Below are positions 1-64,000 of a stretch of DNA of 64,000 nt, piece after piece. A program made the translations under genes and the position numbers. Within the stretch, counting starts at the first letter, position 1. Every line of letters begins with the position of its first letter. Source of the stretch: Erythrobasidium yunnanense. Its lineage: Eukaryota; Basidiomycota; Cystobasidiomycetes; Erythrobasidiales; Erythrobasidiaceae. The stretch spans positions 1,909,831 through 1,973,830 of the forward strand of contig BCJC01000001.1 in NCBI GenBank assembly GCA_001600175.1, given 5' to 3'. Below the pieces are notes generated by a model. It was not told where the DNA came from. It did not search any database and saw only the letters and a program-made list of their open reading frames with translations.

Positions 1-951
1 ACATTGATATGCAGCAATGTCGTTATCTGAAGCTGGTAGATGTGCTTCCGCAACTCTGCAGCGTGAAGTTGGGCAGATGTTGGAGGAACCGTAGTATTCG
101 TGGCAGTCTGAGATGCATTGAAGGCGTTCTTGATGGCAAGCATATTGAAGCCCGGCGAAGAAGCCTGTTCAGGTGTTATTCCATCACCTTTCGACTCTGG
201 CTTTGAAGCCTCAAGACCGTCTTCTTCGGGGATATTGGCGAGCCCATTCGTGGCTTTCCGCGTAGGTGAGGTACGCTTGGGATTGAAGAGAGGTGTTCCG
301 CTGCTGCTTGGCGTTTGCGGCCGCTCGGATTGAGTTGTTGCTGTTGCTAATGCATAGCCTAACTGATCAGTCTGCAGCACTTCAATCGATAAGCAACCCA
401 GACGCACACTGATTGTTTGCGGATGGTATTTGCTCTTCTGCATCTGTAGGGATCGCCTTCTGCTTTCCCTTGACATCTATCGAAGGCGATTTCGCGACTT
501 CTTGGGCATGATTGCTGGGCTTTTCTGACTTTGATGGGCGAGCCTGACTTTCTTGCGGTTGTTGAGTCTGCTTTTTAGCTGTAATGTCTGGATTACTGCC
601 TCTTCTTGAGCTGCTTGACCGTGTCGAAGCCCGTAAATCAGGCCGCTTCGCGGACGAAGTCGATGCTGCAGGCTGATAGTCGTCGTCGGCGCTTCCTCCA
701 TCGTCTTCCTCGTCATCATCAGAGTCGTCGTGACCTCCAAACAGTCCATCTTCGTCTTCATCGCTGTCGCTGTCGTTATCCTCGCCGTCGTTTGGACCTT
801 TCCTGGCGTCTGTTTCTGCATGATCTGAGCCATCTTGATCCTTCACGCCATTCGTATCGCTACTATCTGACTTTCTTCTGCTCCCAGCGTCGTTCCTGCT
901 TGACCTTCTTCTGGCCGTGCTCGAGCTCTGGCTTTCGTCGCCATTTGGCAT
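1..951 (-). CDS. acidic low-complexity protein, C-terminus beyond the window
   Basis: The open frame runs leftwards from an ATG at 951. A 49-nt intron (359-407, donor GTGCGT, acceptor TTAG) joins codon 181 to a second exon that stays open to base 1, so the protein continues outside the window. The visible part is rich in Ser, Asp, Glu and Lys, with an acidic run near residues 60-90 (repeated DSDE/DDEE) and basic Ser/Arg patches on either side. I see no catalytic motif; the composition suggests a nuclear, disordered protein. In-frame or alternative upstream ATGs at 1077 and 1099 could extend the N-terminus if another intron is used. The exact start is therefore uncertain and no function is assigned. 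Confidence 0.5.
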
Positions 952-1371
952 AGCCGTTTCCCTTCCTTTCAAGCAGACACGACGACAGCGTAGCTTGTTG
1001 TATCTTGATTCTTCTGCCTTCAGAACGCCCTCGTGGCGCTTCAAGCGCTTCAGCCTGTTTGTATTGTTTCTGCACAAAGGGCCATCGAGCGTCTGACATC
1101 TTGTCTGAGTACTCTACAAGATCCTGACAGGTTGGATGTTATACAAAGCAAAAGCAGGCAGATCTAACAATTCCTAAAGAGGACTCTGGGAACGCGACAG
1201 TTACAGCAGATCATGCGGGCCTCCCTCGGCGTTTCACGGTGTCAAAAGACGTATTAGGGTTTTCAGGCACTTGTCAGGGTCAGTCAGATCATATCGTAGG
1301 CGCAAAGCAAGATTGCAGCACGTTGCGCTCCCCAGTATGCTACATCCAAGACCACTCCGGGCGCTACAAGA

Positions 1372-4153
1372 CTACCAGTAGTTCATAGTTCGATGAGGCA
1401 CCATCAAGGGCTCTCCAGCTGCCTGTCGCCGCTTACGTTCTGCAATCCACTTGTCTATCCATACTTGCATCTTCTGACGAGAGGGTTTCGAGCCGACGTT
1501 GACTGTAGGAATGAACTTTGCGCAATCGAAAGACACGGCGAAGCAGGTCTGCAATATCAGTAGGAACTATTAGTAAGAGTACGTACTTTCGGTCGTGACG
1601 CGGCGACTTACCAACTCCGCAAAGCTCGAATGCTCAGAATATGGGACGCCATATGCCTCTACAATCCTTGTCGAGTCTTTCGTAGGTGTCATCCACGAAG
1701 GATTATATTTCCTCTGTAGTTCTCTACTGATCATCTGAATGACAGAGGGATTCTTGAGCGTGAGAGCCATATTGCCTTCCGGCTTGAACGTCCATCCTGT
1801 AGGTCGCAAGCCAACGATATGACTGAAGTGCGGCTTGTACTTGTCGAGATAGTCGGATAGCTCGTCGACTTTTATTTGCCCAAGCCAGGTAACGTGGATT
1901 TGCCCTTCGAGCGGATCTTCAGTCACCATGGACATGAGCTCGGGATCATCTTGGCATTCAAAGATCTCCTTCTTGCGTTTGTCGCAGTAGATCTTGGCGT
2001 TGATGGCGCGAGCGATGCCTGTACAGCCAATCTTTTAGCGCTCTGCATTCTTCGCAAGCGACAACACCGAAACATACCTTTGACGATACGCTCTTTCCCG
2101 ATGGAATATGTTCCGACCATGACGAGCAGTCTCTCCTTGGGTCCCTCCGCCTTCACAAGTACTTTCTTCTTCTCGTCCTCTTCATCAAGCAGCAAGCTTC
2201 CATTCAATTCCACCTCTTCCAGCTCTTCCTTCTTAGCCTTGTTCAACCATCCTTTCATCATCTCACCCTGTCTTACAAGCTGTGCACCACCTCCTGATCC
2301 TTTCTTAAGCGCATCTCTATCGCCCTCCACCCTAGCTCGTATCAGCTCGGCACATGCTTCTACTACCTGCTCTTGAGCAGGGAAACAGTACTTTGGATTC
2401 AAGTAGGTCGTGTCTAGGTAGCAGATGTCAATCTTCTTGCCCTTGATAGCGGGATGGTGTAGATGGGCGGGAGAAGCGCGGAAATCACCGCAGTGTAGAT
2501 AGCGGAAGATCTTGCTAGGCTTCTTGTGGAAAGCGCCTGATGGAGAAGTGTGCGGACCTTCGAAGACGAAGATGCTCGAACCGGGACAGCTGGCATTAAA
2601 AGCGTCAGTCCAATGTTTTGTTTCAAGAATCGCACAGGAAAGGCTTACTGGTTCGCATCGATAAGTGTCACCTTGCACCCGGCAATCTCGAACATCTCAT
2701 CGAAAGGAAGAGGGTGGAGCCACTCGTCCTTGACGCCCAGCTTGTACCGGATGAGATTGGCTGTTCCGACAGAGCAGTATATCGGGCCGTTCGCCCATGA
2801 AGACGATAGATTTGTATAGTGGTCGGAGTGTGCGTGTCTATGCAAGGCATACTGTCAACGTAATGTATGGTAGTGTAAAGAGAGCAAAACCTACGATAGG
2901 AAGTACGCTTCTACACCTGGGATGTTGCCGTACTTGAACGCATCGACAGCGATAGTCATACCGTCCAGTATCTTGTAGAATGGTGCAGGACGAACAAAGC
3001 CTCTCTTTGCCTGCGAACGCGTAGAATAAGCAGTCTCGCCGAGCAAAATGATCGATATTGAACTGACTTGGGCTTTTTCGGACTCGGCGGCTTCCGCCCA
3101 TTGCTTATCGATGCTGTTACCTTGCATAATCGCCGTAAATGCGTTGGGTCGCGTGTCTAATGTCACTAAGGACGTAGAGGCTGACGGAGAAATGCTTCGC
3201 CGCAGAGATGATAGAGGTCTGAGGAGGTTCTTGTTTGCTCCAGATGATGTAGATGTCCTCTTCGGACTCTTTCTATCTTCATTGCGGTCCATGAGCTGCA
3301 AAGACAGTCTCAGAAGCCATCTTCTGCGAATTGCGTTTCTGAGGCGTACCTCCAAGATATCATCGTCTGACCCTGCGCCTCTCTCCTCTTGATAGTCTTC
3401 ATACATCTGCGAATCGTCCTCCTGCATCATCATATCGTCTCCAAACATGCTTTCCTCAAACTCGCTAGCTTCGCGAGATCCAGCCGTCCTTCGCATCACG
3501 ATCCTCTCTGAATCCTCCCACTCATCATCATTGACTAGTATCTCGTCGTCCTCGAATACGATAGGCGAAGGAGGTCGCACTACAAAGCTTTCGTCCTCTT
3601 CGAGTTCGCCACCGTCTTCATCGTCGAGATCAAACTGGAGCAGAGGTGGTGGAGGTGGAACATCGACCTTCTTAGGAGCAGGTTTCTGGACAGGTGTCTT
3701 TTGTTTGGAAGGGCGAGCCTTGAGCTTGACGGCGCTTGTACTTGCGACCGGAATGCAGGCTATCTCTTGAATATCATCGTCGTCGCCGTCCGAGTCTGTG
3801 AGGATAGTGATAGTTTCTAACGTGGCAATGTTCTTCTTTGGTTTCTTGACTGAAGCTGGCGTTTCCGATGAGCTCTTTACGCGCTTCTTTGACGCTGGCC
3901 CCGGCGCCGGGGATGCAACGACAACGGTCGCCGATTGTCTCTTCTTGTTGCTACTACTGATACTGAGTGACAGATCCAGAGGTTGGAGCATCCATCCTGC
4001 TTTGAGCTGGCTGCCCGGCTTTACGATATCGACATCGGCTTTTGCCTTTCCCTTGCCTTTATCCTTCTTTGTTAGGAGTGTACTCTCCTTGACTGGGCTG
4101 TTGCTTCTCCTCGCTGTCTCCCGGCTCGTCTTGACCTTCAAGGGAGTCTTCAT
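1372..4153 (-). CDS. PSO2: Pso2/Snm1-type DNA interstrand cross-link repair nuclease
   Basis: Six exons are joined by introns 3011-3067, 2838-2894, 2590-2648, 2019-2077 and 1549-1611. The long N-terminal third is basic and acidic low-complexity sequence, as is usual for the family. The metallo-beta-lactamase part starts near 'VDAFKYGNIPG' and carries the metal-binding HAHSDH motif, 'LIDANHCPGS' and 'HCGDFRA'. The DRMBL domain follows, with 'GTYSIGKERI', 'RPTGWT', 'PYSEHSSFAEL' and 'IIPTVN'-like 'FIPTVNVGS'. Family members are 5'-exonucleases acting on cross-linked DNA in the nucleus. A loop rich in Glu and Lys is inserted before 'GTYSIGKE' compared with animal SNM1A. The first intron (57 nt) has no stop and keeps frame, so unspliced mRNA would still be translated. 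The neighbour 4787 is divergent. Confidence 0.88.
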
Positions 4154-4786
4154 CGCATCTCTTCAATCAGCTCGACCGAAGGCAAACGCCAAAGAATGGT
4201 TTGCAAATTAAGACAAGTCATGAATGACCGCAAGGAGCTCTCTTGATTTCCAACATTGAAGATACTGGCATTGTACCGTCTATCATAGCTGTCTCCATAC
4301 TCGCGTCTGACCTCGCCTCGGTCGCGACAAGATCGCAGTCCAGTAGCCGCCCAAGTACAGCACACAGCAGCGGGAACTACAGTAGTGCAATCTGAGGAAG
4401 TAGAAAGGCTACTCTATTCTGATCATACGAAGCCAGCGATGTCGAGAAAGCGAGACTCCGTAGATTTATGCAGGGCCAATGTCGCTCTCCTCAGCGCGTA
4501 AAATCGATGTGCTACGGATTGCGCAAGAGCGTACAGTCCACCGCATGCTTCCGGCTATCCTGCTCCGTGATAGATAGCGGTCCATCCAATGAGCTTAGCT
4601 CGTCTTCATCCGCCGATGGTCCGCCCGGGAGACAAGACTTTATCTGATCAGATCACATCTGATCTGATTACCCCGCCCTCGCAAATTTTCTAGGCCATAC
4701 CTCTTCCGCTCGCTCCCGTTCTCTTCCACCTTCTTTGCTTCTGCTTTCCATCTTTCCATTCAACTCACGAAACAGACAGAGAAGAC
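4154..4786. other. divergent intergenic region, PSO2 / siderophore transporter
   Basis: This 633-bp gap separates two divergent start codons. It holds a GATA-type iron-repressor motif (4640-4648), a second HGATAR-like site near 4568-4573, and a CT-rich stretch at about 4690-4755 typical of fungal core promoters. I see no convincing coding frame. Confidence 0.5.
4640..4648 (-). promoter_or_regulatory. candidate Fep1/SreA/Urbs1-type GATA site
   Basis: Read on the minus strand the nine bases are ATCAGATAA, an exact match to the ATCWGATAA consensus of fungal siderophore-repressing GATA factors. The site lies about 140 bp upstream of the ATG of a siderophore-iron transporter, the classic target class. 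The surrounding 30 bp repeat CTGAT several times. Function is inferred from motif and position only. Confidence 0.55.
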
Positions 4787-6930
4787 ATGAAGACTGAAGA
4801 ATCAGCTGGAGTACGGCGCATAGCTCTCATCTCTAGCTGCTTCACATCCTGGCATCGCTGGGCGCTCTACTTCAGTCTCTTCCTCGTAAGTCGTCCCGAC
4901 CTCTCTGGCACCAACGCCCTTAACATCTGTTCGACAGGTCGCCTACGCATACGGTCTCGACGGAAGCGTACGCTATACTTTTCAAGGCTACGCGACAGCA
5001 GGCTTCGGCCAGCACTCTCTCCTGGCCACCGTCAATGTCGTTAGATCTATCGTAGCTGCTGCTGCTCAGCCAGCATACGCCAAGATCTCCGATGTCTTCG
5101 GCCGTACTTCCATCCTCTTAATTTGTGCTGTTCTATATACTGTCGGTAAGCCGTCATCATTTTGGGTGGTCTATGCGTATAGTCTAAGCTTTCGCGGTCC
5201 AGGCACTATCGTCGAAGCTACCAGCACAAGCGTTGAAGGCTTCTCTGGCGGAGCTATACTGTATCAATGTAGGCAGCATCTAACCATATTCTTGCTATCA
5301 GGCTGAACCTGGTTCACAGTCGGTTATACTGGCATCTTGCTTTTGGTAGAAGTGCTCATTGCAGACACGACCACGCTTCGAAATCGATTACTGGCTTCAT
5401 ATATCCCGGCTCTTCCGTAAGGACTCCCTCATAGACTTGTTTAGACCTATCTGACGAATTTATAATAGGTTCCTGGTCAATGCCTGGGTTTCTGGAAATG
5501 TAGTCGCGGCTATTGTTGCGAGCACCACTTGGCACTGGGGCATTGGGTACGTGCATCATGAATACAAAGCTCCCATCTACAACTAACGTCAGTACAGCAT
5601 GTGGGCCATAATCTTCCCAGCATGCTGCATTCCCCTCTTCGTCGTCTTGTTTAGCGCAGAACTCCGTGCAAAGAGACAAGGGCTCCTAGACGACGTTCCA
5701 TCACCTTTCCGACTCATCTTCAAGGACTCCAGCGTCCTCAAAGACTTGTTCTGGCAAACCGATCTCGTCGGTCTTATTCTCCTCGCAGCTACATTAGCGC
5801 TCATCCTGCTGCCTTTCACGCTGTAAGCACACCAACCACATCTTCATCGCCAAATCTTGCTGATAACATTGCCAGGGCCGGTGGACTGTCGCAACAATGG
5901 AGAACTGGCAAAGTCATTGCGACCCTGGTAGTTGGAGGTTTCGTTGCGCTCCCTTCGTTCCTGGTCTGGGAGATGAAATTCGCTCGAATCCCCATCATAC
6001 CTTTCAGGCTGCTTAAAGACCGTACAATTCTGGCTGGTCTAGTCATCGCTATGTTCCTAAATGCATCGTGGTATCTGCAAGGCGATTACCTCTGTAGGCT
6101 CAGCTTCGGCGCATTATGAATGATATATACTGAGATGTTATTTGTAGATCCCGTTATGATTGTCGCGTTCAACCAGAGCGTACTGTCAGCAACTCGCATT
6201 TCCAGCCTATACTCCTTCTGCTCGGTCATCACCGGAGTGATTCTCGGTCTTCTAGTCCGATACTTCAGACGACTCAAGTACTTCATTGTAGCTGGAACGC
6301 TGCTCTTCATGGTATCTTTCGGCATCCTGATCCGCTATCGAGGAGGAGAAGGCCAGATTTCAGGTCTTATCGGCGGTCAGATCCTGCTCGGTATTGCGGG
6401 AGGAATGTTCCCTTACCCTACTCAAGCACTCGTGCAGGCTGCTACGAGACACGAGCATGTTGCTGTCATTACGGCTCTATACCTCGCAAGCTATAATGTC
6501 GGAAGTGCGCTCGGCTTTACTATCAGCGGAGCTATCTGGACTCAGACCCTTCCTGGAAAGCTCAGCGAGCAGCTTGGGCCACTCGGATCGACTCTCGCTG
6601 CTGATCTGTATGCGGACCCATACACATTTGCAGACACGTATCTTGTTGGAACTCCAGAGCGAGCAGCTGCCATTGTAGCGTACCAAGCTACTCAGAGGTT
6701 GCTGTGCATCACTGGTATTTGCATGGTGAGCTTGTGACTCTCCAGCACCTCAACGAGTCCATCTGATATATTTCGCACTCTAGTCGTCCGTACTCGTCTT
6801 GGCTGCTTTGTGCCTGCGCAACTACTATCTAGGAGATGTCCAGAGTCGCGACGATGCTGAAATTGACGGCAGCGAACTCTCTGATGACGAAGAACGAGCT
6901 TCGAACAAAGGGGATCACGATAGGAAGTAG
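4787..6930 (+). CDS. MFS siderophore-iron transporter (SIT family)
   Basis: Nine exons (introns 4886-4937, 5146-5202, 5269-5319, 5417-5468, 5547-5597, 5823-5875, 6094-6147, 6726-6783) encode 571 residues. The protein is a multi-pass membrane carrier. The SIT signature region reads '[12 protein letters not shown]' followed by '[14 protein letters not shown]', and the C-terminal half has '[19 protein letters not shown]' and '[16 protein letters not shown]', all familiar in fungal SIT proton symporters for ferric-siderophore uptake. The short acidic C-terminus is cytosolic. The substrate cannot be told from sequence. A GATA-factor site about 140 bp upstream suggests repression by iron. The start is the only ATG in frame with the first membrane segment, 33 codons before intron 1. 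Confidence 0.87.
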
Positions 6931-7183
6931 GGAGGATTTGCCTCGGAGTGCAGAGATAAGTGTGTCACTGAAGCAAAGAAAATCTTGATAGAGAGAAAGA
7001 TAGCGCGCCGAGAGATAAAGGCTGCCCCTATCTTGGTTTGTACTCCGCCTGATCATCACCACGGAGTCTAGAATCGCAGGAGAAAGGGAGACACTCGAGT
7101 TTGGCCTCTGCTTGTTCTTCGCTTTGCTTCTTGCCTTTACACCTACATACATACTCAAACTTACTTCACTGGATCAATTCATC

Positions 7184-9530
<2,347 letters not shown>

Positions 9531-10317
9531 ACAGGCTCTTTCGGACGAGAAGTATTACATGTAACATAAAATGGTCTTTTCAGTCGCGACCAGAGGCATG
9601 GATGCAGCAGTTACAGTGCTTGAAGAGCATCTGGGCGGCTTAGGCTGTTCTCAAGACAAGCGTCAGACGAGCTGATCGTCCTCCTGCTGATGTTCATCGC
9701 AGACTTCCGGCTACAAGTCGACGTAGCTGGCCTCTGGATGCAAAGCGATGGTGTTCTCGCTGCTCTTGAGAGCGATGCTGCGGTGCGGTGACGACCTCGC
9801 CCCCCAGCCCTGCAGGAGTCTCAAGCTCGCACCATACTCGGCAACCGCCTGTCCTCAGATCTTCCAAATGTCTACTTCGGGCTATTTCACAGAACTAGCG
9901 TTTCGCTGGAACCCTCCACTTCCACAAGAGTGGAGATCGAAATACCGTTTTTGCGTTTGACCCGCCAACTCTTCCAACAGATCCTCCGGTCCCAAATATA
10001 AAAGCCTCGGAATGTGTGCTACTCTCTTCTTCTTTCTTTCTCATGAGCTCTACTGATTAGCTCCCTTCTGACCCTTACCTATCTACGACTAACACCCATC
10101 GCTACATTTTAATGTTCCCATTGGACCTTCACAGCATTCTCGCTCGATATTCAGGATGGCTGCAAGGCCAGTCACTGGTACTGAAAAGTTTTCTCAAAGT
10201 CATGCAGCTTCACAAAGTCTGCACTTCCCTTACAAACAGACAAGATGTTGGATGATCAGCGACAAGTGCGCTGCTCTATAAGTCGGGCGTGATCTCTCCA
10301 GGCCTTCAAGGAGAAAG
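9531..10317. other. intergenic region with TATA-like element
   Basis: I see no supported gene in this 787-bp stretch. It contains a TATA-like element at 9997-10004 and pyrimidine-rich tracts just downstream, which suggest a promoter for the gene remnant that follows. A 70-codon plus-strand frame at 9748 has no support. Confidence 0.4.
9997..10004 (+). promoter_or_regulatory. TATA-like element TATAAAAG
   Basis: A perfect TATAAAAG is followed 15-40 bp downstream by a CT-rich initiator-like tract. The next long plus-strand frame begins at 10318, about 310 bp away, so a 5' leader or a leader intron would be needed. Confidence 0.35.
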
Positions 10318-11945
10318 ATGGACCTGGTAGCTGCCAAGCAGAAGCTATCAGTGTTCCAGACTCTTATCCATCGTCAATACTACGATGATGCGTTTCCTGA
10401 CGGTGACAGTGCTTTCCGTCCACCCAATGCAACTCCTCTGGGTGCAATCTATGTTCCGGAGTTCGAACGCATGGATCTAACTGCTGCATCGCCTCCGCGT
10501 CGACCGAAAGGTCAACGGTTCACACCTCCTCACAGAGATGAAGCATATGTGCAACCACGGGTTGCAACGTCGCCTATTTACCGCGGTAACTACTCTCTCT
10601 GTGAACGTCAACCGAAGGGATCCACTTCAGAAGTCAAGGAAGGAGCTTGAAAAATCGTAAGAGAGAGCTTCAAAGAAGAGGAAGACTCCAGTTGTTCTTG
10701 CTCTACCGAAGGAAGTTTGTGAGACCGCAGGCAATGATTACTTGGAGGAACACATGGACAAGTGCATAATCATAGAGCCCGATACAACCGCAATCTGGTC
10801 CAATCCAGCCCAATCTCTCAATGCTCAGATACTCGCTACCGAATCTCACCTCCAAGAACTCAAAGCTCGAAAAGAAAGGGAGGACAGCCTCAGAGAGGAG
10901 GCATTGAGAGATGAGAAGGTCAGACATGAACTAGAGCTGCAACTGAGATCGATGGAACAGCGAGCTTCGGAACAGCTATTGGCGAGTGGGACTTGTGAAT
11001 ATGTACCCTGTCCACAAACACGACGACGCTGGCATCGGATATGACGAGCAAGATAACATCATCGAAATACCAGGAAGTCCTCAAGCGTATCCCACTGTTC
11101 CTCTGGAGACGTCTCTCGAGTCGCCCTCAAGTCGAAGAAGCGAAGATGCAGAAGCCGTTGAGGACGTCTCAGAGGTCACGAGAGACGATTACAGTGGAGA
11201 CGCAGAGAGCTACTATGAAGATACGCAAGCATACTCTCAAGCCTCGTTCCTCAAGGAAGACACACAGCCATTCACCTTTCCTCCGTACCTCGTTGAAGAG
11301 ACCATCCAACTCACCAAGAGCAAAGCCTATCACTTCTCGATAAGAGTACACGATGAAGCTCGCATTCGTTACAGTCAGCATCTCGGTTTAAGTGTAGTTG
11401 CAGCACGTTCGACATCTATCTGGAAGCACAAGCCACTACGGTCGCATCTTTCGTGTACGTCGACGAAGCCCGCAGACGGGTGGCATCCAGTGCAAGCAAA
11501 TTGAACAGCAACCTACGCAACGTTCTTGATACTAGGTACAGTCTTATATGCTGTCCTAATCAAAGCTGACTGGGTTCATCTATAAGTCACTTTCTCGTGT
11601 TCTCAAGATTTCAATCGCAAGGTTCCGTTCATCGAGATCGGACTCCCGCGTCTTGTACCGGCCAAGGAACACGAGTCTGCTTGTACACTTCGAGCAGACA
11701 AGGCGGAGGTCGAAAGGCGCCTCGGAGGGATACGCTTCAAGCTCCGTCCCGAATCTCAACCTACTGCGACTTCTCTCTTCGTCTATCCTCACGCTAAACC
11801 TTCTTATAAGCGCTGGGAACCACACAGTCGCAAGACTCCTTCGGGATTGCCAGAGGAGCTGCCCGACTACGCAAGATCTACCGAAGCAGACGAATCCAAC
11901 CAGCCATGGGAAATTTTGGCAGAAATCCGCCTCAGAAAATGGTAG
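10318..11945 (+). pseudogene. decayed or mis-modelled paralogue of the OTU/GIY-YIG gene
   Basis: Several open blocks follow one another but cannot be joined into one frame with good splice sites. They are an N-terminal block (10318-10580), a coiled-coil block (about 10731-11000) that joins via a 47-nt intron to an acidic block (to about 11345), and a block at 11406-11535. The final exon (about 11586-11945) reads 'FSCSQDFNRKVPFIEIG' and later 'KLRPESQPTATSLFVYP'. This last block matches the C-terminal exon of the gene at 51609-54953 ('FSCSQDVNRKVPFIEIG', 'ALRPAPQPSATAIFVFP'). The acidic block shares 'FTFPPYLVEET' with 'FLFPPFLGEDT' there. The protease-like and GIY-YIG parts are missing. Frame breaks near 11400 and 11540 suggest decay, but unseen splicing is possible. 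Confidence 0.45.
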
Positions 11946-12305
11946 GATGCCAGAGTCAGGCTTTCAGCGATCAACTATCACGGCTCTGAGATGATGGCAG
12001 CTGCGCCCTTGGTTTAAATGCTTTTGTGAGTCACTATTCATCCATCTGTCGAGAATAGACAATGCGCCAATACGGATACTCAGATTCGAAGACGTGAGAA
12101 AGGAAGATTCATGAAGTTACCCTGCCGAAAGCGAGTGCCGCTGCGATGAAGTTATTTTTAGTGATTTATGATCAGTAGATCTGATGATAGTCAGCGCAAA
12201 TGCTCGATGTCCATAGCACTGATTTACAGACTGTTGTTCGATGTTGCCCACGTATGTATGATCCGCAAATTAGGAGATTAGGGATACAATCGCGTAAGAA
12301 GGTCT
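11946..12305. other. intergenic, nothing recognised
   Basis: This 360-bp gap lies between two convergent units. No gene or repeat was seen. Confidence 0.4.
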
Positions 12306-14666
12306 TCATACTGAGCTCCATTGAAAGTCGACACCATCGTCTGCAGGCTTGCCGGCTTCAGGAGCATCTTCGATTTCACTTGCACTTTCTGCGCCTGACC
12401 AGTCTGCAGCATCGAAGACAGTCTGCCCCTTCAGAGCGCGTAAGAGCGCTTCCTGAACCGAGCTTGCATCCATCTTTCGTCTCTGCGCGAGCTCTATCAG
12501 CGATTATCGAGACCCAATCACACAAGACGTACCCTTGAGTCCCTGCCGACATGATAGCTTGGCTGCCGCTCCTTCCGAGATCCTTTGCCCTTCCTGTCAT
12601 TGCCGTCCCAATCACCGTAAAAGTGGGCTAAATCGTCTTTGCGATCGTCTTCATCTTCGCTCGAGTCGGCCCCATCAAAGCGTACTTTCGGTCCCAGTAT
12701 GTTCTTGAGTATATCTCGATACTTGTCGTCTGGATTGTCTCTGTCGCGCTCTGAACGACGGCCTTTGCCCTTCTTTGGGTTGTGATGTTCCGCCAGCCTG
12801 GCCAGGCGACGTCGAAGCTCGTCCTCGTCTAGGTCTTCCGGCTGTCAACAAATAGAGTAGGTAAGCACCGGCGAAGAATAGCAATGGCAAATCGACATAC
12901 CCTGCGAGACTTGCGCCTGTCGTACTCGACCTCGCGTTGTTCGTCTAGCAGCGCTCGCAAGTGGTCGCTGCTGCGATTTGCTCTTTCCCGCTGCACCAGA
13001 GTATATATCAGACCTAGTCTCCATGCTGGAAGCGCAGTAAGAACTCACACGGTCCTGCTCTGCCATCTGTCGCATCCTACGCCTTTCGCGCTCAGGCAGT
13101 ATCGGCCTCAAAGCGACAGCTCGCCCTCTTGCCATAACGATCACAGCATCCCTCTCGTTGATGCCTCCTTCTTCGATACGGCTGCCATACTCGAATTGGA
13201 CAATGCCGTTTGCGCCTCGCTTCCGTGCCATAGCCAGCAGCTTTTCGTAGACTTCTTGCCGGATAATCTGTGCTAGCTTTCCAGCATGCTGTAGCTCTTC
13301 GTTGTTCTCTTCGTCGTCAATGAGATGTCTACAAAACAGCAAGCAAGGGCCGTCAACCGAAGCCAACCAAGCTGCCATTCGCGAAAGTGATGCCGACTTA
13401 CATGCGCTCGTACGACCTTGGTAGTGAGCTTCTGATGTTTCCACAATAGCCCACAATCTGGAAGCCAGGCACTACAGGTTGTACATGTTAGAAGCTACAC
13501 AGGCGAGAGGTGGAAAACGAGCTTGCCCTTTTCGGTCGTGACTACCATGACCTCTCCCTTTTTGAGCTGCTGTATAGGCATGGGCTGCGCACTACCGTTA
13601 TGTCTGCTGGGACTGCGACCATCATCGTCATTTTCGCTGTCGCTGGCGTTCCCTCTGTGATTCAGGTATTCGCGCTTTGCAATCTCGATCTGCTTCCGAT
13701 GGTTCATAAAGTTGACCTGTAGACGCTTGTACATCTGTTCTCGCTGATATAGGTAGAGCTGGTGCGTTTCTTCAGACATCATCTGGCGTTCTAGGTCGTA
13801 TTCTTGCTGACGTTGGGCGAGAGCTAGATCACATAGGTCGATGAGTCTCATAGATTGTGCTGAAGCCCGGGATCCGCTTACCTTGCTGTCGAGCCATCTG
13901 CAGCTGCTCCTCCCTGAACAATGTTGAAAAGTCAGCTTACACACAAGCTGGTGGAAAACTAACGATCTTCACCTCTCTTCTTCCTTGAGCTTGAGATGCT
14001 GCACTTCCATGCTCAAAGCCTCGAGCCTGCTCGTCCAGAACGAGTCGTGTCAGACAATTCGATGAATAGGTCGAGGTCAACGCCCACCGTCTCTCAGCAT
14101 CATTCAATGCTCTTGCTGGTACCTACAAAGATGGCATCAGTCTAAGCTGCGACCATTGCAGATGAGTAGGCGAACCATCGGAGTGATAGGCGGAAGTGTC
14201 GGCAGTAGAACGCTCTTTCGCACGGCAGGACTGAAGATGGTCTTCGTAACTTCATCTGCAGCTGGAGATGAAGTCGTATCTGCCGGTGCCGGCGTAGCTG
14301 ATCTGGGAGAAGCAGGTCTGGACATTGGCTCGTGTCGTTGGATGGCATGAGAGGAGAGTGGACCGACTTGGTTCCAGATCGTAGATGTCTTGCGGTCTGG
14401 ACAAGCGTCTTCACGTCTGGTCACAGGAGGAGCAGCAGTGCAGAGAACGAAAAGAGGGAGCGGCGTTAAACAGGACGACATCGCGCGTCAGACGGGAAGA
14501 CCGAAAAAAGTACACGAGTGTCTACGAAGAAGTAGGTGGTCAGCTGATGAGCAGACTTTGACATAGACTGTAGGGTACTCACTACTCCAGGATGTTCAGG
14601 TAACTGAACGAGCAGGGTATTAGATGAACTGGCTACAGAAACGAAGAACGAAGACTGCAGATGCAT
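12306..14666 (-). CDS. coiled-coil protein with YbjQ-like domain
   Basis: Read leftwards: a short N-terminal exon (14583-14666), Ser/Pro-rich sequence, then a long coiled coil (about 14110-13680: 'ALNDAERRLEALSMEVQ' to 'REQMYKRLQVNFMNHRK'). A domain with 'PGFQIVGYCGNIR', 'EKLLAMARKRGANGIVQF' and 'MARGRAVALRP' follows. This resembles the YbjQ/DUF74 fold seen in C2CD5-like proteins ('ALGGNAVV'). The C-terminal exons are charged and end in 'DFQWSSV'. Secure introns are 13329-13401, 12991-13048, 12842-12900 and 12483-12532. The junction near 13472-13500 is unresolved: an in-frame stop at 13495 lies 28 bases before the next block. There may therefore be two genes, one ending at 13495. Exons between 14140 and 14520 are also uncertain. 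Confidence 0.5.
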
Positions 14667-14691
14667 AGGTGACTGAGAAGATGTATAAATG

Positions 14692-15416
14692 CTACCGCAG
14701 CTCCTGCCTGACCCCTCCTAGCTGCTTGAGCACTTCGCTTTCGCGCGCTTGTACCATCGGCTCGAGGTCGTACCGCTTGAGGATGTTGGGTCCGTACGGA
14801 TGTTCGTTTTCAGGAAAGACCAGTAGTCTCTCTATCCGCCTATCGCGCAGCGTGTTCTTCGGCAGCATGCGCGAAACCGCCTTTTTGATGATCTGGCGAG
14901 GTCACAAGCATCAGCTCAAAGCTCAATACGACTAATAGACTGTATCTCACCATATCTGGCTTATTCTCCATCATTCTTGCATACGGCACAACCTTTAGGC
15001 CTCCCGGATACTGGGAATGGCTTTTATAGACTTTTTGCTCTGCTTTGTTGCCAGTCAAGACGATTTGGCGGGCATTTGTCACGACGACATAGTCACCACA
15101 GTCGGCTGCAGAATCACGAAGTTATCAGCGAACAGCTTTCTAACTTCCCTTCAAAACGGCAACCTTACTGGCTGGGTCGTAGATTGGCTTGTGCTTTCCC
15201 ATCAAAATCAAGGCTATCCGAGCAGAGAGCTTTCCCAGGATCTGTCCTGAAGCATCGAAGTGGTGCCATACCCTGGCATATGCGAGCGCTGTCTGGTGAA
15301 ACAGAAGAAATCCGCCCATCAGCTCGCGATTCCCTCCAAAGCTGCTGGCTTCGTTCGCAACGATGTGCGAACGCCTTAACAGCTAATTTACTCACATTCC
15401 CTACTACTTGCGACAT
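14692..15416 (-). CDS. MRPL23: mitochondrial large-subunit ribosomal protein uL13m
   Basis: Four exons with introns 15293-15395 (103 nt), 15106-15168 and 14893-14950 encode 166 residues, the usual size for fungal uL13m. The start 'MSQVVGN' followed by '[14 protein letters not shown]' parallels yeast MRPL23. Ribosomal L13 landmarks are '[18 protein letters not shown]', '[14 protein letters not shown]', 'SQYPGG' and 'AVSRMLPKN'. The protein is part of the mitochondrial ribosome. The stop codon lies only 25 bp upstream of the proposed ATG of the next minus-strand gene (14666). Their transcripts must abut or overlap, or that downstream start is wrong. Confidence 0.92.
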
Positions 15417-15920
15417 GAGAGGAGGGTACGCGCGAAAGCAAAGGTCCAGTCCGTTTGCGAGCAAGCAGAGCTGGCATTGACAAATCCGCGGTCCAAGATG
15501 CTCGACGACTGTATGTACACTACATATGCATGCGATTGATGAAGTGCATCAATGCGGGAAGATCAGCTCCCTCGCTGTCCTCAAAGACCCTGCAACCTGA
15601 CCACGACTCTCCAAGACAATCTCGGACACTCCCTTATACTTCGGGTGATGGCCAACCTTTCAAGAAAAGCCAAGCTATCAGGAAAGGGTCCCGGCCGTGC
15701 TTTGAAAGCGCTTCGACAGCGGACCTGGTCGAGCTCTTGTTTCCTCTGCCTCTCTCTTTCGTTTCTGGCAAAGTTGCTGGAAGCATCAAGTCGGATACAG
15801 ATCACACTCACTCACTCACTCACTCATAACATATAGATTGGCAGGTCCAGTCTCCCTCCATAATCAGCTTACATCCCTTTTATCGCCCCAACAAACCTCG
15901 CCTGCATCACATCATTCAGT
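15417..15920. other. divergent intergenic region with CACT microsatellite
   Basis: This 504-bp gap separates the uL13m start from the first secreted-protein gene. It contains a CACT microsatellite at about 15805-15825, about 95 bp before the ATG at 15921. Overlapping small frames on both strands look like chance. Confidence 0.4.
15805..15825. repeat. (CACT)n microsatellite
   Basis: Five tandem CACT units lie about 95 bp upstream of the ATG at 15921. Confidence 0.8.
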
Positions 15921-16961
15921 ATGAGATACACTCCAGCAATCATTTTAGCAGCAGTCGCCAGTCTTGCAGCCGCTAGCAATACCACCATCTCCGAGCGAGA
16001 CTGTACCACCTGCGATACCACGACCAACGGACAGAAGTGCGAGGTCGATACATGGAAAGCGAAGCCGTATGTGAGATTTCTTGTGAGTAATACGGATGGC
16101 AAGGGCGACAAGACGGTCGTCTTGGACATCAAAGACTGGTACGGTTATTTTCGGGCGCGTCTGCTTTGCGAGCTGACAGCCTTGTCTTTCCAGTGGGACA
16201 GAGGGCCTCAAGAACGGCTTGGTACGTGTGTCAAACATCCAGAGTAGAACCACTAACTGAGGGTCCATCTCTTCAAACCTCCTACAACATACATTTCGGC
16301 TGGCAACCCTTCAACCCCACATCGCTTCTGGCCGATGTCCCTCCGATATGAATACCGCTTATGTGAATAGCAATGGCACACCACGATGGACCCCGTAAAA
16401 AACAAAGGTCCCAACAACATGTGCCAGGTACGTTTTGGCTGCTGTAGCACAAAGAGGGCTGGGGCTGTCCAGTACTGATGAGCGTGAGCAGTCATTCATC
16501 ATGTGGAAGCTACCTTGGTACCAACCTCCTCGCTGGTCATTACAGGTTTCAGATTCCAAGACCTGGGCGGTGAGTGCTTGGTCAAGGATCTTAGGGTCAA
16601 AAGTCTAATCCATGAGATGTAGGCCTGGGATGTGGATGGCGACAAGTACTTCACACCGCGCTTCATGCCCTTCGATCCTGTCTGGCTGGACGAACAGCAC
16701 TTCACCTTCGTCAATTGTGACAGCTGCGATGATGCTAAGTACCTCGGCAAGAATTGTCTCATCAGATCCACTCATAGTCAGAAATGTCTACAAGCCGCCG
16801 ACCTTCAAGCCGACAATCCGAAAGAATGGGGCAACCTTGCTGCTGTGGATTGCAATTCTGGGAATCCCACTGCTTTCAATCTGCAACTTTGGACCGGAGT
16901 TACCGATCAAGACCATACCTTCAAGTTCATCAACCAGCCTAAACAGCCCGATGGTTACTAA
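15921..16961 (+). CDS. secreted protein, tandem relative A
   Basis: The N-terminus is a clear signal peptide ('MRYTPAIILAAVASLAAAS') followed by a Cys-containing mature protein. Secure exons are 15921-16138, 16194-16221 and 16622-16961. The last encodes several Cys residues ('VNCDSCDDAKYLGKNCLI', 'QKCLQAADLQ') and ends in 'PKQPDGY'. Exons between 16260 and 16573 are less certain; candidates read 'SYNIHFGWQPFNP' and 'VSDSKTWA'. The splice pattern and the short 'CGTE' exon match the gene at 17423, so the two form a tandem pair. No enzyme motif is visible. A small secreted effector or wall protein is possible but is inference. Confidence 0.6.
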
Positions 16962-17422
16962 GTGTATACGAAAGTGTACTGTCTTGCATAACTATGACTT
17001 TTATGATGCCGCTTGTCTATGCGCCTAGATGATGATGAATGCAAAGTCCATCGCCATATCTTAACATCTGCCTTCAATCTGACAAGCTTAGTGTGACTTT
17101 AGCTTCTGTTAAACCGCTTCAGTTCCAATCTGCCACACCAGGATGCCGGCATACGATCGCTACGCGGTCAAAGCATGCCAAGACCCTCTGTTCGGTGATT
17201 TCTGCCATCCTACTAAGCAACCTTTCTAACTCTCTGCTTGGTAGCAACAAGGGACGAAATCGCCTTGAATCCGAGAGCTTGGCCTGAACTTGGCTTTCAA
17301 GCGACCTGCATCAAGCTGGCCCTTGCTTTAGATCTTTACAGAGCAACGAAGTAGCACACGCTTGACAGCGCAACCCAACACCACAGTCTTTACCACAATA
17401 AACAATCTTGGCTGGTCCAATC
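16962..17422 (+). other. intergenic between tandem secreted-protein genes
   Basis: This 461-bp stretch should contain the 3' end of one gene and the promoter of the next. No coding frame is supported. Confidence 0.4.
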
Positions 17423-18592
17423 ATGAAGTTCAACGCTACTACTATGATCACAATGGCTGCTGCCATGCTACCACTCACCGCTGCTAGCTACATCCGTAGA
17501 AGCGATAAGAGTGCCATTCCGCAGGTCGGACCCAATGCCCTCGCTAGACGAGGCAACGGCCCCCCTCCCCCTCCGCAACTCAAGTTCACTCAGCCACCTT
17601 TCACAAGATTCATCCTTTCTGCAAAGAATACTGGAAATGACGACTCGATCATAGTTGATTTAGCCAATTGGTGAGCTAAGCCGAGTTAATGCCACGCGAA
17701 ACGTGTTTGATCCCTTGGCCATATGTACACAGCGGTACAGAGAGTAGATGGGAGTGAGTTAGCACACACCTCGGCCTATGCCCGACTCAGATACTGAGTT
17801 GTCTTTACCCCGTCAGCCCTGAGGCAGTTCGATGGTCGAAAGCCAACGTTGGCGAACAGGCTCGAAGAAAGTGCCAGACATGGCTGCTCACGACCTTGGT
17901 GAGTAGCTTCTGTAAGGTGTCGGGTGCAGCTTCCTGATTTGCTTCTCCATTCATCCCTGACGACCTCCAGCCTTGGATCGACCCGGATGCTTATATGGTT
18001 TCACTAAGCGATACGCTCAAGCGTTTAGCCTGGGACTTTACCGAAGCGAAGCATGGAGGCAAACTGACGCCGGGTAAGCACGCCCATATAGTGGAACATC
18101 ATCTTAGAACGGGGCTGATGTGGTAATGCTTAGCCATGGACGACCAGAGTGAGTGCACTCGTCAGCCGCGAGAATACATCTTGATGTATCCACCCTCGCA
18201 GATCCAGTTTGGGAGCAGTCGCAGCAGGTAATTATCAAAGTGGGTCCATCGCCTTCTTGTCACGCGTACATGAAAGCTTATTTGGCTTGATCCATGCAGT
18301 GCGATAATGGCGCTTCTCAAGGTTACTATGGAAAATCATGCCTCGTCCAATATAAGGGAACAGAATTGGTGCGTTAGAGGGGAGTCGTCTCAAAAAATTT
18401 TCGCTCACCTAAGTTTCCTCCTTTCTACGGTTCTAGTACCTCGCTGTACCGCCTGGAGACGACCTCACGAAGCAAAATGGACGCCTACAGATGCGAAATT
18501 GCAAAGGAGCTGGGGCAGATCGGGTCAAATGGGATCTGCAATCCTTCTCGTTCGGCCAGGACAACCACAACATCTGGAAGGGTAGCAAGTAG
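17423..18592 (+). CDS. secreted protein, tandem relative B
   Basis: Eight exons keep frame (introns 17671-17732, 17754-17816, 17899-17970, 18074-18133, 18149-18201, 18228-18299, 18369-18436), including exons of only 21, 15 and 26 nt. They give 239 residues. A signal peptide ('TMITMAAAMLPLTAAS') is followed by a Kex2-like 'LARR' site near residue 44 and a proline run. The mature part has about five Cys, with 'CGTESRW', 'CDNGASQGYYGKSCLVQY' and a C-terminus 'DNHNIWKGSK'. It shares exon order and the CGTE exon with the upstream gene at 15921. No catalytic motif was recognised; a secreted structural or effector protein is the safest label. Confidence 0.62.
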
Positions 18593-19011
18593 ACGATGGA
18601 GTACGTCTTGTGCGTCGCAGTGGTTCCAGAGCGGTCTCCAGCTTGTAGTGGTCCCAGAACTGCCTGCAGCTTCCGATCGACCCGGTGCAATCCAATTTAC
18701 CTTTACAGCACTCTCGTGCAGCCGATCATTGACTTGCTTCAAGTACAACGTATCACTACACACTAATGACTGCGTATAGGTTTACAGTTTTCAACCATTT
18801 TCCCAAGCGTAGGAACTCGCTTACCTCAGCAAGGCACAGGTCGCCTAGCGACCGTTGGCTGATTTCTGGGTCTCCAGACAGCCATAGCTACTGTTTGATT
18901 CTACGTTGTCTTTGAAAAACCTCTGCTTCTTTCTTTCTTTCGCTCTGCACCGTTTCTTCAGATAAAACATCCAGATTTCTCTCGGCTGGTCCGATTCCAT
19001 CTTTCTAATCA
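18593..19011. other. intergenic plus leader of the next gene
   Basis: A pyrimidine-rich tract at about 18920-18950 is consistent with a promoter. The last bases should be the 5' leader exon of the gene whose ATG is created by splicing at 19011/19066. Confidence 0.4.
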
Positions 19012-19848
19012 GTAAGGAGCTATGATACTTTGGTGTCACGGCATATTGATACATTGACTACCCAGTGCGAGTGACTTTGGCCATTTTGTCCGTTGCGGTT
19101 GCCGAATGCGCTGGTCGCAGCGATGGTCCAGCTAGACTCGACAAAGCTCTCGCTGCTAGACAAGCAGCCTGCTTCATTGTTGGAGACGCTATTCTACCAG
19201 AAGAAGTCAGCAGAGGGATTCCTGGCCTAGCGCAGCAAGTCCAGTGCGACAACCAGGTGGGTAAACTAGATTGTTCGTGCGCGAGAGTAGCTGAGAAGCA
19301 TAGCACCCAGGTTGAGATCAGCCCTGATATTCCCAACATCATCTCGGGCGACATCAGTTTGGTCGACTTTGACTTCCAGAAGTCGAATCTGTCTCCACTT
19401 GGATTCGCAGAAGCAGCCTTCGCCATTCCCGATCAGCCATCCACGATCAGCCGCGATGCAGACGAGACACTTCAGCAGCAGCTCAATGCATATCTGGCCT
19501 GGGAGGCGGCCGTCAGAAGCCAAGTGAGCGCTTACATCTCTGCCAAAGACCGTATCGAGGGTGAGATCTGATGGTTTACAGAATGCTGGTAACACTCAAT
19601 TGCTGGCCCAAGTGAAGTCTGTCAAGTTCTTCCTGGGTTTCCAACGAGCACGCATCAATGCAGGTCGAGGCTTTCCCGTCGGTCCAGCGGATACTGTAGA
19701 ACACCAGCTGGGCAAAGTGAGTAGATGTGCAGACTTGGAGAGCGCATTCGCTGATGTATATCTTGCATATTAGGTTCTCAAGAATTCCATTTTCGCAAGT
19801 GATGCAGAAAGAAAGGTCGCCGAGGATTTGGCCAATCTAGTAGGCTGA
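19011..19848 (+). CDS. secreted protein of unknown function, start codon split by an intron
   Basis: The long frame has no ATG of its own. A 54-nt intron (19012-19065, GTAAGG...CCCAG) joins an A at 19011 to TG at 19066, creating ATG followed by 'RVTLAILSVAVAECAG', a good signal peptide. Further introns 19524-19581 and 19717-19773 keep frame to a stop at 19846-19848, giving 222 residues. The mature protein has an N-terminal Cys cluster ('AACFIVGDAILPEEVS', 'QCDNQVGKLDCSCARV') and a helical C-terminal half ('LLAQVKSVKFFLGFQ'). This is compatible with a small secreted or GPI-less CFEM-like protein, but the CFEM cysteine spacing is not met, so no family is assigned. Confidence 0.6.
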
Positions 19849-20074
19849 GGGGTTGGCGCGCGCGTTGTAGGCGTCGTAGGCAGGAGCAGTGCAGAGCAGA
19901 GGAAAGCGTTTAGTTGGCTCCGTCTTTGCAATTCCCCATATCGTTGTGTGGTGGTCCGCTGCTGCCTTGTATTCAAACCATCGCAAGCAGACGTGCAGAC
20001 GTCTGATCTCTTTGCATGGTCAAACCATTCATTCCTACGGTCGCTTGCCTTTTCTTTGCAGCTGGTGAGGATAG

Positions 20075-22349
20075 ACGAGTCGCCAGAAGCGAAAGCGACG
20101 ACTTCTGACGAAAGGCTCGGGATCACAACCAGGAAAATGCAAGAAAGGTATGCATTATGCATCGGTATTCAACGCTCTTATAATGATTGTGAAGCTGACT
20201 TCGCTGCTCAGGAAACGCCTGTACCTACGCACACGAAATTCCTGGACCTAGAGATTCTGGCGCGGCTGCAACACGCTCGCTTCCCGATAAGCCAATAGTC
20301 AAGCAAGAGAACTGGGAATCATCATATAATAACTATGGACGTGACGTAAAACGGGCTGCCGAACCTGTACCTGAAGAAGGTGTCAAACGTCGGAGAAGTC
20401 GTTCACCTCTGAGGAGCCAGGACGATTCGCAACAGCTCACACGAAGCAACCCTGGACGGCAGTACTGGCAAGCGGAGAGGGCGCCTGAAGCCGGTGTATC
20501 AAACCGCTTTGACAATGTAGCGGAGCGAAGCTATCGCGATGCGGCTGTCAGAGCTTCGTCAAGTACAAGCATCTACGAGAGGATGTACGGCAACGAAATT
20601 CTGCCACCAAGGCCACCTGTGGACCCGCCGATCAAGAAGAAGTGGGATCCCGTCTCGAAACGCTTAGTCGCAGCAGATGCTCCTACCGGCGACTCACTCT
20701 TGGACAGAGTACAGAGTACTCATAGCGCAGAGTACCTTACTCCTACACCCTTAGAGCCATACCGTCCGCAGAACTCTGATGGCTTGGGCTACAATCCTGG
20801 ATACACGCCTACCATCGCTCTTAGTGCTCGCTTAGATCATCCTCCACCTCAACCTTCAGCCACTTTTTCGTCTGATGCGCCCTACCAAGTGCGGAGCGAG
20901 CGGTACCGGAATCAGCTGGTAGCAAGGCCGATCACCCCTCCCAAACCTCCAGAGCCCACAAGGCAAGAAAGCATTGCTCCTCAACCAAGGAAGAAGTCTG
21001 ACGCTCCTCCTTATCTCCCTAAACGTCCATCATCTCCCAATGTGGGCTCGACGGAGGCTGCCGTACCGATGGCAAGATCGGCCTCCCGAGATGTTGTGGA
21101 GATCAAGTACGAGCTGCCGTGGGGAAATAAGGCAGAAGCCGTCCGGCAAACCATCCTTGCTGATAGTAACAAGGTGCTTGGATTGATTGCGAAGGAGACG
21201 GAAACTTCCGTCGAAGTTAGCCGAAATGGGACTGCCACCTTTATAAACGGGCTCAAGGATCGCGTCGATAAAGCGGCAGATAAGCTCAGCGAGCATATCA
21301 GAAAATCACAGCCTTCTTGGAATCCGCGCATACAGAGGAGGTCGCCCGCTCCAAGACAACTGAGTGCGGCGGTCGTGCCGGAGCCAACTAGCGCAGTACT
21401 CCCTGCTGCCCCGCTAGAGCATACTACGGCTGCTGCCAATGTTGCTGACGACGGCTCAAACCCTCCGCAAGCTAAGGAACCCGACTCATCGGAGAAGCCT
21501 CCAGCTGAAACTGTAGAAATACCGGCAGCCGCTATCGCCACTCCAAGCAATACGAGTACCGCAAGCATCTCACAAGACGTCCAGGCTTTTGGCAGCCAAT
21601 CGGAGGCCTTTCTGCGCTCTGTCATTCAGGATCGCTTGGTCGGTACTAAGAGTAAGGCATCGGTCAAGTCGATGGTAGCGGATCTGCCTGCGAGACCAGC
21701 ATACGATGGACTGCCAGCCAAGCCATCGATGCGTACGTCACTGCTCACGACGTCGGCCTACCAAGCTGAACCTTATCTGTACGTAGCGAATTATGCAGAG
21801 AACACCCCCGCTCCTGCTCCCACTACTGCAGTCAAGAGCATGCCTACAGCGCCTGTTACTCCTGTTTCAACAGCAAAGGCACCTCAGACCGAAAGTCAAC
21901 CTCTTAATGGCTTCACGCGAGATCGAGATCGTACACCGCCAAGTTCTACAACTTCTCCACTGGCTCCTCAAACCAACAGATCGGATGTTCATGTCGCCCG
22001 TCGAAGGTCTTCTGTGACAGCTGCGGAAGTGTATGCCACCTCGGGCGAAATGGGCCGAAGCACATCTCACGGCGGGAGCCAAGCATCGATATCTCAGATT
22101 CAAGGGGCAGGTTTTGCTTCGATACCTTTGGCACCTAACAGGATAAGGCTACCGGACGATCAAGATGCCCAAGAATTGATCAGAGCATTGGATAATTATC
22201 GGGATGGACGGGATCTGTTTCCGTTTGGACGACTGCATCTGGACAAATTGCTAAGACTGGTCGCGTTACAAGAAGGACCATTCAAATATGCAATGGCTGA
22301 GTTTGAGCGGATTATAGCTGAAGCGGGACAGAGGGGGTTCATGCCCTGA
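20075..22349 (+). CDS. proline/serine-rich protein with CCCH-like finger and KH-like segment
   Basis: The main exon (20212-22349) is continuous with an upstream exon ending at 20147 through a 64-nt intron. That junction creates 'GKCKKGNACTYAH', the second half of a CCCH zinc finger (C-x5-C-x3-H), preceded by a basic 'RQKRKRR'. The true start lies further upstream and was not resolved; 20075 is only where this frame opens. An Arg/Ser- and Pro-rich region follows. Then a conserved-looking block near 21090-21300 ('GNKAEAVRQTILADSNKVLGLIAKET' region) has a KH-like pattern, followed by long disordered sequence and a helical C-terminus ('ELIRALDNYRDGRDLFPFGR'). An RNA-binding role is plausible but inferred. 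Confidence 0.55.
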
Positions 22350-22443
22350 ATAGTGCGTGGGTTGAGGATAGATTAGATTATCAGCTCATTAGTAATAAAG
22401 GTAGATAGTAGTTGTTATTGCAGTCCGGGTTGGCATACAAGCA

Positions 22444-24139
22444 TCATTGGCGACGCCTCGTTTCGCTTCTTTCTGGGTCCCAGTGAGGGAAAGAATCGCC
22501 CCATCTACTCTTCCTGGCATCGTAGTATTTCTGCTTGCCATCCGATTTTGCAATGATGAACCTTTCCATCTGTTCAGACGGACAGCATGCATCTAGCACA
22601 ACATGTCCACCGCGCTTGAGAGGCGCTGCAGTCAAACGAGGCCAGACGGGCTGCGAAGTTGGCCGTTCTCCTCGTTTCAGTATGAAATAGCTGTAAGAAG
22701 CTCCCTCTTCGTTGTTGGAAGAATGCTTGGTCTTCCGCAAGAAGGCCGGACGCTGCAGCTTCTGCGAAAAATGGCAGAAATTCCGGGTCTGGCGCAAAGG
22801 GCAGACACCCTCGTGTGGGCACTACAAGGGAGTCAGCAATGTCTGAATACTTCAGAATGGAAGATGGCCTACTGGAGCTACGATATGACAGCCACGGCCG
22901 TCGACCGGACTGGCCAAGGCCGTTGATGCTTGCTCTTCTTGGGCAAAGAAGGTGGTCTCTCCGATCGTGAGTTCGTTCTCTTCCGCTGCTGCCTCCTCGC
23001 TCAACAGCGCCTGCTCCTTTTCAGCAGTCGCAGTCCGTTCTGCCGTATGTCTGCCTAGCCTTAACAGCTGATCTCTTGCAGTAGCAACGAGGTCGAAGCC
23101 TTTCGGTGTCCCTCTGTCAATTATGACAATAACCTCGGCGCCGCTGTCCCACATCGCTCTAACAGTCTCTCGTCTGACTTTGTCGCTAGGAAGGTCGCTC
23201 AAGGTGAAGGCTGCAAGCGCCATAGTATCTCTCGGCGATACTTGAGAATACGTGTTGTCTAGCAATGTGGGTAGGTCTGGCGATCCAAGCGATGTCTGCA
23301 GTAGCTTGGTCGAAAGGGTATCTTGAGGCAATTGTGCAAGAAGGGCGGCACTAATAGTCTGCATGGCTCGAGACGAGTCAAGGCTAGTGTAGGAAAGGTG
23401 CGAGTCCGTCCAGACCTGCTTCGCGGCCCTGTGCCAAACCAGGTTAGCTTGTTGGCTATTGATGAGGCCAGGCAAGATCGCTCACCATGCTGCACTGCCG
23501 ACGCCAGCACCCCAGTCAACGATCTTCCTAGGTATCCAAGCTGGGTTGTCGTCACCCCCAGCCAGTTCAAAGCGATTACGAGCTTCTGCAAAGACAGCTT
23601 CTGTAGCCGCATATGCGTTGGGCATGACACCAGCAGTATACGCCAATGCGGTAGATCCATCAAGGAAAGGCTTCGTAGGCATTCTGTCGCTCTCAGAAGC
23701 TCTTCCTTTGCCTTTGCCGTCTGCAGCCGTTGTCGAGCGAAAGTACTCGTACAGCTGCAGAGCTCGTTTACGTAGGAGAGCCTTGTCGCCATCTATATAT
23801 CCATCAGCTTATGTACAGAGAAACCGATTTCGCGAGCCTACTTTCGATAAGGTGATTGACGGCCATCTGCAATTCGACAGGCAACACGACCATCCCGATC
23901 CTTGAAGAGCCATCTTTTGCAGCTTGTGACCGTCGCGTAGGCGGCGCTTCTGTCTCTTCATGTCCCGAAGACGCAGCTTGCTCGCGACGGACTTGCTGTT
24001 CTTCTTCTTCCGTCAAGTTTCGCCTGATGAATTCAGGATAGGCAACGTATTCCAGCGCAGGGTTGATAGCAGGAGCATTCTGGAGCTGCTGAAGCCGTGA
24101 AAAGCCTGACCGAAAAGCTCGAATTGCGCTGGTTCGCAT
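22444..24139 (-). CDS. RSM22: Rsm22-family mitochondrial ribosome assembly protein
   Basis: Four exons (introns 23793-23841, 23429-23485, 22822-22872) encode 512 residues. The N-terminus is basic and Ser/Arg-rich, like a mitochondrial presequence. The methyltransferase-like core has 'IVDWGAGVGSAAWAAKQVW' and 'EVIVIIDRGTPKGFDLVA'. The hallmark cysteines lie in 'APCPHEGVCPL' with 'CHFSQKLQRP' following. Rsm22/METTL17 proteins act in mitochondrial small-subunit assembly and carry an Fe-S cluster on such cysteines. The stop faces the convergent gene ending at 22349. The ATG is 47 bp downstream of the BUD22 stop, on the same strand. Confidence 0.87.
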
Positions 24140-24186
24140 TGGTAGAATGCCGATCTCAAAGATTTTACAACAACTTTTGGCAAAGA

Positions 24187-25702
24187 TCAGTCGAATCGGA
24201 TCTTCTTTGAAGCCACAGGAGCAGCTGCTATACTTGCTTGTGCCTCCTTTGCACGCTTCTTGGCTTCCCACGATGGATGCGGCACATTCTCCGTCTTGGG
24301 CTTGTCCGCTGCGGGAGGTGGTGCTTCGCCAACTGGACCCTTCTTACCCCATGTACGCGCTTCTTTACCTGATCCAACGCTAGCAAGATTGGCATCGGCG
24401 CCGTATACGTATCTGCCGCTCTTCTTTAGCGCTTCGATCTCTTTCTCAGCTCGCGCTTTACGTCTGTTCTCTTCGGTCTCGGCTTCACGCTCTTGACGCT
24501 GCTTGACATGCTTTGCATTCTTCCCGTACTTCTTCTCCCAAATACTGTGTCGAAGAGAGATCAGCAAATGACTTCTGGGACAGCAGATCGGGCTTACGCT
24601 TGACGAGCCCGCTGCCCTCTACGATTTTTACGCTCTGGCTTCGCTTTGCCTCCCTCTTCATCAGAGTAATCATATACTGAGCCATCCGAGTCCCCAAGCG
24701 TATATCCTCCCGCCAGAGACGGCAAGAAAGCTGACGTAGTGGGCGCAGGCGCTGCGGCTTCCCGCTTCTTGGCTACTTTGCTCTTCTGCTTTGCCGGCTT
24801 TGTCACAGGGAAAGACGAAGCTGAAGCGTCGCTAAGTTGGCCATCTTCGTCGGAACCATCCTGATCGAAGCCATGAAACTCGTTCCCTTCGAGTAGATCT
24901 GCATCTTCCGCCGATATATGCGAGACTGTGCCATCTTCGTCGTCCGACTCCTCTTCCTCATCGTCGCTGTCACTACTGTCTGACGTGGACTCGCTTGTGC
25001 TGCTCGTAGAAGCCTTCTTGGTTTTGGCTTTGGAGAGTTTGTGCATAGCAGCTTGTGCTGTAGAAGGGATAGACGCCTGTAGCTCCTTCTGTTTGCCTTT
25101 GTCCAGCTTTGGTACAGAAGCTTCCTGCTTTCCTGACCTTGTTGCAGGTTTCAGGCCAGCCCGACTCCTCAAGCCGGCAAGTACTTCGGTGGATGCCTCA
25201 ACAAACACCTTGCTTGCGAGTACTTTGTTCTGAGCCTTTCCTGTAGCACTCGTTGGGTCCACATTCTGTTCCTTCGATTTGCTGATTGCTTCTGTAATTT
25301 CTGGCAGACTGGCGAGACTTCTATCCTTCGCCAGCTTGCTATGCAGAGCATTTGACGCAAGTAGCTCCACATCAATCTGCTTTAGTGCGACTAGCACTTC
25401 TTGCCACTGTTCCTTGAGTGCTGCGTGGTCTGCTGCATCGGTACCGGGTTTGACTTTATCGTCCTTGGTTTTGCGCGTAAGCTTCTGGACTTCGAAAGTT
25501 CTTGCTTTCTTGGCTGCTCGCGACAGTACTTGTATGCTGTGGTGCTGTAGGATCACTTGTTCAGTACGTGCAATGCGAACGAACGGCAATTTGCGCAACT
25601 GACCAGCTTGCCGGTTAGCGATGCTTCTTTCCCATTGTTACTCTCCTTGTTGACTTGCTTTCCCTGACGTTTGCGCTTTACTCCTCGTTTATCGTCTGAC
25701 AT
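24187..25702 (-). CDS. BUD22: Bud22-family ribosome biogenesis protein
   Basis: Three exons (introns 25599-25654 and 24545-24597) encode 468 residues. The start 'MSDDKRGVKRKRQGKQ' is joined by a 56-nt intron with a strong CTAAC branch to 'LRKLPFVRIARTEQVILQ'. The middle is acidic (Ser/Asp/Glu runs), and the C-terminus has the family hallmarks 'NRRGQRARQAIWEKKYG' and 'PHPSWEAKKRAKE'. Bud22 (human SRFBP1 relative) acts in the nucleolus in 18S rRNA maturation. The gene is divergent from the Rrb1 gene with only 44 bp between the two ATGs, suggesting joint regulation. Confidence 0.85.
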
Positions 25703-25746
25703 TTTGCAGCCTATTTGACCTTCAGGCTCTACTTGATATCAGCAAA
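25703..25746. promoter_or_regulatory. 44-bp divergent promoter shared by BUD22 and RRB1
   Basis: Only 44 bp separate the two opposed start codons, so both genes must share control sequences or have promoters inside each other. Both products act in ribosome biogenesis, so shared regulation is plausible. Confidence 0.6.
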
Positions 25747-27588
25747 ATGGCACCGAAACGACCTTCTTCGCCAGAGAGGAGCAGCGCGAACGGGAAGGCA
25801 GCAGCGGCACCGAGCAACAGGGATCGCAGCCAGAACGAGACGGATGAACGAGGAGAATTTGAAGATGTCTGGGAGGACGAGTTTGAGGAGGAAGAGCTCG
25901 AATCAAACGACGAGGAAGACGACGACGACGACGCGATGGAGGGCGTCAACGGCGACAGAGAAACAGGTATGGAGGACAGCGTCGACGGTCAGTTCAAGGA
26001 TTTGCGTTTGGCTGGCAAAAAAGCAAGCACGCTGAAATGGGCAAAATTTTACATCAAATCCGAACGATGGTAATGCAGCTATGGGATTGGATCAAGATGG
26101 TAAAGAAGACAAAGATGAGCGACTGCCGTATCTCCCAGGCTTGGGTCAGGGAGAAAAGCTGGCCGACGACGAAGAACTTGTCGCAGATATGTCATGTATG
26201 GCGCGATGGCTCCTCCACTGTTTTTAAGCCTTCCTCTCTGACTATGTAACGCCCTGCTCAGCCTATGAATTCCTCCACCATGCCCGCTTGACCTGGCCTT
26301 GTCTGTCTTTCGACGTTCTGCGCGATGTAGGCAGATCTGCCTCTACTCTTTCACTCTTTGCTGATGTGTGTGATTACAGAACGAAGGAGAGCAACGCGTG
26401 AAGGCGCCGCATAATGCATGTATCGTGGCCGGAACTCAGGCAGATGCGACAGGAGGCCCTTCGAGCTCAAACGAGGTCGCAGTGATGCGCTTCGAAGGCA
26501 TGCAGAAGACAAAGAAAGGCGGAAGCGGCGAAGATTCAGATGAAGAGGACGATGATGACGATGATGCATCGGATGCTGGACGAGACGAAGATGCCGTGCT
26601 CACATACCGCTCGATACCCCATTCTGGAGGCGTCAACCGTATTCGCGCCCAGCAGATAGCGATGCCATACTCTACACCAGCGCCCGAACCACCTCAAGGC
26701 AAATACCACGTAGCGACATTCAGCGAGACTGGGCGAGTTCACATCTTCGACATCGCACCTCATCTAGCTTCTCTGCAAGCGCCAGCGATCCACTCTGCAG
26801 CGAACTTGGACAACAAACCTGTACATACTGTAGATGCGCACAAAAAAGCCGAAGGTTTCGCTTTGGCCTGGACTCCACCTCTTCCCTCAGCTTCTATGAC
26901 CCGTCTCCTATCCGGAGATATCCACTCAAAGATTTATATGACCAACATGACCGCTACTGGCTTCCAGACTTCTTCCAATATGGCCTTCTCTTCCCATACT
27001 TCTTCGATCGAGGACTTACAATGGTCGCCGACCGAAACGACAGTCTTCGGATCAGTTTCCGCAGATAGATCGCTACGAGTGTGGGATATCAGAGTTCGTG
27101 AACGTACCAGTTCACTAGCTGCCACCAATGCTCATTCATCGGACATCAACGTGATGAGCTGGAATACATCCCAAGCATACCTTATTGTGACAGGAGGAGA
27201 TGAAGGAAGCTTGAAAGTATGGGATCTGCGTACAATGAGCAGTAGCAAGAAAGGCGGAACTATCGCTTCACCGACACCGGTCGCTTCCTTCGATTGGCAT
27301 AAAGCACCTATCACGTCAGTCGAATGGCATCCTACGGAAGACTCGTGCTTTGCAGCAAGTAGCGCAGATGACTCAGTCACCTTGTGGGATTTGGCTGTCG
27401 AGAAGGATCAAGAGGAGGCTAAGCAGGTTGCGAACGGGGACAAGATCACAGAAGTACCAGATCAGCTGCTCTTTGTGCATCAAGGACAGAAGGAGATCAA
27501 GGAGATCCATTGGCATCCTCAAATACCAGGAACCGTCGTCTCGACATCCTTGGACAACTTTGCTATCTTCAAGACGATCTCGATTTAG
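25747..27588 (+). CDS. RRB1: Rrb1/GRWD1-type WD40 ribosomal-protein chaperone
   Basis: Four exons are inferred (introns about 25988-26078, 26196-26261, 26327-26379), giving about 543 residues. The first donor could instead be at 25967. The N-terminus is acidic ('EDVWEDEFEEEE'). Then come 'YEFLHHARLTWPCLSFD' and an acidic loop, both typical of Rrb1/GRWD1, followed by WD40 repeats with 'LQWSPTETTVFGSVSADRSL', 'VWDIR', 'SLKVWDLR' and 'SVEWHPTEDSCFAASSADDS'. The C-terminus 'EIKEIHWHPQIPG' is diagnostic. Rrb1 is a nuclear chaperone that loads ribosomal protein uL3. Confidence 0.9.
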
Positions 27589-27825
27589 GGGGCCTGACCA
27601 TGGCCATTGTCAGTTCACTCTGCGCTTGCTTGTTGTAGCTGCAATGCATGCTATAGCTGCTGCATGTCCGGGGTTGGTCGCATGACGGGAAGCCTAACTA
27701 TCCTAATCGCGCAATAACTGCATATGTTCAGGCTTACGTTGATGTGAAGACACCATTTGAGTCACTGACCAGTCTAACAAGGTTACTCTCGCACAGTCAT
27801 ACAGAAGCAATGCATACGATATGGC

Positions 27826-28197
27826 CTAATGATTGTTTTGAATTTTCCAAGCAAAATGCTCTAGCTGAGGATGCTTAAGAAGAGGGAAACACGCTAACAG
27901 TACATGAATAATAGAGCAACGGATCATGCAGAGCCTGAGAGACGCTAGAAATGTAGCTTCTATAACGAGCTTGGGGATACCACGGAGCTGGGTGGAGTCA
28001 TATACGCGGGCGGAGCCATTGGAGAAGAATGCATCGTGGATGTAGAGGCAGGAAAGGTGTACCGTGCAGAAGTTTGCCTGATGGGCACGGTACGGACGGC
28101 GCTGTTTGAATTCGTCAGACCAGTCAAGTTCTGATCCATGCTCAGGGTAGCGGATGTATAGTAATGCTGGGCTGTAGCTTCCAGCCTTGGCAGCCAT
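27826..28197 (-). CDS. hypothetical protein, 123 residues
   Basis: This is a single-exon frame starting 'MAAKAGSYSPALLYIRYPEHG' with varied composition and a fairly hydrophobic C-terminal third ('CMIRCSIIHVLLACFPLL'). It sits 31 bp downstream of the next minus-strand gene's stop (28229). No family was recognised, and the length leaves room for chance. Confidence 0.4.
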   Translation of the reverse strand: MAAKAGSYSPALLYIRYPEHGSELDWSDEFKQRRPYRAHQANFCTVHLSCLYIHDAFFSNGSARVYDSTQLRGIPKLVIEATFLASLRLCMIRCSIIHVLLACFPLLKHPQLEHFAWKIQNNH

Positions 28198-28228
28198 CTA
28201 TGGAAGCATTGGTAAGCTCCCGCTCTGC

Positions 28229-29127
28229 TTAAGTGTTATTGTGGTACACATACTCGCTCAGACTCGCCAGGTAGGCATTGCTTGTGCGCAATCGGCCTAG
28301 ACGCCGTTCGTTTTCCGCGATTCTCTCGAGCAGATTTGTGTTATGCTCTTTCATCTTTGTGTACTCCGTACGAAGGGCATGGTAGGCCAGCTTCCAGTTT
28401 ACGCTCGACATCTCAGGGTCTGTGCATCTAACACGCTTGTTCTGTCCCGCTGGCTCTGGCTAGACAACCTAGTGTTAGCCTACTGAGAGATCGGCGCGAT
28501 CGCGAATAGCTTACTGTTGCTTCGCGCTCGCGGGCTCGCTTGATGCCCGGCTGTTGTGCATTCGGGGCGGGCTGAGCAATGAATGGTCTTGGACCTCTTA
28601 GTGGCATCTTGCATGTCTGATCGGGCTGTCGCTCCAGAATACGGCTCTCAAGCTGCTGAACTAGCTCATGAACTGCCATCAGCATAGCATGGAAGCAATT
28701 CTGAAGGGCGATAAGCATACCTTGAAGAGGACTACATGCCTTTACCGGTTTGGGATGATGCAGTTCTTGCGCAGGCGCTAAAGGCGGAATATTGCTGGCT
28801 GGCGAGAAGATGATAAAATCCTGGAAGAATTGGTCTGTTGGCGACTTCTGCATGGCGGTATAGAATGAAGTGAAAGCTCGCGAAAGGAAATGACTTGTCA
28901 TGTCTTTCTGTCTACGCGTCAGTCGATCTGGGCTGTTTGCAATCATCGAGCGCCTCCAGAAGTCCAAAGGTGAGCATAGCGCTTCGTTGTGAAAACATCA
29001 GGGTCATATAGAGTAATTGGGTGTGAAAGCAGACTTTGGTCAGATCCGAGACAAGCGCCTCGATTCTTGGCTCTTCGAGCAGCGGGAGAGTCGGTGAGAT
29101 GCGAAAGCAACTGAATGATGGGCTCAT
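28229..29127 (-). CDS. coiled-coil protein of unknown function
   Basis: Four exons keep frame (introns 28912-28996, 28673-28720, 28460-28514) to give 236 residues. The N-terminal half is helical with 'HFLSRAFTSFYTAMQKSPTD'. The middle is basic and Pro-rich ('PRPFIAQPAPNAQQPG' then 'IKRARERE'), and the C-terminus forms a coiled coil ('TEYTKMKEHNTNLLERIAEN'). The pattern recalls small kinetochore or spindle subunits, but no motif allows a name. It is divergent from the CREG-like gene at 29243 (115 bp apart). Confidence 0.5.
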
Positions 29128-29242
29128 GCGAAATCAACAGAGCTCGTCTGCCGTTCTGCGAGAGATTAAATCGACGAAGCCCTTGGGCGCTTGTTCCGGC
29201 TTCATCTGGAACGGACTCTTAAAAAGCTCGCCTGGCTGCACG

Positions 29243-30091
29243 ATGCTGTTTCTCTCGACGTCGTTTCTACTGCTGGCTGCGCAGACCATCGCTGCACTCG
29301 AACATCGCGAAACTCGTCAGGAAGCGGGTAAGCAGGAGGCCAAGCCGACGCCGCTGTATATCAGCGAAGATCAGGCAAATCTGGACGTACAAAGCTGACT
29401 ATCTGGCGATCAATGCAGCTGCTCATGCTCGCGATCTTATCTCACGCCGCTCTGATGGCATCGGAGCCTTCGTGTCGACCTTCCCATCCGACTATGCAGA
29501 TGTTGGCCTAAAGAATCTACCGATTGGAGGCATGGAATACTTTGCGCCAGCTGATAACGGCGATCTCTACATCCTAGCTATGCCCATCTCAAAGGTGAAT
29601 TGCAGGTGCCGATGTGACGATTGTCATCCCGCTGATTCCTGCTTTCGTGCAGCAAATATCGAACGTCTTACATTCAGAGTATCACAATGCTACTTTTGCT
29701 GTCAAGGATGAGGCAGCAGAGCGCAAACACGGTCGATTCGGAGCCACAGATCGGAACAGAGTGACTTTGTTCGGAAGTATGGCGCGCATAAGCGATGCAG
29801 AAGATATCAAGCGTGCAGAGAAGGCATTCGCGAAGATGCACAAGGACGCGGTCGCCTACTTCCCTGGTAAAGGCGTACACTATGCTTTCTGGGCCAGATT
29901 CACCGTTGAGCGAATTTACTGGATCGGAGGCTTCGGAGAGTAAGTCTTCGACTCCTCAGATTGGGATTCTTATCTGACTGTCTTTCAGCATACACTACAT
30001 TGGATGGATCCCCATCGAGGAGTACAGGAAGATGCCTTCGGAGCAGACGGAACCCAAGAGGCTGCGATTCCAGGCCAAACTGCAACATTGA
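29243..30091 (+). CDS. CREG-like FMN-binding split-barrel protein, secretory
   Basis: Four exons (introns 29328-29364, 29595-29652, 29940-29988) encode about 234 residues. A signal peptide ('MLFLSTSFLLLAAQTIAAL') precedes the split-barrel domain. Landmarks are 'ARDLISRRSDGIGAFVST', 'PADNGDLYILAMPIS', 'HNATFAV', 'RVTLFGSMARISD' and the C-terminal 'FTVERIYWIGGFGDIHYIGW', matching the CREG/pyridoxamine-oxidase-like family. Such proteins are secreted or vacuolar, and many do not bind FMN. The first intron would be only 37 nt. It is the sole canonical junction I found that restores frame, so this point needs transcript data. Confidence 0.72.
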
Positions 30092-30149
30092 AGGTCCATG
30101 TATTTGTCCATAATGATGTATCTATACTACAGTGTAGCGCTACATATAT

Positions 30150-31449
30150 CTACGAGTAACTGGATGGGAGGAGCCATTGTGCAGTTGGCGAAGGCAGCAG
30201 CCAGAACAGGGGAAACAGAGCCCACAGAGCCAGTGCGAGAATGATTGGAAGGTACTCTAGCAGAGCAAAGAGGATCTCGTGCGTGCTCGCGTAGCCGAAG
30301 ACGCCTGCAGGACACGGCGACTCTCAGCGCACTCAGAAGTGTCCATTTATATGCACTACTCACCTTCAAGAGTCTCTCCTAGACGGAAGATTGTTCTAGT
30401 CCAGACTGCCAGCGAAGACAGGCCCAAGACAAAGAAGAACATCGGTCGGATCCGTGTTCTCTGCGTAATCAAGCCGTCTCCAGACACCCTCCTAGATGGC
30501 TTATAGTTTTTGAACGCTGCGCGTAGGAATACGAGTATGAACAGGAGGAAGGAGAAGGTCTGGAAAGCCAGGCCAGCGATGAGGATGTGAATCGCGTCCC
30601 TGACGCCAATGAAAGGAGTGTTTCCTTGTGCTGTTGCTGATTCAGATAATCCAACAAATGCAGCCCCAACGACTTGTAGGGCGATCGTAGCGATATCAAT
30701 GAAGATGAAGACTGTTGAAAAGCCAAATGTCAGCTTGTCCGCCCCATTAATAGCGGAATGGGGTAGACTTACTACCAACCATAAAGGCAGGCCTCATCGG
30801 AAGCAAGTGAGCCGAGTCCGTGCGTTGTACAGCAACGGAAAGTGATAGGTACAGGGCAGCGCTGAAGAAGACAGGCGCCTATATAAAACCGTCAGCTGCG
30901 AACGTCTGACATAGAGGTGTACACGACTGACCACTACAATCATGAAGTACTATAACGAAAGTCAGCTCACTAGCACCTCACAATTGATCGTGCTGCTTAC
31001 CTGAAGGATAAACCAGTTGATCACAAATGCATTGGTGCTTGACAGCATTCGGAAGACAAAGCCAGTGATCTCCATTGCCTATGACAGTCCTCGTCAACCT
31101 CGAGAGCTTGGGCCCAAAAATTGAGTTGCGCTCACGCATCCGAGCATGAGCAGGAATTGGAAGGTACGAGTTCCATGCTTCAGGAGGAAGTATATCGAGT
31201 GTATAATGAAAACTACGCCGAATGTAGCCAGAGCTACAAGCGCCAAAGTGCGACTAGGCACATAACTAGAGGAAGATCAGCTTTCGGATCGCAAGAGCGG
31301 CTTCTTCGAATGATGTACCCATAGATAGTGATGATGCTCTCTCCAGCTGGTACAGGCGATACAGGGTTGAGTGGACCATGGTAGTTCAGCTTCCAGAGGA
31401 TCTGCTTGAGCTTCCAGCTGTTATAGAGGTCCGTGGCCGACGTCGACAT
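30150..31449 (-). CDS. RTA1-like membrane protein, copy 1
   Basis: Seven exons (introns 31266-31318, 31079-31135, 30950-31000, 30879-30931, 30712-30772, 30305-30363) encode 321 residues. One exon is only 18 nt (30932-30949, 'YFMIVV'). The protein is a seven-span membrane protein of the fungal RTA1/lipid-translocating family. Visible marks are 'YGYVPSRTLALVAL', 'HGTRTFQFLLMLGC', 'AMEITGFVFRM', 'APVFFSAALYLSL', 'FIDIATIALQVVGAA', 'RTIFRLGE' and 'STHEILFALLEYLP'. Family members are linked to resistance to toxic lipids or azoles, but the substrate is unknown here. A second copy lies immediately upstream (32358-33537). Confidence 0.85.
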
Positions 31450-32357
31450 GGTGAGGAATGGTAGAAGATACAGCAGAGAGCGTGTTAATGATCATCGTAA
31501 TTCTGTCAAATCGGTGTGGCCATCGCGCAGTCTGGCTGCACAGCTTTCTCGGACGGCATCTCGAATAGCGGTCAATTTCTGACAAGGGCTGAGGCCTTTG
31601 AATGGTGATACTGCGGATGGTGGCCTGTCAAGAAGGTCACCGTCTTCATCAGATCAGCTGTCGGAACCCTGGAATATCGTTTTCAGTTCGAGCAGTCCGT
31701 CGAGAGTCAACCTGGACCTTGAGCGAGGCAGGAGCAACACATGCCCCCTTAGCAACATCTTACCACTGCTTGTCTTGACATCTATGTCTTTTCACTCTCC
31801 CTGCTCTTCCTTCCAAGCGAATCCGACCAAGACCCCTAATCCAGACTGCGCGTGCATCGCATCGTATGAGTCTCACCTGAAGGTAGTGGCTACAGTCTAC
31901 GCAGCTATACCTTCGAAGCGTGCAAAGCACCTGTGCCAAGACTAAATAGTATCTTTACCTACTATCAAAAATGCCCGTTCATGAAGCTGCCGAACTAGGC
32001 AAAAGTACAGCGCCCGATGCAGTGAACTGCTCTGGAGTATGCACTGCTTCCAGGAAGTCGGCTCCTCTGGAATCGCAAACCGTACAAGCGCAGTCACCTT
32101 GAGCTTTTCCTCAAGCCTCGCTCTTCGGAGTTCAGCCTGGTTATATCTGTGATAGATGCACGTCGACTTGATATCCGTCGTAATACACAAAGACTATCCA
32201 AGCAGATCAAACAAAGAGCCAGCTTCATCAAGCAGGGTTGACTAATATCGACAGAATCATTCCTGGCACTTTTACTGCACAACCTCGCTATGTCTCGGTA
32301 CTGCTACATTGGCAGGACTGTTCTAGACTACATGATAAGCATAATATACTGTACAAG
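31450..32357. other. intergenic between the two RTA1-like genes
   Basis: This 908-bp stretch is the promoter of copy 1 and the 3' side of copy 2. Frames of 115 codons (+, 31598) and 82 codons (-, 31942) have no recognisable content. Confidence 0.4.
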
Positions 32358-33537
32358 CTAACTATGCTGCGCTGTGGGAGCGAGAAGCTTATGCAGGGGA
32401 AATAGAGCCCATAACGCAAGAGCGACAATCACAGGCGTATACTCCATGATACCGAATAACCATTCATGCGTACTTGCATACCCGAAGACGCCTGTCGTAC
32501 ACCTTGGTCAGCTGCATAGAGGATCCGGAAAGAGGATGCTCACCTTCAGCTGTCTCTGCCAGACGAAAGATGGTTCTGACCCATATTGCGAAAGACGACA
32601 AGCCCAGAACAAGAAAGAACAAAGGGCGAATGCGGCTTTGAGAATTGTGCGGGCCGTTCTCCAGTGTCTTTTCTGGCATGTCGCTTGTCTGTTTGCGACT
32701 AGCCAGCGCAGCACGTACGAGGATAAGCTGAAAGATCAAGAAGGAGAATGTCTGGACTGCCAATCCAGCCAGGAGGATGTTATTCGCAGAGTCGGTCTCG
32801 ATGAATGGAACTCGGTTATTCGCTCGTGCAGATTCTGAAACGCCGATGAAGGCTGCGCCTAGAACTTGAAGAGCGATGGTGATCACATCGATGATGACGA
32901 AGATGGTGACTAGGGTTCTAGGCTTCAAGGGCAGTAGATGGGCCGAGTTGGCGCGCTGGACCGCCATTGATAGGGAGAGATACAGAGCAGCTGCGAAGAA
33001 GACGGGTGCCTAGGATAGATAGTTTCAGCAGGTTTCTCCTGGTCCTCGGCGGAGTACTGACCACTACGATCATAAAATACTGGGTACGATATCAGCTACG
33101 TTTTTCTGCAGGAAGTCGAGGCAGCGCACCTGGATGATGAAGCGGATGACCACAAACGGATTGTTGTGTGAAGCTGCTCGAAAGCCGAAGCCCACCAGCT
33201 CCATTGCCTGTCGTTTCTCTCTTTCAGCATCGTCACCCGTCTCGGCCGTGAACTGCACTCACGCATCCAAACGCCAGTAGAAACTGGAAGGTACGAGTTC
33301 CACGCTTTCTTACAAGGTAGAAGACATGGATAGCGAAGACGATTGCGAAAGTAAGGAGAGCCACGATGGCCAGCGCCAGACTTGGCACGTAGCTGGAAGA
33401 AAGGTCAGCTCTTTCGTCCTGAGCTCGAAGCCAGGTCTTCTCGGAAGCTTGATGTACCCATAGATGGTGATTCTGCTCTCGCCGTCTGGTATAGGCCGCC
33501 TAGGATTGTAGGGTCCGTTATAATCGATCGTCGACAT
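32358..33537 (-). CDS. RTA1-like membrane protein, copy 2
   Basis: Six exons (introns 33393-33457, 33208-33262, 33080-33129, 33010-33061, 32492-32543) encode 301 residues. It aligns with copy 1 along its length ('YNGPYNPRRPIPDGES', 'YVPSLALAIVALL', 'RGTRTFQFLLAFGC', 'AMELVGFGFR', 'TIFVIIDVITIALQV', 'STHEWLFGIMEYTP'). The same 18-nt exon ('YFMIVV', 33062-33079) is kept. The intron found at 30712-30772 of copy 1 is absent here. This is consistent with tandem duplication followed by loss or gain of one intron. It is divergent from the ABC-F gene (383 bp between ATGs). Confidence 0.85.
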
Positions 33538-33920
33538 TCCTTCGCTAAGCTCTGAGAACAGCTGGACAGAACGACAGCGATGGATAAGATGTCTTCTCGC
33601 AGAAAGACCAGTAGGCAGCTCGCAGAGGAGCTTGACTGCTCCAGCACGAAATCTTCTGTGAAACCCCTAAATGATCGAGCTATGACAAGTGCCGAGAAGT
33701 CGACTAGCAAAGATCTGAAACACCTGTCTGACAGCTGCAACGACTACTTCTGCCCATCCACTGTGGACCATCTCATCCATCGTCTCTGGCTCCTCCTTCC
33801 TGTCCCAGTCATCATGCCTGAAGTTTCGAGTCGCGCATGACTCACGGTGACCTATGCTTGTCGTACAACCTGCCTATCCCTAATCCTGAGAGTATTCTGG
33901 ACTGATTTTCCACCAACTCT
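33538..33920. other. divergent promoter region, RTA1 copy 2 / ABC-F
   Basis: No gene is supported in this 383-bp gap. An 86-codon plus-strand frame at 33580 looks like chance. Confidence 0.4.
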
Positions 33921-36179
33921 ATGCCATCTCAAGAGCCTCTGCTGCAAGCGACATCACAGCAGACCAGATTTGACCCGAAAATCGAGGCTGCTTCCGCCAA
34001 GCACGAACTCGACCTCAAGGATGTTTCTATAACGCTCGCACACAAGGAGATCCTGAGTAATGTACATCTCAAGCTCAAGCCAGGCGTGCGCTGTGTCCTG
34101 CACGGCAAGAATGGGGTCGGCAAATCTACCGTCTTACGAGCTATCGGAGAAGGTATAATCACAGGCATACCACGCAGCCTTCGCATTCTTCTCCTGCAGC
34201 AAACAGACTCCTCAGATGTGCCCCCTGGTAATCATACAGCGGTCGATTTTGTCGTGAACAGCAATGTCGAGCTGTTAGACCTGCATCGGCGGCACCAGCG
34301 TTCGTAGCGGCCTCAATCTTAAATAGCCTGACATAGTGACTCTTTACGCCTGCTAGTGCTGCAGAGTGCAATAGACAACACCGATGATCCGTATGCTGTG
34401 ACAAAGGTCCTCAAGCAGCTCAGACTAGAGCAGGTTCAGCAAGATCTGGATGACGCCAAGATGATAGCCGACCTGCGAAGCGGAAACAGAGGCAAGAAAG
34501 CCCGTAAAGACCTATTGGAAACGGAGGAGCGGCTGGAAGAAACTCTGGCTTCGTAAGTTGATTTAGCTCTAGGGAGATTCACTATCTGATTCATCAAGTA
34601 TTGCTCAGCTTGAGTGTACAGGAAGAGACGGATATACTTCAAGATGCTGAGACGGCCACCGTGATGCTTGCGGGTATTCAGGCTTCGTTACAGGAGGTCA
34701 GTCTAGCTTGGTCTGTCTATAAGCAGCAGCATGCATCTGAGCCCTGTGATTCAGATGGATGCATCAAGAGCTCGCTCTAGAGCCGAAAATCTGCTTCTCG
34801 GACTGGGATTCAAGCCAGAAATGATGTCGAAGCCTCTGGCGTCCTTGTCTGGCGGGTGGAAGATGCGAAGCCGCTTAGCGTCCGTCCTTTTTCGTCCTTG
34901 CGACGTACTCCTCTTAGACGAACCTACCAATTTCCTCGACTTTTCCGCCTTGTTATGGTTACAAGATTATCTCGCAACGGAACTGTCCGATCGCACAGCT
35001 CTACTCCTCGTATCTCACGATAGAGCCTTCGTAGACGCTATTGCGGACGAAGTCTTGGTCATGCGCGATCTGTCGCTCGAAAGATACCCAGGTAATCTGT
35101 CTGCCTACCATCAAACCCGATCTGAGCAGAAGATACGGATGACGAGAATGAAGGATGCGCAAGACAAGCAGAAAGCGCATATAGAGAAGAGTATAGCGAA
35201 TAATGTTCGCGCAGCTAGAGAGTCTGGCGATGATAAGAAGTTGGCTCAAGCTGCTTCAAGGAAGAAGAAGCTCAACGATCGCATGGGTATCGAAGTTGGT
35301 CTGAAAGGAGGTAGATTCAAGCTTAACAGGGATCTGCGAGGCTATCATCTCAGCAAGCGTGCCGAGATCGTCATTCCGCAAGACGAGCAGGCAGGAAGGT
35401 TCAGTCTAGACGATGAGCCTGCACCTCTACGCTTCGTCGGACCGCTTCTCAGCTGTGAAGACCTCTCATTCCGCTTCAAGACCGCCAAAGCACCCATATT
35501 CGAAGGCATTAACCTGACGGTCCGCCTTGGAGAACGGTTTGCCATCTTGGGTGTCAACGGATCTGGGAAGTCCACTCTCATTGAGTGCCTCATCGGAGAG
35601 AACACGATCAACAAAGGGATATTAGGAGGGAGTGTGACGAAACACTCGGATGCCAAGATCGCATACTTCTCGCAAATGGCAGTCGATCAGCTACCCGGAG
35701 AGCAGACTGCCTTGGAGTACATCAATCTAGGCGTGGAACAGCAGACTCGATCAGCTCTTGCATCGCTGGGTCTTGCTGGGAAAGTAGTCTCGGACGTGAA
35801 GATTTCTGCTCTTTCAGGTGGTCAGAAAGTCAGGGTCGCCTTGGCCAAGATCCTTCATCCTGTCACTCCACATCTATTGATACTGGATGAAGTGACGACA
35901 CATCTTGACGCTGATGCGGTGGATGCATTAGGAAGGGAGCTCCGTCGGTACCGAGGCGGCGTGATGATCGTGAGTCACGACCGACACTTCGTAAAGGCCG
36001 TGATGTCAGATCTCGATGAGGACAGTGAGAGTGAGGATGAGTCTGACTTGACCGCAGGAGGGGAAGTGTACTGGCTGGATCGGGGCAAGCTGAAAACACT
36101 CAACGGTGGTGTAGACGAATTTGAGGAAAAGATACGCAGGAGGGCTAGCAAAGAGAGACAGAAGGCTATGACTTTGTAG
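33921..36179 (+). CDS. ABC-F family ATPase, soluble twin-cassette
   Basis: Four exons (introns 34300-34356, 34553-34608, 34697-34754) encode 695 residues with two nucleotide-binding domains and no membrane spans. NBD1 has Walker A 'GKNGVGKST', signature 'LSGGWKMR' and Walker B/D-loop 'LLLDEPTNFLD'. A charged linker with long helices follows. NBD2 has 'GVNGSGKST' and 'LSGGQKVR', but 'LILDEVTTHLDAD' where PTN is usual after the catalytic Glu. The C-terminus is basic. ABC-F proteins of this type act on ribosomes or ribosome biogenesis. Which eukaryotic subgroup this belongs to (Arb1, Gcn20 or other) cannot be decided by eye. Confidence 0.85.
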
Positions 36180-36253
36180 CTGGAGACGATAGCATCTGAC
36201 GAGACCAAATCGTTGTTGCTCGCAGTCTTCTTTCGCTCAGCACCTAATTCTCG

Positions 36254-37486
36254 ATGGACAGCAAGCGTGGTGCTGAAGGCTACGGCGGCCAGCTTGTGAA
36301 GAGAGCGCGATTTGATGGGGACGGCGTCGACGATGGAAGCCAGCAAATTGTCGTGTCGAGCGATGCCAAAGGTCGCGGACAGCTGGTAGCAAGCGTTAAG
36401 AGGACCAGCGGGCTGACGGCGCCCATCGTCAAGCTGCAAGGTCATGGATCAGAAGTGCTGGATGTCGCATTCGATGCTCGAGGAGAAGTGCTCGCATCGG
36501 CGTCAACCGACAAGTCGATAAATCTCTGGAAAGTCTATGGCGAAGGGGAAAGCGCAAACTTTGGCATACTCAAAGGACAGCAAGGAGCTATCACTTCCAT
36601 CGCCTTCCCAGCACAAGGAAGCCCCCATCTCTTTGCTGCTTCCACTGACAAAACCGTCGCTACCTTCAATACTTCGACCGGCGAGCTTTTGCGGAGGCAT
36701 AGAGGACACAAGGGCATTGTCAACTGCGTGGATGTCACTCGTGGTGGAAGGTCAGAGCTCATCGCGAGCGCGAGCGACGACGGTCTCATCAAGATTTGGG
36801 ATGTCGAAGCGAAAAATGCCATAGACGAGGTAGAGCTAGGATATCCTGTCACAGCAGTGCGGTGGAGTCAGGATGGTCAGCAACTATTCATTGGCGGTAT
36901 TGACAATGATATTCACGTACGTCTGCGGCTCTTGTGTGCTGGGCTTCAATCGCTAATCTAGTCTTTGCAGTGCTTCGACATGCGAACAAAGTCTGTTCTA
37001 TACTCATTGAACGGACACAACGATACAGTCACGTCCCTCTCCCTCTCCCCTTCCGGTACCCACATTCTTTCGGCGTCAGCGGACGATACACTCAAGATCT
37101 GGGACGTGCGGCCTTTCGCGCCGACAGTCAGCACAGCGGACCCCAATGCTCATCCTCGTCTGTACAAGACGCTGCCTGGCGCAATGAGCGGCTTTGAAGG
37201 CTGGCTAAGGAAAGCAGCATGGGATAGAGATGGATCAAGAGTTGCTGTCGGAGGTGCAGATAGATGTGTGACGATATACAACGTAGAGCAACATAGAATG
37301 ACCCACAAGCTACCAGGTGAGGCGTCCAAGCTTCACAATAAAGTCTAATTCATACTCATCGTGACACTTGTCTTTGCAGGGCATACTGGCTTTACAACTG
37401 CTGTAGTATTTAGTCCTACGGACAATATCATCGCCAGCGCAGGCACAGATAGTACTATATTCCTCGGCGAGTTGCCGGAGAGGTAG
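36254..37486 (+). CDS. U5 snRNP 40-kDa WD40 protein
   Basis: Three exons (introns 36917-36970 and 37317-37379) encode 371 residues. The start 'MDSKRGAEGYGGQLVKRAR' is followed by 'LTAPIVKLQGHGSEVLDVAF', the characteristic opening of SNRNP40/Spf38 proteins. Seven WD40 repeats can be followed, including 'SASTDKSINLWKV', 'RRHRGHKGIVNCVD', 'SASDDGLIKIWDVE', 'FIGGIDNDIH', 'LNGHNDTVTSLSLSPSG' and 'KLPGHTGFTTAVVFSP'. The orthologues bind Prp8 in the U5 snRNP and the spliceosome. It lies 74 bp downstream of the ABC-F stop, on the same strand. Confidence 0.9.
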
Positions 37487-37721
37487 CAGTCGTCAGACCA
37501 TGTACAATAGAAGGGATTTATCGTGACGTGGGCGGACGTGTAATAGAAGGCAGTCGTCAGAGACTCTCGCATACTTCTATATTAGCGATCTACTCCATCA
37601 AATCTTTGGACAGAAGCATGGCCGCTGCTGATAACAGGTGATTACGGTGCAAGACATGTACAGCTATTACGAAGGAACACTATAGTGAGCAGAGCATATA
37701 ATGTCTACAAGACAGATCTCC

Positions 37722-40700
37722 CTAGCTCTCAAATCGCATGCGGATAATCTCGGCAAGCTTCTGCATATGCGGTCTATTGGTCGTCATAAGGTCGTTTATG
37801 CTCACATCCGCCGTCTGTGTGGGATTGCAGTCAGATCTGGTGAAGCCGTTGTAAGCCGACAAGGCACCTACGTCTATGCGGCAATCCAGCAAGAAGTCAA
37901 AGCATTTGAAGAGGGTATCGATGTAGCTTTAATGACAAACAATTAGTTTCGAGTACTGACGAGCCGTCGAGGTATCAGTGACTTACTTCATGTTGGGTGG
38001 GCGACCAGGCTGAGCGGGTTGGAACTTGTCAAATTCAGAGTCCGGTATTTTCGAGGACCGCCCTGAAAGGTTCTCCACCAGTCTGGTATAGAGCTTTCCG
38101 CTGCTCATATCGTTCCACTCGAAGGCCTTCGGAGTGCCAGAGGGAAGATGATCGTTGATCCATTCCAGCAGTTCTTGCGATTCGGCGCTGTCCTGCTGGG
38201 GAACAAGCTTCTGCAAAGCAGTGCTCTGTCGCTGGAATTGAGGAGGATTAGGCAGTGTGGGCGAGTCAGCCTGGACACCGCGGTAGTCCTTCTCGTGATC
38301 GTATACAGCTGAGGCGCGAGGAGTGACATCCGTTGAATCATTGATGTGCGGCTAAAGGGGAATTTTCAGCTATATACGGTTTACCTTTCGCTAAACAACT
38401 CACTGGCGATAGCGTCTCCATGGTTGCATCGTCAGCAGGTGCTGGCTTCTTGCGGGAACTCTTCGCTCGAAGCGGAATAGGCGGTATCAGGCCGACTAAG
38501 CTATTCTTCCGCCTTTCTGGAGAGGTGTTCGGAGAAAGATGTTCATCGCCAGACAGGTTTGGACTGAGAGTCTTTGATCCCGTTCGCGAAGAGGTCGACT
38601 TCCGCATACCAATAGAAGAGGGATTGGGTACGACGGCTGCGCCCATGAGTTTCGCGGCATCAAAGGCTGACAGGGTGTTCGGGTTCTGTTGTAAGCTAGC
38701 CTTCTGGACATTGCGAGCCGAAGTGGGTGATGGCGGGCGAGGCGGAGGATTCATGGCTTGCGCGACGGAAAGGGGAATGGTCTTGAGGTTGGCAGAGGAT
38801 GTGACCGGGGCAGTATAGTCTCGTCCGATGGTGGCCTTCATGAGCGCCTTCATCCAGTTTCTTGTAACGACCGGATCCTGAGAACTGAAGTAGTGCGTGG
38901 TGGCAGTATCGTGTATGGCCTTGAATCCATATTTGTTTCGATCACCGACGCTGCCATCCGAGACAAACTTGTAGCCGGACAAATTGATCCAACCTTTTAC
39001 TTTCTGCTCGGCAGGCGATTTGAGGATGTAAAGATGAATGCCCTTCAGGATAAGATACCTGTCCTTCCATGTATTATAGCGTTCTCCCCGCTTCCTCAAG
39101 TAGCCACTAAAGTCTGGCTCTCCGATTCTCTGGGCCGACGTGACCTGCGCGCCCGTTGCAGTGGAAGTAGTCAAATCACCAAATGTTGCGTTTCTAGGAC
39201 TGGTCGGTACAGATTTGGCGAGAGGACTCGCAGAGGTGACAGGTGAGGAAGGAGTGGCTGCAGGGAAAATAGCAGATGGCGAAGTAGGTGTTTGCGCTTG
39301 CACAGGAGCAGATATCGAAGACTTAGCGATGTCCCTAGATGAAGGCGAGGCAGTAGGAGAGCTGCCTCCCATGCCAAAGAGACGAGTAGACAACCGATTG
39401 CTACCGGTGGAGGTGCGAGGTCCCGGTCGGGGTTCGGCTGTCATCTTGTCGAGATCCGTACCACTGTCGAGAAGTCAGCTCACAGCTCATATTGCACCGT
39501 GCGAGCTTACTGACCTTGGATAACGCGGAGGCGGCTTCCTGTTCCTGGGGAATGTATTGCCGAAGAATCCACGCTTCTCTTTGTCATTGATTGACAGAGT
39601 TTGGCTGGCTTGCCGCGAATGACGCGCCTTGGGAGCTGCGATCGCTGCTGGAGCCGTAGTTGGCTTCTCATTCGTTTCAACTGCGGCATCCTGTGTCGAC
39701 GATCGGCGTCAGCATACATCAGTAGCAAGTGGTTAGGATAGGAAGTATGCGTACCGTCGCAGGCTCCTGCAATTCTTCAACTGGTTCATGTGCGGTATCG
39801 AAAGAGTCGTCTGTTCCGCCGGTGGTCTCTCGTGTACGAGTCGTCTTCGGCGAGCCAGGCTGAGTAGCGGTTGAAGACTTGCCAATACCGGTCAACTGCT
39901 GAATTGACTTCATCACAGACGGTGAGCGTGTCGGCTTCTGGCGCACGGGCTTCTCCTCCAGACCCAAGCCTGTAAGAGGCGCGTCTGTTGCCTGCGGAGT
40001 TGCTTCTTGGTTCGCCTTCTCTTCTTCAATAGTAGCAGGCGCTTCTGGTGTCATCGGTACAAGACTCGGGCTAAAGCGCTCATCTCTGATCGATCCGCCA
40101 TGTGTACTGCTACTTGCGCGCACGCTGGACGAGTCGAAGTCGGACTGTCTCGCTGATGAGGGTTCAAAGGTCGCCCTCAAATCTTTGATCGCCTTGGCAA
40201 TTCTTGCTCGAGGGCCGAATGCGAGTATATCTATCTCTTTGAGGGTATTGACATCCATGTCGACAAGCACATCTCCGGAAATCTCATGTTCTGCAAAGCA
40301 TTCAAATTAGCTATCTGGAATCAGCTGGGAAGGATCGACCGACCTCTGAACTTGGATAGTATGGAATTGTCGAAGCTCTTAGACTGCCCCCACTCAACGA
40401 CTTGGTCGACTGTCCATTCACGAGGATCGGGTGGAGTTCTCTTGCTACCAAATGTTGCGCTCCTCGGTGATTGCTCGTAAGGTGCCGTGGTTGCTGGGGT
40501 GAATGCCGTCCCAAGCGCACTGTTTGTTCTGGACGAAGGGCCAGTTGACGATTGGCGCGGACTAGTCGGGTACCCATTACTGCTCTGGGGAGCTAGATCT
40601 CCGTTCGCTTGTTCGACTAACGACATCAAGCCATCTTGCCCAGGTGCCACGCCGGCATCTACTGATCTCCTCATGCCTGCCGCACGAGATGGGTATGACA

Positions 40701-42213
40701 CCGCTGTATTCTGCGCAGTATCGTCTATCTGCCGGACGTAAGGCTGCTCGCTTCTCTGTTCGCTTACACCGCTATCCTGGAAGGTAGAGCCTGCAACCGG
40801 CTCTGGTGAAGTCGAGCTTGGCGGCAAAGCAGCATAATTGGGCTGTCGCGGGGTGAAGGTATCCGGTAAACTTGGAATGGGTGTGGTCTCCCTTGCTGGA
40901 ACATCGGGATTGGAATGCTCTGAAGAGCCAGACAAGACCTCCGAGTCTTCAGTAAGAGGCGTGGCTTGAGGGGTAGGTCGATATATCGACGAGACAGAGC
41001 TTGAAGGACCCGCATAGGGAGAGGTCTGGCCATCATTCACTAGGAACAGATGAGGTTGAGCAGAAGCTTGATCGGTCGGAGTTGAGGCGCGAGCAGCGAA
41101 GTTCGTGAAGTTTGGCTGTGTCATTTCTGGGCTTTGAGGTAGCGGGATTCCAGATGCTGCCTGGACAGTCGGAACTCGAGCCATATTGGATGCTTCAATT
41201 GGTTGCTCGTCCTTCGGCCTATCGGTAACATGATCGCGATACGGCGTTGTAGAGGCTGCATCTTGCGAGCTGCCTGCTATGCGCCTTGCCGGGAATATGG
41301 AATCGTCATCGTCACCGCTCTGCTCCACAACTTCATCGTCCTCGACATCACTCTCGTCCGACAGCAGGAGTCCTTCGACGGGCGGGGCACCTAGACGCAG
41401 CCTCTCTCGCTCTGCTTCTCTTGCTCTCTCTTCCGCTACCCGCTTCTTTTCAGCACGCTCTTGCGCCATTTGTACATTTCGCGCAAGGTTCTCCTTTGCA
41501 TGTGATGCCATTGCGTTGCCAGTCGCGCTTCGGTCTTCCTCCTCGATCTCCCTAGAAAGGATGCTTGAGCTATCGTCATGAATGGAATGCGAAGCCAGAG
41601 ACGCATTATCCTCCTTTGCGCTTGACGGCTGCTGTAGCCCTGCTGCAGGTTCAGGTATGACTTCTCTTTCATTGGAAGCAGGCGCTGGTGGGATCTCCAG
41701 CTCGTCTCTTATTGCCGGAGGTAGTGCGCCTGGTACGGCCGCTTTCGCTGATGGCTGATCCCCTGCATACGTTTTGTCAAGCTGGGTTTGCACGTCATCT
41801 ATAGTCGTAGTCTTCGCTGCCGGAGAATGATGTTCTGCACTATCGAGCTGCTGCGCTCGAGAGACCTCCCCTTGCTCCGCCAGAAGTCCGTCGTTCGCAT
41901 CTGGTTCTGGAGGGAGTGGGATAGACTGAGCAGGTAGTACAGGAGAAGCAGGGACAGAGGGGGGTTCCTTCGAAGTATAGACTTTGGGAAAGAGGCCTCT
42001 TTCTCCAGCTTCGTTCTCGCCCTAGATGACGCTCGCAGAAGTCAGCAAAGCTGGCCGTATTTGGTGCTGTTCTCGACGTACCTGCCACCATCCGTCCTGA
42101 TACTGGTCGTCCTTCTCGTACACCACGACCTTTTCGCCAATCTTGAAGCTGATCTCGTCTGGATTCTCGGCGTCGAATTCGTGTATCGCCCAGACGACAT
42201 CGAGAGCCTGCAT
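37722..42213 (-). CDS. Boi1/Pob1-type polarity protein: SH3, SAM, PH and calponin-homology-like tail
   Basis: Seven exons (introns 42022-42081, 40291-40343, 39691-39754, 39464-39514, 38352-38403, 37927-37986) keep frame for 1,383 residues. An SH3 domain opens the protein ('VVWAIHEFDAENPDEISFK', 'GWWQGENEAGERGLFP'). A long disordered region follows, then a SAM domain ('WTVDQVVEWGQ', 'ISGDVLVDMDVNTLKEI'), more disordered sequence, a PH domain ('DFSGYLRKRGERYNTWKDRY', 'DPVVTRNWMKALM'), and a C-terminal region with CH-like sequence ('LLEWINDHLPSGTPKAF', 'LYTRLVENLSG', 'YIDTLFKCFDFLLD'). Boi1/2 and S. pombe Pob1 act at the cell cortex in polarised growth and exocytosis. The start at 42213 immediately precedes the SH3 fold. 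Confidence 0.87.
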
Positions 42214-42393
42214 GTCGTTCGCAATCTCGCAAGAAGAGAGGCCTTGGTGAACGCAACCTCTTTGGCGCAAAGAAAGGAAAGAGAGTGGAAACTATGCCGG
42301 AGTGAGAAGGAGGGCGATCGGACCTGAGAATGCAACAACACAGCACAACAGAGAAGCTGGTCTGGTTTGAAAGCTATTGCCTTATCCCTACTA

Positions 42394-42839
42394 TCACCCG
42401 GCGACCGCGTCCAGCTCAATCTCCACAAGCATCTCTGGGTTCACAAAGGTGCATACGACCATCGTAGCAGCTACCCCAACACTGCCGAATGTGTCCTGCA
42501 GAGCTTCTCCTACACTTCGTGTGTCAGAATGGTTCTGTACGATGTCGCCGGCTCAGCTGCTACTCAGGATACGCGATAAGGCCAAGTCACCTTTACAAAC
42601 ATGCGCACGCGAACTATATCATCAATGTTTCCACCCAGGGCTATCACAGCCTTAATTCCTTCTGAAAAGGCTGCGACAGTCTGCTCCTTCGCATTGCCGA
42701 TATGCTGCAGCTTGCCTGTTGCTGGGTCTAGCGAAGTGGTACCCGAAACAAAGATCAAATTGCCTTTGCGAATTGCGCGATGGTATCCAAACTCCTTCTC
42801 ATAAGGATTTGCGGTCGTATGCAAGCGTTTTCCAGACAT
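42394..42839 (-). CDS. RidA/YjgF-family enamine/imine deaminase
   Basis: Two exons (intron 42535-42590) encode 129 residues, the normal length for this family. Motifs include 'AIRKGNLIFVSGTTSLDP', 'QTVAAFSEGIKAVIALGG', 'DIVRVRMFVK' and the C-terminal 'ATMVVCTFVNPEMLVEIEL'. The conserved Arg before 'VRMFV' and the Glu in 'LVEIE' fit RidA-type deaminases, which clear reactive enamines. No mitochondrial presequence is evident, so a cytosolic form is likely. Confidence 0.87.
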
Positions 42840-42932
42840 AGCAGAGTCTGCGAAAGGGCAAGGTAACTGACTCGCCGGCATGTTTCGTTTGCAATTTGGG
42901 TACATAATGTCATTGCATACGTTTCATCGTCA

Positions 42933-44440
42933 TCAATGCTCGACAAGAATCTTGATATGCGTATCTTTGTTCTGACAATAACGGATCAGGTCGGCTCTGC
43001 GCCCTCAGATCTAGCCAACTCACATCGATGAGTTCCTGGAACCCGCCCTGTACAAGCTTGTCAAGAGGGATCTTGGCTGTACACAAGTCTTCACACTTGA
43101 TTCTGCCTTCAGAAACAGCTTTGATAACATCCTTGAAATCCTGAGCCGTGTATCCAATAATTCCATTCAGCTTCTTCTCGCCCATATACAGACTGTGCAG
43201 GTCGATCGGGACTTTGGCAGCATAGATGGCGATATTGGTAATCTGGCCCAATGAGCGAGTGGCCTTGATCGCTGTATCGAGAGTAGCTCCGTTCGCTAGC
43301 CCAGCTGCATCGAAGGCGACATCGACTCCCTTGCCCTGTGGAAGAGCCTCAATTTTGGTCTGCCCATGCGTGGGGGAAGCACTTACACCGGTCAGCTTTC
43401 GGCACTCCTCTGGGACGTCCTGTTCCATCGGATTGAGGATGTGGTCTGCCCCGCTAGCTTTGGCGATCTTCTGCCGGGACTTTGCGGGCTCAGCACAGAT
43501 GATAAGGCCAACGTTCTGGGCTTTCAACGAGCGTATGGTGAAAGCTCCGATGGGACCAGATCCGCTGCACATTGTATGTTTAGCTGATTCGGGAATGTAG
43601 GCGAGCCCTTACATCACAAGGCATGTATCGCCTTCCTTCACTTTGGCAATCTTGGTCGCGTGCCAGGCAACGGCTGCGAGCACAGTCAGAGCAATCACTC
43701 TTCCGTCAGAGCGTACTCACCGAGCGGCTCAATCATAGCGGCAACGTCGAGACCCATGTCATCGGGGACAACATGGAAGTTCTCTGGCTTGAGGGTAGTA
43801 TACTGTCCAAGACCGCCAGGAGGGCCAGAAAGACCGACAAAGCCCATCTGAGTGCATACATTCCTGTTTCCATTCTTGCAAAGATCGCACGCGCCGCAAC
43901 CAAAGTCGGGCTGCGCGCATATCTTCTGGCCGGCCTTGTATTTTCCTTGTAAAGCGCTTCCGACTTCTTCGATAGTACCTCCAAACTCATGGCCAATGAC
44001 GAGGGGAAGAGTGAGACCAGAGACAGGATGTGGGCAGCCGGGCTTGGGGTGGATGTTGGCTGTGCGGGGCGCGTCAAAAAGGTACGCCCCAAAATCTGTG
44101 CACCAATTGGCCAGATTGGCACCATCTATCGGATAGACGGCTGGAAAGAGTCTCCATGTGGACGCAGTGAGCGAGCCGCCTCAGGGAGTAGTCGATAGTC
44201 TGACTATTCATACCCGCCGATATGGCCAACGGCGCACAGTACTACAAGGAAAGCCAGCTTACCTCCATCATGCCATTCATGTAGATCAGTGCCGCAGATT
44301 CCGTTGTATGCGACTTTGACCAGGACTTCATTTTCGCTGCAGACCGGGCGACAGACTTCTTCTATCCTAATATCCATCTTATCATAGTAGACGGCTGCTC
44401 GCATCTTGGGGCCATCTTCAGGGAGTCCTGCGGGTGCCAT
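42933..44440 (-). CDS. zinc-dependent medium-chain dehydrogenase, (R,R)-butanediol type
   Basis: Six exons are inferred (introns 44096-44262, 43674-43720, 43565-43612, 43336-43386, 42972-43023), giving 380 residues. Catalytic-zinc residues lie in 'YNGICGTDLHEW' and 'GHEFGGTIEEVG'. Structural-zinc cysteines lie in 'CAQPDFGCGACDLCKNG' plus 'NVC'. The Rossmann glycines are in 'VIGSGPIGAF'. The insert 'FGAYLFDAPRTANIHP' is typical of butanediol/acetoin dehydrogenases. The 51-nt intron 43336-43386 is stop-free and in frame, and splicing it restores 'LTGGKGVDVAFDAAG'. The first intron (167 nt) is unusually long and may hide a small exon. Confidence 0.82.
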
Positions 44441-45501
44441 TGTGCAGTTCTGTCCTAGTGATTGAGACTTCCCGCTCAAGAGAAGTTGGATCGAAAGAGA
44501 ACTTGGCGGAGAAGGTAGTTTATCGACGAAAGCAACCCGCTCGCTTCTTCCGTAGGCCAGATATCACGGGTAAAGCATATTATCCGCTTGAACATGCGCG
44601 GGATATACCGAAGAGCAGCGCCCTATTCTTAAAAGAGTCAGCTGATGCTGCCAGCTTCCGCCCGGCATCAATACCGACAATTCTACACGCAGGACCAGCT
44701 GTAATGCTTCTGGGCCGTTACTCAACACTCTTACAAGCTAGCTGGGCTTGAAGGCTGGCCATATCTCCCTCTTCTTCGATTTTGCCGTATTCACTGGCGG
44801 CTACACATTCTTGCTTTCAAGCTTGAACAAAAGGCAGCTGACTGCACATAAGCGCAAGATCCATGTCTTCTGCGTCAGGTGCTGCTTCGCTGGTGTCTTG
44901 AATGCTGTCGGTCGATGCAAAAGCAGGAGTCTGTACCCAGCAGAAGACGCATCAAGCAGCGCAGTTTTCGAACAGTACAGGAAGCCAGCCGTTACGCGAA
45001 GCATTGGAAGATTTGTGACGGCATAGCCATGACTCTCCGCAAAACTTTAGCCCGTTCCATTCTCGAGCCCGCTTCTTCGACTAAGGAAAGTCCCGTCAGT
45101 ATTCTTCAGTCTAGCGGAGTCTGCTCTAACGTCTGATAGCCCCATATTGACTCATCCGTCTTTATGGAATTGGCTCATCTCAACGGCTTTCCTTCCTCTC
45201 CGCCTGACCGTTGGCGTCTTCCAAGATGACCAAGAGCGACGAACAGGTCAAGTCACGTCTCTGAGTTCGTCCGACATGTCTTCCTGCTCTGCGAAGCTCC
45301 TGGAAGTCGCTGGAAGACCTCGCCCCCTTCCGCTTCCAAGCTAACGGAATCCCGCCTCGAAAGAGGATAAAATCAATTCATTTCTTCTTGATCCTCTCTT
45401 TCTTCTCTTCCAACTCTTTGCGTCTCGCTCTGCCACTCCTTCAGTCCGCACGCTGATTGAGCTACGAGTCCACTTCTGCCGCTGCTGGGGCCTCTCCAAC
45501 C
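44441..45501. other. divergent intergenic region with CT-rich promoter tract
   Basis: No gene is supported in this 1.06-kb gap. A strong CT-rich tract at about 45378-45420 lies 80-120 bp before the next ATG and looks like a fungal core promoter. Small frames on both strands lack any recognised content. Confidence 0.45.
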
Positions 45502-47686
45502 ATGGCTCAACATGGAGCCTCTCCAGCCACGGCTCAAAAGAAGGTATCTTTCAAGCTCAGAGCTGAAGACGGTGGCTATGTCTCCTACCCAAGTCTAAAG
45601 GCTACCCCCACCGAAGCTCTCGAAGGTAAGTCAGCTTACACTTCGTCACGATCACCTCACAGTCTCCCTGTCTCGACATCTCATCTCGTCCGTGATTTTC
45701 TTTTCGACACCGCTGACCCTCATTGCCATGTTTCGTCCTTGTGCTCACTAGGACACAATCGTTTCCTTGCAAGCATGGAAAGATTCGCCGAGAACGATGG
45801 TGGCCAGAAGCTATACAGATTGAGAACCGAGAATGGTGGACGTCTCTCTTTTGAAGAAGCTGCTGCCATTCCCCAAGAAGCTCTCCGCGGTCAGTGCTCT
45901 TCCCCTCGTCACCTGCCTGATGCCTCGCCTTCTTCGTCACCTTTTTCTCGCACATACCTCTTTGATTATATACTGCTGACGTTTTTTATCACTCTTGTTT
46001 CTCTTAATAACAGGACACTCTCGTTTCCTCGATGTTATGGAGCAATTCGCCGAGATCGATGTTCATGGTCGAAAGCTATACTCACTAAGAACCGAGAACG
46101 GCGGCTGGACAGTGTTTGGTCAAGCCGTTGATATTACCGAGAAAGCTCTTATCGGTGAGTCAGTCTCTCGCCTCCAGTCCCTCACTACTCCACATTACCT
46201 TCACCGCTCCTCCTGTCTCTTGCGTGTCAATGTTTCAGTCGACTGACATACTCCAATGTATACTTTCAGCAAACGCTCGTTTCGAAACATACATGCAGCA
46301 ATTCAGCGAGCCGGTCGAAGCTCAGCCCGGAATGGGTGAACGTTCGAACACTGAGACTCGTTCGTGGCATTCATCACACTGCTTCTACACCTCTGCTGAC
46401 TCTTTATCAGTCACGGATGGCTCACAGGGAGAAGAGAAGAATGCAGGAGAGGGTAAAGTCGTCGAGAAACAAGAAGCTCTGGGCATTGAGCAGGGCGATC
46501 AGAGCGTCAAAGATAGCGATGGAAAGAATGGTGGGTGACTGTCGATATTGTGAAGGCGATTCTTCTGTGTATACTGAACCCTTTCGCAGCATCGATCTCG
46601 CAAGAGCAGGAAGAGAAGAAGCAGGAGGACAGTAGCATAACTCCAAAGGCTCTCGACAGTATGTCAAACCTTCTTCCCTTCATCTTTTTTGTACAAACAC
46701 TGACGCCGATATCTAGCGATGGTCCAACGCCTCGCTCAATATCTGGTAACAGCCTTGCCTGCTGCTCAACCCTCCTCGTCTGCTACCACGACCGCTGCTA
46801 TGGCCGAGACATCCAACACTACTGCTGTCACCACTATCAGCAAGCCTTCCATAAAGCCTATCCTCAAGCAAACGGTCTATGAGCTTCATGATACCGACTC
46901 CGAACCCGAGGCCGAAGACAATGCTCCTACCACTCCTCATCCTACTACTGCCTCTTCTAAGTCTGTCTCGACCTCCCGAAAGCAGAAGCGTGATGAGTCA
47001 GCCTCGGAACTTCCTATTTCCAAGAAGACCAAAACCATAGTCTCGTCTTCCAAGCATTCCAAAGGCAGACCGTCTAAGCGATCGACTGTACACTTCGAGT
47101 CAGAAGACTCTCCCGATGAAGCAGACTTGACCTTCGGCTCCGCCTCCGAGTCTGAGAATCACCCCTCGTCTAGCCCAAATCATACATCGTATTCAAACAT
47201 CCATTCCAAATCATCCACAACATCTGTTCAAGCCTCAACAAGCCAAGCATCTGCAAAGAAGTGGAGCGCTGACGCCATAAAGGACATGCCCTTCCGCCCA
47301 AAAGACCATTACTATGATCAGGAGCTTACTCCGGAGGAAGACAACCGCGGCGTCATCTACGCTGGTCCCTTTTTAAGCGATGTCGCTGTAATGAGACTCA
47401 ATCAATCCCCGAGGCGAGCCTTCATCAAGGCCCTCGGCACTAGCAAGTTAGTTTCATCTAAACGCCTCCAGCAAGAAGAGCAGACTGCAGTGATTGAAGG
47501 CGTTCGTAGCTTCCTACACATCATCAGCGACGAGTACTGACTCTCTTGCTACAGATGAGACAATGGAAAGCGTGGACCGTGGCTTTCGAGGGCGGCTACG
47601 CCGCTAGTCAACGCTCCATTGACGATATCACAAACGACATCACTACAAGATGTGCCACTATTATGGCTCGCTCCTCCAAGAAGTAG
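45502..47686 (+). CDS. protein with duplicated-exon repeats and charged C-terminus, unknown function
   Basis: After 'MAQHGASPATAQKKVSFKL', a unit of about 46 residues recurs in separate exons (45502-45625, 45752-45889, 46014-46154, partial 46270 on). It has the pattern 'LYRLRTENGGRLSF' then 'EALRGHSRFLDVMEQFAE'. All these exons begin and end in phase 1, and their introns (126, 124, 115 nt) are about twice the local norm. Later exons are Glu/Lys-rich, then Ser/Thr-rich with basic patches. A compact segment follows ('MPFRPKDHYYDQELTPEE', 'GVIYAGPFLSDVAVMRLN'). The last exon ends in 'ATIMARSSKK'. Junctions after 46330 and near 47490-47550 are less certain. No family was recognised. Confidence 0.55.
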
Positions 47687-48010
47687 TTGTATCGGACAGG
47701 GAAAGACGGCGAGGTTCGAAGAAGATGGGCTCTCTATGGCAAAGGTGAACTCGGATCTGCAACGTCGGACGCTGACTGAAGCATATCACAAAGAAAGAAT
47801 GGTAGTTACTAGACGGCGCTTTGCTGATGGGCTTCCGATGCGGCGGAAGTGATCATATAGGCGCCGATGTCGAAAGCACCAGGGAAAGCGTACTATTCAA
47901 CATTGTATTTATGTTATCGATACTTCAACAGGTCTAATGCAATACAACTATGATTGCACTATTCGAGCTTTGTACTTCCGGTACATTAGACCCGCTCATG
48001 ACTGGAAATC

Positions 48011-48139
48011 GCTGTTCTACAGCTCTGTCCTACAGCTCTGTCCTACAGTTCTGTCCCACAGTTCTGTCCCACAGCTCTGTCCTACAGCCCTGTACTACAG
48101 CCCTGTCCTACAGCCTTATCCTACAGCCTTGTCCTACAG
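48011..48139 (+). repeat. 13-bp minisatellite, about ten units
   Basis: Units of the form CTCTGTCCTACAG repeat nine times after a first 12-base unit, with point differences between copies (TTCTGTCCCACAG, CCTTATCCTACAG and others). The array is translatable in more than one frame but lies in no supported gene. Confidence 0.9.
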
Positions 48140-48153
48140 AGCTGTAGGACAAG
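48128..48153. repeat. 12-bp perfect inverted repeat closing the minisatellite
   Basis: CTTGTCCTACAG is followed after two bases by CTGTAGGACAAG, its exact reverse complement. The left arm is part of the last array unit, so a reverse-oriented unit caps the array. Confidence 0.85.
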
Positions 48154-48477
48154 TCAATATGCAATAAACATTGGTCTGAGGTACTTCAATCAACATAAGG
48201 AACCATACAAAGTGCCTTTGACTTCTCTAGTAAATACTCTCTCACCCTTACAATCTCTGGAAGAACGCGTGTGCTTGCACAAGTCGGAAAACGCGTCGAT
48301 TATGCTACGAATCAGCGTATTCTGTGCTCTGGAACTGTTTAAGCTGGTCGAAAAGTAGATCTAATACATTTTCCTCGGGAAATCACGTTTCAGGCCAGTC
48401 ATGAGCATTAATTTGCAGGCAGAAGGAAGCCAGAATCAGGTGGATCGTTACTATTGACATTCTAAGAGCTAGGAATT

Positions 48478-49591
48478 TCAGCTATGGCTACAAGTTATGC
48501 ATACACAGTCTTTAGAGGCGGAGTCGGAATTCGTGGTCACCGAGACAAGCTCGGTTTTGTACAGAGTAGACTTGGTAGTCCAGGAGTAGAGACCTTGAAC
48601 ACTCGAAGAGAGCTCATGCTGCCCAGACAAGACTCTGCAATTGCCGAGCATGTGCATAGGATCGTGAGGGAGGCGCTGAGGTGCTCTGTGCTGGTGGCAG
48701 GCGGTCACGGGAAGGCAGGAGAGAATCTTGCAGCCGGGTCTTCCTATCTCGTATATTACCTTGAGGAGAAACTGTCGAAGTTCTTCATCGAACTTCGCGT
48801 CGACCATCAAGATTATGGTGGCCTGCCTGACCAGATCACGCATATCCTCCTTCCATCTCAAGTCCTTCATGTCTCCGAGCAACATCTCAGCTTTTCCTAC
48901 CAGAAGATTGGCGTCTATCGCCGATTCTGCGACATCGGCAAGCAGAGCTCTGCCAGCTTCGGCCAAATCCGCTCGCAGCTCGATACCGTCGGCTTTCCAG
49001 CCAAAAAGGTGACTAGCGGTGACCAAGGTGTTGCCAGCTCCAGCGCCGAGATCGAGGAAGTTGTCTGTAGGGCTGACATCGAGTTCCAGCAATATCCTAG
49101 CGAGGCCCTCGAATGAGACGAATCCATACGTTCGATTGCCGACCGGTGCAGCATAGAGTTTGTCGATATCTATGTGAGTGTTCCATGCGGCTCGTAGAAG
49201 AGGTAGACCCGCCGAGATTCGTTCTTCGCGAGAAAGGAGGGCAGGTAGAGGAGCGGAATGGGAGGATGAAGCTGCTCGTATATTAGCTGTGAGATTATGG
49301 AAGAACGAGGATGATATTCAGCATACATGAAGATGGTGCTATACTGGCATCAGGCTGTTTAGGGTTGACGCGGCGCTTTGCTCGCACAGCTTCCAGGTTG
49401 CCCATACACTCTTGACGTTGAACAGGTGTCAAGAGATTCCCATGCTGTGTCAGGAGATGTGAAGCCTTGTCTCCGACTTGTCTATCCGGGCGTCTGTTGC
49501 AGAGCTTGCAGCGTATGACTTTGTGCTTGCGCCCTTTAACTTGCATCCGCAGCTCGTAGAAGTCATCCAGATGATACTCAGACTGCTGCAT
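48478..49591 (-). CDS. BED-type zinc finger plus Dot1-like methyltransferase domain
   Basis: Two exons with a 40-nt intron (49287-49326) encode 357 residues from the ATG at 49591. Near residues 23-50, 'IRCKLCNRRPDRQVGDKASH' continuing to 'LLTQHG' gives a C-x2-C...H-x4-H pattern like a BED or C2H2 finger. After a Ser-rich link comes a class I methyltransferase core of Dot1 style: 'TYGFVSFEGLARILLEL', then 'FLDLGAGAGNTLVTASHLFG' (compare DLGSGVGN of Dot1), 'GIELRADLAEAG', and an acidic beta strand 'ATIILMVDAKFDEEL'. The C-terminus contains 'LYSWTTKSTLYKTEL'. The start may lie further upstream, since a CTAAC branch and CAG acceptor precede the exon. Nuclear chromatin function is inference. Confidence 0.55.
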
Positions 49592-51608
49592 GATCGCTCT
49601 GAGCTGGTGAGATGTTAGCTTGCGCCGGCGAAGCAAAGTTCAGCGAAGAGTCTGACAGGTCGGGTGACATCCGGACGGTCGAGCCTGATTGTCTGAATGA
49701 CCTGGCATCATGTGTATTTGGGCAAGCGAGCAGGCTCAGTATAAGCAAAAGGGGTGGAACGCTGGCTTGCCAGCCGGATGTCGTGCTTCGAGAGACGATT
49801 GGAAAGTATGGCGAAAGCCTTTGTCCGCGAAGTTCAGGATGGTTCTCAGTATACAGCAGTGCGCGTTGTGAAAGAGAAGCTTGCATTCGAAGTATAGGCG
49901 AGGAGAACCGGCTTGAGAAAATTGGCGCTTTGCCTATATCGCGAACAATCTGGTTCGTTAGGATGGAGTCTTCCAAAGCATATATACGAGTATCTCTTCT
50001 TTGCAGTGCACGTTTGCAGTCTGACTTTGCCTGCTGAATCGTAACACTTGGGAATCGCACTTCGGTATACGACTTAGGCGATTTCACGTGGACGGCTTTT
50101 CTTTGCCAACCAAAACCTACCCAATCAATCCAGCAACTGAGATAGTTGCAGAGGACACAGCCGTGTTCTCCCACACCTTGTGGACCATGTAGATATCTAC
50201 CTTCTTCGCGGTCGGCCCGCTCTGGCTCGACGTACTCTGGAAGATGACAGCATTCGACAAGCACTCATTTCAAACCACAATGCGACTACTGTCGACACTT
50301 ACGATCTTTACACCACTCTCATTACTGGGCTGAACTGTATCTGCTCGCTTGTACAATATTTCCATGCAAACCTAGCTGAACTGCCCTGTCACGAATCTGG
50401 ACAACCATCATACGCCGTGAGTTTCCGAGTGAGCTAGTCTGCTTCTTTTGTGTTGTATGGGTGAAGGATGGGTGTGGCTGCTGGCACGAGAGCCCTTACT
50501 GACGTTTGATTCTGTGTTTGGCCGCAGGGTTCGACATCCTCTCGCCTCAAACATCTTCGTTCAATCCGATGCTCTCCTCTTCTTCCTCTTTCACCATGGT
50601 TCTCATACTCTTCCTACAAGAAAGCCGGACCGCATCAGCATCCTCGACAATCTTCGACTCGCCAAACCTCCCCGAAATCGACCGACTCGACCTCCGACTT
50701 TACCGACAGATGGAATAGCTTTCTTCCTCTGAAGAGGTGAAGATGTATTCCTTTCTCTCTCATTTCCGAAGAAGGTCGCAAACTCGGCATCGACAATCGG
50801 TCTTTTCTCTGCTTCTCGCCTACGAAAGAAGGAAACGATAAGATCCTTTCATACACGTTCTCCCTACGATCTCAAAAGTATCTCTGTCAGCTCGAATGGA
50901 TGAGAAGTACAAATTTCGGGGGTGGGGAATGAAGGGCGAAAAAGACAGGATATCGGCAAGAGGAAGCATCAGATAGCGGGAAGAATGGTTTCGTTGGAAT
51001 GAGCATGAAGGAAGATGCTATACTTCTCTTGCGCAAGACCCTACTTCTTTCGCTTCTCCTTTTCCACCCTTCTATGTCAACTTTATCCTCTTTCTCGAGG
51101 GAATCACCTCCTCTTTGGCCACCTTCGAGATGGAATACTCTCTATAGATATAGGAAGCTATGGGCAAGAGTTCAGGAGCAACGGACGTCGTCTGATGGAA
51201 TCGTCAACGAATGGCTATGTGATTGCTGGATTTCCGGGAAAACGCGTCATTTTATGTTGCTATATGGTGGGTTGTAGGTTTTTGTATGCATTATGCTCGA
51301 AAAGAGCGAAGTTTGCGCGTTCTGAACCGCGATATTTCATGAAATCATAGGCACCGGGTCATGCCCGAAGGGCCAACGGGAGAGATCTCTGCGGCTTGTC
51401 TGTTTTTTGCTCTGCTGGCTCTCCTTGCGACCGACTCTACGTTCATCAACAGCTACTGCGACCATCGACCAGTAGACCTACAGAAAAGCTAGAGAAGACA
51501 GCAGACAAGTGGGAGAATCCGCTCGCATGACGAGCCCGCCCTGCTCGCACTCTGCTTACCAGGAAAACCCTTTCCCTATGCTCCTAGGACTCCCCATCAC
51601 CTCGTAGC
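49592..51608. other. 2-kb stretch without supported genes
   Basis: A 228-codon minus-strand frame (49578-50264) overlaps the 5' side of the preceding gene. Its composition looks random and no splice model fits, so it is not called. Frames at 50448-51350 on the plus strand are likewise unsupported. GA/CT-rich stretches near 51540-51608 may be the promoter of the next gene. Confidence 0.4.
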
Positions 51609-54600
51609 ATGAGGACGTTCACTCCCAAGCCTCGTGCTGGGCTGTGGATCGCTCCTCATGTCTCGCATAAGAAGCGTAGGCACTCGTCCGGTACTTCAAC
51701 CCCTCCTCGTACGCCCTCTCGTCCATCTTCTTCCTCCTCGCTTCCCGTTGGCATCAGTCTTTCGGTCCTCTTCTTTCTCCTTTTCGGTCCTAGTGCAGAA
51801 GCAGCGGTAGCAGCTGATCTTATCCTTACCTCGGTCTGCGTATACTGGGTAAGTCTCCCGTGTCTTGTGATTGCTTAACATTGACACATGGTCTTTACAG
51901 CTCTGCTCGCATACCACACCCTCAGCCTTCTTCCCTCTCCTTGTCCTATACATCGTTCCTGCGGTTTCAGCAGCAGCATCAACCTCTCAAGTCTCGTCAA
52001 AATTCTCTGTAGTAGCAGGAATCGGTGCTGCAGTAGCGGTTCAGAGCACCCTAGGACAGTTCGCTTTTACCAGACAGCCCAAGAGGAAGCTCGGTAATGA
52101 GACAGAAGGTCACGGTCCACCACCATGCAGAGAAGGACATGCGAAGAAGAAATACATCAGGAAAAGAAAGGTGACCCCTGTCGACGAGCAGGATGGCATG
52201 CACGCATTCATTGCACCTCCTCTTGTCGGAACTTCTCTTCACTCGGAAAACTCTCTTTCTTTACTTCAACGTCACTCTCTGTCTTCTTCTCCTCTTTCGA
52301 CTTCAGACTCGCTATCGAACCTACCAGGCTCTCTTGCATACAATGGCAGCCAAGGACTACCGAATGAGGGTACTGAGCTTTCTCAACCGGACAAGCATCC
52401 TGAGAATGATGGTGTAGCTGCTTGGAACGTTGAGCAAGACACGGAATCTTTCCTCTTCCCTCCATTCTTGGGCGAAGATACCCAAGTCCAGGATGCCGCT
52501 GTTGGTGATAGTCCAGTTGCTACCGACTTCCCCTCTCTCTATTATTCCTCCTCCACATCCGCATCCGGAACACCTTCCCTCGGTATCGGAGCAGACGATG
52601 ATGCCCCTTCAGCCAACCTATCCCACGGCAAAATTTCGTCTCTGTCGTCATCGGTAGCAGCAACGGAAGAGGCTTATGTTCTGGCTGGAGACTCCCAGGC
52701 TTTTGCAGAAGACTGGCTCGTTCCAGTGGCTGATGAAGCAGGCCAAGATGGTCTTGAAGGAGGTACGCCTGTGGATACGAAAGTCCTGCACTGTACTCCT
52801 TCCTCCTCATTCGAGTGAGTCTCCTTGTGACTTGGCTCGCGTATCCTCGCTAACCATGTTCAGTCTCGCAAGTATCTTTCAGCAGCCGACTGTTCAACAA
52901 TACTATGACGAAGACTCCGCGTTTACCTTGGCCACGAATACTCCTGAAGGAGGGATCTGTGCATATGCTTCCCTCAGCTATGCCACTCAGGGCGACTTCT
53001 CCCAAACGTTCACCCTCCGCCAACAAATTGCCAACTTCGTACATCTACTCGACTATGAGGACAGGGTAGCTCTTTTGGGGATCTCTCTGGGATATGATAT
53101 ATCCCTAGATGAAGAAGAAGAAGTCAGAATTGGCCTATATGAAGATGTCCTGTCCGCGCTGCCTGGCATCAAATCTGGAGATGGGTATACGGCAGACATC
53201 GATATCTTCGGGTTGGTTTTCGCTGCAAATAGTGAGTAAAGCTACGCGTAGGCAGGCTGTAGCCTTGCTGACTTTGACCTCAGCGCTGGGCAGGCCCATC
53301 CATGTACATCAGGACGACGATGCCGTGCAAGTGATTGGCTATCAGATCGAAACGGAACCTCTGCACATATACTACAGTCCCGCCTATCTCCATTATATGG
53401 GTCTACAACCTGCAGCAATCGTCGAGCACCCTCATTCACCTCTCCTGCCTGCGAGCCTTCAGAACGGTCAACTGGACAAAGGCAAAGGGAAACTCGTCGA
53501 TAATGAACAGCCCGTCTCGGATTTCGATCGCGCTATCCAAGCTCACATCGATCAGGTCATGAGACCTTTGTCTCTGCAGCCTTTCGCCGGCGCAGATGAA
53601 GCTGTCCGCGCCATACTCGCTCTTCCCACCTCACAACTCGCGCAAATGATCAGAGATCGTACACCTGCTGCCAATCGGCGCGTAATGTTAAAGCTGCATC
53701 AACGTTCGGTACCAACCGACGTGGACTTCAAAGATGTGAAGCAAGTAGACAACCTCAAGAATCGGCGACAACCCGGTATCTACTTGCACGATGCTACGCC
53801 CAGTCAGCTCGATGGAGGAAACCAGATGCAAGACCCGGACGAGCGCATCTTCTATGTTGGCAAAGGAGACGGCGCAAACGGGCAGCGCAATATAGCCGGC
53901 ATGGTTAAGAGAGTGGTCCAAAACCATCGCGTGAGCTGAGTCTTCTTCGCCATTGGGTCGCTAATCGCTGATGAATGTGTCTTAGAGCGCGACTCATCGA
54001 CGCAACAGCCCTTCTCTTCACTACACTAGGGTTTATGGCCGGGAAAACATTACACGCGTAGTACCTTCTCCTCTGCCAGACACTCCGCATCGTGACATAT
54101 ACTGGGCTCTAATCTTGTACCAGGCAGAGGAGCTGGCCGGTCTGTCGCAATTCCTGGAATGCTTCAGTATCACATTTTGCAACCTCTGCATATCTCAAAC
54201 GTATCTCAAGTGGCTTTCATCCATTGGCGGTACCACTTCCTCTTTGCCTTTCAAAGGCACCAATGTAGCGACCGGCTTGGAGCCCGATACTGAGAAGTCA
54301 TTCACTTCTGAGGTGCAACGTGAGCGAGGCCTCAAATCCGGCATTGCTGAGCGCACAAGCGAATTGAAGAGACTTCACCCGGAAAGATCATTGGAAGAGC
54401 GAGGTCGAGGTGGACTAGCGGCTGCTGTCAGCAAGCTAGCTAGGAACAAGCAGAAGGTTCTTGGGAACCCTTTCCACGTAAGTCTGGCCTTCTCCCGAAC
54501 CTGGTATACCCACCTGATTTGGCACTACAGGTTAGCTTCAGTTGCAGTCAAGATGTTAATCGCAAAGTCCCCTTCATTGAGATCGGTTTTGGACGCCTGC

Positions 54601-54953
54601 TTCCTGCAAAGGTGTTCAAGACGACATGCAAACCCCGACCAAGCAAGGCAGTCATGGAGCAACGACTTGGAGTTACATTCGCCCTCAGACCTGCCCCACA
54701 ACCCTCGGCGACAGCGATCTTCGTGTTTCCTCAAGGCAATCCCTCACCCACTCACTGGCAGCTGCACATCACGATCACAATGCCAGACTCTTCCGTCGGT
54801 CTCGCTCCTCTCGTCCTACAGCCTAATGATAGTAAACTCTGGACTCGCACACAGTGGCAGAACGTCGGAAGGTTCATAGAAAAGGCTATGGAGCTACAAG
54901 AGGAGGGTGAACGTGACGAAGACGAAAGTTCAGACCAAGATGGATCGGAATAA
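51609..54953 (+). CDS. multidomain protein: OTU-like cysteine-protease fold and GIY-YIG-like domain
   Basis: Six exons with clean introns (51849-51900, 52815-52863, 53232-53283, 53931-53985, 54478-54530) encode 1,027 residues. The N-terminus is basic and then hydrophobic (residues about 47-110, possibly 2-3 membrane segments), followed by disordered Ser-rich sequence. At about 400-545 an OTU-like pattern appears: 'EGGICAYASLSYATQGDF' and 'FTLRQQIANFV' around Cys417, 'IDIFGLVFAANTLGRPIHV', and 'LHIYYSPAYLHY' with His544. The usual Asp before the Cys motif is Glu. At about 670-760 a GIY-YIG-like pattern follows: 'QPGIYLHD', 'RIFYVGKGDG', then 'LHYTRVYG'. A novel C-terminal block ('FSCSQDVNRKVPFIEIG') is shared with the remnant at 10318-11945. 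No transposase was seen. Confidence 0.6.
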
Positions 54954-55942
54954 GCTTGCGCAAGATCGTAACAGAAAAGGCGCAACAGCCACGACTAAAG
55001 AGGATGAATCTTTCACTAAGAGCACAGGGTAGTCCGTCCTTCTGACTTCGTTGTCTCAACACCTTGCAATACGGTTTGTGCAATGACCCATGATACTGTA
55101 CCTTTGCTCTAGCACACGACGATTATTCGAATTCTGGTGAGAGACCTTGAGCTCCCCCGAGTTCGCTTATATGCTGCGAGGATTAACTCAAGGGATCAGC
55201 TTGTTAAGCGCGAAGTGCGAATTCTTCGCGTGGTAGACAGCTCAGCCCGTTCGGAATTTTCCTTAGCCTGTTGTGGCCTTCGCTTCTCAGCAATCACTTC
55301 ACTGCACCTGTCATTGGGAAAGTGTTGAAACGCCCGATTTTCACGGATATTGCCTGTTCTGAATTCCCAGTGTGCGTTCTTGTGAGACTGTTGGGCGTCC
55401 TCTTGCAAGAGCAAGAGCAAGAGCTACCGAGCAGCGACTTAAGCATTTTGCCCATTCAAGGCTATCCCAGTCTATTAGAGTAGTCTACCCGTTTCTCGAG
55501 ACTGGTCAACGGTTCAAGCCTCCTGCTGCCCGGCGCTAATTTCCATCAATCCCCAGCGGATCTCTCATCTCTATCGATATCATCGTTCCAAAACTTCTTG
55601 GTACACACCTGCACACAGATATCCAGCTCCTACAAACACACGCTGCGCCACGTACGCCATCCTGCCGGATCTCCCTTCAGGCTGACCACGACTAAGGCCA
55701 CGTCCTTTTCGCGCAGACCGTGAACACCAGTGTAGAGTGCTGCTACGAGCACAATACTGGGACCATCATACCTTGTTCGTGGTACTTACCCCTGTCGGCG
55801 CACTCTGCACACCGCATATTGATCAAATCGCTTTTACATGCAGCACTGGATATCCGGGCCATATTACTTCGCAAGCCTTAATAGTCTCCTCTGCTGTTTA
55901 CCTCTGCTTTCGCACCATCAAGACCAGCCGCTGGATCCTACC
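54954..55942. other. intergenic, nothing recognised
   Basis: This 989-bp stretch between two plus-strand genes has only short frames without recognisable content. Confidence 0.4.
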
Positions 55943-56882
55943 ATGTCTCACGCCGAGATCGTCTTCTACCAGCATTCTACTCCCTCCGTGACAGCAAGTT
56001 CGTCGGACGACCTCATCGAGGATCCAGATTTCGAGGACCGTGCCAGAACTACTCCTACTTTGGCTTCTCCAGCCCTTAGCCAAACATCCGACGGCTATGA
56101 TAGCTCAGATGAGGCGTGGATCAAATTACCACCCTCGAGGCGAACATTGGGCGTGAACTATGTTTCGCAGTCGAGAGCCAGCCAGGCAATCATTGCCGAA
56201 TCTACATCATCCACCAAAACGGAAAGATCAGGATCTGGTGGCACCTCCAGTGCTGCAGTAGCATGCACCGTCTCCGCCCCAATGGCGACCCACACGACCG
56301 TTACTCATTCTTCTCACCTGCTCAAAGATGTAGCAGAGGCAGCGGGTTCCTTGCATTCGCCCGAATCCCGAACTTCATCGAGCTAATAGGTCCTCCGCTC
56401 ACAATACCAATCCGGCACCGACAGCTTTCGCCGCCAGCGAGTCCGATGATGAAATCTTACAACTACCCAGCGATGAGGAAGAGTCCAATGACGAGCTCCT
56501 CGAACCATCTTGGGAAGAAGAGGGGTCCGACAACGAGCTCATAGAACCATCTAGTGATGGAGGGGAACTCGACACTGCTGAGGATGTTCCAACTCTATAT
56601 TGCACTGCCTCTGCAACTTCCAGGAAGAGGAAAGTTGAACCCACCTCGCCTCCGCCCTCTCCGGATCCTGCCAGCTATCAGGAAGAAAGCTATGAATCAA
56701 GTTCCCCGCTCCCAGGCAACCATTCGAGCCCCTCTACTCTAGAATCCTTCTTCAACCTTCACGAAAGCGTAGCAAGCGAGATAGTGTCAGACGATATACG
56801 ACACGTACCATATCAGTCAGGTGCCCAGACCCGTGCCAGGAGACGAGCCAGACGTGCTCAGGCTGAAATTATTGTGCTATGA
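55943..56882 (+). CDS. acidic Ser-rich protein of unknown function
   Basis: The frame opens with 'MSHAEIVFYQHSTPSVTASS' and is joined by an intron (about 56258-56336, donor GTAGCA) to a second frame that is clearly biased: 'ASESDDEILQLPSDEEE', 'LEPSWEEEGSDNELIEPSS', a basic 'SRKRKVE', and a C-terminal 'TRARRRARRAQAE'. The acidic patches with a basic tail suggest a nuclear protein. No domain was recognised, and the intron boundaries are uncertain because several acceptors keep frame. Confidence 0.45.
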
Positions 56883-57779
56883 TGGAGGTAGTTAGATGGG
56901 TGCCTACATGGATGGTTCTTTCGAAACATTAGCCCTTTTGCGAGACTCTGTCTGCTCTGCTATCCATTCCTTCTCTGTCTTCCTAGGGCTGTCCTGGCCG
57001 CTTCAAGGCTGTCGTGTCGATTGCTACTCACAGCTTATAAGACCCGTGCTCATTCGCGTTCTGCGGCGCATAGTAGGAGTGCCTTCCGACATGTTCCTAC
57101 AGATCCCTGCTCGAGCGCGCAACGGTCCCGCCTCAGCATCACCTCTGCTCCCAAACCTTCCTTCCCACCGAAACAAATCTCGTGAACTCGAAGCTAGCTC
57201 AAGATGACGAGCTCCGCCCACTGTCAGTATGCCCGGCTAATTGTTGACCAGCCGCCTTTTCCCTCGGCATCACATGTGCTACCACTACACTCAACTACGG
57301 CCGCCGCACCCTAAACATCTACGCGATCACTCTGCCTACACACTACTGCTCAGGCAGCCTCAGCCAGGTAAGCCAACCCAGCCCATCATCATCGACCGGC
57401 CGTTTCGGGAGTACGCGAACGAAATCAGCGGAGCGCACCAGAGTCAGCGTCTATCCTCTAGAAGCGGGAAATGGCGGGAGTCCTCGAAGTCAGCCGATCA
57501 GCGGGTCCGGCGAAGCTGTCACCTTCTCTTCTTGGAGACAAGGTCGAAGGAAGAGCTACTTGCTGCTTCGCTGCATATGGCTGTTCAGGAGAGCCTGTAC
57601 TGCCTCTCTTCTGGCGTCAGACCGCTGCTTTCCCTAGTCGCGGGGTACCTACCTGCTCTGCTCCATCTTCGCGCGCCCTCGCTACCTTACGTAGCTATTT
57701 ACTGACTATAAACTCATCAGTTCGTTCTTTTCTTCTCTCTTTCCTTTCTACCACAACACCCAAACCTCTTAAAAACAGT
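56883..57779. other. region upstream of the Argonaute relic
   Basis: Overlapping frames of 100-155 codons occur on the plus strand, but none shows recognisable content. Some may be 5' exons of the Argonaute relic. Confidence 0.35.
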
Positions 57780-59816
57780 AAAGAGCATCACGAGCCACCC
57801 TCCACAACCTCTGGACAAGCGAAAAGGATTTGGACAGTAAGTACCATCATCAGGCCTTTCATCCAGCTTCTATTCTTAATGCAGCTTCGTCTGTGCGGGG
57901 CAGGCAAGCAGATTACGATCAATACCGACTGCTTCGAATTGAGAAGGTTCCCTCATGGCATCGTATGTCTACCTATCTATCTCCTTCGTAACCTCGTTAC
58001 TGACTCAGCATTCACTAGTGTCGCATGCTCGACGTGAGCATAACCATAGCTTCTGCTCTGTTCGCTGCTGACCTCTCACCATCCTCGCGCATATTCACAC
58101 TACCCATCATCGGCCATTATGCTCCTATTTCACTATTTTCCCATCGTCCATCTGAACGTTAACAGGTCAACTTCTCGGATGCCCAAGTCAAGGAGAAACG
58201 TCTCATTATCCAGTTCTTAGTAGAGAAGGAGAGAATCCTCGGTCCAGATGAACTTGCAGCCGTGTACGATGGTAAGGCTATCTTGCAATACCTAGCCTTA
58301 GTAAACGGAATTCAAACCGATGATTGTCACTATTCATATTTAGGACGTGCAATCCTCTACCTGCATGGCAAAAAGCCCTGGGGTAACGGCATTGGAACTT
58401 CAAAGATGTTCGATGTCTCCGAGAACCAAGCTAGGCGACGACCAATGAGATCCGACAAGCCCATCATAAAGAACCCCCAGGTCAAGCCGAGTGACCACAG
58501 CAGCTGACTCCTTCATTCGATGACCCCGCTTGTATGACCAGATAACTCTGGCGAAAGAGATAACATGCCACCTCTCGGACAATACATTGCTGGCAAGGTG
58601 GACTAGAGCCCGAGTGAGCTTCTTGACCTTCCTTTCTTTTGGTCAGCTCTCGCTGATGCGCGACAAATGAACAGGTTACAAGAGGCCCCCAACGGTGTGT
58701 ATACAGCAATTGGCTCTGGAACCTTGCTGATATCGACTCGCTTACAGCCATGAATGTCGCTATAAAACACGGTGCATATGCTATGTATCCCAATAAGGTG
58801 AGCTTACTTGTCTACTTCCACGACGATTACTTCCTCTTGCTGACATACTTGCACAGAAAAACAATTTCTATGTTCCTCCGGAGGGGAACCAGCCACGTTT
58901 CATACTCACAGGTGCTCTAGAAGCGTACGCGGCCTATTTCTCTTCTATTCGTCCGTAAGTACTGTTATCAGCGATGCTTCCATCTATATGTGCTAAGTGT
59001 CTTTCTCCTTCCACTCTGTCAGTGGCATCCAGAGGATCATTATGAACTTCGACAGAGGCGTCGGAACGTTCCGACAGTACGGAAACGTCATCAGCGTGCT
59101 TCTCGACTTTATCGGCCGTAGAGACTCAAGAGACTTAGAACTGTCGAGAATGCCTGGGCATGTTGCCGCTAAGGTGAAGAAGTTCCTAAAGGGCTTCACA
59201 GTGAAGTTATCTATTGGACGAGACAAAACGAAGACTTTGTACGTCACTCGTTGCCTTCGCCGTATAGGATCATCCTAGGCTGATCAACCATTTTGACAGC
59301 AAAATCCGAAGAGTGTCCGACATGTCTTCATCACAATTCGTCTCTCAAGCCAACGCCGGGGAAAGAACAAACGTCCAGGTTGGTCCTTCCTCTGATTGCC
59401 AACAGTCACCTGTAGCTAATTGACTCTGCAAATAGCGATATATTGAACAGCAGTACAACCTCAACCTGCAGCATCCCTACCTGCCTTCTGTGCAGCTCAC
59501 CAAGATTGCCTGGGAAGTTACATGCTGTATACCCAGATCCATGCCCTGGACTGAAGGCTCTCCGCACTTGCCTCGCTGTTTTCAAAGATATCGGCCAAGT
59601 CGGAGAAGAGGCACTTCCCGCCTACAGATCTTGCAGTGTAGAACCGGGCTACTTCTGCTAGCTGAACCGGCCATCGTGCATATGTCGTTCGGGCCAGAAT
59701 ATAATCCTGGAACGAAACTTGAGGGGAAAGGCTGGATTCCGGTCTTCAAGCTCGGGTGGGTGGTCTTGCGCGGAATCGGCCAGAATAACGTACACAGAGG
59801 CACTTTGCATTGTTAG
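57780..59816 (+). pseudogene. Argonaute relic: N, linker and PAZ parts only
   Basis: Exon blocks resemble Argonaute in order. They are an ArgoN strand pair ('GKQITINTDCFELRRFPHG'), 'ILGPDELAAVYDG', 'ILYLHGKKPWGNG' with 'FDVSENQARRRPM', the linker ('GQYIAGKVD', 'AMNVAIKHGAYAMYP', 'LTGALEAYAAYFSSIRPG', 'IIMNFDRGVGTF'), and a PAZ domain ('FLKGFTVKLSIGRDKTKTL', 'VQRYIEQQYNLNLQ', 'HPYLPSVQLTK'). After PAZ the frame diverges and stops at 59816. No MID or PIWI sequence with the catalytic DEDX residues was found to the window end. Between about 58490 and 58690 the linker falls into different frames with a stop, which no intron I tried repairs. The 5' end is unresolved. Confidence 0.6.
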
Positions 59817-60403
59817 GCAGTCTTCTGAATAGCGAGTAGCTTTGCCTTGGCGAGACTTGCTGTATGCGAGCTATTCGCAGAATCTTCATATGCGGGATGT
59901 CATCCTTTCGGCTCGCAACGGCTTGCATTAGCGCCGTTTCGATGAGAAGTGATGTCTTGCAAATTCGCTGGGCGGCCGTGATGCGTTCTCGATGATTGCG
60001 TCTTGTTCGCCGAACACGCTGGGCTAGCTGAAGATGCCACAAGCGAAAGCGACTCGAAGCGTGGGCGCTGAATAGCCGTTCCAAGGTGAGGTGTCAAATT
60101 GAAATGGCGTCGAACGCTGTTAAGGTATCACTGCCAAAGGTCCATGGTCGCTTCGTCAAAACAAGCCGAGTTCGCCAAGTTCCCGCAGCGGGGCGGCGGG
60201 GATCGTAGCTCGAGGTATTATAGTGTCACTGTAAGCCATAAGAGAGCAGGTCAGCGAAATGTTACGCTTCACTGACTGGGAAGATGGCACCACTTTTTCG
60301 ATTTCGAGCGGCAAACCGCGTCCTCCTGACTTCTCTTTGCTTTCTCCAATGCTATCTATATTCTCCTTGCATATTCTTCCCCCCCATTTCCTCGGTCGTC
60401 CCT
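59817..60403. other. intergenic, nothing recognised
   Basis: No gene, RNA or repeat was recognised in this 587-bp stretch between convergent units. A PIWI domain was specifically looked for and not seen. Confidence 0.4.
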
Positions 60404-60900
60404 CTAGATTTTGAAAGAATCCAGCCCGAAGATAGGCGCGTATGCAGCAGGCTGGCCGCTGAAAGCCAATAAGATAGAGAGCGACATATAACAATCAGTT
60501 AGTACATACTTCAACGGCTCGCGCATAGGACGAGGTTCGCCTACCAAAACCCAGCATGTTTTGCCCGATGAGGCGTCGCGGAACCTGAAGGTGGGGGAAC
60601 TTGTAGGAGAGGCGTATACTATACATGAGAAGAGGTGTCAGCGAAGGCGATACACCTTGAACTGGGGCCGCTTGACTTACTGTGATCAAGCAACGTTCGA
60701 ATGACCGAAGGCTCGTTGATTTTCAGAAGCGAAGGCAGAGGGTAGTAGAGTGGCCCATACTGTTCCTTGTAGACCAGAATGAAGACAGGAAACAGCCTTG
60801 AGGGCAGAGTGTAGACCTGCGAGCCGCAAAGTCGAGGAAGGCGAGGGTGCGATGTTGAAGTCTGCAAGTCGTCGCCGGCCGTTGATAAGGAGAAAGCCAT
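60404..60900 (-). CDS. small orphan protein, 127 residues
   Basis: Three exons with textbook introns (60619-60680 with GTAAGT; 60459-60509 with GTATGT and an ACTAACTGAT branch) keep frame for 127 residues. The product starts 'MAFSLSTAGDDLQTSTSH', continues 'VYTLPSRLFPVFILVYKEQ' and ends 'AAYAPIFGLDSFKI'. The strong splice signals argue that this is a real gene despite its size and unusual sequence. No family was recognised. Confidence 0.5.
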
Positions 60901-62040
60901 CGGAAGTGCTTGTTTCTCCTTCTACTCTGGGTATTCTGCGAAGAGCCCACCGTTAGCCAGCAATGTATCGTCCCCCCACTACCGCAGCCTTCTGTTTGTC
61001 TTCCTCGGTCAAGATCGAGGGCCAGTTGGAAAATGGAGGATGAGCAAGTTGGGGGTGAGAGAGGCTGGCGTAAAGTGGACTTGAGGCGTGACGTGTCTTC
61101 TTCACTCGAAGAAACAGTTCAAACCCGCCATGCCGGTCGGTGCAGAGGAGCAGAGGAGCTCGCGAGCACCATGCCAAAACGTTCTGCTATGACCTCGCTG
61201 AATCAAGGCGGGCTTTGCCCTATTGGTATCTCAAGCATAGGCTGCGCTCGACCGACCGGCTAGCGCTGAGGTCACACTGAATGCGCGCAGAAGTCGCACA
61301 GAATTGATCGACTAGCCCTGATGTAGCGCCTGTACCTGTCGTGCACCCGCTTGCCGACTACTGCGTATGAATGCTAGAACTACGCATGAGCGTCGCAGCT
61401 GAACGAGCATCGGAGCTGAAGCCCCCCGTCGACCAGAATCGATTGATTACTTCTAGAAGCTAACTCGTCCAGGTTCAATGCCCAACCTCCCTAGCGACTA
61501 CTGAAATGAGCGATATACACTGATTTCTACTGACTACCTAGTGTTTCGACCGATTCTGCCTTGCTTTGATAGCATTTCTCCCTAGCCGATAGCTTGTCGC
61601 ATTTGCACCATTTTTCATTGTTGGTCATCCAGCAGTCGTCTTTGCTATCACTAGACTCGAATCGCTAGAACTGGCGGGTGTGTTCGTACGGGTCCCATGC
61701 GAAGATCCCCGCGACAACGTAGGAAAGGCAGAGTCTGTCAGCGATCGTACTCCTGCGAGACGAAGGGGCGGCTGCCTCACTGAGCCTGTTGCACTTGACA
61801 GGGTGACTCCGACCTGCCCATCTGCGAATGCATCTTGCTACTCGAGCACGAAGCTCCCCAGCGTCCGACCTTGTGACTTGCGCGATACGTACTGAGGAAT
61901 TTCGTCAGATTCAAATATCTATGCTCTGACAAGACATAGCCGCAAGCCTATTACACATAGCACTTAACGCAATCCTCGTTTCCTCGATGGTCTTCCTTGT
62001 TCGTCCAGGTGAACGTGCCTAGCAAAGCTATCAGCATGTG
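60901..62040. other. 1.1-kb stretch without supported genes
   Basis: A 117-codon plus-strand frame (60910-61263) opposes the small gene's promoter and has no recognisable content. Nothing else stands out. Confidence 0.35.
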
Positions 62041-63460
62041 TCAGCAAAGGAGTAAAGGGTGCTCACTGCCATCGCAGCACTCGCTGTTGCATCGGCATAC
62101 GGTATCTCCGGCGCCATGTAGCTCTCTGTTGCGCGCCTTTCCTACTTGTTTATCCGTACGAGCGCCCCTCCTTCGCTTGCGACACTTGCCTTTCGGTTCC
62201 CGATAGCTCTGTACTTTGCCCACCACGGTGCGTGTGGCTCTCTTGCGCTTGGGCGAAGGACTCCCTCTTTTGGATCTCCTAAGCTGTGAACTCGCTGCTG
62301 CTGTTGAGACCAAAGATGGATCAGGAAGTGAAGATCGCTTCTTTTTGAAGTCAGGTAGTTTGGCCTGCGGAGAAGCGGGTTCGGGAGGATCCAGACATCT
62401 ATTCCTTCGAGCTTGCGATTTGAGTAACTGGTCTGCATGCCTACAGTAGCAAAGATGCTTCTCGCGTTCGGAAGTCTTCTTGCTGATGTCCCAGTAAGAT
62501 CCATCAACTGAAGCACCTGGGAAGTCAGCTGTCAACGCTCTTTGATCTCCAGACAGATCATCGCCCGCCTCTGTTTATCGCATCGCTTCAGCCTCTCCGC
62601 CTTCTTCTTCGGCACTTCATCGCTATTCTGTATGACTTGCTTCTTGGCTTGCACTTTGGCCAGACATAACCTGCACGCCTTTGCCTCCACATGGCTAGGC
62701 TGCTGAACGAAGGGACGCTCGTCGAAATGGGTCATATGAAGGCTGCCTGATCTACCGATACCGCGACAGATACCGTGGATACTCCTCGACCTGCTGCACG
62801 CGCGGCTTGCTATGCGCTTCTCCTTTGAGACCTTCGTCTTCGCTGGGATCTCTGTAGTTCTACACTCGGTCAGCGACCGTACGTGATGCCTTCTTACGTT
62901 CGGGTGAGACTGATGCCTTCTTCGTGTATTCTGGCGGAGAAGACGGTCTTGCAGCTGCAGAAGCGGTCGGAGCATTCTCAAGCGATATGCTTTTCTTCCT
63001 GAATGATGTTAGAGGTATTGCAGATGGTCCCGGTCGCAGGGCTGTATCTAAACCCTGAATAGGTCTTGCTTTCTCCCTGGCCTCGACGTCTGCATGTCCG
63101 CAATAGCAAAGATGCCTGTTGCGCTCCGATACCTTCTTGCTAACTTCCCGGTACATCCGCTTCACTGTAGATGAAAGGCTTTAGCTCCGCTGGTGTGTAT
63201 TCGATGGCGACGCGCCTTACGCTGATCATCGCAACTCTTTAGACGTTTCTGCTTTTCTTTTGTAGGTGCCGTGCTCGATTCGACGACTTGTTTCTTCGCC
63301 TGCACTTCGGCTAAGCAAAGCCTGCTGTCTTCTTGGTCAAGATGGATGGCCGGCTGGAAGATGAAGCACGTGCAGCTCAAGGGTGAGCGAGGAAGGTGTC
63401 CAGCTGCCTTGATATGCTCTGTGTATCCTCCATGCAGGCAAACGTCCAGAATCTCCTGAC
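62041..63460 (-). CDS. gene or gene remnant with two tandem Cys-rich modules
   Basis: Two modules about 650 bp apart share the same layout. Module 1 (63380-62880) has 'SRLCLAEVQAKKQ', 'KRLKSCDDQ', an intron with donor GTAAGG (about 63163-63217), then 'REVSKKVSERNRHLCYCGHA' and 'KASVSPERKKASRTV'. Module 2 (62720-62200) has 'CRLCLAKVQAKKQ', 'ERLKRCDKQ', then 'DISKKTSEREKHLCYCRHA' and 'SPSPKRKRATRTV'. The Cys/His spacing (CxL...C...CYCxH) suggests a metal-binding unit. The basic Ser/Pro tail recalls nuclear proteins. No ATG opens module 1 in frame, and module 2's internal donor is poor, so this may be one gene, two, or a decaying duplicate. Family unknown. Confidence 0.4.
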
Positions 63461-63882
63461 GGGATAGCTGAGAGCAGCAAGCATTAGGCTGCGACCAAAG
63501 ACTTCAAATGAGCCTCTCCGACATCGCGCGTCAGATTGGTTGACCTGACGTTAAGCTCGTTATCATTGTAATAATCAGACACGGCGGGAGATCTTGTCTT
63601 CATAAAGATATAGCCCTGTCGCATGTGAAACAACCGAGTCTCTGCCATGATCTGTTTCTGGGCAGAAAACTATGCTGCAGAACAGCCAGATCTTCATATG
63701 CGCATGATACGATGATATTCTCGTCAAATGACGGTTCTGGTTCTATATTACACCTCTTTGCGCTAGCCAGATTCCCTGATGCGACCTGTGACTGGTCGAC
63801 CGTAGTAGCCTCGCAGATGATGCTGATGTGTTCGCATCGACATATCACTATACTATAGCTTCTCGGTAACATTTGCATGACG
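63461..63882. other. terminal non-coding stretch before the minisatellites
   Basis: Only short frames are present and no recognised element was seen. Confidence 0.35.
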
Positions 63883-63909
63883 TTGCGACTCTTGCGACTC
63901 TTGCGACTC
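63883..63909 (+). repeat. three perfect 9-bp tandem units
   Basis: TTGCGACTC occurs three times head to tail, just before the longer 32-bp array. Confidence 0.85.
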
Positions 63910-63923
63910 GCGCAGCGAGGTTC

Positions 63924-64000
63924 TGGCTCTTCTCTCTTGCTGGGATCTTGGTAGCTGGCTCTTCTCTCTTGCTGGGATCTTGGTAGCTGGCTCTTCTCTC
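63924..64000 (+). repeat. 32-bp minisatellite running off the right edge
   Basis: A 32-bp unit beginning TGGCTCTTCTCTC occurs twice without a mismatch and a third copy starts at 63988. The array continues past the window, so its size is unknown. Confidence 0.9.

What the first reader, a model, noticed from the sequence alone, without database searches (positions are those of the whole stretch)
51609..54953. OTU-like protease fold fused to a GIY-YIG-like domain in one fungal protein
The sequence directly shows a six-exon gene whose 1,027-residue product contains an OTU-style Cys/His pattern (EGGIC...LHY) and, downstream, a GIY...YVGKG pattern with a following HY. OTU enzymes cleave ubiquitin-like modifiers, while GIY-YIG domains cut DNA. 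A fusion with hydrophobic N-terminal segments and a novel C-terminal block is not one I recognise. OTU and GIY-YIG domains both occur separately in mobile elements, so a domesticated or lineage-specific element protein is an option.
Basis: partly seen in the sequence, partly recalled or inferred. Interest (0 to 1): 0.78.

Follow-up and report, generated by a model that had tools for sequence, protein, structure and literature searches.

The report
Orphan fungal gene, unproven enzyme motifs
This is a real six-exon gene, one of three related genes that share different pieces and found nowhere else we could search; its supposed ubiquitin-cutting and DNA-cutting domains rest on short motifs that no curated profile confirmed.

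Summary
The gene model holds: six exons, five 49-55 nt GT-AG introns, 1,027 residues as stated. Both ends are supported by paralogues on the same contig: the N-terminal module and intron 1 by a gene 63 kb downstream, the C-terminal block by a region 40 kb upstream, so that block is not unique. Three protein-database searches and scans of viral and prokaryote contigs found no relative.

The domain claims are not established. Pfam, NCBIfam, PHROGs and PDB sequences give no OTU or GIY-YIG match. A small OTU profile gives 7.4 bits, reached by 2 of 5,000 shuffles, but an unrelated antisense ORF gets 6.6. GIY...FYVGKG is unique among the window's ORFs, and FYVGKG is the core of LEM-3-like GIY-YIG proteins; but with that hexapeptide masked the score is at chance, and the catalytic His is absent where expected. 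Nothing indicates a mobile element.

Best reading: a fast-evolving, lineage-specific mosaic gene family; one member may hold a divergent OTU-like domain and a GIY-YIG-like segment that is probably not an active nuclease.

The parts
51609..51848 (+). exon 1 (aa 1-80): MRTFTPKPRAGLW start, basic stretch, hydrophobic segment (aa 40-85, runs into exon 2)
   Evidence: 44% identical to G000:C1:2024774-2025022 over aa 1-86; first 22 codons 8.5 synonymous vs 4.5 non-synonymous differences
51849..51900 (+). intron 1, phase 0, between W80 and L81; same W|L position in paralogue C
51901..52814 (+). exon 2 (aa 81-385): hydrophobic windows aa 85-112 and 109-136, then long Ser-rich and acidic stretch
52864..53231 (+). 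exon 3 (aa 385-508): first half of the OTU-like region, Cys417 at 52958-52960
52922..53405 (+). OTU-like region, aa about 405-548, across intron 3 (Cys417 ... LRQQ 436 ... GRPIHV 510 ... His544-Tyr545)
   Evidence: own 8-sequence OTU profile 7.4 bits, reached by 2 of 5,000 shuffles; no Pfam, NCBIfam or PDB match
53284..53930 (+). exon 4 (aa 508-723): His544 at 53391-53393, linker, GIY at 53775-53783, FYVGKG at 53850-53867
53763..54192 (+). GIY-YIG-like segment, aa about 668-792, across intron 4
   Evidence: own LEM-3-like profile 14.1 bits for aa 656-800, top of 934 sequences scored, but at chance with FYVGKG masked
53986..54477 (+). exon 5 (aa 724-887): Glu771/772 at 54127-54132, Asn789 at 54181-54183, then basic region
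54531..54953 (+). exon 6 (aa 888-1027 and stop): C-terminal block, conserved part aa 888-966 (54531-54767), acidic tail
   Evidence: pS 0.82 and pN 0.27 over 79 codons against paralogue A
11586..11825 (+). paralogue A: second copy of the C-terminal block, 56% identical, starting within a base of a possible splice acceptor
10282..11945 (+). gene region of paralogue A; also holds the KCIIIEPDTTAIWSNP segment shared with paralogue C; no OTU or GIY-YIG match above noise; exon structure not resolved

Best explanation
The finding is a genuine protein-coding gene (B) of a lineage-specific, fast-evolving family of three related loci on one contig, all on the + strand within about 107 kb. Each pair of loci shares a different module: A and B the C-terminal block, B and C the N-terminal hydrophobic module with its intron, A and C an 'IWxNP' segment. 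The middle of B (exons 3-5) has no other copy found in the genome. Most likely mechanism (inferred, not shown): the hydrophobic N-terminus anchors the protein in a membrane of the secretory pathway; the long Ser-rich stretch is a flexible tether; the OTU-like region is a divergent papain-like cysteine-protease fold with a Cys417/His544 dyad that acts on ubiquitin or a ubiquitin-like tail; the GIY-YIG-like segment is either a decayed, non-cutting GIY-YIG fold or a chance motif. Shown: gene structure, paralogy, purifying selection on both ends, no second copy of the middle. Inferred: membrane anchoring, both folds, any activity. I put the lineage-specific mosaic family at about 0.8, a true OTU fold at about 0.45, a true GIY-YIG-derived fold at about 0.4, and the whole mechanism at about 0.2.
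For: Gene model without stops, consistent short introns. Paralogue C with the same start peptide and the same W|L intron. Paralogue A with the same C-terminal block. A and C share IWxNP at E 1.4e-5 and 2.3e-5. Synonymous changes exceed non-synonymous per site at both ends (the 22 N-terminal codons are the best-conserved ones). No homologue in three protein-database searches, viral contigs, prokaryote contigs. OTU profile: 2 of 5,000 shuffles. GIY profile: the exon-4 ORF is the best natural ORF scored, 12.8 bits against 6.7 for the best unrelated one, and 1 of 400 full shuffles reaches the model-global score. Cys to His is 127 residues, with an aromatic residue after His, a feature described for most deubiquitinase families (PMC7391069, passages).
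Against: No curated profile or PDB sequence recognises either domain. The OTU score is hardly above an unrelated antisense ORF (7.4 for the trimmed segment, 6.4 for the exon-3 ORF, against 6.6), and a model-global alignment is reached by 17 of 400 full shuffles. The GIY-YIG score is carried by one hexapeptide: 854 of 1,547 reported masked shuffles score as high. Most LEM-3-like proteins compared have 10-13 residues between the tyrosines, not 24 (39 of 43). The Asp of DGxC is Gly414, and His is missing at Tyr698+12. Two AlphaFold2 jobs on single exons gave unusable models, mean pLDDT 37.8 and 49.7. Tethering is read from hydropathy alone. The protein database may hold few fungal proteins, so absence of relatives is weak evidence.
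Confidence: 0.45

Rival explanations
1. Both motif sets are chance: the protein is an orphan with no relation to OTU or GIY-YIG families, and the reader picked out patterns from a large set of possible ones.
For: No OTU or GIY-YIG hit in Pfam, NCBIfam, PHROGs or PDB sequences; OTU score comparable to an antisense ORF; GIY score at chance once FYVGKG is masked, and 77 of 2,000 shuffles that keep FYVGKG score as high, 59 of 400 in the model-global test; the shuffle tests are not corrected for the choice of this protein and these families.
Against: Two independent motif sets each fall in a plausible order; the exon-4 ORF beats the best unrelated ORF by about 6 bits; in sliding windows along the protein the best OTU and GIY scores lie at the claimed places.
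Confidence: 0.35
2. A true fusion of an active OTU-type deubiquitinase with an active LEM-3-like GIY-YIG nuclease on one membrane-anchored protein.
For: Cys417/His544-Tyr545; GIY with FYVGKG, and Arg709, Glu771/772 and Asn789 as candidates for the other positions; FYVGKG is the core of proteins that Pfam assigns to LEM-3_GIY-YIG (5 of 5 tested).
Against: PF22945, PF01541 and PF02338 do not find the locus; the catalytic His of GIY-YIG enzymes is not at +12 (N710) or at R709+4 (G713); DGxC Asp absent.
Confidence: 0.1
3. Protein of a mobile element or its domesticated remnant.
For: In polintons the protein-primed polymerase carries an OTU-like domain and also diverse inserted homing-endonuclease domains, and Tlr1-like helicases of polinton-like viruses carry GIY-YIG or HNH domains (PMC11071308 and PMC12721341, passages only).
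Against: No second copy of the OTU or GIY part; spliceosomal introns; around the gene only short, weak two- or three-copy repeats, such as 51408-51432 with 57654-57678 (25 nt, 72%); no polymerase, integrase or transposase family among 20 window ORFs scanned.
Confidence: 0.04
4. Two neighbouring genes wrongly joined: an N-terminal gene like paralogue C and a C-terminal gene like paralogue A.
For: The two ends are homologous to two different genes; paralogue C ends in the ORF that begins after its first intron.
Against: The frame stays open across all five introns; exons 2 to 6 prefer this frame.
Confidence: 0.08

Closest known systems
OTU cysteine proteases (Pfam PF02338; OTUD3, OTUD5, YOD1, Otu2 in the PDB)
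   Same: Cys box followed by an LR-containing helix, a later GxxIxV stretch, and His followed by an aromatic residue, in OTU order
   Different: no significant profile match; DGxC Asp replaced by Gly; the genome's three recognised OTU loci are not found with this region as query
LEM-3/ANKLE1-like GIY-YIG domain (Pfam PF22945)
   Same: GIY, FYVGKG, a later Glu pair and Asn; the long Tyr-Tyr spacing (24) is seen in a few relatives (22-29 in 3 of 43; 33 in ANKLE1 from Y453 and Y486, PMC10287932 passages)
   Different: no profile match; 39 of 43 compared proteins have the shorter spacing of 10-13; the His these enzymes use is absent at +12; score rests on the hexapeptide
Polinton protein-primed polymerase with OTU-like domain (PMC11071308, passages)
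   Same: a known case of an OTU-like domain and inserted homing-endonuclease domains in one protein
   Different: viral or element polymerase; no polymerase domain here
Paralogue C, G000:C1:2024774-2026320 (locus L030)
   Same: N-terminal module, 44% identity over aa 1-86, identical first 13 residues, same W|L intron
   Different: continues into a basic, IWxNP-bearing part; no OTU, GIY-YIG or C-terminal block in the readable stretch
Paralogue A, window 10282-11945
   Same: C-terminal block, 56% identity
   Different: no OTU or GIY-YIG match above noise; carries the IWxNP segment; exon structure unresolved

Membership tests
OTU cysteine protease | significant match to an OTU profile | tested here: not met
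   own profile 7.4 bits, E 0.27 among 934 sequences
OTU cysteine protease | catalytic Cys and downstream His, aromatic residue after His | tested here: met
   Cys417, His544, Tyr545; aromatic rule from PMC7391069 passages; that a spacing of 127 is normal for OTUs is recalled
OTU cysteine protease | Asp three residues before Cys (DGxC; recalled, and seen in the genome's own OTUs) | tested here: not met
   Gly414 with Glu413 before it; own OTUs read DGNC, DGSC, DNSC
OTU cysteine protease | OTU fold | tested here: inconclusive
   only exon 3 was folded, mean pLDDT 49.7
OTU cysteine protease | ubiquitin isopeptidase activity | not testable with these tools
   needs purified protein
GIY-YIG nuclease (PF01541, LEM-3-like PF22945) | significant profile match | tested here: not met
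GIY-YIG nuclease (PF01541, LEM-3-like PF22945) | GIY and YIG-type tyrosines | tested here: met
   Tyr674 and Tyr698
GIY-YIG nuclease (PF01541, LEM-3-like PF22945) | His about 12 residues after the second Tyr (H498 after Y486 in ANKLE1) | tested here: not met
   Asn710 at +12; Gly713 at Arg709+4; nearest later His are 722 and 727. All 43 comparison proteins have it, but the scan pattern demanded it
GIY-YIG nuclease (PF01541, LEM-3-like PF22945) | metal-binding Glu and Asn | tested here: inconclusive
   Glu771/772 at +73/74 and Asn789 are candidates; in ANKLE1 Glu551 is +65 from Y486 (PMC10287932 passages)
GIY-YIG nuclease (PF01541, LEM-3-like PF22945) | Lys of the active site (K519 in ANKLE1) | not tested
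   no reliable alignment of that part
Mobile element protein | several copies, terminal repeats or element genes nearby | tested here: not met
Three-locus mosaic family on C1 | shares a homologous module with each other member | tested here: met
   A-B 1.1e-23, B-C 1.1e-8, A-C 1.4e-5 and 2.3e-5

The most novel reading that the evidence does not exclude
A membrane-anchored protein that carries both a divergent OTU-type protease and a LEM-3-like GIY-YIG nuclease, assembled in a young mosaic gene family of one fungal lineage: a single cellular protein that could remove ubiquitin-like modifiers and cut branched DNA at a membrane.
Probability: 0.1. Interest if true: 0.72.

Novelty: new member of a known kind. 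Interest (0 to 1): 0.32.

Why it matters
What is shown is an orphan gene family whose three loci share modules pairwise, a useful case of how lineage-specific genes are assembled. If the OTU and GIY-YIG folds were confirmed, it would be a cellular protease-nuclease fusion of which the listings of four literature searches showed none, although polinton polymerases already combine an OTU-like domain with inserted homing-endonuclease domains (PMC11071308, passages). If not, it shows how short catalytic motifs in unaligned orphan proteins can mislead.

Tried and rejected
Direct similarity of the GIY part to phages and plasmids: 10 phage records (nine of them mycobacteriophages with one shared match, of which I opened one) and 2 plasmid records at E 0.4-7. 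The matches lie in the frame of a DNA methyltransferase gene and in an isomerase-like ORF, and antisense to a P-type ATPase and to a UvrD-like helicase, so I take them as chance ('isomerase-like' and 'UvrD-like' are my recall). OTU part: no phage match; 13 plasmid records at E 2-5, not followed. SegF of phage T4 and an own OTU as baits in viral contigs found nothing. Weak local matches between B and paralogue A (QYYDD...DSAF, 1 of 100 shuffles; FPPYL, 0 of 100; IW motif of exon 6, 3 of 100) are not in the same order in the two genes and are left unresolved. Two further N-terminal hits, on C3 and C6 (E 0.008 and 0.06), were fetched; tblastn against the four fetched stretches gave isolated matches at E 3e-4 and 2e-4 there, not followed. 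Hits on C4 (E 0.87) and C7 (23 residues, E 0.001) were not followed. AlphaFold2 of exon 6 and exon 3 was unusable, so no fold search was run. A chain search for paralogue A's exons gave only a partial model.

The GIY profile was seeded by a pattern containing FYVGKG. The OTU profile has eight sequences, three of them from this genome and some of them fragments. The Tyr-Tyr spacing was read by a simple pattern, and one of 43 gave no value. Besides this genome no fungal genome could be searched.

Full report
The observation. The stated coordinates hold a complete gene model: ATG at 51609, stop ending at 54953, five GT-AG introns of 49-55 nt, and a product of 1,027 residues. The frame stays open through all six exons. 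In-frame codon preference is the best of six frames in exons 2-6 and second best in exon 1, by small margins. The window lies at C1:1909831-1973830 of a 20.9 Mb assembly in 10 contigs for which no relatives are held.

Two outside checks support the ends of the gene. A gene 63 kb downstream (locus L030, C1:2024774 onward) begins with the same 13 residues, is 44% identical over residues 1-86 (E 1.1e-8), and has its first intron at the same W|L position. In the first 22 codons, the best-conserved part, there are 8.5 synonymous and 4.5 non-synonymous differences over 16.5 and 49.5 sites. The C-terminal block of exon 6 recurs at window 11586-11825 with 56% identity (E 1.2e-21 in the window; 1.1e-23 in the genome), with pS 0.82 and pN 0.27 over 79 codons; there too it starts within a base of a possible splice acceptor. 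The upstream region and the downstream gene share a third module, KxIxIxPxxTxIWxNP, at E 1.4e-5 and 2.3e-5. So three loci on one contig share modules pairwise. The genome searches scored only the best candidates, so more distant copies may exist.

Distribution. Three searches of the protein database gave no relative: 7,991 candidates scored for residues 380-1027 with none at E up to 1, 7,999 for the OTU-GIY part with none at E up to 10, and 103 for the two-sequence C-terminal block with none at E up to 10. Viral contigs (5 and 32 pattern matches) and prokaryote contigs (54 pattern matches) gave no confirmed relative. With E up to 10, the OTU part and the GIY part find only themselves in this genome. 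How many fungal proteins the database holds is not known to me.

The OTU claim. Pfam with a limit of E 10 lists no OTU family for the whole protein or two trimmed versions, NCBIfam none, PDB sequences none, and the genome-wide PF02338 search finds three other loci but not this one. I built an OTU profile from eight cellular sequences: three from this genome, the rest fragments printed. Scored without filters, residues 386-560 reach 7.4 bits; of 5,000 full shuffles (4,102 reported) and 5,000 with GGICAY fixed (4,058 reported), 2 each score as high. The alignment places the Cys box and the LRQQIANF helix in register and, at negative score, GRPIHVHQ. Against this, a model-global alignment is reached by 17 of 400 full and 18 of 400 core-fixed shuffles. 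Among 934 sequences scored (931 ORFs of at least 60 aa from the window and 11 fetched loci of this genome, and three forms of the protein), an unrelated antisense ORF reaches 6.6 bits, more than the exon-3 ORF at 6.4; the spliced full protein gets 3.6. Cys417 and His544 are 127 residues apart, and Tyr545 follows the His, the aromatic rule described for deubiquitinases (PMC7391069, passages only). The Asp of DGxC is missing.

The GIY-YIG claim. Pfam, PHROGs and NCBIfam give no such family; PF01541 finds one other locus and PF22945 none. GIY followed by Y[VI]G occurs in 12 of 20,000 shuffles of the protein, YVGKG in 7, and GIY followed by YVGKG in none. All 80 listed encode the motif in an open frame, and 5 of 5 tested match LEM-3_GIY-YIG above its cut-off. 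Of the 80, two were dropped as too short and 35 as redundant; a profile from the other 43 scores residues 656-800 at 14.1 bits, and the exon-4 ORF is the best natural ORF scored, 12.8 against 6.7 bits for the next unrelated one. No full shuffle of 2,000 (1,616 reported) reaches 14.1 bits. But the score is local to the hexapeptide: with it masked the segment scores -1.6, and 854 of 1,547 reported masked shuffles do as well; with it kept and the rest shuffled, 77 of 2,000 do as well. In the model-global test 1 of 400 full and 59 of 400 core-fixed shuffles do as well. The His that ANKLE1 uses twelve residues after the second Tyr (H498 after Y486; PMC10287932, passages only) is Asn710 here. If this is a GIY-YIG fold, it has probably lost nuclease activity.

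Mobile element? Not supported. No second copy of the middle was found, the gene has spliceosomal introns, the repeats around it are short and weak, and of 20 window ORFs scanned 11 match ordinary families, among them BUD22, Rsm22, WD40, an ABC ATPase, a DOT1 domain, an aldehyde dehydrogenase and an RTA1-like protein, none an element family.

Mechanism. What is shown is the gene, its paralogues and the selection on its ends. What is inferred is a membrane-anchored protein with a flexible Ser-rich tether and a divergent papain-like, OTU-type Cys/His site that would act on ubiquitin-like modifiers, followed by a degenerate GIY-YIG-like segment. I give that mechanism about 0.2.

Literature. Four searches for GIY-YIG together with OTU domain, ovarian tumor, deubiquitinase, OTU-like or cysteine protease matched 112, 108, 2 and 119 papers and listed 20, 20, 2 and 15. 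No listed title or abstract start describes a fungal fusion of the two. Passages of PMC11071308 and PMC12721341 were read; PMC3482391 and PMC7712723, which hold both kinds of term, were not opened. In polintons the protein-primed polymerase carries an OTU-like domain and also diverse inserted homing-endonuclease domains, a partial precedent. Most subscription papers are not in the library.

Verdict. Partly confirmed observation, partly supported interpretation, modest interest: a real orphan mosaic gene family with unproven domain identities.

Noticed in passing
window 47986-48167: A minisatellite of 13-nt units (CTGTCCTACAGCT-like, about ten registers) with an inverted copy at its end, between ORF 46704-47540 and the DOT1-like ORF.
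   Followed up: no
window 45457-46131: An ORF with an internal duplication 262-265 nt apart; no Pfam match at E up to 0.01.
   Followed up: no
window 10282-11945: Paralogue A has several frames and no clean exon chain under the intron rules tried; it may be a decaying copy or have unusual introns.
   Followed up: partly
L030 (G000:C1:2023500-2032500): About 5 kb of masked sequence lies close downstream of paralogue C; left alone.
   Followed up: no
L007, L008, L009; L010: By Pfam the genome has three recognised OTU loci and one GIY-YIG locus (possibly SLX1, my recall); none came up with the finding's regions as queries.
   Followed up: partly
   Followed up: partly
G000:C7:458195-458263 (-): A 23-residue match (74% identity, E 0.001) to the N-terminal part of paralogue A.
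   Followed up: no
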